A stretch of 64,000 bases of DNA, taken from NCBI RefSeq assembly GCF_008831285.2, contig NC_045138.2:18757934-18821933 (forward strand), given 5' to 3'. The notes below the pieces were generated by a model. The model searched no databases, was not told the DNA's origin, and saw only the letters and a list, made by a program, of their open reading frames with translations. This stretch comes from Nymphaea colorata (Eukaryota; Streptophyta; Magnoliopsida; Nymphaeales; Nymphaeaceae). Of this stretch, positions 1 through 64,000 are shown piece by piece; position 1 is the first letter of the stretch, and every line of letters begins with the position of its first letter. A program made the translations under genes and the position numbers.

Positions 1-1222
1 CGGACTACAAAATAATACAGTGATTATTTGGACAAATTATAAAAGAAGATAAGCAAAACACATAATACACACATATTTTAGTGGAACAAATGCTTAGCCG
101 AACATTCAGGATAGCATAGGAGTGATTCTTGTCTTGGGCAGCCAAGGGAAAAAATCCTAGATAAGGAGGACTACCTTATAAAATTTTAAATTTTTTAAAA
201 AACACCAGTATATAAATGATAAAAATTACCTTGAAGTATCAGCATGAAAATAAACATGTTTTACGACTCAAGATAAGCAATTGCCCACACAGTGCCCACA
301 CTGAGAAGCTGCTTTCCTTTGCTGGTTGTATCTCACTTCTTATGCACACAACCATGCCTTAATCTCACTGTGTGCCCCGCCTCTCCGCCGGCTGACCTCC
401 GCCATTATGAGCTTTAATCCCATCCTTAATGGTTTACTTTGGGTTTCTTGTTTCTCTTCCCACAGTTGGGATGTCCTTGCCAGGCTGCGACTTACCAATT
501 AGAAATCAGAAAAGATGAAACCAGTTAAAACTACTAATTATGAACTCAAGTATTAACAATAATGTAATTTAGCAGTAACTCAAAACTAATTATAATAATT
601 AATAACACTTCCTGCTCTAATACTGTACTATAGTCTCCAGTTTGGTGGATCTCAATTCACCTCTTAGCAGTATTCGTTTTAGCATAAAAAAAAAAAAGGT
701 TAGAAACCATGTCATTCTATCGCTTCCTCCTAACCTCCATTTCATTTATAAGTTATTGAAGATTTCTTTCAATGTCTAAAAATGAGGTTTTACAGTACCT
801 TTATACTAATATAACTCTATTCTAAAGCCAACATTTCAGACTTGGATTAAAACCAACCTAAAATAAGAAAGGAAAAATAACTAATATAACTTTATTATGA
901 AGCAAACATTTCCAACTTTACTTGAATTAAAAAGTAACATAAAACAAAACAAGAAAGAGAAATAACTAGATGGGGACCTACACATTATAGAATGGAACCT
1001 AACTAGTGTTTATAATTAAATAATATGATTTCACGTCACCTATGTGGGCACACCTAATTAACTCAAAGCAAAACGAGATTAACTTACATGAAACGCAAGG
1101 CAAACAAATTATCAAATGCAAAATGACCATTTAATGAAACCAAATATATAACAAGAACATTTCACAAGATTACATTCCTACTACGTATCATAAATTTGTC
1201 TACATCTGGCTAACAACCTTTG
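1..1222. other. Intergenic, downstream of the NLR gene
   Basis: AT-rich DNA with no coding signal that I can support. It holds the 3' flank of the resistance gene. The one visible structure is an imperfect tandem duplication at 805-966, described separately, and a run of A near 686-698. Confidence 0.6.
805..966. repeat. Imperfect tandem duplication, unit about 75-85 bp
   Basis: Two diverged copies begin with ACTAATATAACT at 805 and 880. Both continue through a shared run of CATTTC, a TTGGATT/TTGAATT block and an A-rich tail. The copies differ by many substitutions, so the duplication is old. No coding or transposon signature accompanies it. Confidence 0.55.
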
Positions 1223-4200
1223 CTAACAACACAAAGGCAACATTACTAATCTCCAACATCCGACACAGAGAGAATTATTAATAAGTAATTGTTTCTCCTT
1301 ACCCGCAATACGACGCTCAATGACATCAGAATTGCGTTGAAGCAGTTCAGTGCAGTCCTCTATCTGCAGTTGAAGTTGAGGCAGGTCCCTCATCCCATTC
1401 GGCAAGCTCGTCAGCTCCGCCATGACTTCCAGTCTCACCAACCTAAGGCTGCAGAGGCGACCCAACCCTTCTGGTAGGCTCCTCAACCCAGGGAGGAAAC
1501 GGAGTTCCAAATCCGCCAGATTGGTTAGCCGACCGAGCCATTCAGGCAAGTGTCTCAAACCGATGCATTTATTGATTCTCAAGGATCGAAGATAGAGTAG
1601 AGGTTGCATCTTGTCCGGTAGACTCCTCAACAATGGCAGGTCTTCGAGTTTCAGGCTCCGTAGCTGAGACAACTCACCTAGCCATTCCGGCAAATGGGTA
1701 AGCCCACTGACTCTAGCGATCGACAGGCTTTGAAGTTGCGTGAGAGATCGCATCCCATCCGGCAGACTCCTCAACTCCGGCAGGCGAACGAGTTCTAATC
1801 TTTGAAGCTGAGAGAACTCACCCAGCCATTCCGGCAAGTGGGTCAGCTTGGGGCTTTCATGAATTTCCAACGCATAGAGGTTTTGAAGACGTTGGATCCA
1901 TTTTGGCACAGAATCCACTTCATCGTTCAACCTGATTATCAGTCTATCTACCCTACTTCCCAGGTTTCTGAATCCGCTGAGTCCATCCTTTGACTCAATC
2001 TCTAACTGCAACGATACAAGTGATGGATATATTATACGATCAGAACTGTTTCTAGAGCAAATCTGCACATGCTGGAGCCGAGGGAGGTGATGGTGTTGCA
2101 GAAGATCTGCTACCGGTGCAGCTAGGTTTGGGCAATCCGTCAGAAACAATCTCTCCAGATGCATCATATTCTCAAGTGCTTCCTCAGCCATTTGGGACTC
2201 CATAGCCAATCCCGGAAACCCATTCAGGTCTAAGCCTTTTAGTGCTGTCACTGTCTTCAACATGTGAAGAAACCCGTGCTCTTGCACGTCAAATTTAGGC
2301 AATTGATGCAGTTCTAACTCCCTAATGATATCCAACGATGTCAATGACATTGAATCAAGCTCAGGAAGGTCCTTTAGTTTCAGTTCGTGAAGTTGGGTGA
2401 GTCGCAGACCACCAAGTAATGACCTCAACTTTGGACAGTAGACAATCTCTACGCTTCGGAGGAAAGGCATTGTTTCTATTTGGGTCCACTCCTCTAGGCT
2501 TCCCATCCTGTGAATCTGTAGCGATTCTAGCTTGGGGAATCCAGCAGGTAAGACTCTCAACTTTGGGCAGTCATAAACCTCTAAACTGTTGAGCTGGGGC
2601 ATTGGTTCTGCTTGGGGCCACACCTCTAAGCTTTTCATGTTGGAAATGACTAGTGTTTCCAATTTGGGTAGGCATGTTAACATGGGTAATTCTTTCAAAA
2701 AGTTGCAGTTCTTTATAGAAACTCTCTGTAGACAACTTAAAGAACTTATCCAAGAAGGAAACCATGTACCAGCATAGTAAGACACTTCCAGTGTCTTGAG
2801 ACCTTTGGGAGGATGAAGCTCTTCAAATATGCCCTCGATTCTTTCTGTAAAACTACTGTTCGACTGATGAAGGGATGTTGGCCCACAATGTAACCTTAAC
2901 TCATGTAGTTTTGCTTTCTTGTGTAGTCCTGCATCTTTTGCCTCTACTCTGTTATGCACCCTTTCTATGTGATGAATACACAACAATCCTTCTAAATTGT
3001 TCATGTGATTCAACTCTTTGATGCTACATCCATTACTCTTGCTTGTATCACTGCCCACCACAAAGTTATTCAATGTTTGTAAGACTGTCAACTTACCAAT
3101 ATTTTCAGGCATACAAATGGGGAAAGAATATTCGTCTCCCAAGGGAAGATGTCGCAGAGCCCTCAGCTTTGAAGTACCTTTGGGGAGCATTTCGATACGA
3201 GTACCACTAAGGTTAAGCATCTCAAGGCTTCTTAGTCTTGAAATTGATTCTGGTAGAGTTGTTATTCCTGTGAATCTAAGATTTAAGTACTTCAGCAAAA
3301 CTAGATCTCCCAAAGTCTCTGGAAGTACTTGTAAGTGGAAGTTGTCACTTAGGTCTAGCACTCTTAGCCACTTTAAGTTCAAAAGGATGCTAGCTAGAGG
3401 ATATGTCCGGCATAAATCCCCTCTTAACACCAATGTTCGAAGCTTTGTGTGTTGATTGATTTGTGTGCCATCTACAAGAGACTCATGTGAGTTTGTTATG
3501 CACAAGGAACGTGCTTGACTCGGTGAAGTTCTTGCAGTCAGCGAGAGGTTCGAGGGGTTTGCGTTCTCATTTAGTCTCATGGAGGAGGCAAAATCATGAA
3601 CAATGTCATGTAACTTGTAGAGCTTCAAGTCCCTGTTAAATTGAACAAGTGAACAGCCAACTAGCATGTCAAGATATGTATGAGCAGTACAAATTTCCGT
3701 TTCTTCCGGCAGTGCTTCTTTCTCTGTAATGAATCCCTCAGCGACCCATAGCCAAGCTAGATCCTCCTTATACATCGGATAGTCTTTTGGGTACATGGAG
3801 CAATATGTCAGACATCGTTTCAAAGAAAAGGGGAGGTTCATGTAGCTTAAAGCAATGGTAGAAAGGATTTCTTTGTTCTCATCATTGTCGACAATGCCAT
3901 CCCATTTCCAGAATGGGCTGTTTTTAACCTTTTCCCAATCAGATATCTTCCTCTCCTTTTGTTTCAACAGGCTGCCCACAACACTTAATGCAAGGGGCAA
4001 CCCTTTGCAATTCTTTACTACATGCCTTCCAACATCTTTCACTCTGTCAAGTTCCTCTTCTGTCTCATCTCTCCTTAAAACTTTATTCACAAATAGGCAC
4101 CAACTTTCGTCATCTGATAAGCACTTCATTGGATGCACATATACATCATCGATCTTCACCTTAACTTCTTCTTTTCTAGTTGTGATGAGAACCCTGCTTC

Positions 4201-5119
4201 CTAGAGCACCTTGTTGCAAAAGGCCATTCAACTCAGTCCACCAATCATAGTCCCATGCATCATCTATAACAAGCAGAAACTTCTTCCCCTTCAAATGCTT
4301 CATTATCTCGAGGTTTAAAGCCTCCAACCCTGTTATGTTTTTCTCTCTCTTATTTTTTAATTGTTCTAGTATTTGTTCGAATAGTTGCTGTAGGCGGGGC
4401 CTTTCTGATGCACAGATCCATATGAACTTCTCAAAATGCGCTCTTATGCTCGAATTTTTGTAGACCCACTTGGCAAGAGTCGTTTTTCCGAGTCCCCCCA
4501 TACCAACGATTGCCACGACATGATTAGCCTCTTTTGCTTTATTATCGGGCCTTTTCTTCAACCACTCAACAACCAATTCCTCGTCCTTTTCTCTTCCAAA
4601 AATATTTTGCTCGGTGATATTAGAAGTTGTTAAGCGGTTGCTACATAATAATTTTGTTTGATCTAGTGGAGGTGCTAACCCAGTTGTGAGGGGTACAAGG
4701 CCATAGTTATCCTTCTCTTTGTAAAGTGAGTTCAGCCTCTCAGTCACCTCTTTTATCTCACTAGCGGTCTTGCGCATAAATAAGATGTTTCGACACATAA
4801 AAGAAAGAGAAGACAATTGTTTGCGTACCTTCCCCTGTCTAGTTTGTGCATCTAAGTCTCGGGTTTTGGCTGTATAGAGATCAATGATGTCTTCAGCATC
4901 ATAAATGGTGTGACTAACCCTCGCAATCCAGGCCTTAATGCTTCTGGACGTGAATTGCTTGTTATGAGCATCTTCAAGGATTGGTTGAATGGCCTTCAGT
5001 TGACTCTCCAGATTTCTTAGCTCGCTCTTCACAGAAGCAACCCCTGAAGCAAGTCTTTGAGCTTCTCCAACTACGAGTTCGGCCACTATGGGCAAAAGGG
5101 CTGCAACAATCTCTGCCAT
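1223..5119 (-). CDS. CC-NB-LRR (CNL) disease resistance protein
   Basis: Intracellular immune receptor of the RGA type, expected to sense pathogen effectors and trigger cell death. The open frame begins at 5164, but I choose the second Met (MAEIVAALL, 5119) because CNL coiled-coil domains start this way. Residue numbers count from 5164. Seen: EDIID motif near 91 in the coiled coil, P-loop GMGGLGKTT 221-229, kinase-2 LLVIDDAW 297-304, RNBS-B GSRVLITTR 322-330, GLPLAL 388-393, the RNBS-D block with CLTYCSMYPKDYPMYKEDL, and an MHD-like KLHDIVHDF near 517. Leucine-rich repeats fill about 560-1290. The last stretch is built of near-repeating 48-residue units with LPEWLG and RSLPDGM. One exon of about 1298 codons, all motifs intact, so it looks functional. 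Confidence 0.93.
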   Translation of the reverse strand: MAEIVAALLPIVAELVVGEAQRLASGVASVKSELRNLESQLKAIQPILEDAHNKQFTSRSIKAWIARVSHTIYDAEDIIDLYTAKTRDLDAQTRQGKVRKQLSSLSFMCRNILFMRKTASEIKEVTERLNSLYKEKDNYGLVPLTTGLAPPLDQTKLLCSNRLTTSNITEQNIFGREKDEELVVEWLKKRPDNKAKEANHVVAIVGMGGLGKTTLAKWVYKNSSIRAHFEKFIWICASERPRLQQLFEQILEQLKNKREKNITGLEALNLEIMKHLKGKKFLLVIDDAWDYDWWTELNGLLQQGALGSRVLITTRKEEVKVKIDDVYVHPMKCLSDDESWCLFVNKVLRRDETEEELDRVKDVGRHVVKNCKGLPLALSVVGSLLKQKERKISDWEKVKNSPFWKWDGIVDNDENKEILSTIALSYMNLPFSLKRCLTYCSMYPKDYPMYKEDLAWLWVAEGFITEKEALPEETEICTAHTYLDMLVGCSLVQFNRDLKLYKLHDIVHDFASSMRLNENANPSNLSLTARTSPSQARSLCITNSHESLVDGTQINQHTKLRTLVLRGDLCRTYPLASILLNLKWLRVLDLSDNFHLQVLPETLGDLVLLKYLNLRFTGITTLPESISRLRSLEMLNLSGTRIEMLPKGTSKLRALRHLPLGDEYSFPICMPENIGKLTVLQTLNNFVVGSDTSKSNGCSIKELNHMNNLEGLLCIHHIERVHNRVEAKDAGLHKKAKLHELRLHCGPTSLHQSNSSFTERIEGIFEELHPPKGLKTLEVSYYAGTWFPSWISSLSCLQRVSIKNCNFLKELPMLTCLPKLETLVISNMKSLEVWPQAEPMPQLNSLEVYDCPKLRVLPAGFPKLESLQIHRMGSLEEWTQIETMPFLRSVEIVYCPKLRSLLGGLRLTQLHELKLKDLPELDSMSLTSLDIIRELELHQLPKFDVQEHGFLHMLKTVTALKGLDLNGFPGLAMESQMAEEALENMMHLERLFLTDCPNLAAPVADLLQHHHLPRLQHVQICSRNSSDRIIYPSLVSLQLEIESKDGLSGFRNLGSRVDRLIIRLNDEVDSVPKWIQRLQNLYALEIHESPKLTHLPEWLGEFSQLQRLELVRLPELRSLPDGMRSLTQLQSLSIARVSGLTHLPEWLGELSQLRSLKLEDLPLLRSLPDKMQPLLYLRSLRINKCIGLRHLPEWLGRLTNLADLELRFLPGLRSLPEGLGRLCSLRLVRLEVMAELTSLPNGMRDLPQLQLQIEDCTELLQRNSDVIERRIAGKEKQLLINNSLCVGCWRLVMLPLCC

Positions 5120-5255
5120 TTTTGTGCACAGAGAGAGAGAGGGAGAGATGAACTGGTGATGCATGAGATCTAGCAGTTTGGTTTAAGTAAATAGAGATGG
5201 CTTGCATGAGACTGGAGCAGTCTGCTGGCAAACAAATAAGTACCACCTACTTTGA

Positions 5256-5262
5256 ATTTATA
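5256..5262 (-). promoter_or_regulatory. Probable TATA box of the CNL gene
   Basis: TATAAAT on the minus strand, about 140 bases upstream of the chosen ATG at 5119. The position suits a leader of roughly 100 bases. It is the only clear TATA in the proximal upstream region that I noticed. Confidence 0.45.
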
Positions 5263-5264
5263 GA

Positions 5265-7740
5265 GATTGCCTGTCCAATTAAACGAAACTTCTTGCAGAA
5301 GTTGAATAGCTGGGACCTGAATGCCTTGGTTTTGGTCGGATTTGAGGCTGTTAATTACCATATCCCATCTCAAGGCAGTTGGCCTGATCTAGACCAATTC
5401 ACAGAAGGGGACAAAGATACAACATCAATTAATTTGGCCCCGTGTTTTTATTTTGAAAGCTTCTCGAGAACGCTTCTCCTAGCCATAATTGTTCTAGGTA
5501 GCACCTTCACTTCAATATTGTCTATTTGACAAACTTCAATTGTTATATTTCGTTAATGAGGTGCAAAGATTGCTTGTATATATTTAATTCTGTTGCTTGA
5601 ATTGGCGACTCAAGTCCTATTGGTGGCTATTTCACGCGTCATGTTTTAACTAATTTTTTGAAGAAATCTTAAGAACGTACTTATTTTTAATTACTTCTTC
5701 ATACCTTCCATTTATTTTCTTTCAAATAAATAAATATTTTTCTCGATCAAATCACAATCGATCGGCTTAATCATTGAATTGGTAGACTTGATTTCCAAAA
5801 GTGATTGATATCTTGTAATTAACGTTGATTTAACTTTTGTCCTCGATGTTATCTGTCGACAGACTTGGCCAGATTCTCGCAGGTTATTTGAAATCCTACT
5901 TAACAGAACCGTTTTGAACTGAAAAGTTTAATTTTACAAGTTAATTCCAAAGAAATCGTTGGTATCCCATCGAAATGCAGATTAGATTTTATATGAATTT
6001 AAAATTAACAGCTTTAGATTGTTAAAAATTTGTCAAAAAAGTCATAAATGAGACTTAATCCATACAGCCACTATAAGAGATATAACTACTGCCGACGGCC
6101 TGAACTGCCATATGGTTTTGCAAGTGCATCCATGCATTAGCGACTCGAAGAAGAAGAAGAAGAATGTCTGTTCTTCTCATTGCTGAGAGAATCTTTGTTG
6201 ATGGTGAGAAAAGTCACTACCCAATCAGGGATCGATTTTACAAACTATGATAATTTAATTTGAAAATGTAGTTGTAAATTATTCACCATAAGTATATTTT
6301 AGATCTATAATAACTTTCCGCCTACAATTATTAACTTGAAGTTGTCTCGATGCTGATTCGTACCAATTGTTAACTTTTTTAGGGTTGATCCTATCAATGA
6401 GAGGCGGCCGCCGTTCACCGGGGCTTCGGTCGCCGGCTCTTCTGTCATCAGGCCACCAATTCCCTCATTCAAATGGTGGGATTAGCCTCTTGCTTCCCGC
6501 AAGATATGGGGGCATGCTAATGACTGCCGCCTGGTTGTACTTTTTCTGAAATTTTCTGTCCAGTTAAATGAAATTTCCTGCCGAATGAAGTTTCGTGTCC
6601 TTCACTCTTGGAAGAACCGATGATGTGATTTTTGCTAGCACCACAGGTGGGGGCATAGATACTGAATGCACATTTTTATATGGTTTAGATTAATTTATTT
6701 ACTTTGCAAATAAATTTTTGGACTAGGATCGGGTCCATATCAATATTCACTGTTTGCATTGATCAAAATCCAGAGGAGTTGCCAAATGTATGTTGATCAA
6801 TAGTTCACCCCGAGTTAGTGAGACGAGAAATATTAGCATCTTCTACCACATCCATTTCACTTCCAACAATGGGCTGTCTGTTTATCAACTAATCAAGAAA
6901 ATAATGCGAAAGGTTCCCACTTCCAATCTTCTCAACCCTCTAGACTTTGCTGCTGAAAAATCTTCTGGGTAGACAATCCTCTGTTCTTCGTCATCGCCAC
7001 TCTGCACCTATGTGCGGTCAGTAATCGTTAATTGACATTAGGAAGTAATTACCAAGTTCTTCATCCTCGCCGACACGATCTGTCTGTTCCTTAATTGGAC
7101 CATCCAGAGGCTGAGAGGTTCATCATTCTTCTCCATCTCTGTCAATCTAGTAGTTCATCATGATATGATGCTTTTCCTTTTTTCTTTTTTTTTTTTCCTG
7201 AACGAAGTTCTCTTGTGGATTTAGATATTTATAGTTCCATCTTGAAGCCAAGTCCACTGCTCAGTTGTTCACTGCTAATGCTAGATTTGCCGAAGCAAGA
7301 AAATAAAATGGTGGTGCTTATAGTCAACTACTCAAAAAGTTAGTGAAAATCTAGCTCCGATTAAAAAAGATCTTCATTTCCTTGTTCTCGAAGACGTGCA
7401 GTTTAGACGGTGCTCTTTGTAATGGAGTGGAGAGCTTCTTTAGATCCACAACTCGATCTGTAATTTGAGAAGTGAAGATCCAAACTCAAATCCGGCCAAC
7501 TTCGTCCTCTTCATGCCTTCGAAGCCAACTTGGTCCTCTTAAATTTTTGCCGCTTTCCATTTTGTCTTCTCTCTTCCCCTCTTTCTCTCTGTAACTGTTC
7601 CACACGTTGTGATTTATTGCCTGGAGCCCACGTAGCACTTGATCCGCTATCCTCGACCATCTGAATTTTGCACCTCATCTTTCCCATCCAAAACTGGAAT
7701 CCCAACGTCCTCCGTGTGAACCGTCTCCTTTTTTCCACCC
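5265..7740. other. Intergenic between the CNL gene and the membrane protein gene
   Basis: No gene is supported. A stretch at 6541-6590 (CTGTCCAGTTAAATGAAATTTC) resembles 5270-5300 (CTGTCCAATTAAACGAAACTTC) just upstream of the CNL gene, which suggests a small diverged duplication of the promoter-proximal segment. The GC-richer block at 6395-6440 has only short frames. Confidence 0.5.
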
Positions 7741-7755
7741 CCCTTCTCTTTTGTT

Positions 7756-8338
7756 TTGCAGAAGAAATTTTCTAATCCATCAGTTCGATCCTCAGAAAGG
7801 CCTGTTCTCGTTTCACTTTTTCTTCGTTGGGGATGTCTTTTTACTTCACTTCACTTCTTCTCAGGTAATAGAACTCGGTTTTCCTGCTTCCACATATCAA
7901 TAGTCGTCTCTCTGCAGAATTTCCCTCGCCTCTTTTCCCCTTTTTCTCCCCTGATTTTTTCGTTGCAGTGGGGCGCCTCTATTCCTTGTCTGAACACGAA
8001 TTCTGGATCTGCCATCGTCAACCAAATAGATAGTCAGGGTTCCGTTTTCCTCGCACTTCAAAAAAAAAGAGATTGATCGCAGGACGAAGAGGGAGGAGCA
8101 AGGGAGAAAGGAACTAGAACGCTGAGTTTCTAACCGCGAATCTTCTCCTTCCACCACCATAACCAGAGGTTCGCTGTCCATTTCTGACCGGCTTCAGAAA
8201 GAAAAAGAAGAAGAGGAAGAAAATCCAAGTTGTCAGTCACCCAAATTCATCGATTTCAAGCAATCAAAAGACGAGGAAGAAGAAGCAAAGTAACCAAAAG
8301 AAACAGTGGAAGGCAGGTAAGAAGTAGGCAAAAGGAAA
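7756..8338 (+). promoter_or_regulatory. Probable 5' leader with a short intron, upstream of the membrane protein gene
   Basis: Pyrimidine-rich DNA ahead of the 8339 ATG. A donor-like CAG|GTAATA at 7864/7865 and an acceptor-like TTTTTTCGTTGCAG ending at 7968 would bound an intron of about 104 bases in the leader. The purine-rich 8180-8330 stretch would then lead into the ATG. This is inference from splice-like sequence only. Confidence 0.35.
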
Positions 8339-9061
8339 ATGTCGGGCGGCGTGGGTTCGGTGGCCGGCGACATGCGTCTGCCGGACGACAATGAGCCGCA
8401 CGCCTCTTCCCCAGCGAACCCCTTGGAGAGCGCTTCTCGCAAATTCCATATCCTTTCCTTCCGGCAACTTAACGTCCTGGCCATTATGATCGTCCTCGGC
8501 GCCAGCGGCATGGTCTCCCCCTATGACCTCGCCTTCTTCTTCTTCTCCATCGTCTACACCATCGTCATAGCCCGCATCGCCTTCCCTTCTTCCGTTCCCC
8601 CCGTCCGCGTCTTCCGCAAGGGCAACAAGCTCCTCGGCGCCTACATGGCGGTCGCGGCGCTCGTCGGGCTCATCCTTCCGATCATCTACATTGTGGAAGG
8701 CGTCGTCGACGGCGACCAGGAGGGGATGAAGGCGGCTGTGCCGCACCTTTTCCTGCTCTGTGCCCAGGTACTGATGGAGGGCTGGTCCTACTCCAGCCAG
8801 TTTTCGACCCCGACTCAAGCGTTCGTGCCAATCTTCTACAACACCAAAAGGGTCTTCTCCATCGTCGACTGGGTTCACGCAGAGCTCAGCAAAGAATCCG
8901 GCGACGTGGGATCCGTGCTCAGGCTGAGCATCGGCCGGGGCCTCGCTTTCGCCAACTTGGCACTCTGGTGCTTCAACCTCTTCTGCTTCCTCCTGCCGGT
9001 TTACCTCCCCAGAACCATGAAGGTTTACTTCCTAGGGAACAAGGAGAAGAAGGGCGCATGA
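8339..9061 (+). CDS. Multi-pass membrane protein, possibly DUF7733 family
   Basis: 240 residues in one exon, ATG in AAAATG context. A polar N-terminus of about 40 residues (MSGGVGSVAGDMRLPDDNEP) is followed by hydrophobic segments near 43-57, 60-82, 100-120, 133-147 and 200-222. The end is basic (KVYFLGNKEKKGA). The start, SGGVGxxxGDMxLPD, and this layout recall a conserved plant family of unknown function that I believe is DUF7733. The name is from memory and unchecked. The membrane location is predicted from hydrophobicity, and no enzyme motif is visible. The coding part is clearly GC-richer than its flanks, as in a real exon. The downstream gene lies on the opposite strand, so there is no shared transcript. 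Confidence 0.8.
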   Translation: MSGGVGSVAGDMRLPDDNEPHASSPANPLESASRKFHILSFRQLNVLAIMIVLGASGMVSPYDLAFFFFSIVYTIVIARIAFPSSVPPVRVFRKGNKLLGAYMAVAALVGLILPIIYIVEGVVDGDQEGMKAAVPHLFLLCAQVLMEGWSYSSQFSTPTQAFVPIFYNTKRVFSIVDWVHAELSKESGDVGSVLRLSIGRGLAFANLALWCFNLFCFLLPVYLPRTMKVYFLGNKEKKGA

Positions 9062-11331
9062 GAACGGATCGAGCCGGCTGTTGTTGTCCAGTGGAGGGCT
9101 GGTATAGATTTTCATTTTAGTTTCCCCATGTATTTTGTTTGGTTTTGATATTGGTAGGAGCTCGTATGATGGGATTTGGATCTCTTTGTTGTAAGATTTG
9201 GTTCTCTTGATTCTCGTTTCATGACCGTGCCACAGTGGTATGGTATGTTGGAGATAAAAACCTGATCTTCTTCTTCATATGATTATTAAACTCTTTTTAT
9301 GCAATCTAACATATGATTTTGTTAACGATTTTACGAGGAACACAAGTCAGTCATTTTCCCGGTCCCATATTCTGAGAGATACAAGAGCGGACCAGAAAAT
9401 GCCTCCTTCATTTATACTTTGTCTGATCAAGTCTGTTTAAACTCATTATTTCCTTGATTAAATGCTAGGTTTTCTCTCCGAGTTTGCCTTCTTCGTCAAG
9501 TTATGCTGATTTTGGACAAGAACAAGAATCGGATTGCCTTTGAAGCGTTTTTGCCAAGTTTTGTCTATTATCTGTAAAGAAAGAACGTGACTTTGTGGCC
9601 AAAATAATACTCGTTCATAGATAACATTGCAAATTGCTCTTAACTATATGACTCAGATTTGAAAGAAACATTGCTATGTCTGTATTTCGCTCCTCGTTGT
9701 TTGCATATTATGGCGTGTGCTAGATCCATACTTGCAAGTTCCAAAGGAAATGCTAAATTTGTTTGAAGTATCGAAAATTTCATTGCCTCATCCTGCTGAA
9801 TGGGGAACTTGAGTTAAGAAAGATGAGAAAAAAATTCTATGCATACGGCATACCAACTTCCAGCAATTGTTGATGCCTCTAAAATAAGAATTTTCCTCCA
9901 GCATTCATAATAAAGCTTGGCTGTCTAAGGATGTTAGATTTGAGCGACAGTTTATATATCTGAGTTGCCAGAATCTTGGGAGAATGAGTTTAAAAGCACA
10001 AGGAAGCTATACTTAAATGTATCTTTTAAAAGCACAAGGAAGCTACCCAAACTAAGTGTTGAACTCGGTGATCTTCGGATTACGGACATTGAAGGTAGCG
10101 GGATTTAACTGTATGCAGATTCGCAGAAGGCAGCCACAAGTAACTTTTTAGGCATTTTTGCTTAGAACAAATTTGTTCTGAAATATTTGCCTTAGAAAAT
10201 AAGGTTGCACGGATATGCTTACAGCCTTACAGACTTACAGTCATCAACCATACTTTGGTGAAGAAGAAGGACAAAGCATTGCGCCACCTGAATAAATTCG
10301 CTCAGGTTGACAGAGAGAGGAAGAAACCGAAAATAGGCTGAATACTTGCAGCACGAGAAGAAATTAAAATTTAGCAGGGGAAATGGATGGCATATGTACT
10401 TGCAGATACTTCATGAAGGACCTGCTTCCACTAGTTCTTGCCGTCAACCTTGTGAACTAATGAAAATTGGATGCTTCAGGTGTTAATGTCAACGGACGGT
10501 AGATTCAAGAAATAGGTTGAATTTCTCATGTTAGGAGAACTAGTTCTGTCGGATGCAGACTCTTGAGTGAAGCTCTAATCGGTGAAACCAACATCCCAGT
10601 TTGAACATTGAAACTGCAAATCTGCAAAGATAATCTTGAACTGCAACCACGCATTTACGAAGCGAGGAACTTTTCACCTTGCAATTAGGAGATACTCGTC
10701 ACATGAAGGTCCGTAAATTTGGCTAAAGCAATGGCTTTGATGAATTTGATAGAAAATTTGACACAAGAACTAATAGCTCACGAAAGGGACCTAACGAAGT
10801 GGACAGAAACAACTGGCTATAAGATTCATGGTCCATGGACGATGGTCTTGTTTGAGACGGAGAGTACCAATTCACTACCACTCGATCCCACTACATGTGG
10901 CGACTGACAGGTTGCTCTGAAATCAAGACAGCATAAAAAGAGAAGATGTTCACATCAAGGTTCTCAAACTTGGGTACCTGGAGGGGGACTTGAATTACAT
11001 AGCGAAGCCATTATCAGGCTCATCGTTCCAGCGGGCAGCTCTTGTTCTCCCCAGGGATTGACCAAACAAATCCCAAACCGGCTACTGTGGTTATATGCAT
11101 GAACATGATAATTGATATGCATGGTAACAAAAATCACTCATGTGTCCCCATTCATCCACGAAAAGCCAAGCCATAACATAAAAAACCACAGGGATAGGTA
11201 ACAGGTCCAGCTGAAGAAAGAGTCATGGTGCTGCGACCTTCAGTTAGATAAAGCAACAACAGGTATTTACATCCCATCCTTTAGCTTGTAAAAACAAACT
11301 TTCTAGTACCATCCTCTCTCCCTCTCTGATT
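9062..11331. other. Intergenic, 3' flank of the membrane protein gene
   Basis: I see no supported gene. The first 200 bases are T-rich and probably the 3' untranslated region. Beyond that only short frames occur. The right end is the 3' flank of the vicilin gene, which is read from the other strand. Confidence 0.5.
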
Positions 11332-14327
11332 CTACGCAGACTCGTAGCCTCTGCTGGATTCCTCTGCTCTTCCACTGGGCCTCTGCTTTGGTGCAGCTAG
11401 GATGACTGACTCGCTTTGTGCACCCAACATCTGCTGCGATTCTCTGGATGGCACACCGAACGCCAATTCACTCGTCACCCCTTTCATGTTGCTGAATATG
11501 TTGTTCTTACCTGCAAGCCACACAGAAGGACAGAAATTTTAATGGACAAAAGCAGTACTTGACACATTACTTTGGATCGAGAACAAAATGAAATTCCGTC
11601 CCAGTATGATCTTACCGTGAATCCAAGAGACTGCTTGTACATGGTCACACTATATCTGGTTTCATGCAAAACCAAACGCATTTTTCTGGCAAATGGACCT
11701 TAAATCATTTTTGACAGAAGAAATTATTTTTATCGTCAAAACAAATTATAGATGCCATTTTACTTTTATGAAAAATGATAAGTACATTCAGATTTCAATA
11801 CGTTTGAATTCAGTTATGACGAATGTAGCAGTGTGACCCATGTTGTCTGATCGAAAGAATTAAGTAATTTAATTCTACTTGACTCCGAGGCTCCTCCTAC
11901 TCATTGTTGTGTTTTGCTGTCCTGTTGTTTTTTATAAGAAAAGAGTAGTTGAGCCGCTCTGTGAGTATAACCCAAGTGTATCATGCATGTGTGAAACGAG
12001 TGAGGTGATCTCAGTTTTCAAATTGCAACTTAATTTATAGTACCTGCTACCATGTACTTGTGGTTGAAGCCGGAGTTGGTTTCGAAGCAGAGGATGTGAA
12101 GGTCTTCATCGGCGACAATAGCTAACGGGTGGCCCGCCGGTGCAACAAAGACGGTCATCGGCGACAGCTCCGCGCTTATTCTCTGGTATCTTGCTCCTTG
12201 CTCCTCATCCTCCTTCCCTCCCTCGTCGACACGAACCCTTGATGTGTGCTGTTCCTCTTCTCCACGACCACGTTCGCTTGATCTCTCCTCCTCTTCCCCA
12301 CCACTACCACCACCACCACCACGGTGTCCCTGTGACTCTGAAACGTGGGGACACGCCATTTCCATGTATCCACGCCCGCGGATGATAATGGCGATCTTGG
12401 TAGCCCGAGAGTTGTAAGATGGAGCCAGCATTGATCCCTGTTAACACACCTTAATTTTAATCTGCCACCATTTAACACGTATCGCCAAGAGCCACATTCA
12501 TCACTCGAATGAAGACCAAGAAATCGATCTCCAGAAAAACCTTGTTTACAATTTATGCGCATTTAAGACTATAAAAAAAACATCACACGTCTCTCCAACA
12601 ACAAAAAAAAGAAAGCGATGTTCTTGACTGGCATTTGCATTATAAATGCAAGCAACTCGCCCCAAGTTGACGATGGAGATGGTGATAAAGAAAAGAAGGC
12701 ATAAATAGACTTACAGCACAGATCTTGGCGAAGGAGATAGAAAGGTCATGGTTGTGGAGAGGTGCATAGTCCCTGCTGCCCGCTTGGTATATCTGCCCAC
12801 GGCTACTAGAGAACCAGGGCCGTTTGTTCAGCAGGCTGTAGGGCTGATCCTTACAAAAGAGTATACTTAAGGGCCAGATTCGAAAGATCCCATCTGAACT
12901 CGCACGCCTCAGCTCTTCCATTTGCTCCCGTGTTGCCTTCTCCGTCACACGCTTCTGGCGCTCAAGCAACCCCATCAAACGATCTGTCTTTGTCTGTCAA
13001 GTGAAAGAGAAACGCAATCAGAGAGAGAGAGAGAAATGTAGAGACAGAGAGAGGAAGAGTGAGTTTTCTACATTGAAAGCTGCTTCCAATATCTCTGGAC
13101 TAAAGCTCTTGAAGAACGACTCTTGATCTTTTCTTCCAATGCCAAAGAAGCCCTGACAGCAGGATCCAGTGGTCAGAAAAATGCAAGAAACTGAATCTTT
13201 TCATGGAAGGACCAATTTCAATTTGAGCTCTTTAGATAGAGGAAAATGGATTTGGAAGACAAATATACAAATAAAAAAAAAAGGTGTTTACCAGTTCCCC
13301 ATCTCATTATCGAAGTAGTTCAAGAGCAAGACATGAAGCCAGAGGAATACCTTAGATCGGCCAGGGATAGATGTTGTGTGAGCTAAGTTAAGAACACATA
13401 GGTTCTCATTCTCGTCTGTGGCGGCTGTTAAGATCAACGACCCTGCGGGAATTAACATGATATCCCCTTCCTTGACATTGAACAATTCCTGCTTCCCTTC
13501 CTTCACCATTCCTATGGTGCCCTTGCCTGCGCATATAACAACCAGTGTTAAGGGGAGAGATACAGCTGATAAAAGGAAAAGCTTCAATATTGCCCAGCTA
13601 CATACCATTAAGAAAGCTTAGCAACCTTGCAGGAAAATTAGCACAAAAGAATTGAGCACGACTACCACTCACCACTATAGACATAGATGATGGAGTCCGC
13701 GTCTGAGTGATGTGGAGCTACCACAATGTTTGGACTCACCATCGACCATGAGACTCTGTAGTTCTCCAAACCTTTGAGCATTTCCGACCTTTCAGCAAAA
13801 TTTGGAAGCGTCCTCATGAAGCCTTCCTCCGAGGTATACCTAGGCGTGAAACTCTCCTTCTTCCACACATAAGGGTTTTCTGTTTCCTCTTCCCCCTCTC
13901 CCTCCTTCAGCATTCCCTCCCCAGATCCGCTTCTGCCTCCCTGTTGCCGCCGCTCCTCCTCCTCTCTGCACTGGAGCTGGCAACGTCGCCTCTGCTCCTC
14001 ATCCTCGCCCTCCCTCCTGCATTTCTCCCAGCAGTCTCGATCCGAGTTCCGGCCAGCACCGGCTCCTCCTTCGCAGAGGCGCCTGCACTCCTGCTGCTGC
14101 CGCTCGTCGCTGCCAGCTCTCCGGCATTGTCTCTCGCACTTCTCCTGGCCGCTTTCCTCGCAATGGTGCTCGCACATTTGGCGTTGGCTTTCATCTTCGT
14201 ACTCGCGATGACAACGTTGCTTACATTCGCTCTGGGGGTCCCGCTCACTCGACACAAAGGACGGAAGAAGGAGAACTAGCGAGAGTGAGACTACCATGAA
14301 GAAGACGAGAAGAGTCCTGGACGCCAT
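11332..14327 (-). CDS. Vicilin-type 7S seed storage globulin with N-terminal hairpin repeats
   Basis: Seed storage globulin, secreted into protein storage vacuoles. Six exons with GT-AG junctions in consistent phase: 14327-13673, 13526-13351, 13152-13072, 12993-12715, 12437-12044, 11510-11332. They give 1764 coding bases and 587 residues, usual for vicilins with an N-terminal extension. Residues 1-27 are a signal peptide. Three C-X3-C-X12-C-X3-C hairpins follow at C35-C56, C64-C85 and C99-C120. The first cupin starts near 150 (NPYVWKKESF, then GKGTIGMVKEGK and GDIMLIPAGS). The second cupin spans exons 4-6 and is interrupted in exon 5 by a Gly/Glu/Arg-rich insertion, as in many vicilins. The end resembles the NxxFLAG...ELAF region (YMVAGKNNIFSNM, ELAFGVPS). 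The extension matches the region that yields hairpinin peptides such as MiAMP2 in other species. No broken frames. Confidence 0.93.
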
Positions 14328-14408
14328 TGTTCAGCGACAAGGAGGAAATTGAATATCAGAGAGAAATAAAGAGCGCACATGAGCGAATCGAACACGGGAA
14401 GCTCCACG

Positions 14409-14415
14409 TTATATA
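14409..14415 (-). promoter_or_regulatory. TATA box of the vicilin gene
   Basis: TATATAA on the minus strand about 85 bases before the ATG at 14327. A CCACGT half G-box (14404-14409) touches it. Confidence 0.6.
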
Positions 14416-14474
14416 GAGCTTGAACTTGCAGCAGTTGATGGTTTTGTCGCAGATAGGTGAAGCTTGAAGGCTTC

Positions 14475-14482
14475 CATGCATG
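14475..14482. promoter_or_regulatory. RY repeat (CATGCATG), seed-specific promoter element
   Basis: CATGCATG is the palindromic RY motif bound by B3 regulators (ABI3, FUS3, LEC2) in seed storage promoters. It lies about 60 bases upstream of the TATA box, with ACGT-core motifs at about 14486-14490 and 14518-14522. This arrangement is typical of seed globulin promoters. Use in this plant is inferred. Confidence 0.65.
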
Positions 14483-14548
14483 GAGACGTGTGGGGGAGTT
14501 AAGAGACATGTGGGAGCGACGTGTTTGAGATGCAAGGGCAGATGTCAA

Positions 14549-15824
14549 GTGCCTTCTCCATTGAAATCGGAGCCGCCTGTGCAGAAGAAGGCAACAACAT
14601 GAGTAGCGATATCATCGTCATCGTCATAGTCAATTTCATGCGGTCAGCACAGATCACCTGCGCTTAGTATCCTCCCATGGCTGGTTCTTCGACAGCTCGC
14701 AAAGGGCCGAGTTTTTATATTCAGAAACTGGTATCCATTAAAGTACGTGGAGAGTAGGTAAACCAGTGATACATCAGATCACGTTCTTCGCAGTCACCTG
14801 CATCTTCACCACGCGTTCTTCCGGTCCAGTTATATGCCTCTGCAGGTGCTGGAGTCACAGAAAGGTGTCAGCTTTGAATTCTCGTCATGGCAGACGATTC
14901 AGGAGAGGCATCAGATTAGCAGGTCATGTGAAACCTGGTTCAGCTTTTGGGTTAATTTCTAGACTTTTCCTTGGGCATTTATGACAAAAAATCTTCTGTT
15001 GGTCTCTTTGAAGAACCCATGATGAATTGTTACTCGTTTTACAGAATCGATTTTTCTATAGGAAGAACTTCAACATAACATAGTAATGAGTGTCAAAGAC
15101 ACAAAGGCCGCCTTTCCTATTGACAAAGAGAAAGTCGCTGATCTGATTTCAAGTAGGTGAAGGGATATAAATTCGTTTACCATTTCACAATCTTTTCTGT
15201 CTGATCTGCGTAACTTGTATATTTACTACACCTGGAATTTGGACTTATCTTGAGGATCTCAATCTTAATTGAAGATGGTTCCGTCGATCCACCGTGGGGA
15301 TCACTGGTATAGGGTTAATTTGGAGAAAAGATCCACAACGATATAAATTTATATCGAGTATGAACATCCAAAAATTTTTGTAGACCAAGAAATATGGAAA
15401 CGCATTTTACCCTATAAAATCAATTAGAATGATTCCTAAAGCTTTTAGCTTATAGAGATTCCTATAAAATAGTTGGATGACTCATTGGGAGCCTCTAATT
15501 ATTTTTTTAAAATTAAAACTCTCAGGTAACAACTGGCTGCCAAATTAAATCAGTTTGCCATTATTCGATTCAGAACAGCCGATTCTAATAAAACTGATGC
15601 TTACAGTAAATGAATCATCACCTTATTAGCAGGGTGCTTAATTTACTAAAGTAAATGAAAAACTTGGTGGCTAGATTGCATAGGCCATAGCTCGAGTCTC
15701 CCTTAAGCATTTTGCACGTAATCCTCCACCTGATCGACTAGTGTATCCTCACTCTCGTAACTTGGCTGGTTCCCTTCTCGTAATTAGATCATATTATGGC
15801 TTGACGATTGACAAAAGCAACTCT
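14549..15824. other. Vicilin upstream region and 3' flank of the hairpin protein gene
   Basis: About 1.3 kb separates the vicilin promoter from the poly(A) signal of the hairpin gene. I looked for cupin exons on the minus strand here and saw none. The upstream gene therefore does not continue into a storage-globulin body before the vicilin promoter. Confidence 0.55.
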
Positions 15825-15830
15825 TTTATT
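15825..15830 (-). terminator. Poly(A) signal AATAAA of the hairpin protein gene
   Basis: AATAAA on the minus strand 149 bases after the stop codon of the hairpin protein. It supports a transcript that ends here, separate from the vicilin downstream. Confidence 0.5.
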
Positions 15831-15978
15831 GAACAATGTAATGACAAACATAGCTATGAGATCAAATTGAACAAAACATCTCTTATTGCATCCGCAGAAG
15901 TGCCTATTGCATTAACCGCGAGAGCCAAGTGCAGACTATCAGTAGCAAAAAATCTGCACCTTCGCTCATCCTACACTC

Positions 15979-18006
15979 TCACCATTTTGCTTTGCCGCTG
16001 CTGGTCTCGCGACCGGCCTTGTAGCATATGCGGCAATCGCACCGGCCAAGTTCCTGGCAGCGGCGGAGGCACCGGTTCCGGCACTCCTTCTCCATCTTTC
16101 GGTCACTTTCTTCCTCCTCCTCCTCTTCGCCAGCCTCGAGCCTCCGGTCGTTAATCTTGCACCATTTCCGGCATTCTTGCTTGCTGAATCGAAGTTCTTG
16201 GCACTCATCAAAGCATTTCTCATACCTCTTGCTGCCATCGTAGACTTCGAACATAATGCTACCGGCATCGCCATTGCCATCTACCTGGCCCTTATGGCCG
16301 TGGCCCCCCCTGCGCTCCTCTTCGCAGCGGCGGGAGCACTCGTACTGCTCCTGTTTGCTTCCTCCCTTCCGGCTGCACTCTATCCTGCAGTCCGTGTGGT
16401 GGTTCACGCCGGCGTAAGACTTCTCGACGGTGCTGCTATCGTGCTCGCGCCTGCACTCATGCTCGCACCGCTGGCGCTGGTGTTTGTGGAGCTCCTTCCC
16501 GCTGCATTCCCTCCTGCACCTCTCAGGATCTTTGGCCTTAATGATCGAGTAGAACCCGAAGGGAGCGTTGTCAACGCCGCCGTTGCTGTCCTGAGACCTC
16601 CGGCCGTTATCGCCCCCACTACGTTGTTCCTCGCACCGGCGACTGCACTCGTACTGCTCTTGTTTGCTTCCTCCCTTCCTGCTGCACTCCATTCTGCAGT
16701 CCACGTGGTGATTCACGCCGGCGAAAGATTTCTGGTTGGTGCTGCCATCGTGCTCGCGCTTGCAGTGGCGCTCGCACCGGAGACGTTGGTGCTCGTCAAG
16801 CCCACTCCCGCTGCACTCCCTCCTGCACCTCTCAGGATCTTTGGCCTTGATGATCGAGTAGATCCCGAAGGGCGCGTTGTCAACGCCACCATTGCTGTCC
16901 TGATACTTTCGGCCGTTATCGCCCAGCCTACGTTGTTCCTCGCAGCGGATCCTGCACTCGTACTGCTCTTGCTTGCTTCCTCCTTTCCTGCTGCACTCCA
17001 TCCTACAGTCCCTGAGATGCCTCAGGCTGGACAGAGTATTTTCGTCGCTGCTGTCGTCGTTCTCCCGCATGCACTCGCGTTCACACCGCCGCCGGTGGTA
17101 CTCGTCGAGTCCGCTGCCTCTACAATCCCTCTTGCACCTCTCAGGATCTTTGGTGTTAACGATTGAGTAGACCATGGCTGCTTTATCGCCGGTGCCGCCA
17201 GTCCCATCCTGATACTTGCTAGTGTTATCGCCGTGCTCCCGCCTGCGCTGCTCCTCACAGCGGCGCAAGCACTCGTCCTGATCTTGCTTGCTTCCTACCC
17301 TCCTCTTGCACTCCATGCTACAACCCCTGAGGTGACTCCCGCCGGCGTACATTTTCTCGTCACCACTGTCATCGTGCTCGCTCCTGCAGTCGCTTTCGCA
17401 CCGGCGGCGCAGGCGCTCGTCGAGGCCCCTGCCGCTGCACTCCCTTCTACAGCTCTCAGGATCTTTGGTCTTAGCGATAGGGTAGAACCCGGGGGCCGCC
17501 TTGTCAACATCGCCGTTACCATCCTGATACTTCCGGCCGTTATCCCTGTGCCCCTGCTTGCTCTGTTCCTCGCACCGGCGCCAACAGTCGTACTGCTCCT
17601 GCTTGCTTCCTCTCTTCCTGCTGCACTCCATCCTACAGTGCCTCTGATTATTCACGCCGGTGTAAAGCTCCTCGTTGCCATTGCCACTGCCGCGGTCGCG
17701 CCGGCACTCTCGCTCGCACCGGCGGCGCTGGGGCTCGTCGAGGCCCCTCCTGCTGCACTCCCTCCTGCACGCCTGAGCATCTTTGACCTCGCTGATCGAG
17801 TAGAACGTGGAGGCCTCTTCATACTTTTTATACGGACACTTTATCTGGCAGAACTTGACCTTCCATATCTCGCGATACTCTTGTGCACATTGTTTCTTGC
17901 AGTCCGTCTTCTGCTGCAAGGAGGCTTTCCCAGAGGCGGTAGAGAGGGACAGGAAAAATAAGATCGCGGAGAGACATAGGAGCAGAATGGCGCGGTTGGA
18001 CGCCAT
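15979..18006 (-). CDS. Secreted polyprotein of twelve alpha-hairpinin repeats, no cupin (vicilin-derived)
   Basis: Intronless, 675 residues. A signal peptide (1 to about 25) is followed by hairpins: C36-C57, C80-C101, C124-C145, C186-C207, C229-C250, C291-C312, C334-C355, C394-C415, C437-C458, C497-C518, C540-C561 and C598-C616. The first eleven have exactly C-X3-C-X12-C-X3-C; the last has a 9-residue loop. Hairpins 2-11 form five tandem units of 103-106 residues, each a type A hairpin (loop with GLDE) and a type B hairpin (loop with GSKQEQYE). Linkers are rich in Asp, Asn and Gly with a conserved YSIIKAKDPER. An acidic Glu run is followed by a tail with six cysteines (642-661). The vicilin downstream carries the same hairpin type and a similar first-exon start (MAS), so this looks like a paralogue lacking cupins. 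Likely role, by analogy with luffin P1 and vicilin-buried peptides: precursor of small defence or inhibitor peptides cut by asparaginyl endopeptidase in seed vacuoles. That role is inferred. Confidence 0.88.
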   Translation of the reverse strand: MASNRAILLLCLSAILFFLSLSTASGKASLQQKTDCKKQCAQEYREIWKVKFCQIKCPYKKYEEASTFYSISEVKDAQACRRECSRRGLDEPQRRRCERECRRDRGSGNGNEELYTGVNNQRHCRMECSRKRGSKQEQYDCWRRCEEQSKQGHRDNGRKYQDGNGDVDKAAPGFYPIAKTKDPESCRRECSGRGLDERLRRRCESDCRSEHDDSGDEKMYAGGSHLRGCSMECKRRVGSKQDQDECLRRCEEQRRREHGDNTSKYQDGTGGTGDKAAMVYSIVNTKDPERCKRDCRGSGLDEYHRRRCERECMRENDDSSDENTLSSLRHLRDCRMECSRKGGSKQEQYECRIRCEEQRRLGDNGRKYQDSNGGVDNAPFGIYSIIKAKDPERCRRECSGSGLDEHQRLRCERHCKREHDGSTNQKSFAGVNHHVDCRMECSRKGGSKQEQYECSRRCEEQRSGGDNGRRSQDSNGGVDNAPFGFYSIIKAKDPERCRRECSGKELHKHQRQRCEHECRREHDSSTVEKSYAGVNHHTDCRIECSRKGGSKQEQYECSRRCEEERRGGHGHKGQVDGNGDAGSIMFEVYDGSKRYEKCFDECQELRFSKQECRKWCKINDRRLEAGEEEEEEESDRKMEKECRNRCLRRCQELGRCDCRICYKAGRETSSGKAKW
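16300..17790 (-). repeat. Coding tandem array, five units of about 309-318 bp
   Basis: The repeated block CTCAGGATCTTTGG (plus strand) marks each unit. The copies near 16512 and 16821 are 309 bases apart and nearly identical over about 70 bases. All units keep the reading frame (103-106 codons). The two units nearest the 3' end of the gene are the most alike, suggesting the most recent duplication or gene conversion there. Confidence 0.85.
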
Positions 18007-18076
18007 GGCTGAGCAACAAGAGAATTTGCTGAAAATCGTCGCTGCGGTTTGATGGTGGTGACAGAGGAGCCAGTGG

Positions 18077-18084
18077 CTTTTATA
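18077..18084 (-). promoter_or_regulatory. TATA box of the hairpin polyprotein gene
   Basis: TATAAAAG on the minus strand about 75 bases before the ATG at 18006. A CATGCA RY core lies farther upstream at 18463-18468, and ACGT cores lie at about 18124 and 18162. Seed expression would fit but is inferred. Confidence 0.55.
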
Positions 18085-18199
18085 GAGAGAAAGACAGGTG
18101 GGGAGTGGCTGTTGATTGAAGGGACGTTGGCCCGCTGAAGGTGAAGCTGTACCGACGGAGGACGTATGGGCGTGGCGAGTTGAAGACGATCCGAGGAAG

Positions 18200-21100
18200 C
18201 CGGAACAAATTTGTCAATGAGTTTTAGTTAGTGCAGTAGACTCGCTCGGCACGTCTTCTCAACACTTGCCTTCCTGCTGGTTGTACCGTGGCCAAGCACT
18301 TAACGAAAAAGCAGGAATACTTCGTTCAGTTTGAATCCATTCAAAGCTCATACAAGGGAATTGCTATAAGCATACCAGAATCCAAAGATGGGTGGCTCAT
18401 GCTCGATTTTTCTATAATTGGAAGTGCTAGCTTTTCTTTAGAATGAAAGACGCAACCAGGACCATGCATTTAAGCATCAATATTTAAGGTATGAATATCT
18501 GATATCAGAATATGTATAGTTCCCTATGTAAAATACGTATAACACCCGAAAATGATCTGATCTCAGCTCTCTCCTAGGAGAATGCAAGCACAAATAAAGG
18601 CTTGAGGCTTCATCAGTTAGATCTACTATGCACAGGTGCATGTACCTTGAACTGTAAGCATTACGACCTTACGAACGTAATTGCTGAGATTGCAATTTCA
18701 TGAGGGGTCTGAAGATCTGCTAATGAACCAAGAAGTTCGAAGTCATTCAAATGTAGACTTGGTTCTCTGAGACAAGTTGAAATTAGACACAATAACCTTT
18801 ACCAAATTATGAGAACAGCAGCAAGAAAACTCCCGTGCTTCTGGGTCCTCTTAAATTTAGGTATTATCCAGGTAAACAGAAGCCCTTGTTGGCTTATGAA
18901 ACCGTACTGATGATAATCCACAAACCATCCAGCTTTGAACGAACTGATATCTTATAGTGAGTACCATCCATGGTAATTCTCGTTCCACCAATCATCTATC
19001 GAAACCATTTTTACCCTCTCTTTCTTGGTTTTAGAGAGACTGAGTCGTCTGGTCCATTTGGCAAGACTCAGGTACAAGCATCAAATTGAGCAAGTTTTCA
19101 GAACCCATACTTGAGTGAATTCCTTGCCAGAGCGAATGGAACCAACTTGGGCACTGCCTGCAAATCAATGAAAATTTTTTTGTAAGTGTATAAGATCCAA
19201 CGAACAGACTGACAGCTCTGGAGAATCAGATGTACATGGATCAAATATGGATCCTATACGTTGACCACCAACAACGCCTCTTCCAGCAGACAAAGGGCCA
19301 CCTGAAACGGTAAGAGCATGTAAACAATGACAAGCTCCAAAGTATGGAAGGGAACAGGCACAATCATGCAGAGGCAGCCAAGAATCTGTGAAAAGGAAAA
19401 ACTACATTAGCAATGAAAATCTCCTTCCAAGTGGATAAAAGGAACTTCATGCCTCGTGCATCTTGTATCTTTCATTGCAATACACAATCATCCCATTTTC
19501 TCAAGATCAATGAAAAGGCGACGCGACAATTATTTGAGTATGCAAAAAATTACTGTGCTTCCACACCACACGAATAACTTGATGGTCCTCATCAAGGATC
19601 TACCTCCTCTTGCTCATCTAACCTCCGGACCATGCAAACGTCCAGAATTCAGCTATGCATGAAATTAGGCAGCTTCGTTACATGTTACAGTGGTCAAATC
19701 AGGCGGACCAAGCCTAAGTCTTGGCAAGTCATCTTCTAAACCTTGGTCTGAAGAAGAGAATGTTGTAGAATTTACAAATAGCTCGATCAGTGACTGATTG
19801 TTCAGGAAAGCAAGGTTACAATTCCCAGAAACGGGTATTAGAAAAATTAGCTTAACCAGTAACCAAACATATTACAGGGTCAGCAGCCAACCTTCCCTGT
19901 ATTAGATCCACCAGTGTCCTTGCAAGTTGAGTGCCTCCAAGCTCCAAAAGAAAACCAAAGCGTTTCAAATAAACATGATCAACTTAAACGAACACTGTCT
20001 TGAGAGTCAAAATTCCATCCGAACTCAGGAGAGTTCTGGTAGCTCGTGATATGGAAGGCCACAAGGGTTTGCCTTTTCAACTTTTTCCCAATGAAGACAT
20101 CTAAAACATTTCTGCAGTGACGGACGGTGTGATTACACAGAATGAAAATCAATGGCCAAACCAAACCAGATCCTTCTTTTCGTGAGGAGCATGCGCGTCC
20201 ATGCAAAGACATATAAACTGTCTTCACAACAAAAGTTAGTCAGCCAGCTATTTTGACCTTTCCCGGAAACATCTATAACCTCAGACACACTGAGAACGAT
20301 TAGACATACATCTTTAGATGCCTGATGAAAACCAGCATGTTCCAGAACCAATAAATCTTTTTCCACATTTTCCACAATGAGCCAAAAATGTTCATTCCTT
20401 TGGAGGAAAGCAGACGAACCTTCCTGTTCATTTAATTGGAGATAAACTGAGTTAGCACCACACCCTAGAGAAAATTGACGCATTTCGATGGACATTCTTC
20501 AGATTATGCCACTAAATGGGAGATAAGGAAAGTTCCCAGATATAACCAAAAGAAATTGTACCCCATAAAAGGCAGTCAGTAAGTAAAACACACAGAAATC
20601 AACTACTTGGTGAAAGCAAAACAGGAAATCCCTAGTAAGACAGGATATGGAACCCATTCTATGTGTGTGCTGGGAGAGAGAGGAACAGAGAGATCTAACC
20701 ATTTTCATATTAAGGTGTGATCGTGCATGTGTGCAGAGACAAGTGAACATGCTGTGGAAACTGCAGGTTCACAGATCAAACTCATTTTTTCTCCATTTGA
20801 ATCCATAAATGTAGTATATAGGCCGAATAATACTTTTGAATTATAAAATTCATTGCTTCCAAAAGGTTTTCTGATGACAAAATCAACAGCATGAATGTAC
20901 TATGGTTCGTAGAAGTATAATTCTCATTGAATAAAACATGCACCAAGTGATTTTTCCCAACAAAACAAACCATGATAAAGACATCGACCAGGAAAATATC
21001 AAAGTATGAACTGTGAGATCAATTCAATAGGTTGTAGCAAACACATTAATGTGTGTCCCCATGCCAGAGGGAGAGAGAAAGCGGAGTCCCTTGTAATGCC

Positions 21101-21548
21101 TTCTAATTAGTGAATTTTCTTTCCTTGGTCTAGGAAAGGTAGGAGATGCAACTCTAGAGAATCGAGATCATAATTTGGTAACGAGTGATAAACATGCTAA
21201 AGGTAAATACCAGCACATGTTTTTCCATACCTAGACACGGTAGAAAATTGGGACAACTATGGAACATAAGGATCAATGGCGCTCCATATATCATCATCAT
21301 GAACACCTCCTTTTCCAGATTGGAAATTCAACTGTCCAGCAGCTATGTTATATGCACAAATGCAGAAAGCTGCAGCCAGTTTATAGAGTGTCCAGTATGC
21401 ATTATGAGGAAGGAATTAATAACAGGAGTAAAAAACAACAATAGAACAACCAGTTTGAGACTGCGATGATGTTGGGTTCTTGAACTTCCGGCTATATGGT
21501 ATGCCTCAAAAACTGGCTATCCAAGTCCCCGAGAACATGTAGGTTGGT
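18200..21548. other. Region between hairpin gene and PPR gene, with possible orphan exons
   Basis: No complete gene is supported. On the minus strand several short open stretches have splice-like edges, described in the next entry. The part next to 21549 is probably the PPR 3' untranslated region. Confidence 0.4.
19070..19965 (-). other. Possible exons of an unidentified minus-strand gene
   Basis: Four minus-strand stretches read like protein. Near 19965-19875: frame with YLKRFGFLLELGGTQLART and LVDLIQGRLAADP. Near 19745-19690, after TCTTCTTCAG: QGLEDDLPRLRLGPPDLTT. Near 19303-19215, after CCGTTTCAG: GGPLSAGRGVVGGQRIGS then IFDP. Near 19158-19100, after TTTGCAG: AVPKLVPFALARNSLKYGF and a stop. 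I recognise no family, and frames between them were not verified as one transcript. They may be a small gene, alternative 3' exons of the PPR transcript, or chance. Confidence 0.25.
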
Positions 21549-23900
21549 TCAGGTCAAGCCAACCCAACTCTTGAAAACTAAGGCCTCTTCCCTTTTCCTG
21601 CATTGAGCTTCAGTCTGGAAGTTAGAAGCCTTTTTGTTCTTGTAAAGTGTTCGGTGGTATTTTAAGAAAAGTTGCCTGTACTTGAACTTGTCAATGAACA
21701 TGCCTGTATGTTCCATCATATTGACTACTTCGTTAGCTCTCTGAAAAAATCCACCTCTAACAAAGTTGTACAACACAGAGTCCAGCAGTTCTTGGTCAAA
21801 TCTGATAGCAGAAGAAGGGAACATTTTCATTTCACCCCATAACTCCGCAATCTCTTGGTATTTTCCCCCTACGGCAGAGTATCCAGTCACCAAGGAATGA
21901 AATGTCTGTGCATTTGGAAGATGCCCAAGCGCCTTCATCTTCTTCAGAGCCTTTCGTGCATCTTGCATCAACTGCTTCTTACAGAAAAAATGAATCACAT
22001 TGTTCCAGTCATGCACACCATACTGCAACTTTTGGTCATCATTGATTTCTTCTAACAGTTTTACCATCAACTTTGATTGACCGCTAGCTTCACATTCTTT
22101 TATCACTGAGTCAAAACCATCATAACTGTTGCTTGAAATCCTTGCCTCCTTCATCTCCTTGAAGAGTCCAAGTGCACCGTGGATATCCTTCCGAGACACC
22201 TGTGTATGAATAAGAGCCTCATAACAACTAGCATCAAGTTGGACCCCACATTTTCGTGCATCATTTAGGAGACATGTGATTTCACCAATTTTATTCAACC
22301 TACAATAGGCTTTAAGTAGGGACGAATAGACAGAAGAACCAGTTCTAACGCCCGCAACTCTCATCTCATCAAGAAGGTCATGTGCCTCTTCCAGTTTCCC
22401 AACTGAGATGCAAGCATGAATGACTTGCACAGGAATGGAGTTCTCTATGGACATGGGAGTCTCTTCTTTATTTGCTGAAATTAAAAATGCAGCCAAATCA
22501 GCTACTTTCCGCAGTTCCAGAAAGGCTCTGACAAGCTTTGCATATACTTTCTCTGTTGGGTACAGAATCCCATTTTCTGATCCCACCAGGTAAACATGAT
22601 TACTTATTCTATGCAATAGCAAGGAGAGCAACGCTTTGGCCTCTGTCTCAAGTCTCAAGTACTTCCAATCCTGACAAAAGTCAACAAATGATGGCAGAGA
22701 AGTTTCTGTTGGCCTAGGAAAGCTTGAAAATGAATTATCACCTAGACTGTTACCTGTACCAGTTTTCTCCAGATATCCTTGTTTATGAGATTCGATGGCT
22801 TCTACAACTGACATGGCTGCCTTAAGAGACACTCGTGCTTCCTTTGCCTTTCGGAGCATTTCCAAAACTATCTCCGATGCAGATTTCAGATCACCAAAAT
22901 TCAGATGGCAGGTAAGCAAACAGTTATAGAACTCTTGATACTGACGGTCTCCAATTTGACAGCTTTCATCTATGTGCCGCCTCAGTTTCTTGATTTCATC
23001 AATGCGCCCATTTTTCTCACAGATGTGTGCCATCATAATCAATAATGTAACGTCAGCTTTCAACCCAATGCGAGGCATCATCTCTAGAAGCTGTTCTGCT
23101 TTCCTTGTAGATCCATGAACCAGACAAGCACTCAAACAAATGTTGAACACTAAAGCATTAGGTTTCATGGCAAGCAGCAAACTGTTGGACTTTTTTCGAG
23201 GATCCACTCTGTTGTCCTTAAAAAAATGGCACTTCTCAAGCACCATCTCAGCAGCCAGCCAAGCACCAGATGCAGATAATGACATATACGCTGCTATAGA
23301 GGACCATGCATTTATAGATGGGAATTCCTCCATCTGCACCATTTTCCTTAAAATCGTAGATGCAGGGACTGGTAATCCAGCCCTTGCAAGGACATAAGAA
23401 AGAAAAAGAAGAGTGTCTTTCTCCAACAAATTCCTTTTATGCTCGTCAAAAGCCAAGACTGTCACACCATAAGCTTTATCAAGCCACTGGCGGTCCTGGC
23501 TTTCAGCCAGACAACAGATGAGTTTGTTGATAACAGATTTTCTAGGAAAACCTTCAATCTGTTTATACCGCTCATAAGCATTCCAGGCATCTTCATATCT
23601 CCGTTCATCAAGTGCGTTCCCAAGTTCTAAAGCTAGCTGAGATGGATCCCTAGCCCGGACAAGAATCGATTCATCTGTAAAAGATGCCGAAGCCTGGGAG
23701 GAACAACAGCACTTAGAGCAGTATGCTGGTTCAATGCTGTTCCTATTGCATGAACCCTGACCAACCACCTGAGCCCTTGCATGGAACAACGGTCGATAAT
23801 TACCAACATCAACTACTGGCAATAGGTTGGGTGCTGAAAGTGAACCAATCAACCGGTATCCAAACCTTCGAAGCAATCGGACATTAGTCATTGCCACCAA
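21549..23900 (-). CDS. Pentatricopeptide repeat protein, mitochondrial type
   Basis: 783 residues, one exon. The N-terminus is basic and hydroxylated (MVAMTNVRLLRRFGYRLIGS), as in mitochondrial presequences. PPR-like helical pairs are visible from about 247 (PNALVFNICLSACLVHG), 485-585 (VIHACISVGKLEEAHDLLDEM, SSVYSSLLKAYCRLNKIGEI, SCYEALIHTQVSRKDIHGAL) and 628-695 (WNNVIHFFCKKQLMQDARKAL, TFHSLVTGYSAVGGKYQEI). The DERRYEDAWNAYERYKQIEGFPRKS block near 98-121 recalls Arabidopsis At1g03100 and At4g17616. This is a P-class relative without an E or DYW editing domain. It should bind organellar RNA; the target is unknown. The frame is intact. The second Met at codon 4 is an alternative start. Confidence 0.88.
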   Translation of the reverse strand: MVAMTNVRLLRRFGYRLIGSLSAPNLLPVVDVGNYRPLFHARAQVVGQGSCNRNSIEPAYCSKCCCSSQASASFTDESILVRARDPSQLALELGNALDERRYEDAWNAYERYKQIEGFPRKSVINKLICCLAESQDRQWLDKAYGVTVLAFDEHKRNLLEKDTLLFLSYVLARAGLPVPASTILRKMVQMEEFPSINAWSSIAAYMSLSASGAWLAAEMVLEKCHFFKDNRVDPRKKSNSLLLAMKPNALVFNICLSACLVHGSTRKAEQLLEMMPRIGLKADVTLLIMMAHICEKNGRIDEIKKLRRHIDESCQIGDRQYQEFYNCLLTCHLNFGDLKSASEIVLEMLRKAKEARVSLKAAMSVVEAIESHKQGYLEKTGTGNSLGDNSFSSFPRPTETSLPSFVDFCQDWKYLRLETEAKALLSLLLHRISNHVYLVGSENGILYPTEKVYAKLVRAFLELRKVADLAAFLISANKEETPMSIENSIPVQVIHACISVGKLEEAHDLLDEMRVAGVRTGSSVYSSLLKAYCRLNKIGEITCLLNDARKCGVQLDASCYEALIHTQVSRKDIHGALGLFKEMKEARISSNSYDGFDSVIKECEASGQSKLMVKLLEEINDDQKLQYGVHDWNNVIHFFCKKQLMQDARKALKKMKALGHLPNAQTFHSLVTGYSAVGGKYQEIAELWGEMKMFPSSAIRFDQELLDSVLYNFVRGGFFQRANEVVNMMEHTGMFIDKFKYRQLFLKYHRTLYKNKKASNFQTEAQCRKREEALVFKSWVGLT

Positions 23901-25720
23901 ATACTTGTGAATATAACCTCAAATTACAACCTCATTCATATCAAAATAGGATCTCTGAAAGCTCTTCATGTTTACCACCAAAATAGCTGCAAAAAGGACA
24001 ACGAAATAAAACACCTCAGCACTAAAAGCCATCTTTTTCGGCTCACAGCAACAGGATGGTACTACGCAGTTATTTGAATCTAACTATTTGCGCAACACAA
24101 CACTTGTCCACAGAAGCAGGACTACCCAGCAAAACTTCAATGATGTCCAGACCGCACCAGGGCCGTCTTACCTCAGGTTCCCGCTCCGGTAGGCCGGAGA
24201 CACACAGAAATTTCACCATTACAGGGACGCACTCAGTCTGATCAACTGAATCAATACTCATTTTAGTCAGTTCTGTCATATGCATGTGTTGCTCCTATTT
24301 TTAGGACCCGGTGCCCTCTATATTCTAGCAGAAGGTGTTCCCACCGTCTAGTTAATAAAGAAAGAACTCACCTTTCGTCTAACTGAAGAACACTCTGTCC
24401 CATTCATCTACCTTCCGGCAGTCCTGCCTCCATCGCCGGATTTTGATTGGGTTAACCAAGGAATGGTGGGAGAGACTAAGATCATCCAGAGAAAATAAAA
24501 GGAAAAGCGAAACGACCAAGATCACAGAAGACGAGGCTTGTGGCTCACCGGAGAAGGGGGCGAGTGTCCGAACAACCAATGATGATTCCTGTGGACGCCG
24601 GCCAGTGGTAGCGGTGGTTCCGCACGAACGCTTCCGGGAGCAGTCCTTTCTCGAGGTGGTTTCCTTCCATCGGTGTAAACAACAAGTGTTCGGGCCGAGA
24701 TAGGCAGAAACGGCCCACGTATTAATAAAAAGATAGTTTAAACCTAGCAATAAGGGAAAAAATAATTAATTTGATATACTTTTATTTTCTTTTTCAAAAA
24801 TAATTTCACCTGCATTCACCAAATCGACGCCCTAGAAGGTTCCTGAATCTGCTGATTCACCAGATCAACACCTTGGCCGATTCGGTTCATAACAGAGTTT
24901 TATAACTTGACACAATTGATCAGCCTTGATTTAGGCTCAACAAGTCCACTCCGATCATACAAAAGTAGATCGCGGCTCCACCAGCTGAATGGCATCATTC
25001 TAGCCACACCGTAATGGGCCTAGGTCGATCCGTTTAGGTCTGATCGGACCACGTCGAGCTTGGTCTCACTAGTTTCAAGCAGACCAAGAATAGACCAAAG
25101 AGCAATTAACTAATTGGAACCAGGCCCCAATAATGCAGTGTTCCAATTCTCAAACAGGCATATTGTTTAGGACGACAGATTTACTGAACATTGTAACACA
25201 ATAGTTCAAAAATATTTACTTCAATCTTTAACACAGATACATGAAACAGTGTTATTATTGTCATTGCCAAATGATCTCCGAAGCAAATGTTGTGTATAAT
25301 GGAGATACTAGGATGGTCTTAGTTCGCATACCAATTCGAGTTAGGTGTGTGCAACGCAGATGGAAGAGAGAAATCGCTGCCTATGTGCAGATCATTTTTG
25401 AGCTCCCTGCTTTGATTCAAAGGGGGTTGAGTTAAACAAAAGTCGCCACGTTTATTAGCAGAACAATTTTGAGAGAAGATTTTCCATACAACTGTGTATA
25501 TGTAAAAGTTTGGCACAGCTAGAAAAACACGAAAAAACGGTAAAACCCTGAACTAACGCTTTTTATATATATATTTTTAAAAAAAAGCTTCTTTTCACAT
25601 TTTAGTCGGCTGATTAAGCTTTAATGTTTTAAACACATATTTTGTGAATAATACACATTTTCTGCGGCTATGAACAAACAAATGAACTCCTACGTCAGTC
25701 AGCAGATTAGTTTGATCACA
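23901..25720. other. Upstream region of the PPR gene
   Basis: No gene supported. The GC-richer block 24380-24710 has frames on both strands but no family signal. It may be the PPR promoter and leader, or a neighbour's relic. Confidence 0.4.
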
Positions 25721-25728
25721 TCAAAATT

Positions 25729-25884
25729 TTAAGGAAGGAAAGGGGAAGGCTTCAACCCTTCTTCGAGCAGCTCCTGCTCACCTGAAAACTTGATCACATC
25801 GAGGATACATCTGTCCACAGCATGATCTTCCCTGATCAGCTTCCAACGCCCATGCCACACAACAGCCAAGGTATGAGCTTCTCT
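25729..25884 (-). other. Possible terminal exon of an unidentified gene
   Basis: After an acceptor-like TGTTGGCTTCCAG on the minus strand, an open frame of about 51 codons runs to a TAA. It reads REAHTLAVVWHGRWKLIRED, then HAVDRCILDVIKFSGEQELL, then EEGLKPSPFLP. The composition is that of a globular protein, which is unlike the flanking AT-rich DNA. I do not recognise the family and could not connect upstream exons in 25.9-29.9 kb. It could be a last exon, a retained gene fragment or chance. Confidence 0.4.
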
Positions 25885-25889
25885 CTGGA

Positions 25890-28800
25890 AGCCAACATGA
25901 GAGAGGGAGAGCGAGAGACGGATGAGGATAATATGTTCGGTTTCTTAATTGCAATTACAATCACGCTCGAGTCTGGGCTAAAAATTCTATAAAAGCCATA
26001 AGCATCGCCAAGTTAGCTACTCCAATAAATCTGATTGCGAACCAACGAATTTCTTTTGTTCTGTTCCCATACAAAACAAATCCTTTGGAGGTCCGCTACC
26101 GCTAGGCTAGTTCCTACTAAATTCTAGTTCATTCTGGATTAGCAACGGGAAATGCTTTGGGAATTATTTCCACCCAACAAACATATCAGTTGGAGATCTA
26201 AAATGCACAAATAAAAGAGGCAAGGTGATCTTTTATCTCTGGGCAATAGCTACTGAGACAATCTGTATTTCATTGAATCTTACACCCGAAGGAGAGGTCG
26301 CCGTGCTTCCAGGCGCATAAAGCAGTAGTAGCAACCCTAGATACCAGCAATCTTTGAGATTCGGCCTTATCAAGCATCAATAACCTTTGTGAAAGAAAAC
26401 GACCTCCCAGTATCAATAAGAATTATATTTCTTTGCAGAACGAGTTTCAAATGCAAGATGCTAGCTTTTTCATTTGTAGCAATATCATTTTGATTTATCA
26501 AGTGCAACGGATAGTGGTATATGTAGCCAAGTTGCAGACATGCTAAAAACAGGTAGCTTCTGTCAAGATTGCCACCATGCACTGCAAGATCCTAAGAATT
26601 CAATAAGGAGCCGAAGATAGACAAGTGCCTCGCATGGTGCTGGATCATAATCATAATCATCAAATACAAACATCAAAAGTAGATTACACTTGCAAAGAAA
26701 TACCGTAAAGAAACCTTAACCCTCAAAACTCAGTGGGATTCTTAAACACCAGCCTCAGTAAGGACTCGGTGGCCATAAGTGGCCACAATCCAATATAGAG
26801 GGAATTGCGCCTAGACCGTGTCACAACTTAGAAAGCAAATCCACATGACTTCAGTAAAAGCATAATGCGAGACTTCTGAAATTGAACTTGACATGTTCCA
26901 TTAACTTCCAAGAGCATGCTCCACATTAGGAGATCGGTAATGAGAAAGGTTATCCCAAAAAGATTTTCAGCCTGTGCACTTTTTCCCCAAGATATCAAAT
27001 TGATCTGGTTCTTTTAACAGCCACCTTTTATGGGGGAAGTAAGTACCTATGTTGTTAAAAGAGCTAGGTGCAGGTCAGCAATGGGTTAAGCCTAGAATCT
27101 AAGGTAAGCCTGCGTGGAATTTGGGAAATTACATTATACAACAGTGATATGCAATAGTAAAATTAAAATTCAACAAAAAAAATTGATGCATTTTTAAATG
27201 AAAAGCAAACGGTTATCAATTTATAATAAAGCAACACAATGCAATGCACAAGTAATTTAACATCAATGTTCTTAATGTTTAAAAATAAAAACATGCCAGT
27301 TGACTTAAATCAGGTCAGATCAGACCTCCATTGGGTCAATCATGTAGGTGGACTTGGGGTCATATGTCGGCTTGACTCAATCAGAAACTCACTTGATGGC
27401 TGACTCACTGACCATCAGAGGCTCAGGCCTCAGCCATATTTTTCCATCACTTGAACAACTCGGGAAGAGTTACGACTCATTGCTGAACCAGCAGAGCTAA
27501 GCAGTGGCATTCATGTAAGAGTACAATATTTGACTTTTTTTCTTAAGTTGAAAACCAATGTTTAAAAGACAGGGATCCCGAGATCTGGGTTCCCTCATCC
27601 AACTGTCAGAACTCTCAGTGGCCAACCCACTCCAGCGACAACTATGTTTCCAGCAGCCAGCTTTGATGCTTCCTGGGACGTGAACAGTAACTCCAGAAAC
27701 TGGAAAAGGCGATCGAAATATATTCTGTACTTTTGCCTTTTTTCAGTATTGTGCTGCTGATTTTACTTTTTTCCCTTTTTTTGGTTTTGATCTCTGGATG
27801 GTTTCCTGGTGGTGAGGAGGGATAACTTTTGACTGCTCTCCCTCCCTTTCATTTTCGCCATTTGGCAGTCCTCAATGTTCATTGTCTGTCTCTTTTTCAG
27901 TTCCCCATTGTTTTCCTTTCTCGTCTCAGATGTACCTTTAATGGATGTTACTGAACTTATGTCAAGTATTCAAGTAATCAGGCCATGTATACTTCTTTTT
28001 ACTGTTCATAACTTCATATGATTATTTCTATAAAGTTTTCCCTTCAAACCAGTAGTAAACAAAACCTGGACAGAGTTACCGAGTTCACCTGGTCAGTCAC
28101 AGATTCACAAATCAAGAAGGGAGGAGTTGAGACCCAAGTCACTGGGTTTTGCAAATTTGATTGTTTTGTTCATAGATCATACAAGGTATACTAACTTCCT
28201 AAAAACAATTGGTAAATTTCAATATCTATTTTGACTATGTAAAAGCCTAAACTAAAACTTCAATTACTAATCTATGGAAAACAAAAAAAGAAATCTTCAA
28301 CATCTCACTATACAAAAAAAATGTCGTTATCCATTCATCATACGCATACACACACTTTCAATACCAAATCATATGCAACATTAAAAAATGAGGAAAAGAA
28401 ACATCTGCATAAAAATAGAAGCACTACTTAATAAGATAGTCGATAGAAGAAGAAAAAAAACCAAAGAAAAAGCCAGTCTCAAATAGCAAAGGAAGAAAAA
28501 GAAGATGGAAGGAAAATATCTAGGTCATTTAAGAGAAAAAAATATATGTTGTTGAGTGCATAGGTGAGTCTAGGTGGCCTAAACATTCGTGAATGGCAGG
28601 CTGCACAGGAATAACTGGCCTAGATAATCCTACAGGGCTAGGTGAGCCTAGAGGCAAGCCTAGGGACTATTCGAATAACAAAGGTGAGTACCAATTTGTA
28701 AGAACAGGCGTTATGGCAAGTAACCTTTCCCCAAACTTTTTGCTGCTTCACATCTTTGATTGCAGGACTTTAGCTTTTGCAACCTAGTACCATAAACATC

Positions 28801-30011
28801 TAGCAGAACCTACTTCAGAAGCTTTCTTTTACTTGGAGTTTCATATAATCATCTCTGAGGTTTGTTTGCAGAACATACTGAAACTTCTTTTAGTAGGCTA
28901 ACACTGGAAGCGTTAGAACAAGGAAGTAACCCCAGCTTTTCACATAACAGCCACACAGAATGCTCTTTTTTCTTTTCTTGTCCAACCTTGTCTTGTTTGG
29001 ATTGTAAGAGCCAGCAAAGATGAAACTTTCTTGAACTACATGGTGAACACAACTTTTAGAACATACATTTTCTCGTGACTTATAGGCTTAGTTAAAAGTG
29101 CTACAAATGCCTAGGCGATGCTACACAACAGAAGAAATGGAGAAATAAACAAGGAGTAGGAAAAAGAAAAACAGGAAAGAGTCATGGAAAAACTCCATCT
29201 TGATCGGTATAATAAAAAAATATGAAGTTATGAACCAAGAAAGAAAATTAAGGTTAAAAATTGTAAAAGTGAGACTATTTGTTAGACTGCCTAGGTGCCT
29301 CATCCTAGGCGTTTACTCTACCACCCAGCACCTAGGGTATTTTTAGCTACAAAATTCACATAAAATAAAATATCTTCAAGATCTCTATGTTGCCATCCAA
29401 ATGTCTGACACAAAAATATTTGCAATACTTTGACAGAAATTCCAAACTAGAACTCACAAAGTTAATGATTGGATTAATAGTTTTGTTTTCTTCAAAGTCG
29501 ATAATCAACTAAAACCACAGATATTCAACGCACCAGAAGCAACATACATTTCATACATTTCTTAAACAGCAAATGGAAAGTTCCAGCATTGCTTCTTCAA
29601 ATGATACGGGATGGGAATACCTCATGGAATCATAAAAGCCGTTCTTCAATCAAAAGAAGCTAACAGATATTCCAAATTGGCAATTGAACCTGCAGCTTTT
29701 GAAATTGCACAAAAATAAGCAAATCATTATCTGCCTGCATACTGCAGGAATAACAAATGCTCCAAATCCAAATAAGATAGTACCTAAGCACATTGATACC
29801 AGAAGGACCATCATTATGTTCAAGACAGTCACATGTCTATGAATCAAGCAGTAAGTCACGGATTGTAAAATGAGATTCAAGCCTACTGGAACCCCTATTA
29901 AGCAGTACAATTTGCAGTAATCTGTGGGCAGCAAGGCCGTCTAGCAACTAAGAATACATAAAGTTCCATCTACGGGTCTATCTTTATCCACCAATGAAGA
30001 GGAGTTATCTC
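25890..30011. other. Long intergenic stretch, probably with old repeats
   Basis: No supported gene. Segments rich in CCTAGG-like half palindromes occur at about 28555-28680 and again at 29100-29330 (GCCTAGGCGATGC, TGCCTAGGTGCC, CATCCTAGGCG). They may be ends of non-autonomous elements, but no target duplication or clean terminal repeat was established. Confidence 0.4.
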
Positions 30012-32144
30012 TCAATGAGCATAAACAGTCTCATTGCGCCTTGGCGGTCTATCAGGTATTGTTCCTGGCTTAAACTTCGAAGCCTCATGTCTTGCAAGCT
30101 CTGGTGGAACAGGACTGTTGCTTTGAATAAGCATCTGTTTCAAGTCATAGAACACTTCACTATCACCGAAAGTGAGGAAAGTGGTCGCCACCCCTGTCTT
30201 CCCTGCACGCCCTGTCCGACCAATCCTGTGGGTATACATTTCAATATTGTTTGGCATATCATAGTTGATCACGTGGGCAACATCCGGAATATCTATACCA
30301 CGACCAGCGACATCCGTCGCCACCAATACGGTGAACCTCTTGTTTCTAAATCCCTCCAGACTGATCTCTCTTTGCTCCTGCGTCTTCCCTCCATGCAATG
30401 TTGTCACCCTGTAACCCACTTTATCGAGATGTTTAGCGAGTGTATCGGCAGCTTTCTTTGTGTTGATGAAGACAATTGCCGTCTTGTCTCCCAATTCCTC
30501 AAGAAGCCTTTGCAACCTTGACATCTTCTCTGACTCCTTCAGCATAATCACATGCTGAGTAATCAATTCCGTTGCTTTTCCGGCCGTCCCAATTGTCACC
30601 ACCACTGGATTCCTCAGGTACTTCCTTGCCAGCCGCTCTACTGCAGGCGGCATTGTGGCGCTAAACATATATGTGGTCCTGTATATCTTCTTCTCGTCGA
30701 GTTCCTCATCTTCATTCTCCGGCTTCAAATTGCTGGATGGCATTGCATCAAGAACACCAACCACCTGCGGCTCGAAACCCATATCGATCATTCTATCAGC
30801 TTCATCAAGCACAACATAGTTACACTGATTCAGCACAGCATATCGCCTCTCCAAACAATCAAGAAGCCGACCCGGAGTGGCAATCACCACCTCGCACCCC
30901 TGGCGCAACTTGAATCCCTGTTCCTCAATCGATTGCCCACCAACGACCGACACCACCCTAATGTCCAAATAATGTGCAAATTTCACCGTCTCGTCCTCAA
31001 TTTGCTGCGCAAGCTCTCTGGTGGGCGCCATAACCACAGCATAAGGACCCTCGGCTTCGTTTTCCTCAGTCATCGGTGGGAGACGAGAGATGTAGGTCAG
31101 CATGGGAAGCACAAAAGCGGCAGTCTTGCCGGACCCAGTTTCGGCAATACCTATCACATCACGCTGCTGCAAACCCAAAGGAATCGCGGCCATCTGAATA
31201 GGGGAGGGGGATTTGTAACCCGCCTTCTGGACGGCGCGGAGGAGCTCGGCGCTCAGGTTCCCTTCCTCCCAATTCCTCATAGGGCGGGGAATCCGCGACC
31301 CCTTGTAGGAGATGTTGAAGTCTTCACGGAAGATCCTCCAATCCCTCTCGGTCATCTCCTCGAGCTTCTTCTCCGACCAGTGGCGGTCAACCCTCATGTC
31401 GAAGGTGTCGTACAGGTTGGCCGCGGCTTCCTTCTTCCGCTGCGCGGCCGCATCCTCGGGCTTCTCCTCCACCCCTTCCTTCTTCCGGATCTCCTCCCGA
31501 AGCTCCTTCTCATTCTTCGCGGCGAGCTTCTTCTGCTCCCGCCGGTCCATCCCGGCGCGGAACCCCCGACCGAAGAGGAGCTGTGCTTCATGGGGGTTCT
31601 GGTACAATGCGTTCATGTCTCTCGATGTGTCCTCCGAGTTCTCCCAATCGAACGAGAACCGGAACTTCTCGCTCGGCTTGATGACGCGCTTCTTCGGCTT
31701 CTTGGAGCCGAGGTACTGCTCCTTGATGGCATCGAGCTCCTTCTCCTTCTCCCTCTCTGAGAGCTTTTCCTGCCGCACTCGGTCCCGCGCCTTCGCATCC
31801 TCGTCGCGGCTCCTGCGATCGAGCTCCCGGTCCCGGTCGCGTTCACGCTCGCGTTCGCGATCCCGGTCCCGGTCCCGGTCCCGGTCCCTGTCCCTATCGC
31901 GGGAAGAGCGGTGGCGATCAGAAGAGTCATTGGCGGTGGTGGTGGTAGTGGTGGCGGCTGCAAAAGAGGCGGAGGCTTCGTTGAACGGCTTGACGGCGAG
32001 GCTCCGAGCTTCTTCCAGGCGGCGGCGCTGCTCGGCAGCTTCCCCCTGGCGGCGCTGGAGTGCTAGTTGCTCCCTCTGGGCCTTGGTGAGGAAGACGGGC
32101 TTCTTCGACGGATCGACGCCATCCCCCTCTAGCGCTCTCTTCAT
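30012..32144 (-). CDS. RH21: DEAD-box RNA helicase 21 (PRP28/U5-100K orthologue)
   Basis: Spliceosomal ATP-dependent helicase that helps exchange U1 for U6 at the 5' splice site. 710 residues, one exon, like Arabidopsis RH21 (about 730, also intronless from memory). An Arg/Asp dipeptide region covers about 82-110. Core motifs are all present: Q motif with SPIQMAAIP near 314, AETGSGKT 334-341, PTRELA 374-379, TPGR 423-426, DEAD 447-450, SAT 495-497, [13 protein letters not shown] near 608 and HRIGRTGR 639-646. The end ([11 protein letters not shown]) is typical of the family. The long N-terminal region [20 protein letters not shown] also matches PRP28. No lesions. Confidence 0.95.
31790..31900 (-). 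repeat. Short-unit coding repeat (Arg-Asp codons) in RH21
   Basis: On the plus strand this is a CGGTCC-type hexamer run that encodes alternating Arg and Asp/Glu. It is the RD-rich arm of the helicase. Length variation between individuals would be expected. Confidence 0.8.
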
Positions 32145-34120
32145 CCTTCCCCCTCTCTCGGTTGGCCTCTCGGCTCTCAGAATCCTACTTGGGGTTTTCG
32201 GTACATCAGAAAGGGCGTTGTCGGATTATCAGGATTTAGTGGGACTCTCAAAGTTTCTAGTTTTCATCCCCAAAAAACCTCACACGTGACAGCCTCGATC
32301 ATCCAAGAGTTAAGTCGGTCATATTTTAACCGTCAAGATCACCGGCATTTTTCCTCTTCACTTTCACAAAAGGGTCGAGGAATTTTGCACATAGCCTGCT
32401 TTCTTGTATGCGTTTGATGTTTCACTACTTGTTTTTTATCATTCTTTTTTTGCCGTGTTTACATTGATACAAGCAAAAGAACTGTACAATAGACATCATA
32501 AAATACCGGTTCTTTAAGAACAACCACCCTGCAGCTTGAGTCTGATATAGACATTTCTAAATCATTCTGAATTAGATCCGTTTTATCTTAACAGTGGTAT
32601 ATAAATATATATATGAGCTCTTAATTGGGAAATTGATTAAAAGGATCATTGATGACGGTTCCCTAGGTATGTATAAGGAGTGGCTTAGGCCATTCTTTTC
32701 CCTTTTATACTATAAGAAATTTCATTTGTTGTCAGACAAATTTTCACTCATATATATAACAAAGTTCTCTTCAAGTAATAAATCTCTTTCAGCTTAAATA
32801 AGGCAAAATTTTTTGCCTATGGGAAAAAAAATCGCCTTCAAAATGTACATCTGGAGAAAATTTCTGTGTTTTATTTGGCTTTTATTTTTTCTTCTAAACT
32901 TGTACTGAAACACCACCTAGAATTGGTGGATATATAAGGGAAGAGAGGAGACCTAAAAAGCTAGGTACAATCGTAACTCGTTATAACATTGTTTATTACA
33001 TGAAAATTGCAATAAATTGATACGAACTTTTAATACAATAACCTGACTTGGCGGATTCTAACCTGTACGGAAAAAAGGGTTAAGAATCATGACCATCAAT
33101 TACTTAACAATGTTTTTTATAAGTCCATCAAGATTTTGGAGTCTTAAATAGTCTTAGATACAAGGCTGAACTTTTGGGATATTATAATTTATCCTTTTAA
33201 GGTACACTTGTTCCGCAATAATTTAACTAACAGATCCTAACCTCATCCTTAGCAGTTTCAGTTGCAACATTTGTTATGAATTATGATAATTAATTATTTA
33301 ACAAGTTCTTCAATATATTCCTCATAATTTTAGATACAAGAGTAAACTTTTACCGCGTCATGAACCAATATTAAGTAGCCTTGTTACCATTAATGGTAAC
33401 AAGGCTGGACTGTTTAAGTCAAGGTCATGTCAACTCAAGATGGGCCAATTTTTGAGTTAGTTCCTTGCAACTCAAAATCTGGCAAAATATTTTGTATAGG
33501 ACAGATTTTGATAGAATTCACTGGAGCCTAGCCATTTGGCAATTGAAGATTTGTTAAAAAAATGAGAGTAACCATAGAATGGCCTTTCGATGAAGGCCAC
33601 TATCGTCCTTAGGATTGATAGTGCGTCAAGGGCATATATGTATACTTTTGATGGCAATGAATAGTCACAAGATATTTATTTCAGAGTTCTTTTTCAAATG
33701 CATTAGAGTAACTATACCCTGACTTTTTTCCTTTCATTGCTGATCATAGTTACAATTTTGATACTGTAATTGCTCCCCGACTCTCTCCACCAGGCCAGTG
33801 TATTGGACTTGAGACCTTCAAGTCGAGGACAAAGGTTCAGTCGCCCAGCTTGCCAAAATGTTGCAGAGGGTTGCCTACCCTACCCGCAGCATGTTATCCA
33901 AATAAAAGTAAAAATGAATAATTGGCACAAAAGTTCATCAATTGTAAAAATATGCACGTCTTTAACTTCCATACAATGCAATCGAGTTGGTTCACGTGCA
34001 TCATCAACCGCAAAGATGATCTGTCCTACAATACTGTCGAACCCAGTATCACTATAACGAAAATGGGGTGAAATTGGGAAATACTAATATTCTATGGAAA
34101 TAAAAAATGACAAACAAAAC
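32145..34120. other. Intergenic between RH21 and the proteasome gene
   Basis: AT-rich, no gene seen. It contains the perfect palindrome at 33377-33406, listed separately. Confidence 0.5.
33377..33406. repeat. Perfect 30-bp palindrome without spacer
   Basis: AGCCTTGTTACCATT is followed directly by its exact reverse complement AATGGTAACAAGGCT, with the centre at 33391/33392. There is no flanking T-run as in a bacterial terminator, and no known plant regulatory site of this form comes to mind. Confidence 0.85.
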
Positions 34121-37100
34121 TTAAGCAGCAGCAACACCAGCATCTTTGATGGTCTCACGCCAGGCATACTCCCTTGCTCCATCTTTATCCACAATCTTGA
34201 TCACAAAATTAGGTGGGGCGACAACCAGTCTCGACCAAATCTCCATTATGCACTTGTCTATGAGGTCAACAGCCTCCTCCACGGACATGCCACTGTGATA
34301 GTGTCTGTCCATCATTGACAGGCAGAAATAGGAACCGTAACCAAATGCACCTTTCTGGATCTTGTGGAGAGTGGCAATGTAGTCGATATAATACAGAGAT
34401 GGGCCAGTTTCTTTGTCATATCCAGCAAGAAGAATATTTACGAAGTATGGATTCTAACCAACGAAAAAAGTAGAAGACACTAGTGAGAAGTGAATATAAA
34501 AGTTATATTCATAATTCTAACTATCACAATGATAATACAGAATTACAAGCACAAATGTCACAAATCAGCAGGCAAACATTCTACAGGCTACAGCATTTCT
34601 GAAAGAAAGAAAAGCCGCTGACTCCTCCAGCCCCTTTTCTGCTTTACGGGTGAAATTGCTTAGAGTTACACAGGCTCACCAAACATGCCATTACAAAAAT
34701 ACAAGGAAACTTCATTTCTGATGAAATTGATGTGATGCAAAAGAAAGAAGGGCAAAAAGGGTCAGGAGACAAGCTTACAAAGATAGTCACATGCATGAAG
34801 TACACCAAATAAAACTGGTACGTAAGAGACACATGGTAGCCAAAAACACAAAAGAAAATGAAAAGCAAAAAAAAAAATGTACAGCAAGTTTTTCCAAGTT
34901 AGTAACATGAGATGAATATCCATTAACACTCTACTAGATGAAAAAGTAACCAGCCCAACCAGTGAATGAAGCTAAGCTTCCAGACTATTTGAACTGCAAA
35001 GGTGAGGACTTTGCTTAGGTGCACGAAATCACTGCCCCACTAAAGAAAAGATTAGTCAGTTTTATGAGCAACAGAACTTAACAGACTTGGTATAAACTGT
35101 AAATCCACATGCAATCAATTGATCTATCCAACCTCCATGCTGAACATTAAGCATGCTGGCATCACATTCCAGTCAAGAGCTTATATACAGTCCAAGACTT
35201 GGAGTATGGTTTAGAAAATCTTCGACAAGGCCCTCTAAGAGATGTCTACTACTTCAACAACATCAAAGCCAACACAAATCAGACTCTTCTGAAGATCAAA
35301 ATGGTTGTGTGCTCTATCTTATGACTGGAGATTTTGTCAGGGAATGCATTCTGGCATCATTGTTCAGAGAAGCTGGGGAATCTCCAGTATCAATAGTCAT
35401 TGTGCAGACATCAAAGAGGAATTTGTGGACTTTAGAGTGCCACTACAGATGTGATATGCCCGTTCCTCATAAGAAGATTAATACTTTGAAATACCAAGCA
35501 AAAACCATAGTGAATATCTCAACTATCAGACACAACATGAAGATATAAGAATAGCATTTATTGATGCCCATTGGTATCTAAAATAACTTATAGCAGACAA
35601 GGTAAAACTTTAATATATATAAGGACAATGCTAGTAATACAAATATATGCCACAGTGTTTTCTTCATTGACAATACCACTAAGAATTATGTTCCAGTGTT
35701 AAAACTATTTGCAAAAAATGCACGATCTTAATTGTAGACAATTAGGATGAGATAAATTTCAACATCTTCCACTTTACTTACTAGCATCCCTACATCCTTC
35801 TCAGATCAGCCATTGTAGATAGTAGATACCATAACCATCCTTAACACCTAATCGGTTAATCCTTAGTCTCATAGCGGTTAAGTCCGTGTAGCTATGACTT
35901 CGAAAGGTGTAACACCCTGGCTGATGAGATATCTATAAAGGCCCACATAAACAATATTGGGCATCAAAAGCACACTGCAGGAAATTCAGATAGCATGGCA
36001 ATTTGTTGTATGAAATCTCTTGCTAGTTGCTATTGCCCCTTAGACAAATGATTCATTATATAAATCAGTCCCCAGGAATCATTATCATTGATAAGGAATA
36101 ATAGACTTCCTATCTACAACGGTAAAATCAAATACCAATCAGAAATTGGCGACACAAACTGCCCGTGCTCAAAACATGGAAACACACCAGGACGTAAACA
36201 AGATGATCAAAATATTATTAACTCATCCTAGTGTTGAAAAGCTAATTATTAATAAACTCTCCTGTTTCCAAGGACGAACCCAAAAAACCTGAAAGAAGAT
36301 CAAGACAGTACCTCACCGAACAAGAGGATAGTAATTTGCACGAGGTTCAGGAAACTAATCTGTCACGCCTAACTAAATAAAACTTAAGGACATTAACTTC
36401 AAATATATTTTACAAATGAGCGCACTCTCGCTTCCTGTTTCTTCAATGATATCGAAATTAACACAAAAGGAAAACCAGGACCATTACATTGTCAAAAGAG
36501 ACCCAAGAAAACCACTATCATCTTTACAATGTCGAAATTGATAAAATAAGAATCCTTCAAGATCGCACTTTGTGACCGACAAAAACTAACAATGATGAGA
36601 AAAGAAGTTTCTATTTACAATTTTTGTTCAAATTACGTTTACAATGTCGAAATTGATAAAATAATAAACCCTCAAGATTGCACTTTGTGAATGAGAGAAG
36701 AAGTTTCTATTTACAGTTTTTGTTCGAATCTAAAAGAAATTTCATCCACCTAGATTATCAAGTCAGCAACAGATAGAAAGGAAGGGCAGAATAGACGGAT
36801 TTGAAAAACCTTCAAATGAAAATAAGCTGAGTAGGGCATTAAAACGCCAAAAGTAAAATACCTTTCTCAGTGCAGTAGCGAGCTCGCCTCGGGTGAAATT
36901 TGCTGCTGCTGCAGTAGTTAGAGGGATCCCGTTGCGGAATTGGTAGAGATGGACGTTCTTCTGGATGTATTCCGTAAATTGAACCCTAAAATTGATACCC
37001 ACGTTCGATGAACAAACAGAAGTAAGTCCACAAACTAGCACCAGATTTACTCTTTCTCAAGAACAAAAAGTTAAAATGAACTCAAAATCAGCAACCCAAA

Positions 37101-37412
37101 AACCTAAAATCCAAAAATGTCCTCAATAAGCAAGAATGCCCAAATACATGAAAATGTATAGAACTCACCCAACTTCGTTCATGATCATCCGAAGAAATCC
37201 CTCAAACCCAAAAGGCCAAAAAACATAACCAACACACACATACACACACAGATAGAAAGAGACATGTCGCCGCTAGCGCCCATGAGTTTGTGGGAATCGA
37301 GAATCATGATCTTGTCCTCGTTTGACTTGTGTACCAGTATGCTGTTCACCGCCGAAGTGTCGGCGGCAATGACCGCGAACCCATCGCCCACCAGCCCAAA
37401 CACACACTCCAT
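34121..37412 (-). CDS. PBD1: 20S proteasome subunit beta type-2 (beta-4, PBD)
   Basis: Non-catalytic beta subunit of the 20S core. Three exons: 37412-37264 ([20 protein letters not shown] to LMGASGD), 36985-36862 ([16 protein letters not shown] to ELATALRK) and 34453-34121 (from [39 protein letters not shown]). With these junctions the phases match and the product is 201 residues; the family has about 204. The missing three fall at the exon 1/2 junction, where relatives have GEPGDRVQF and here SGD-M-VQF would be read. Other donors a few codons further on (GTGTATG) would give a longer junction. The upstream in-frame Met at 37574 is unlikely, since family members begin at MECVFG. Confidence 0.92.
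34454..36861 (-). other. Large second intron of the proteasome gene
   Basis: About 2.4 kb between ELATALRK and NPYF. No gene is visible in it. It carries a tandem duplication at 36523-36735, given separately. Confidence 0.75.
36523..36735. repeat. 115-bp tandem duplication inside the proteasome intron
   Basis: Two copies start with TTTACAATGTCGAAATTG at 36523 and 36638. They share TCAAGAT, GCACTTTGTGA and GAAGTTTCTATTTACA blocks and differ by a few substitutions and small gaps, so the event is fairly recent. Confidence 0.8.
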
Positions 37413-39754
37413 TTTCCCCTTCCCTTCTTTTCTCTCTCGCTCTCTGTCCCTCTCTCTCCGCGCAGAGTCTTGGCCTCTGTGATTTATATCGAAAGCTCTT
37501 TTGCTTCCTGTCTTGGTGAAGAAGAAAGATGTGGATTGATCTTGTGGGAGTTGTTGGGCTTCTGTATCATACAAGTCGTTTTTTGTTTAAATCCAACAGT
37601 TATCTAGATCCCTCTGCTTGGTATTCTTAAAACATGGGTCGGACTTACAGTTTCAGGTGCTGTTTTTTCGAAGGGAAATTGTAGAATTTTAGAATTAAAA
37701 TTTGTACTTATAATGAAATGAAAATTACCTTATCAACAAAAGAATTTTGATTATGAAATTATACGTTTTTTTTAAAACAAAATTTCAGAAGAGTGATTCA
37801 TTCTATTTTAGAGGGTGGAATTATGATGATAGAATTTTAAAATTTTTAAGAACACATGTCACGATGGTTTAAATTGTCAATCATAAAATTTTAATTTCTT
37901 GTTTTATCAAACACATTACACAAAAGAAAATTAAAACTGAAATTTTCATTTTAATTGACGAGGAGTTCACAAATTTTAATCAGCATATATTTGAATGGCA
38001 GGAGTTGTGTCTGAACAGAAGGTGAATGATCACTTCTATGTTCATTCCCCTTTCCATCGAGAGAAATATCTAATTTATTTTTGTTTTTGTTTATATGTTG
38101 ATTTTAAGTCTCACAAAGTAGAGAGAGAAAGAAAAGAGTGAATATTTTTATTTGTTTATATTTTCAATATGTTTTGAGAAATATTTTTCTTCATTATAAA
38201 GGGAAAAATGTTTTTTTAATTCATGCTTTTTTTCATATGTTTTATCATGTATTTTAAAAAGAGATAAAACAGAGGAGAGAGAGATATAAAGAGACTTTTA
38301 GAAAAGTATCTAAACAAGATTATTCAAATGATAGTTTAAGAATTGGATTATCCACATGCAACCGGGTTACTATCCTCTTGCTCTCTCTTTATTTCTATTT
38401 TTTGCCAAACGATCTAATTAACTACTTTTAAAAACTTGGTGAAACATGAAAAACCGTTCTCTACTTGTTTACATGTGCTTGTTTATATACTCAAAGTTGT
38501 TCTGTTCTTGCGGATGCCTTCTTTTGATACACGAAAGAAGACGTCTTTTTTGCTTACATACTGGACACAATGCATCGGGGATACGCCTGTTGGTACTTCT
38601 ACACCGGGCGTTTGGGAGCGAAGGTAGAGGTGTTGACGACCGCCAACTTTTTGTAAATGCAGGAAAAAGTCCATAACCACCTGTTCCCATTGCTCTACTT
38701 CAAATTTATACCATAAACGGTTCAATTCTTCTAAAAAGAAATACATAAATCTTAAATAGTTTTTCATGTCTACATTTACCAAAAAGATTATCCTCTTCAA
38801 AAGATTGAGCATCAAAATGAAATATCACATCAAAAAATCCTTAGATAGCCTCAAAAACCGATGTTTAGATACATTAATTAAGTTACAATAAGTTTCAAGT
38901 TTTACTTCATTGCATTGGAGAACTTGAATCACTCGTTGAGCTTCTCACAACACCAATAATGGTTTCACAACACGTTTGATTATTTGTACAAATGCACATC
39001 CACAAGCACATGCACGAAAATGAGCATGGTATTGAATACTTAAATTCGTTCTAAATTGTGCACTTGATACCTAATAAAGGATGAAAGCCATTTAACGTTA
39101 CAAACACAGTCGCCTCATCTTAGACTGAATAAGACCTAAATCCTGGTAAGAGCTTTACCTTAGAAAGACTGTATGTTGCTTAAGAAATGCCTTCTCAGTC
39201 TGCAAAAATTTCAGGAACAACAATCAATATGCTGACACTTACTGGAAAGAAATTATTTGTAAACGACGCTTGAGAAAATAAAGACATATATACGTGGGGA
39301 GGAAAAGAGGCAGAGGCCCAAAAGAGGCAGGCCATGTGGCAGTGAGCCTGTGAAGATGTGGTCACGACAGTTTAAAAGAAAGAGAGACAAAGAGACTGCG
39401 CATGAACGAGAGGGGAAATACCAATGGCAGTTAAGAATCGGCAGAGATGGATGACGGGATGTCGGTGGGCTGGTAGCTAGATGCTGGATGTCGGATGGTG
39501 GAATCATGGAGCTGAAGGACGGTGGAGCTGTCATGCTGCTGTGCGGCGCAGCGGCGCTTGCGATGACTGGTGAGGATGGTCGACAGAGGAGAGAGAGAGA
39601 GAGAAAAGTCAAAGAATCGAAACTCGAAAGGAAAACGCCGGGTGAACACCGAACGCTCAATGTAAAACTTTTTACCCAAACCGGTGAATCGGTTTGAATA
39701 ACTTGGTGTAGTGCCTTATTTCAAATGCATAAACGAGTTGAATTTCTAAAACTC

Positions 39755-39850
39755 GAATTCGATTCGTTTATTTTTTCTCGTATCGTTGTTGCAAGCTCGC
39801 ACTTGATTCGTTTATTTTTTCGAGTATCATTGTAAGCTTAAACTCGACTC
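39755..39850. repeat. Short tandem duplication, about 48-bp unit
   Basis: GATTCGTTTATTTTTT followed by TCG and ATCG/ATCATTG occurs twice, starting near 39762 and 39806. It lies in a region whose ACTCG/CGAGT words suggest an old non-autonomous DNA transposon. Confidence 0.5.
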
Positions 39851-40654
39851 GTTTATAAATGAGTTGAGCTTGACTCTAGTTTTTTTAGCGAATTTGAGAA
39901 CCCAAGTTGGCTTGACTCCTTGTGCTTACTGAACAAAAAAATTGATCGTAGCCAGCTGTGAACTAAGTCATTACAGCCAACCCACATAATATGTGCTCGT
40001 TGAGGTTGGTTTGGGAATGAAACCATCTACAAACCCAAACTTAACTTATTCTTCTCGTTAGAATTCAATTACACATCTTCATGGCCTTCACCATGTTGAA
40101 TAGATGCCACCACAATAATACACACGGCTGCCCTTAGGCGTTGATCGCAGGAATGGAAAAGAACAACATTATCATCACTCAATAAAAGTATATATATATA
40201 TACACATACATACATACTTTACTTGATTGTTTTTGTTTGCATCAAATGCATACAAGACACAAAATCATAACCCTGGGCACAAAATCTAAAGCACTAGTAA
40301 GAGACTTGATTATGACCTTCCAATAGGAGGTATCCTATAAATTTGACTCATCGAGCACATTATTCCATTTTATTAATGAAATGACACACATTTAAAGAGA
40401 TTGTTTTAGTGAATCTAATACTCAAAGACAAGAAAACACACACACCAGCACCACGGGTTATGTGCACACACTTGTGATCAAAAGGTGATTATGAAAAAGT
40501 TAAAAAAGTTTAAAATATACATTTTTTTTATAAAAAAATTCAATAACATGTGAAACCCCCAAACTCATTTTTTTTCCTCCCTTTTTTGTGTGGGTTTCAA
40601 CAAATTAATGACCCCAACAAAGTTTAAATATAATGCCTACGGAGCTGTAGTAGG

Positions 40655-40715
40655 GAAGGACAGTGTATCAGTGTATGTATGTTGTTTGGCGATGGCGAGA
40701 AATATTGGGTGCTCC
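40655..40715 (-). pseudogene. DUF247 C-terminal fragment, degenerate
   Basis: On the minus strand ATTTCTCGCCATC to TGTCCTTCCCTACTAC resembles the end of DUF247 exon 2, where the whole copy at 45-46.7 kb has TVLPYYKRR. Part reads YTVLPYYSSV but needs a frame change within the hydrophobic stretch. Only the membrane-anchor end is recognisable. Confidence 0.45.
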
Positions 40716-41109
40716 ATTCATGAGTTTACTTTTTAGTGCTCAATCCTTGAGAATTTCATGCCGGCATGTCGGCATCAATGAAAAAATCCTATAGCATTTC
40801 CGTGCGCCCAAAGAAAAAACTCCGAGCCCGACGAATGTGTGCAAAGAGTTATCCAAGACAAATGTAAATCTATCAAAGACTGCAACTAAAAACTTGAAAC
40901 CCCCCAGATATGAACATGACTTGCTGAGTACATTGTTTTGCTGATTTCACTCTTTATTATTTGCCCCATACAACACAGAGCACCCACAAAAGCAATACTT
41001 GATGTCATCTCTACCGCTGGGTTCTGACAAATGGCTCCAACAAAAACTTGTATTCACAGTCGCATTCTGCCGCGCGACCTGATCTGCAAGTTACTTATAC
41101 TCCGCCAGT

Positions 41110-41190
41110 TCAGGCGCCATTTTGCCGGTAGTAGGGGACAACAGTGTATACCGTCTGGAGGATGGTGAGAAATATGAGGAGCAGGATCAC
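41110..41190 (-). pseudogene. DUF247 C-terminal fragment
   Basis: The minus strand reads VILLLIFLTILQTVYTVVPY then YRQNGA and a stop, the membrane anchor and end of a DUF247 protein (compare ITIVQTAYTVLPYYKRR in the whole copy). A stop lies just upstream in the same frame and no further DUF247 sequence was found. It is a detached tail of exon 2. Confidence 0.7.
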
Positions 41191-42501
41191 AATAACTCAT
41201 TTTTTCTTTAACAGAAAACCAAAAGCGAACATGAATGACACGGTTTCAAGAATTATTTATAGAGACTGGAAAAGGGGCAAACCTTTGAATCTTTGATCTT
41301 AAAACTGTTGAAAAATATAAAATGATATTAATAGGAAGAAAAATTTAACATGGAACAATATTTTATTTGCCCATGGAAGCGCATGTCAATCTCTTGTAGA
41401 TTGGCCATTACAGTCGGGATAGCTAGTTGTTTTAAGAAGAAGTTACAAGATATTCACTACAACCATGGAAGTCTTCATGCATAATCCTTGCCAACGCAAT
41501 GCCCTATTTTCTTTCATTCCCCATCAAACTGGAGGGGGTTCACTTAACTTAGTCCCAGTTTGTTGTCAAATCTTGTCAAAATGGATCGAGCCATTACTTT
41601 ATTGAGGAAGCCAGCAATCTGTTCGTCGTCTGAAGGTCTTTATTGAAGCAGAAATCTGCTTCACCAAAAACCTACTACGAGAAGTTTAACGTAGAGCAAT
41701 ATTTTATTTATCCATAGTTCCTTATTTTAAGGTATTTATTATAAGCATTAATAGCACAAAGATTCTTTTAATTGTACTTTGTTATTAAGAATTCCCGTAA
41801 TTTTTTATGTAAAGCACACGAACCAGTACCTGATTCTTTCTCTTGGATTTCACTAATTATAAACCGGAGATAGTCTTTTGGATAGAATTATATCTCATAA
41901 AAAGGCGGTGGTAAAACTTCTGAGAAGTTACTATGCGATCAAGGCAATGAAAAGGCATGACAACTTATCATCAAACAATTCTAATGAATTCATGTGTTTG
42001 TTACGCCCGATTTATTGTTCTCTGGTTCTGAGAATGCGTACCAAGGGTTTTCCCAGTACCTTGATGAAGATGTCATCCCCTAACTTCATTTTGTGGAGGT
42101 TTTTGGTTATAAAAAATGCTCTCCCTCCCTCTATCTCTTGTGGTATCTAGTCTCTAGTCCTTCCTTCTTCAGTAATACTGGTGGGCTTTCTACCTTCTTT
42201 AATCACATTTAATTGGAGCTTTCCTATTCGGGTCTATTTTTTTGCGATAGTAAGGCAGTTCTATATTATTGTAAGCAGGAGAAAAATGGAGAAGAGCGTG
42301 GAGGGTTTCCAACGCATATTCAGAAAATTCAGCCCGATTTGGGCAAGTCAGAGCGCTGTGCTGACTGATGGTTACGGTATTCTTTCGCATTGTGGTTGCA
42401 ATCTGATAGATTTTCAATCTTCTCTGTCACTGGCCAAAAAAGTACGACCTTGCTGGTGCTGATTTTGGTTCCCTGGTATTCGTTGGACGCCGTCTTTACG
42501 A

Positions 42502-42505
<4 letters not shown>

Positions 42506-42540
<35 letters not shown>

Positions 42541-42551
42541 GATATATATAT

Positions 42552-42591
<40 letters not shown>

Positions 42592-42610
42592 AAGAGAGAG
42601 AGAGAGAGAG
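42506..42610. repeat. Compound microsatellite (CT)n(AT)n(AG)n, self-complementary
   Basis: CT runs, then AT runs, a second CT/AT block, then an AG run. The CT and AG arms are complementary and flank an AT centre, so the strand can fold into a long hairpin. Such tracts are unstable and often misassembled. Confidence 0.85.
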
Positions 42611-42630
42611 TATGGGGAGACAGAGACTGG

Positions 42631-42930
42631 TCCCAATTCTCCTATGCCCAAGTACAGAAGGCAAAAGGTTCAGTGTGTTGGACACAAAAAACACCAAGAG
42701 ACGTTCTCCCAATTCTTCTGTGCCCAACTATGGAAGGCCAAAAGTTCCTAGTGTTTTGAACATAGAAAACACCAAAAGACGTTCCCCCAATTCTCCTGTG
42801 CCCAACTATGGAAGGCAAAAGGTTCCAAGTGTCTTGGACACATGCCAAAAAAACATTCTCCCAGTCCTCCTGTGTCCAAGTGTGGAAGGCAAAAGGTTCC
42901 AAATACCTTGAACACAAAAACACCAAGAGA
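42631..42930. repeat. Minisatellite, four copies of about 76 bp
   Basis: Units start with TCCCAATTCT-like sequence at 42631, 42707, 42785 and 42859 (periods 76, 78, 74). Each contains GTGCCCAA, GGAAGGCAAAAGGTTCC and a TTGGACACA/TTGAACAC end. More distant relatives continue to about 43110 (GTCCAAGTCTTGGACAC, GTCTTTGACACAAAA). The frames that run through it are by-products of the repeat, not a gene. Confidence 0.8.
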
Positions 42931-43600
42931 TAGAGAGAAAGAATGGTCCCAATTATGTTTGTAAGTCTTGGCCACAAAAGGAAAAAGTCCAGTGTTTTGG
43001 ACAAAAAACTGAAAGAGAATAGGAGAGAGAATATGTGATCCCTTTTTTTGTTTTGTCCAAGTCTTGGACACATGAGAAAAGGGGTCTCAGGTGTCTTTGA
43101 CACAAAACAGAGAGAGGGAGGAAGGGAGAGGTGCGAATTCATTTTTGTCCAAGGTTTCTTAGGACCATTTTCTTTTGTGTGCAACACGCCTTAGATATGA
43201 TCTCGATCTTTCTCTCGCTTTCTCTCTCGCTCTCTCTGTTTTTTGTGTTCAAGATGCTTGCAGCCTTTTTTCTTTTGTGTGCAAGACTCTGTTTTTGGAT
43301 TGGATATCACTACTACACAAACGTTACGTGTGGAATGTTTTATAAATTGTTGGTAAGCACAAAATTATGGTTCTAATCGGCCATGTTTCTTAAAATTGGC
43401 ATCTCTTGACGCGTAGGAAAAGATTAGTCTACTTATAAACTTTTTGAACAAATTAAAAGACTTGTTTGCGCTTCCAAACACACTCAAAAGTGGATTGTCT
43501 AGATGATGAATCATATGGACGACATTAGATTAACAGAACTTTGGATGAAAAGACGAAACTAAAATTGTACTAATTTTTCTTCATTGTCATTGCATATGCT

Positions 43601-43950
43601 CTCTCTCCTCCCCCACACCCTCTCCTCTGCCCTCCTCCTTCTCTTCGAAACAGCTAATTCTCTTTTTACCTTCACCTTTAATCAGTAGTGGTTGGTAATT
43701 TACCTGGCAGTCATAGTTCTTTTGCTATTAGTGGCATGCGAATGTTTTTTCTCTATTAGATGCATCATGAAGACGTCACTTACTTGCCACTCGTGGCCTT
43801 CCCTCCCCCACACCCTTTCCTCTACCCTCTCCCCGAGAGAGTTAATTCTCTTTTCACCTTTCACCTTTAGTCAGCAGTGGTTGGCAATTTACATGGCGGT
43901 CATAGCTCATTTACATTTGGTGGCAGGTTTAGGAGGAACACAATAATCGA
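43601..43950. repeat. Direct repeat of about 150 bp
   Basis: CTCCCCCACACCCT to GTGGTTGGTAATTTACCTGG and AGTCATAG at about 43608-43730 recurs at about 43804-43910 with moderate divergence. A weaker third copy of the CT-rich part appears near 44222-44265. TTAGATGCATC-TGAAG is also shared at 43756 and 43981. No coding content. Confidence 0.6.
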
Positions 43951-44604
43951 ATGTTTAGGAACACGGCAGTGAGTATTGCCTTAGATGCATCGTGAAGGCT
44001 GATGTCTACCTTGACCTTTGCATTAGCCACATGAGGACTTCTGTTTTGATTAGCTCTCTCTTACTTTTGTTCTTGCTTAGGTTTTTGTTTTTTTATGTTA
44101 TTTGTTATTGTTCTTTTTGCCAAGTTTTCTTTTATGCCTCTTTTATCTTCTTATTTTGCCTGTGTACAATGATGACACTTTGTCATCACATTTTGCTTTT
44201 ATTGAATTCGCATTTTGTCCGCACTCTCCTCCCCACTCTCTCTACACTGCTCTAGGAAGAGAGTTTTTACCTTGCTTGTGCGCAGATGCCTTCACGTTTA
44301 TTCCCCTTATGATTTGCACCATTAGTGGTCTCAGTCCTGTTAGAAAGTGCCAATATAAGTAGATTATAGCTAATATTTTGCGTATTCATAAGTTGGAACA
44401 AATACTATTTTATATATAGATATTGCTCGGACGTACAAATCCAATTAGTAAAAATTATGTCACTAAACAATCTTGTATAAAGATCAATGTCATGATCTCC
44501 CAGTTTAAAGACCAAAAAACTAAACTAATATAAAACAAATGATTCGAAAAATTAAATAATATTTAGAATATTATTTTACAAAAATGATTTCGGAATGGTC
44601 CCGT

Positions 44605-45225
44605 CCATATTGTCAATTTTATAGAAAAATGAAAGAACATGAAACTTGAGACCTATGCAAAGTAAATTTAACTTTCACAAAATGGGTGTCCCGCCAGGTC
44701 GACATGGCTGCAAAATCTGTTCCTTTGTAAAGCGATTCTGGAAGGACTACTTTGTAAAGGCTGCACAGAGTGTCAATAATATATATATATATAACGAAAT
44801 GGTATGAAACTGGGACTACCTTGCAATGTGGTCCATAATTAAAGCAGTGATTCTTGCAGAAGCCTAGAATGCATGTTATTTCGCACATATACAAATATCT
44901 CTGGCCATTCTCTTCCTCTGTGAGCGGAGCGAAGCCACTAGCAGTGGCATTTCTTGGTCTCGTGTAAGTCTTCCCTCATTTGTTCCCTAGTCCTCTGTCC
45001 CTCCATATCTGAGATAATGAGGCGACAGGAAGAAGAGACAACAATCAATATCAAAGAAGATGCCGCACCGACCAGCTGTTGGGCGGCAGATATCACAAAA
45101 GACTACAAAGAATATGCTGCTTCAGGGTCTCTTGCTGTTGCTGGTGGTGGCAGATCTCTTAAGTGCATCTTCAAATGGCCGCATGATCTTGAGAAACTTT
45201 TGGGGGAGGACATCTACCGTGAACC
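44605..45225 (+). repeat. Segmental duplication, copy 1 (partner 63449-64000)
   Basis: From CCATATTG onward the sequence matches 63449-64000 closely through the promoter and into the DUF247 coding start, and the match continues to the window edge. This copy has about 65 bases at 44806-44870 that the partner lacks, next to an AT-microsatellite difference. Confidence 0.9.
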
Positions 45226-46730
45226 TCAAATGGTAGCCATTGGGCCTTACCACCACGGCCGACCGCACCTGCAACCTATGGAGCGGCACAAGAAGAACGC
45301 GCTCTTCAGGATTCTCCGGTTGTCTGGCGGACTTCCGGTGTCCATCTTTGTGGAACCCCTGAAACAAGTGGAGCAGAAGCTCCGTGATCACTACGACGAG
45401 CTGGACCCAAGCTGGTCGTCCGATTCTTTCATACAGATGATGCTTCTCGACGGTTGTTTCTTGCTCGACTTCCTTCTTGCCTTGGACAAAAAAGTGGACG
45501 CACCCTTGGCCGAGTCCATCCGCCTGCAGCTGCTTAACACCTATGGCTACGCCGTATTCATTCGAGACATACAGCTGTTAGAGAATCAAATTCCTGGCCT
45601 CGTCTTGGACGAGTTGATTAATGTAGGAGACTGGACAGGATTCCGTAAGCCAGAGAGTGGAAGTAAACTATCCTTCAGGGCTCTACATTTTCTAGACTTG
45701 CAGAGGAAAAGCTTGCTGGGGAATCCCCCTGCTCCTGTCAAGGAACAGCATCGTTGTGGCCTCCTCAATCTTTTAGGTACTCAAATGGCTTGATGTGCAC
45801 TTTTCTAGCTATTCAAATCTTGTGCATTAATACTCTTTAACGATATTTGTAGCATAATATCCCTGTACGTGGAAAATCCTCTTCTTTTTCTGAACAGAAA
45901 AAGATTCCATGTTTTGCTCATGAAAAAATTTAAATTCTAAAGGCCGGGGCATGCGTTTCTTGTTGATTACACTTATAATTAGTTGCAATTTTTTGATAAA
46001 TTGATATTTAATTTGGAAAAAAAATGTGTTCCTGTCCACCTAATTATCTGGACTGAGACCAGGCCCTCGGAGGAGAACTCAACCAAAGACTTTTCCATCT
46101 TCCAGCCAACAGGCTGATAAGCAAAGCACTAGTAACATGGATTTTGCGGTTGAGCTTCTCCCAAAGAGAGAGAAGTACGTGCGGTCTGCCACGAAGCTAC
46201 GTGCCGCCGGAGTCAGCTTCCAGAAGTGCCCGAAAGATGCCGGCCTGTTGAGCGTGAGTTTTGATCGATCATGGCTAAGGGGAGTTCTCCATCTCCCTGA
46301 GCTCGTCCTGGACGAGACGACGGAGGGAGTGTTCATGAATATGGTGGCCTTCGAACGCATGCACCCGGAGTCCGGGACCCAAGTCACCTCCTTTCTTTCT
46401 TTTATGGATGCTCTCATCGATACCGCCGACGACGTGAGCTTCCTCGGCAATGAAGGGATCGTGAAGAACAACCTCGGCAGCGATGAGGCCGCCTCCAAGA
46501 TCTTCAACAAGCTCGGCATCCATGGGATGTGTAACCCCTTTGATGAGGCCCAGCAGAAGGTGCAGAAATATGCATCCCCTTATATGCAAGAATGGTGGGC
46601 GCACTTTAAGCGGACCCACTTCACCAGCCCGTGGACCGTTCTGTCTTTTATTGGCGCCCTGTTCTTCATATTAATCACAATTGTCCAGACGGCATACACC
46701 GTCCTCCCCTACTACAAACGTCGTGGATAA
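45017..46730 (+). CDS. DUF247 family protein, two exons
   Basis: Plant-specific membrane-anchored protein of unknown biochemistry. Exon 1 is 45017-45776 (start MRRQEEETTINIKED, preferred over an upstream Met at 44954 because the duplicate also starts there), donor TTAG|GTACTC. Exon 2 is 46171-46730 after GAGAG. Its phase and 560-base length equal those of the copy at 49-51 kb, which fixes the otherwise weak acceptor. Product 439 residues. Seen: MVAIGPYHHGRPHLQPMERH (DUF247 signature, about 72-91), MMLLDGCFLLDFLLA, IQLLENQIPGLVL, RSATKLRAAGVSF, VAFERMHPESGTQVTSFLSF, MDALIDTADDVSFL, and a C-terminal hydrophobic anchor ending VLPYYKRRG. Intact. It sits in a cluster with other DUF247 copies. Confidence 0.88.
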
Positions 46731-47196
46731 GCTGGCTGACAAGTATAGATTTTCGATCAGGCCATCCCGCCGACGGCGACTGTGGACATAAGTTGTTGTT
46801 GGGGTCGTTTAATCTGTAGGGTGAGTGCTCATGTGCTAGGTTTTTGGTTTGTGCATGATCTGAATCGGATTCACTAAAAATAAAAAGTATGCCGTGTTGA
46901 TGGTGCTGCTGTGATCATATTGAAGTCTCCCTATAATGTTTTCTACAGCTAGAGTCTTAAGTTTGTATCTTGTATGAATTTGATGCAAGAATAAATAAAT
47001 AAAGCATATGATTTTATGAAGTGATGGTAATAATGTTTCCTTTCTTTCATATGATTGCGTAACAAAAGTTATGTGTTGCGTGTTATATTAAATTGACGTT
47101 GTAAGTTGACGAGCTCCAGAGACTAAAATGCCTCCACTGAAGTTTTAAAAAAATGGTAGGACTAAAAGGGTATTATAGAAATATTAAAAGTCTGAA

Positions 47197-47236
<40 letters not shown>

Positions 47237-49167
47237 TAAAATGACCCAACCTCTTTCTTTTTTGAGTGCATTTGTTGGTCCATAAAACGCAAGTCCATCC
47301 CTCACGACCTCACGACCCATATTAGTTAGATTTTCTTCAAGGACGCAAATCAGATGGCAGATTTCAGAAGTACTGAAAGCTTAGGGCACGACTATTTGTA
47401 TTCATGTTTTATAGATCTTTTGCGACCATTGGTGATTGAAGAAATTTTTGGAATTTCTTCTCGTTTTTTTGTCTTTCTTAAGTAGTGTTTGCTAGTCTTG
47501 GATCTCAAATCTGAGGCTGCATTAAGCATGTGTATTGTAAAATCTTCAATTGAAACAAACTAATGATCTTAGTAGCATGGATCTTGAATTCACGTTTTCA
47601 TGCAAAAAACTGTGAATTTAAGGTCGGATTCGGAGGAGAGAGGTATTCCACCTTAATATGAGACCAAATGTGAACGAAACACACACGTAGTTTGATATAT
47701 GGGAGTAGGAGTAACAAATGGAGTTCCTTTTTGTTGCATACTAACTTGTGACAATGAAGATGGTTGGTAAAATATTGTAGCAGGCAGTATTGTTAATGAA
47801 AGTGCCCGGCCTTTTCCTCGTCTCATGATGCACTGATGACCATGCACCTAAAACAAGATCAACACAAACATGCAAGAGCAAAGGCTAAAGACTTACCAAA
47901 ATGTAGAGACGTTCCTATTGAGTTGCAGAAAACCCTTAAGATGTATGCACCTGTAAAATAAATAAAACTCTATTGCCTCAAAGTTTGGTACAGAAGGAAG
48001 CATTAGGGTCGGGTCTGAATCATGACTGGTGACAAAAACTTCAAATCAGATTCAGACGGTATTCCAACCATTGTAGAGGCCTAATTAGAGGCAGGGGCAG
48101 AGCCAGGGGGGCTCAGTAACTTCTTCACATTGTTATTCCGTCATTCAACTTGTTCTCATTTTTTGTGATACACATGGGTTGTAACGAATTTTGCAGTCTA
48201 TCCCCTGCTGATCATTTCTTCTTCTAATTTGTTGAGTGTCTTGGCTTGATGAGACGTCTCCGCTGTTATAAAGTTCGTCTTCCTCAACTTCAGAACTATC
48301 CTGATCACTTTCATTACGTTAATGGTGGGGATCCTGATCACATTCTTAGGCCAAAGAAAACTTTCCTCATCTCCAAAATGGTGGGAGAGTGGAATGGGTC
48401 AAGCGTCTGCAAAGCTGGTTACAAACGCCGTCTTTATGTGTATAATTTCATGCGTCATTTTATTAATGACAATTGTGTATGGACAAAAAAAGAAACTAGA
48501 AAAAAATTTTGAGGATTCCATAAAGATAAAATTTGTGAGTCCATATATACATATTGTTATAACTAACATGCCCCTTTAAGAAGTAAGAAAGCATTTTCGT
48601 TCTTTTGCCTCACTCATAACGTTATGTCTTTATCTCTTTGTTATGTTTAGGTCTAATATCTCATACATCCGTCCATTATCTTATTGTCTCATTCATCTTT
48701 TGTTATCTTATAATCATTATCTCATACTTATCTTTAGCCTTATAAATCAGTTCATCTGTTATGTTATTATTTTATAATTTATTTGTTATCTCATAAACAT
48801 AATCTCATACTTACAAAACTATTCATATGATAATGGGGTCCAAATTTGGCGTAGGCGTGTTACATATACGAAGCAGCGTACAGAACTCGCAGTAAGAGAA
48901 CGAGCATAATGGGTATTAATCCTCTTTTGTATCGTCTTCCACTTTCTTTTTTTTTATAGGCTTTTCTGTTCCATACAAAAATTTGGCAACTCTCAACTAA
49001 CCAAACCCAAAACAGAGGGAAAATTTGCACAAATAGTGGTGAATCTTGATCTCACCTCATGACGGGTAAAGACATGAGAAATTCTACTCAACAGTTTTAA
49101 AACGATTTACTGCAGTCAGTGATGCTGCCACATTTTGGTCCAAGAACATTACTCACTTCTATGTGAT
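46731..49167. other. Spacer between convergent DUF247 genes
   Basis: It contains a (TA)n tract at about 47201-47236. A GGGGCAGAGCCAGGGGGGCTCAG motif near 48092 is of a kind often seen in plant transposon relics. A frame at 48322-48579 with a hydrophobic run (FMCIISCVILLMTIVYG) lacks family support. Confidence 0.45.
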
Positions 49168-51426
49168 TCAGTAGCGGGTGTAATAAGACAGGATGGAATA
49201 CAGAGTCTGAGCAATTGTTAAAGCTAGCAGAAATATGGCAGCAGAGAGTGATAACAGGGACCATGGATTGTTGAAGTAGGTATGCCTCAGATGTGCACGC
49301 CATACATTCCAAGCAGAGGAAGCGTAGACCTTCAACTGTCTTTTGATCTGACATGTGTGATCATTTGAATCGTCTACAAGAACAATGTTATCTCCCACCC
49401 TGTTGAAGAGATTGGCAGCTGCATCGTCGCTCCCAAGATCATTCCTCACGATTCCGTTGGAGCTAAGGAGGCTCACGTCCTCTGCAGTGTCTATAAGATC
49501 ATCCATGAAAGCCACATATGAGGTCACTTGGCAGCCTGCTTCTGGGTGCATGCGCTCGAAGGCCATCAGGTTCATGTAGACAGGTGCTGTGTGATTATCT
49601 ATCTTAATGAATGGAAGGGTGAGCACGCCATATCTACTGAACTTTATGTTCAACCCGCTTTGCCGTTTGCTCCTTCTGAATTTTACTCCTGCTTCATGAA
49701 GACTCTTTGCAGATCGAGCGCATCCACCTTGTTGACATTGGTCCAGTTAGGAGAAAATAACGTCAGAAAGATTCATATAAGTGAATGTGTGCGTGTGTTT
49801 GTAGATGACTGTGGATTCTTAGCTTTTTTTTTTTCGTTTTTCTTCTAAATGACCATGAACAAGGGCTGGAGGATGTAGGGATGCAAATGGATTGGATTCA
49901 AACTATCTAATTTCCTAAGAAACTAGATTTGATTGAATCCCCTATTGTTGACAAACCAAAATCACAAAACCATAAATTGGCCACTTGCATCCTCAGGAAG
50001 AAGAGAAAAGTAAAAGTGCTTAACTGTGAAGACCACTTGAAGGAATTTGCTTTGAATATACATGTAATTAAAATTCCTCTGCTCTACTCAATTAGAAAAG
50101 CTGCAGACATTAATAATAGCCATCCCTAGCTAGGTATCAGCCTGTGGCAGGCAAACTAAGAACATACTAAAATGTGTTTACTCGCAAATTATATGAAGCA
50201 GACATTTCTACTATAAAGCTAATAAACATTTGGGGGAGAAACAGAGGAAACGGCAGGTGCCTTAGGACCCTCCTTGGATTGTGATTCTTGCGCAGCGAAA
50301 TAATGATTTCAGGCTCATTACTGAAAAATAGAAAAGAGGAATATAAAAACTAAGAGTAGGGCTTTGATTTTCGGAAATTAAAAAAAGTGGGCATCTCCAG
50401 GAGGGTTGCTAGTAATCAACCTTGTAGAGTATAATTGTAAGGCCAAGATGAATCTACACACCCACAGACAACAACCATTTCGACATTACGGAAAAGACTC
50501 ATCAGAGAATTTCCAGAAGCATGAAAGAGGCATACAAAATCCTCTCTTCCATAGCATGTTCCTGTGGAACAATTCTTGTTATGGCTGGCTATGTACTCAC
50601 CAATAAGGTCAATCCCCATTGGAAATGGCAAAGGAGCATGCTGATTAGAACTCTGCTCCGGGCGCCGGATTATGCACTTCCTGTAGACGTCTAGAACATG
50701 CAAACCAAGATCAGGCATCGAAAAAGAAGGGAAGTCAAAAAATTTGGTTATCAATCGATTGAGATCAACACTGTTTCCAACTTCTCCTTCTTTCCCTGCA
50801 TCAAGAAGCCTCTTTAGAACAAGAAGAGGGATTTGGTTTTCTAGCATCAGCATATCCCGGCGCAGCAAGGTGAACGCATGCTTCTTCCCGTGGCGGCTGA
50901 AGATGGGATCGAAACGGCTTAAGATGTAGCTGGGAGAACCAAAATCTTCTCGTCCAACGGATGCATAAGCAGGTTCAGCTCCACCATTTAGTGAAGGGCT
51001 CTGCAGGAGACGACCATCAAAGAGCAGGAGTTCAAGCATGAAGCAACCATCAAGGAGCATCATCTTCAAGAAAGCTTCAGACGACATATCTGGATCGATG
51101 TCGCAGTAGCTATCCCTGACTTGCTGTTCCACTTGCATCAAGGAATAAACGAAGCGAGACAGTGGGACTTGGGTTCTCGCTTGGATCCTGTATAGAGCTC
51201 TTTCTTTGTGGAACTCCATGGGCTTCAAGTGTGGTTTCCCATGGTGGTAGGGGCCGAAAGAGGCCATCCGTGGGGCGTAGGTGCTACTGGGCCCCGAGAC
51301 ATTAACAATGTCATAGGGCAATTTGTAAATCGTTGTCTTCGACATCTTCTTCAGGTATCTTGCATCGTCATATTCTCTGGATCTGCTTTCGAGCTTCGCC
51401 ACCCAGGCGAGCCTGTCTTCCTCCAT
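49168..51426 (-). CDS. DUF247 family protein, two exons, diverged copy
   Basis: Exon 1 is 51426-50601 (MEEDRLAWVAKLESRSREYD), with a strong donor TTG|GTGAGT. Exon 2 is 49727-49168 after ACAAG. Phase 1 intron, 461 residues. Seen: MASFGPYHHGKPHLKPMEFH, MMLLDGCFMLELLL, DMLMLENQIPLLVLKRLL, SAKSLHEAGVKFRRSK, LMAFERMHPEAGCQVTSYVA, DDLIDTAEDVSLLSSNGI and the C-terminal anchor ending ILSYYTRY. It has an extra loop after LLLFDGR compared with the 45-kb copy and is only distantly similar, so this duplication is old. The genes face each other tail to tail. No lesions seen. The function of the family is mostly unknown; in grasses DUF247 genes lie at the S and Z self-incompatibility loci. Confidence 0.88.
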
Positions 51427-51429
51427 CGC

Positions 51430-53459
51430 CCTCTTCCTCTGCTTTCTTTGAGTTCTCTGAACTCATACAATATAACAGAAATGGCCGTAAGACTTTCTTT
51501 GCTCCTCTTGAGTTCTCGGAAGTCAGACAGGCAACAGAGAGGGCCGGTGGCGGCAGGTATACTTCAGGAGCAGGCAAAAAGGGGGATGATGAATGACGTT
51601 CACGAAAATTTGACAGCGGAGATGGAAAAGAGAGAGAATCTGCTCCAGTCGAATGTAACCGTATAAAAATTGTGCAATTATGTCCAGAAAATGAATTTTC
51701 CCAAGTTCTTTGTTTCCCACAATTCATATATGACTTTTTCCCAGTGAACAAACACGAGGATGAGTTCGTTTATCAAATAAAATTTCGAGCCAACTGACTT
51801 CGGAAAGAAAAGGCTAAAAACATTCAACTTTGAATGTGTTTATGAAATAATGGCCTAAAGCTTGAGAAATTATACATGATTGGATAAGTTTGTAAACTAA
51901 TTTACACATACTTCACAAATTAAAACGTTAAATCTTAAACAAAAGCCAATCTCTTAACCATTTTACTTCTAAGAAAGATGAGATCATGAACAAACTGATA
52001 GAGAAAGTGTATAAGTAGAAAAAGCTTGGCAGCGGCATGGTCACTCCTTTGTTCATTCCTGGAGTTCTTTTTTGGACCGTTTGATATAGGAAACATTATG
52101 TGAGTGTTTTGTGAATCAATGTTTGTGGATTCGTAAATCATTTGAACAACTGATTCATGAATCTAACATTTGATGTAGATTCATGAAATAACCACATAGG
52201 ATTCCTCTTGACAAATGGTCCCTTGGGATACAAGCAGCCTCACGTCCTCGCCAGTGTCCAGCAGGGTGTCCATGGACATCGAGCGAAGACTGTGTTTTTC
52301 CACATGCATGACGGATCATGGGTTATAGTTAAAATGCAGACAAAAGTCTGCACTCAACAGTGAACTCTGAGGCATTTAAAGGAGGTTGGATTGCATTAGC
52401 AGCAACCTAACAACCTCTCTAGATGGATTATATTCTCTGAAGAATTTTTGTAATGATCTTATAAATAATATTGCATAAGGATTTAGGTCCAAAATCTTAT
52501 GAAATCACCTTGGTAGTAACAAAACTCAGCATCTTGAAGGTAACAAGTCGAACTCTTTAGCTAGTCAGCGAGTTTAAACCTGAAAAAACTGGAGCCAGTT
52601 GCATCAATACTTCGGCATTGAAAGAGTTTGGATCCGGATCATCCGTTTGAGCTGATCGGTCCCCCTCTGAACTGAAACGTTTCAATTGGATCAATAAATT
52701 TTGGACTCATACTATCAAGTCAGAAATGGGTCTGAAGCATTTATTTTGCCTTCCTTTCTTCTTCGGAAAACAGAGAGAGCGAGAAAGGGTTCTGAAGATT
52801 CTTCGTTGGCGATCTTGATGGCCGTCGATAATCTTCTCTTCATCAACTAATAGATTGATCATCGTAAATCTTAGTGCCGAAGATAATCAATTTTTCTTGG
52901 TACTGTTTCGCCTTTTTTGTTGTCTCTTAAATTTCTGGTTTTAATCATTTTTCTATTTAGAGAGAGAGAGAAATAGAGAGAGAGGCAGCAGGTGGATACC
53001 GGCAGTCAAGGTTTTCACTAGAAAAGAGCACACATCGAAGCTATGAGTATGAAGGCTCTTCCTATTTAATTCATGGCCTCAGAGAATCACATTACCTAAT
53101 TGAATTTGTGACATTTGGACTTGGTGCAATATGGTTTCTTATGGTACGTCGATGCTAAATTCGCCATTGAAAAAGATATGACATATGCTTGGGACAAGTG
53201 CCTCGTGTACGTTTGTTAGTTGAAATGACTCATCTAGCATGACCCAGTATATTATATGACGCGATAGGTTGACAACTGTGGAGGACCATTGTTCGCCAAC
53301 TGTAGAGAAAGATACTGTCCATGGTTTGGATTGTTAAAAATAAATATGAAAGCAACGTGCTAGCGTCATGTGATTGATATGCAAACCAACGCTTTTTGAA
53401 AATTGACTCCAACATAACATTTACTTATATATAATTGATACATACACCCATGTTTTAGG
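51430..53459. other. Intergenic with a DUF247 relic
   Basis: Upstream flank of the DUF247 copy, then AT-rich DNA. Apart from the relic at 52206-52288 I see nothing coding. Confidence 0.5.
52206..52288 (-). pseudogene. DUF247 exon 2 fragment
   Basis: The minus strand reads SMSMDTLLDTGEDVRLLVSQ then GTI, matching MDALIDTADDVSFLGNEGI and MDDLIDTAEDVSLLSSNGI of the two whole copies. The surrounding sequence shows no more of the protein. It is a short relic of a third lineage, GC-richer than its surroundings. Confidence 0.7.
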
Positions 53460-53887
53460 CGAACCTAGTCCTGGGCACCCTCTCCGGCCACCACCAAATG
53501 GTAGGAACTCAAAATCCGGGCTCCCTTTAAAATCAAACGGCTTCTCAAGGAACCGTTCCGGCCGATACGTTTCCGGGTCGTCCCAGGAATGTGGATCCCG
53601 TGCGATTGCATATGCATTGACCAGCACCCTTGTCTTGGCTGGGATGACGTAGCCATCGAGCTCACATGGCTCGATGGACTCGCGAGGACCGCCAGGTGCA
53701 GCCGAAGCGTCTCCTTGATCACAGCCTGCATGTATGCTAGGTCCGACTCGGTTATGGTTCCTCCTTTCCTCGCTGCGCTGCGGATCTCATCCTGGGTCCT
53801 TCGCATCACCTCAGGATGCCTGATGAGCTCGGTCATGGTCCATTCTAGTGTTGCCGATGTCGTCTCGGTCCCAGCGACAAACACGTC
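53460..53887 (-). pseudogene. CYP71-type cytochrome P450, exon 2 fragment
   Basis: After an acceptor TCGCTGCAG the frame reads DVFVAGTETTSATLEWTMTE (I-helix AGTETT), then [13 protein letters not shown] and KETLRLH (K-helix ExxR). Near 53685 the frame changes and some residues of the PxxPL region are missing. It resumes as [44 protein letters not shown] and the haem loop [10 protein letters not shown]. Right after that the P450 sequence stops ([10 protein letters not shown]). No exon 1 is visible upstream. With a frameshift, a lost 3' end and no first exon this is a dead fragment of a CYP71-clan gene. Confidence 0.85.
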
Positions 53888-53894
53888 CTGCAGC

Positions 53895-55016
53895 GAACAC
53901 AGCCAAGTAATCCAAGTGTAATTTTAAAAAAAAAATTGCAAGCAATAACTTGTTTAGCTGTTGACCCACGGGTCAAAGCACAAAATTACACGTCCTCTTC
54001 TCTTCTTCCTTCTTCCCACGGGTCAAAGCATGCGGTCGAAGAGCTCAGATTTTTTTTTTTGTTGAATTTTTCTCTATTTTGTTTAATTGTTTAATTAAAA
54101 AAATTAAATTTACGATATGCTATGCTACATTTACAATACGTTACCCGATCAATACACTAAAGGTATCTACCTAAAAGCTTATGATATTGCTAGACATTAT
54201 AGGCAAAGAAGCCACATATTTACATAATTTTTCCAACTCAATGACATCATGAAGTACCACAAAGAATTCTACATAGTTGTAATCATATTATAATTCTTTA
54301 ACACCCATGGGCCATATTAGGGTAGTGGTTCAGCTGTTCTTTGGTTTGCCTTCAGATTGCTTCTTTCATGGCATTTTTTCCTATAATTAAACTTCTGATA
54401 TCATATATTACATATTTTTTTTCCTGTGCTTGATTGTATTACCAAATGTATAGTGCACAGCCCTTGAAGTTGCATTCGGTTCTCCTAAATGGTTTCTCCT
54501 ACTGAAGTTTGTGGAAACTGAAATAGCTTTAGACAAGTTATTGAAAATGGATAAAAAAAAGTCGGGTTGGATTTAGCGTCCCTATTTCAATTAAGCTGGA
54601 CACTTTTACAGGAAAAGTTTTAGTTTCACATGAAGTAAATTGATTACTCTGCATAATGAATAGAAGATTGGCCCAAATTTCTGGACCTCATATGTAAGCC
54701 AAATCATGGAACTCTTGCTAAAACGATCAACAATTCGTTCCTACTTAATTTCCACCACTTAGAGTACAACCATGTAAGTACTGGAAAAACATTCACGAAC
54801 TCAGTTTTATCCCTCCAGGTCACTGGTCTATAATGTTCACAACAAATAGTCAAGGTTGTTTTGCTTGAATGCATCATTAGCTGCTTGATCTCATTAACAT
54901 TTGTGTTGAGAATGTTTCTTGTTCCACAGATCCATTTTGACAATAAAATTTTCGGGGCTCAAACTTTGAGAAAATCTAAAGAGTCAGTCGAAATTCCTTT
55001 TATGGACGATGCTTAC
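53895..55016. other. Spacer between the P450 fragment and SNARE exons
   Basis: AT-rich. A minus-strand stretch near 54390-54310 (CTGAAGGCAAACCAAAGAACAG) faintly resembles the LKAQTEQM region of NPSN, but it is too weak to annotate. Confidence 0.35.
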
Positions 55017-58000
55017 TTGAAGCTAGCATGCCATTATCCTGAGAAGGCCCTTCATTAACTTCAGGTCCATCAAACAAGTCAACTCGCTTATCTCAAGGGA
55101 GCTTGAGTACCTATTCATTGTTCAGAGCAAAAAGTTGGCCTTACAGTTTGGAATTATCATAAACGAAGCAAGGGAAGATTTATATTTGAAATAATACTGC
55201 AACCAACTAATATAAGCATGGACACAACAAGAGATCGGGCATTTATGTTTTTTTCTTGGCTAAAGTATATCAGGTCAGTCTATCAACACAACTAAAATTG
55301 GCACAACTATATTTTGGGGTGTAATAATTTTACAATTAAAATTTTGCTCTAAGATGATTACAGTAAAGTAACCATATACTTCTTGTCTGTCTAAGCATGC
55401 AAAAGTTTTGTTTGATCGCATAAATATAGAAAATTTAATAACAAGTTTCAGATACACAAATAGCATATTGGTCTCACTGCATGAAAACAAGGATGGCTGA
55501 TAACCATGAAGTATTCTTGTGCAACATTGTTAGAGACTCAGGTATGTCAATACATAACAAAGTATCCATTTCAATTTTGAGAACTAAACGCAAAATGAAG
55601 GCCTATTGAATAATTAATTTATAGTAATTCAGGTAATCTAAATAATAAATTCGTTAAATTTGTTAAATGTATACAAGGCCTTCCTAAGTGCCCTGATCAA
55701 AGATCAGATGCTGAGCCCACGGCTGAGTACTAATGGAGTTATATTCTCTCACAGGGTGACGCAACCCATACAAAAAATTTTCAAGGTAAATAAATATTTG
55801 TCATTTTTTAGCTCTGTTCCTAAATGTCATACAGGTATAACAATCTTATAATTTCATCATCACATTGATCAAATGCAATACGAGACCATCCTGGGTGTCA
55901 AATTATTCTAGAAAAACAGCACAGACAATACACATTTCTTCTTTTATTTTTTGTCCTGCAAGTATGACACATGCTTTTCATTGAGTTTTTATTTATTTTA
56001 CCATTGTCAGATTTCGTTAATTTTTACAGTTGTCAGATGGAGGTTGACAAGATGAAAAAGTGGTCACATTCCCTTCTTCAATCAAATATGAAGACAGCAG
56101 GTTGACAAGAGACCCATCATCTGACCAGATGCAATCAGCAATGTAATTTAAGTTGACAAATTATCATGGGTTTCTGAAGCACATGGGTGTCCATCCCCTT
56201 TGTTGCAATGCCAAACCTGGGTGTACCTCGAGGCAAGGAACTAGGTTCTACACCAACAAGCAAGGCAAGCTGACATACGTGTGTATGTACTGCTGAAACA
56301 GCCAGATTGATCTAAGGAAAATGTGATCACTTATTTGTTCGTATTTTTTTCCTAATACATGTAATTCTGGCTTCATGCACGTCTGTGTACTTGCTGCTTG
56401 GAAATTGTTATCATCATGCTGTCGCAAGACATTATTGGGAAAAAAGCAAACTAACGTGTCCAAATAATAAACAATTGTTTAACTAACTAATGACTTCAAA
56501 TGATCTGGTAGCACCTTGACACTAACAAGATAATTCCACTAGCACTTGAACTGGCTATCATTTACCTGATTCAGATGCAAGCAAACATATTAACATAAAT
56601 CATTTGTTTATGCTTGACCAAGCCCATGTATTTTCCATAAGCTACCGAAAAATCATATATTGTCTAGTAGTTCATTAGATAATTTGATTATCTGCACATT
56701 AAGCTAATTTTTGTGTCATTGAATATGGAATCCTAAGTATTTCAACTTTTGCTTTAAAAGATGCAAGCTAAAAATATTACAGAAAAGAGAACATAAATGC
56801 ATCAGGAACTAAATTAGCACATACTTCTTCCGTAATGCAACATAGGAATTCAGTTCTTTAATCTGCAAAATAATAGACAAAGAAATTGGTTAAACATTAG
56901 AAAGTTAGGAAGCCAGTGCATAACCGCTATGTTTTGTTTTAAAACAATGTACTGTATAAATTATAAATTGCTATACAGTTCTTAAGAAGTAGATTATCAC
57001 CATTGACTGTTTTTTCTCACTAAGCATCTTGTTAGTTTCAAAATCATAACTGGCCTCCTCTTCCTTGATTCCTTGATCAAACTCCTTAATAAGCCTGGAG
57101 CAAAGTAGTGAAACGAGGAACAAAATTTACCAATGCCTTCAAATAACAAACATGGTCCTTCTAACAATATTGAGGACCAGAAGACCAATGGAAAACTCAA
57201 GCAGAAAGAAACTAAAGCATTTGTTAACATCAAAGGACCATAATTCCACGCTTGCAAAAGCAATGAAATTGTGCTAAGTGCTAAAGGTGTAAGCAGAAAA
57301 GTCGACATGCCTAATTGAAAATAGCAGCTACGTGCGAAAGTTCCATATTTGTGCATTCAAAATCAATCAAACTATGTCAATTTTACTTGCATAAAGAACC
57401 ATCAACATAGACATATGTGCAAGAAACAAGCAATGCCTTTGTATAACAACCCAGTGGAAAGTGACGCTAAAGTGAAAGATGTTATCAATTATCAAACTTT
57501 TTGACCTAGCAATTATTTTGAAGCATTGTCACAAGTATTCTTCTCAAGCACCGTTAGTGAGGCTTTTCTTGGGTATTAAAATAAATTTGTTTTATTCAGG
57601 GAGAAAAAATAACAAAAATTATAAAATTATGAATTGTGCACTGACTTCTTAAAAAGCATGATAAAATTCAGAACTGTTAAGAGTTTAGCATGGCGTAGAA
57701 AACATTTTTTTTACTTGTGCACAATCATTTGATATTTTCACGTGTTTAATTTTCTAATATGTTCAAATTGTCGGAATTTTTTCACCTTTTTTTTTTATTT
57801 TCAACGAGATATTAAAGAAAGTAATATTCAGGCAATGTTTTGAAGCACCAAGAAATTCCAACTATGAGAAGTTATAATAATGTCATTAACAATTAAGAAT
57901 GACACCTACATTCAACATGAAGCTGATAAAGGCAACATACCTTTTACATTCACGCATCTTTCCAGTAAGTTCTTCTAACTGTCTGCTCTGCCTGTTTGCT

Positions 58001-59218
58001 CTTTGATCTTTTCAAGTTTCTGAAACCCGTTGCCTACAAAAGAAGACATTGTTGACATTTTAAAGTATAATAATGACGGTATTCTGAAAAACTTTTCAGG
58101 AGAAATGAATTGACAAACTTCCCAATGTTCAAAGCTCTAAATCAACATTCATTTTACTTTCCATTATTGTTTGAACACCCTCTACCTAAAGACAAGCTTC
58201 CACTCAGTCCGCATGGTCTAGCACTAGGATTTCAGTGTCCATGACCGACAATGTATTTCCAATCTCACACTACAATGGCATCACATCAGTGGCACATATT
58301 TAGCAACCAATTTAAGTGCTCAACATAGAGGCAAAACAAATGCATTAACTTGTGTGACAAAATCCTTTGCAATTGTTGGCATACTTCAAAAAGAAAGTAA
58401 GGGTTCTTACTCACAAGGCATGAAGCGAGTCGGTGAAGAAACATGGAAAATACTTGTAACGGAGTGACAGAAAAGAGCACGCCAGTGAAGAAACAGTTTG
58501 GAGAAGTAAATAAGAAAATTAACGGTACATGTTTGGAAGTGATGGAGAGGTGAAAGAAAGTTAATGATACATCCCCTTGGGCTGTCTTGAAAAAGCACCA
58601 TCTAAATCTACCAGATAAACTTCCAGTGGACTACGTAACCTGCAGATAATATATCTGAAAAAAATAGTAAGCTCCGCAAAAGCCGGTGAACAATTCGTTA
58701 TACTCTTTTAAGTACTTTCCGTAAGCGATCTACGTATTCTTCATTAGTCAAACACCAGAACTAAGAATTGCTTTCCCTTCAGCAAGTAAAGGCACGAACA
58801 TGACAAAGCTGTACCGCTGTAACTCAAAATCTCTGAAGCGCATTCCCAAAAGTTCAACCTTCCGAATCACAACCAAACTCAACGAAAACATTTCACTTGT
58901 CAAATTCCTAAAAACTCTATGTTGTTGGCATCCAACGTCCATACCCTCTACACATTCACAGCAATACACATGCTAAAGCGAAATGCATATGCAATCTCCA
59001 AACAGGTAGAACCAGAATCCAATCTTGCTCCTCAGATCAACACCAACATCAGTACCAGGAAACCATTGTTCAAAAGAAAAAAATGACAATGTAAGTCAAA
59101 AAACGCGGATGCACTCCGCAACGCTTACGATAATGCTCGGAAGATGTCGGCGATCTGCCCATCGAGCTCGGCGAGAGTGCCGCTGACTCCCGACAACGAG
59201 TCAAGTCCATTCGATCGA
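55017..59218 (-). pseudogene. Decayed novel plant SNARE (NPSN11/13-like), five exons recognisable
   Basis: NPSN proteins are Qb-SNAREs of the cell plate and plasma membrane. Exons with GT-AG edges: about 59218-59129 (SGTLAELDGQIADIFRALS), 58033-57941 (NGFQKLEKIK, then ANRQSRQLEELTGKMREC), 57094-57001 (LIKEFDQGIKEEEASYDFET, NKMLSEKKQSM), 56862-56825 (IKELNSYVALRKK), 55110-55017 (YSSSL, KRVDLFDGPEVNEG, NGMLAS). The ATG at about 59209 is one base out of frame with the body. Exon 2 has an apparent +1 at its start and -1 after KIK, and exon 5 has one more indel. The SNARE motif and membrane anchor were not found. Splice sites survive and neighbours are in frame, so decay is likelier than sequence error, though error cannot be excluded. 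Confidence 0.75.
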
Positions 59219-59640
59219 TCTGCGTCAAATACCAAAAACCCCAGAAACCATTACAAACAGAACCCCAAAAATGGGCCTCCAAACCCATGAAAAGAATAGC
59301 TCAAGCTACAGTAAAAATCATCTCCGCCAAATGCAAATTCAGCAACTACAGAAGGCTTGAAAAGAGGAGAGGAAGAAGAACTCATAAGAGGTTACCAGGA
59401 AATGGAGATCGACGAGCGGTAGGAACGCGCAGAGCGGATCGGACTGTTTTGCTGGGCAACAATGGCAAGGAAGAGATGGAAAGGAAGGAGGGAAGGTGAC
59501 GACTGGTGAGGTGGCGGGCCTCTTCTTGCCCCGTCTTCGTTTTTTCTTTGCTTCTCCTGTTTTTAGAAAATCACAAGTAAGCGCTACGACTAAGGGGACC
59601 CTCCTCCTCTTACCAAGTTCACTATTCGAATCCGGAAATA

Positions 59641-59735
59641 TCGGAAATGTGTTGATTTCCATAGGCATTTTGTAAATATCGTGTCATGCCATAGGCGGTA
59701 AATGACGGAAATGTGCTGATTTCCATGTCATGTTG
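59641..59735. repeat. Two copies of a 25-bp motif
   Basis: CGGAAATGTG-TGATTTCCAT occurs at about 59641 and 59705, each followed by a CATG-containing stretch. Each copy is itself partly palindromic (GGAAATG ... ATTTCC). Confidence 0.5.
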
Positions 59736-60725
59736 CTAACATGAGAAGAGGTGTTTCCATGTTTTAAATAAGGGCGTTTATGTAATTAATGTATTTTCAT
59801 CTAAAGGAAGCTCAAGGCAAAGATGCAAAAGCACATCAATTATTGATTGAAATTTAAACAATAAGCGCATTTCACCTAAAATGGTTACGAGACAATAACA
59901 TGTGAATAGGTCCTTCTTGTGGGACCGTGTGGGCAATTGCCCACGCACGCCCATGTGTTTGACCAATATTACAATTTGTTTACAAAAATTAAAAAACGTG
60001 AACCCATATGGGATTTATTCAAGTTTATAAATTATTTTGATAATGTTATAAACTGATTAAAAAAAAGTTAAAAACGCAGTCCGATGGTCCAGTCGATGAC
60101 TCAGTCAAACGTGGAAGGACCTGAAAGTCCACGCATTTCCGGATGGATATGATCTAACGGGTTGGTCCGATTTGATCCAAAAGCACCGGACAAAGGCTTA
60201 AAATTTTGATAAGTGAAAAGAGAATAAAAGGGAAATCAGATCTAAGTAGGTTTCAATTATCTTGTTTTTTGGTTGGATTACCATTTTCTTAGAAATGAGG
60301 ATAGTTTTTGGAGTTTCAGATTCAAAAACAGATATTTTCTCATATGTTTGACATCTGCAATGTATTGCCCACTCCATGGAGCTATAATTTTTTCATGAGG
60401 AAGACCGAATTATAATTTTAAAATATTGATGAGAGCTGACATAGCATATTTCAAAGCTTTTATATAAACCAAGTAAAAATTTACATGTAAGTTTAAAAAA
60501 CAAATCAAAAGTCTGTAAATTTTGTCCTTTAAGCAGCATTTGATAGTCTTGGATCTGAAATTAATGATGGTAATTCAAGATTTGTGCATATTTCATCAGA
60601 ACCATTTTGCGATTCATAATGGTTTATATGTTTGTTGAACGAGCCATGATGTACAGTACATTTTGGTTAGTATCATAACATGCTGTTTGCTTTTCTTGAA
60701 AGCAAAGGTAAAATGGTGAGACTGA

Positions 60726-60820
60726 TACCGCGATGGTTCTATTATCGTCAAATTCAGATGCAACTCGTTTCACACGTTTTTGGCTACCGCGATGGATCTA
60801 TTATCGTCAAATTCAGATTC
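60726..60820. repeat. 59-bp tandem duplication
   Basis: TACCGCGATGG-TCTATTATCG followed by TCAAATTCAGAT occurs at 60726 and 60785 with a single difference in about 33 bases. Confidence 0.8.
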
Positions 60821-62989
60821 AATGTACCATTTACTATATCCAATTTATCAGATACTCGGATTTATAACAAATTTGTATTGCATTAAAAATTATTGTATTA
60901 TGTTTGAAACGGATTTTTAGATTCTTAATGCAAAACAGACTTTTAAATTCACAGTTGAACCCAAACTATGTCAAGAACCAACATTTAAAATGAACAGACT
61001 TATCTGGCCATGTTAATGATTCTTATCTAACCAATATGTCTACTTAAAGCCAAGTTCAAATACGAATTTAATTGGGTGCCATTTTTTAAAATTCTGCTCA
61101 ACTAGTAGTACAAGGCTTGTAGAAATAATTCAAATCCAACTATGCGCAGCCATCTTTAAATACATATTATATAGGGGGACAAAGAGCCAGGAGCACTGAG
61201 CAATCAACTGTGAATAAAGTTTGAAAGTGGTGTGGGCTTGAAACTGATAAGATCATTTTTATTAGGAGCGCAGAGACTTAAGAAGTAAAGTTTACTTTAC
61301 CAGGTGATAATGTATTTGACTAAATTATTAGCACTGAAAGTTGGCACTTGATTATACCTTGATTGTTTCAGAACACGTTTGGTTGAGCAGGCGGTGCTCT
61401 CATCGTGTGTACCATGTGTATGTTGATTAGGAAATATGAACAATTGATTGAATATTACGACCAATAATTATGTTCACAATCATCATAATAATTAATCATG
61501 GAATGAAGTATTATGGAATTGATGAGCTTGGCTTAGAAGTTGCATTATATGTGGGGCTAGTGGTACAAGTTCTAAATGTGATATAATATGCGACAGAAAA
61601 TATGTATTTATTGGTTGATATAATATCATTAAATCTTGTTGAAACGCACACAAACATCCTAAGGGGTTAATGAAATTAATAGTTATTGTCTGTATTTTAA
61701 CATTTTTTTTTTGTTATTTGGAGGACATCATAAAAAGATGGGTAAGTGAGGGAAAGGGACTTGTTCATCGGGTGACCGTTCCCAATGCTTTTATTCGGGG
61801 TAATTAGATCAAAATCAACCTCTTTGCTGTTGCACATTCCAATTTCTTTAAGTATTATCCCGAGATCTTATATGAATGTGTATTAAAGTTAAACAAATTC
61901 TTTAAAAGATTGAGAGAGATTTTGAAAAAGAAAAAATTAAATATGATTGGTCTAAAATATAGTGTACTCAGGTAGAACTATACATTTGTATACCCCGAAC
62001 AACAGTGACCTTAGAATTATAGAAATTTGAAATAATTTAGAAAATAAATCATTTCAAGAGAGGTACTTCAAAATCATTTGAGCTCTTCCAATATTGTCAT
62101 TACAACTCAGATGTGAAAGATATTTGAAGATAGTTTTAAAATGCAAAGTTTTCAACTTATTTTGCAAAGTATGACTTAGAGTTGTCATGCATTATCAAGA
62201 CAGGATTTTCAAATTTTTGTTTGAAAAAAAAAAAAAGATCTTAAATTTGTTTACCATAGTTTGTATTTATCATAAGACAAAAAAAAGGGGCTTTACAATA
62301 TTGTGAAACTTTGAAAAGAACTTGATTTTGAAAAGAATCAAGAATCTAGAATAAAGAAGAGAACACCAAGATTTCTGAAAGTGTTTAATGAAACCTAAGA
62401 CTTGACCATATTTCAGTTTCCACTTAGATAGAGTTTAATCCTAACGGCTTTAATTATTTAATGGAAGGTGCACCCATCATTCCATTAGCGTTTTGTTAAG
62501 TGATGGTGTGTGCATACTCATGCATATCTATATGAAATGGGTAAAATATTAAAAAACAATCATATGAATGATTGAAGTAAAACTCTCATCGGGTTTGTTT
62601 AAATGTTTAGGTATACCATAAGAAGGTTAGAAAGAAATCGATAACTGAAATGGGTTTAAGTCATTTTAAAAACTAAAAATGACATGCTCATGTGGACATG
62701 TACATATTTGTGTAGGGCACAAGCAATGAAAATCCGGGGAGACTTATTCTGTTTCCTTGGTGTTGAAGTAAAACACTTGTAAGGTCAGACATTTCATTTG
62801 CAGTAAATAAGCTTATCAGCACTCATGGGCAATTCGAGTGAGGAGCACTGGGTAATGGTAAAGTGTAATCAGCACATAACTTGGCAGGCCACTTCAATAT
62901 GCAACTTTTGGTTTTCATCCCATATGGATCAATGGAGTCATGAGTCATGACAAGTGTTTCCACTGCTTCATGCGCCTTAATAATTGATG

Positions 62990-63418
62990 AGAGAGAATAA
63001 AAATACTTCGCAGGCGAGCGGGTTTCACGTCAAGGAAGGCCCTTGTCCCCTTGTTTGTTTCTCCTTGTTACAGAAATGTTTTATAAAAGGATTCAATTAT
63101 ACAGTCATGAATCATAGTATTAAAGCTCCAATATTGAAAAGAGGTGTGCCAGGATTGCGTCTCCTATGTATGCAGATGACGTGTTTTGTTTTTACCAATT
63201 TATTTTGTCTGAATTTTAAACAAGTTCCTGTAAATTGGTCAACTCAGAAGCCTCTCGATTCTTCCCGTTTAAGATGAATAACCAGTTCAGCGAAGAGAGG
63301 TCTCTTGACTGGCGGAAAGGAGAATTTCCTACGCTGGGTGGCTCTGCCTTATTAACACAGTCCTTCCAATACTACCTCTTTACTGGATTACGGCACTTGA
63401 ATGCCAGGATCCTGTGAA
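62990..63418 (+). mobile_element. LINE reverse-transcriptase relic
   Basis: Read across frames, the plus strand gives KEGPCPLVCFSLLQKCFIKG then FNYTVMNHSIKAPILKRGVP, the region before the active site. The catalytic box follows as MYADDVFCFYQF in a second frame, and the post-RT block as SYAGWLCLINTVLPILPLYW in a third (plant LINEs have AGRL-LI-SVL--IPLYW). At least two frame changes and a missing 5' part show it is dead. It ends about 30 bases before the duplicated DUF247 segment. Confidence 0.65.
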
Positions 63419-63448
63419 CAAAAGGATGGAGAATTTCTCTTATATTCT

Positions 63449-64000
63449 CCATATTGCCAATTTTATAGAAAAGTGAAAGAACAGAAAACTTGACATCTAT
63501 GCAAAGTAAATTTAACTTTCACAAAATAGGTGTCCTGCCAGGTCGACATGGCGGCAAAATCTGTTCCTTTGTAAAGCGATTCTGGAAGGACTATTTTGTA
63601 AAGGCCGCACAGAGTGTCAATAATACATATATAACGAGATGGTATGCATGTTATTTCGCACGTATACAAATATCTCTGGCCATTCTCTTCCTCTGTGAGC
63701 GGAGCGAAGCCACTAGGAGTGGCATTTCTTGGTCTCGTGTGAGTCTTCCCTCATTTGTTCCCTAGTCCTCTGTCCCTCCATATCTGAGATAATGAGGCGA
63801 CAGGAAGAAGAAACAACAATCAATATCAAAGAAGATAACGCATCCACCAGCTGCTGGGCGAAAGACATCACAAAAGACTACAAAGAATATGCTGCTTCAG
63901 GGTCTCTTTCTGTTGCTGGTGGTGGCAGGTCTCTTAAGTGCATCTTCAAATGGCCGCTTGATGTTAAGAAACTTCTGGGGGATGACATCTGCCGTGAACC
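63449..64000 (+). repeat. Segmental duplication, copy 2 (partner 44605-45225)
   Basis: Promoter and coding start of a DUF247 gene, near-identical to 44605-45225. The match begins at CCATATTG and is still running at the window end, so the duplicated block is longer than shown here. It lacks about 65 bases present in the partner. Confidence 0.9.
63792..64000 (+). CDS. DUF247 family protein, N-terminal part (cut by window end)
   Basis: Starts MRRQEEETTINIKED and reads on through TSCWAKDITKDYKEYAASGS and GGGRSLKCIFKWPLD to the last base. It is the close paralogue of the gene at 45017, with a handful of amino-acid changes in about 69 codons. In frame throughout the visible part. The rest lies beyond the window. 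Confidence 0.85.
   Translation, partial: MRRQEEETTINIKEDNASTSCWAKDITKDYKEYAASGSLSVAGGGRSLKCIFKWPLDVKKLLGDDICRE

Follow-up and report, generated by a model that had tools for sequence, protein, structure and literature searches.

The window, by which we mean the whole stretch of 64,000 nucleotides of Nymphaea colorata DNA that was analysed, carries on its minus strand a single coding frame for an alpha-hairpinin polyprotein and, downstream of it, an intact vicilin gene encoding three hairpins followed by cupins (Table 1). The polyprotein frame runs through 675 codons without an internal stop, against 3, 18, 17, 8 and 41 stops in the remaining five frames of the same interval, and its G+C content is 74% at third codon positions, 54% at first and 48% at second positions. 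As read from the DNA the coding part is intronless, one open frame extending from the ATG to the stop.

Table 1 Features of the hairpin polyprotein gene and its vicilin neighbour (positions within the window).
Feature	Position	Strand	Remarks
TATAAA	18079..18084	-	78 bases before polyprotein ATG
Alpha-hairpinin polyprotein, one coding frame	15979..18006	-	675 aa; ATG at 18006, TGA 15981-15979
Signal-like peptide, aa 1-25	17932..18006	-	hydrophobic N-terminus; end placed by eye
Tandem array of A-B pairs	16287..17806	-	Tandem Repeats Finder: period 309 bp, 4.9 copies, 75% matches
Hairpin 1, unlike types A and B	17836..17901	-	Cys motif
Hairpin 2, type A	17704..17769	-	Cys motif
Hairpin 3, type B	17572..17637	-	Cys motif
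Hairpin 4, type A	17386..17451	-	Cys motif
Hairpin 5, type B	17257..17322	-	Cys motif
Hairpin 6, type A	17071..17136	-	Cys motif
Hairpin 7, type B	16942..17007	-	Cys motif
Hairpin 8, type A	16762..16827	-	Cys motif
Hairpin 9, type B	16633..16698	-	Cys motif; AlphaFold2 model made
Hairpin 10, type A	16453..16518	-	Cys motif
Hairpin 11, type B	16324..16389	-	Cys motif
Hairpin 12, short, CX3CX9CX3C	16159..16215	-	Cys motif
C-terminal tail, aa 617-675 (59 residues)	15982..16158	-	acidic run, then six Cys, non-hairpin spacing
AATAAA	15825..15830	-	about 150 bases past polyprotein stop
Vicilin gene, 587 aa, three hairpins and cupins	11332..14327	-	intact; about 1.65 kb downstream of polyprotein gene
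Vicilin exons	14327-13673, 13526-13351, 13152-13072, 12993-12715, 12437-12044, 11510-11332	-	ends by eye, from GT/AG and frame

The first-pass annotation had described an intact frame with eleven exact C-X3-C-X12-C-X3-C hairpins and a short twelfth, which a motif count in the 675-residue translation confirmed. The exact motifs start at residues 36, 80, 124, 186, 229, 291, 334, 394, 437, 497 and 540, and in 2000 residue shuffles of the polyprotein the same motif occurred 0.025 times on average and never more than once; the twelfth hairpin (aa 598-616) has a spacing of nine residues. When hairpins were scored against each other in ungapped alignments with the Cys residues left out, values fell between 58 and 83 within type A, between 61 and 110 within type B and between -9 and 30 for A against B. 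The order along the protein is hairpin 1, five A-B pairs and hairpin 12, the first and last lying outside the pairs. Linkers measure 21-40 residues overall, those from A to B being 21-22 residues long and those from B to the next hairpin 36-40, and a tree of the five pairs was weakly supported (0.67 and 0.89). In the tail, the six Cys lie between aa 642 and 661 with the spacing CX3CX3CX5CXCX2C.

A Pfam search at E values up to 0.1 returned one family for the polyprotein, Vicilin_N (PF04702; E 7.4e-11), over five stretches of which aa 495-570 was the best. No cupin was found at this threshold, which bears out the earlier description of a hairpin polyprotein lacking that domain, nor was PF14861, the family given for the barnyard grass precursor in a 2024 review (PMC11253845). 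NCBIfam gave no match for the polyprotein or for the first-exon frame of the neighbouring vicilin. In a search of its own genome with the whole polyprotein, which diverged paralogues could escape, the one candidate, and the one scored, was the polyprotein itself. The gene also has its own TGA and AATAAA, as first proposed. The minus strand orientation, the six-Cys tail, the ordering into A-B pairs and the vicilin gene downstream on the same strand were absent from that first reading. On the opposite strand, an open frame of 290 codons (16294-17166, plus strand) lies over the hairpin array in a frame that is stop-free for 395 codons; it is likely a by-product of the composition of the array.

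All five introns of the vicilin gene have GT and AG ends. Its product matches Cupin_1 in Pfam (E 1.1e-26), and its best solved relative by sequence is a 48-kDa glycoprotein (6l4c, E 1e-92). When the remainder of the window was searched in six frames with a looser motif, six matches were obtained, namely the three vicilin hairpins, one further match within the vicilin (V3_81), which is no hairpin and was rejected as an overlap artefact of the search pattern, and two isolated ones at 14477 (plus strand) and 4034 (minus strand).

Predicted fold and known hairpinin precursors

Hairpin 9 was modelled with AlphaFold2 (39 residues) from an alignment of 14 hairpins chosen by their Cys pattern, the 11 exact ones and three from the vicilin, hairpin 12 being omitted. 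The model has two predicted helices, at residues 5-16 and 20-35, with a mean pLDDT of 76. When it was compared with 350,542 PDB chains using Foldseek, plant hairpinins took ranks 1 to 8 of the 24 listed: walnut Jug r 2 (three times), BWI-2c, the Ana o 1 leader, VBP-8 and luffin P1 (twice). Probabilities for these eight ranged from 0.95 to 0.18 and E values from 0.45 to 4.9, none of them significant; for a predicted model of only 39 residues, it is the ranking of the hairpinins that we consider telling. A model of a two-hairpin A-B dyad was poor (pLDDT 62) and gave no fold match in the structure search. A profile of the A-B pairs matched a hairpin of walnut Jug r 2 (E 0.0011) and then five more solved hairpins of the family (E 0.021-1.2). 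The 14-hairpin profile was less specific than the pair profile, matching solved EcAMP1 weakly (E 0.029), and Jug r 2 with E values of 2.8 and 2.9. Its list also contained a 14.5 kDa salivary protein at E 1.2 and, at E 4.8, a scorpion-type potassium channel toxin.

A 2020 review (PMC7191063) distinguishes vicilin-type hairpinin precursors from a second type, whose members have 5-12 hairpins, lack homology to vicilins and end in a short C-terminal domain. According to the same source, second-type precursors have a signal peptide and intronless genes, chickweed having 12 hairpins, barnyard grass 7 and wheat 5-7. A 2024 survey names this type 'modular', with up to 12 hairpins, and reports 30 precursors of 2-8 modules predicted from the 1000-plants transcriptomes, 6 of the 30 having similarity to vicilins yet no cupin domain; it also mentions that cupin-less precursors have been misnamed vicilins (PMC11591084). 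Almond Pru du 8 is likewise described as a seed protein with hairpin motifs and no cupin (PMC13027201, PMC8399460).

The first-pass annotation regarded the number of hairpins and the absence of a storage domain as unusual, a view that the published range for the second type, and the 12 hairpins of chickweed, contradict as far as PMC7191063 describes them. Neither twelve hairpins nor a missing cupin is new, and the gene is a new example of a known precursor type. It has the modular features of twelve hairpins with linkers, a 59-residue tail, a single open frame and no cupin, and the lack of cupin domains sets it apart from vicilins (7S globulins). The absence of vicilin similarity usual for the second type is not seen here, as the polyprotein matches Vicilin_N, a family of the N-terminal region and not of the cupins. 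Because 6 of the 30 surveyed precursors are vicilin-like and lack a cupin, this match is compatible with membership of the modular type.

Compared by published description, chickweed (Stellaria media) Sm-AMP-X shares with the polyprotein 12 hairpins, a short C-terminal prodomain and an intronless gene, and has a signal peptide where the polyprotein has a signal-like N-terminus, but its prodomain has 19 residues and no vicilin similarity is described for it, whereas here the tail has 59 residues and six Cys, Vicilin_N is matched and a vicilin gene lies alongside. Tk-AMP-X from wheat and EcAMP from barnyard grass are also described as intronless, with a signal peptide, a cassette of hairpins and linkers and a C-terminal prodomain; they differ in hairpin number (5-7 and 7 against 12), and as noted the profile match to EcAMP1 is weak and PF14861 is not matched. 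Pru du 8, again by description, has CX3CX10-12CX3C repeats and no cupin, and some of its orthologues are misnamed vicilin-like, but it is a 31 kDa protein whereas the polyprotein without its signal amounts to 75.8 kDa. Macadamia MiAMP2, pumpkin PV100 and walnut Jug r 2 have the same hairpin pattern and Vicilin_N, and the polyprotein matches a Jug r 2 hairpin; these vicilin-type precursors are described as having a vicilin domain after 2-4 hairpins, unlike the polyprotein, which has no cupin. The downstream neighbour is of their type.

Proposed peptide release and constraint on the repeats

The architecture of the gene (its frame, hairpins, linkers and tail, without a cupin) matches the published second type, and on these sequence features we consider it probable (about 0.8) that the polyprotein is a modular alpha-hairpinin precursor from which seed defence peptides would be cut in the linkers. 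The dedicated cupin-less precursor first proposed thus remains the best reading, although not as the unusual case it was taken for. The polyprotein would enter the secretory pathway of developing seeds, where each hairpin would fold as a helix-loop-helix with two disulphides (Cys1-Cys4 and Cys2-Cys3 in the alpha-hairpinin fold), and vacuolar proteases would cut the linkers, which bear Asn and Asp. The freed peptides, of about 4-5 kDa and mostly cationic, may defend the seed from fungi or act as protease inhibitors, and the five A-B pairs would yield two alternating kinds of peptide in about equal numbers.

In the region from aa 26 through hairpin 12, none of the 20 Asn falls in the 12 hairpin cores (261 residues; 8.8 expected) and all are in linkers, a distribution that suits asparaginyl endopeptidase (AEP). 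The depletion is inflated because the repeats are copies of each other, and in a single consensus A-B pair that we composed it has a P of 0.055; Gly, Pro, Thr, Ala and Val are likewise depleted in the cores, as expected of helices. Of the 44 Asp, at which AEP also cuts, 10 fall inside hairpin cores. When we cut out each hairpin with 8 flanking residues, 9 of the 12 segments had a net charge of +1 or more and three were about neutral, and the positive charge suits an antimicrobial role. According to a 2021 paper (PMC8659199), AEP excises only some of the hairpinins, and a precursor may contain hairpins that do not accumulate as peptides.

The promoter gives seed expression no support. The motifs CATGCA/TGCATG, which we take to be RY motifs of the seed type, occur upstream of the polyprotein ATG only at -636 and -462, far from the start, whereas the vicilin neighbour has CATGCATG close by, at -155, together with a TATA-like box at -88.

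The five A-B pairs were compared with each other by the Nei-Gojobori method. Over all ten comparisons, which share members and hence are not independent, dN/dS was 0.25-0.54 and dS 0.45-1.04, with a mean dS near 0.7. In the hairpin columns (48 codons) dN was 0.11-0.23 and dN/dS 0.11-0.41; in the linker columns dN was 0.26-0.52 and dN/dS 0.29-0.96, one comparison being near neutral (0.96). In 10 of the 10 comparisons dN was lower in hairpins than in linkers. Silent differences between the pairs are numerous and the hairpins change less than the linkers, a pattern that points to long purifying selection. The repeats, old by silent change and kept in frame, also suggest that the gene was translated over a long time. 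A recent silencing that has left the frame intact is extremely unlikely for the polyprotein gene. In its favour, the whole protein had no listed match in its own genome besides itself; against it, a frame of 675 codons has been kept through the silent change seen between its repeats, at the dN/dS values given above.

The constraint also bears on the possibility that the polyprotein serves mainly as a sulphur- and Arg-rich nitrogen store, left whole or cleaved only into a small number of large pieces, apparently like Pru du 8. A content of 13.9% Arg and 8.1% Cys would suit such a store, the adjoining gene is a vicilin, and almond Pru du 8 is described as seen in 15-kDa fragments, or 20-kDa fragments in earlier work (PMC13027201). 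However, the hairpins are under tighter constraint than the linkers, which seems more than a role in nitrogen storage alone would require, and single peptides have been detected by mass spectrometry in chickweed and wheat, the other 11 peptides of the chickweed precursor being confirmed in this way (PMC7191063). We regard the storage role as unlikely, and release of individual hairpin peptides as the preferred reading.

Relation to the neighbouring vicilin

The two genes lie on the same strand and 1.65 kb apart, an arrangement that would also allow the hairpin frame to act as an alternative first exon spliced onto the cupin exons of the downstream vicilin. Nevertheless, the polyprotein has its own stop, AATAAA and TATA box, and the vicilin its own ATG, signal-like peptide and TATA-like box, which makes this arrangement very unlikely and favours two separate genes.

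Derivation of the polyprotein gene from the neighbouring vicilin is plausible because of the shared strand, the short distance between the genes and the similar placing of the first hairpin, at aa 36 in the polyprotein and aa 35 in the vicilin. A specific history is tentative and seems to us rather doubtful: tandem duplication of the vicilin, loss of the cupin exons from the new copy, and amplification of two hairpins of that copy, as a pair, into five A-B units. The direct tests of a local origin, by promoter, hairpin pairing and Vicilin_N, were negative or without clear correspondence. A local alignment of the 1.5 kb upstream of each gene revealed no shared promoter, with a score of 29 that lies within those of 100 shuffles (mean 23.8, maximum 34). 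For type A hairpins the scores run from 8 to 29 with vicilin hairpin 2 and from 16 to 43 with vicilin hairpin 3 (V4_99), showing no greater likeness to hairpin 2; for type B the scores are 13 to 22 and 7 to 31, respectively. The highest score of polyprotein hairpin 1, obtained with hairpin 1 of the vicilin, is only 9. Furthermore, the hairpin region of the neighbour, unlike the polyprotein, has no match to Vicilin_N at E up to 0.1, which lowers the odds of an origin by tandem duplication.

In the open-access literature, surveyed mostly through listings, we found no report of a modular precursor gene adjoining a vicilin in head-to-tail order. In PMC7191063 and PMC11591084 the vicilin type and the modular type of hairpinin precursor are kept apart, and with one of each arranged head to tail, an origin of the modular from the vicilin type becomes testable. 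The polyprotein gene adds a twelve-hairpin precursor with ordered pairs beside a vicilin gene, and the tandem placement hints at how cupin-less precursors may arise; if the duplication history were true, a storage protein would have been turned into a peptide polyprotein with two products. Hairpins of vicilins are described as contributing to cross-allergy between nuts (PMC12497738).

Elsewhere in the window, a CC-NB-LRR resistance-type gene occupies a single open frame of 1313 aa (1223-5164, minus strand), followed by frames for a DUF7733 protein (8339-9061, plus), a PPR protein (21549-23891, minus) and a DDX23-like DEAD-box helicase (30012-32144, minus). Two DUF247 genes, each spread over two frames of the ORF list, lie on opposite strands (45017-46730, plus; 49168-51426, minus), and a piece of a cytochrome P450 lies at 53465-53836 (minus).
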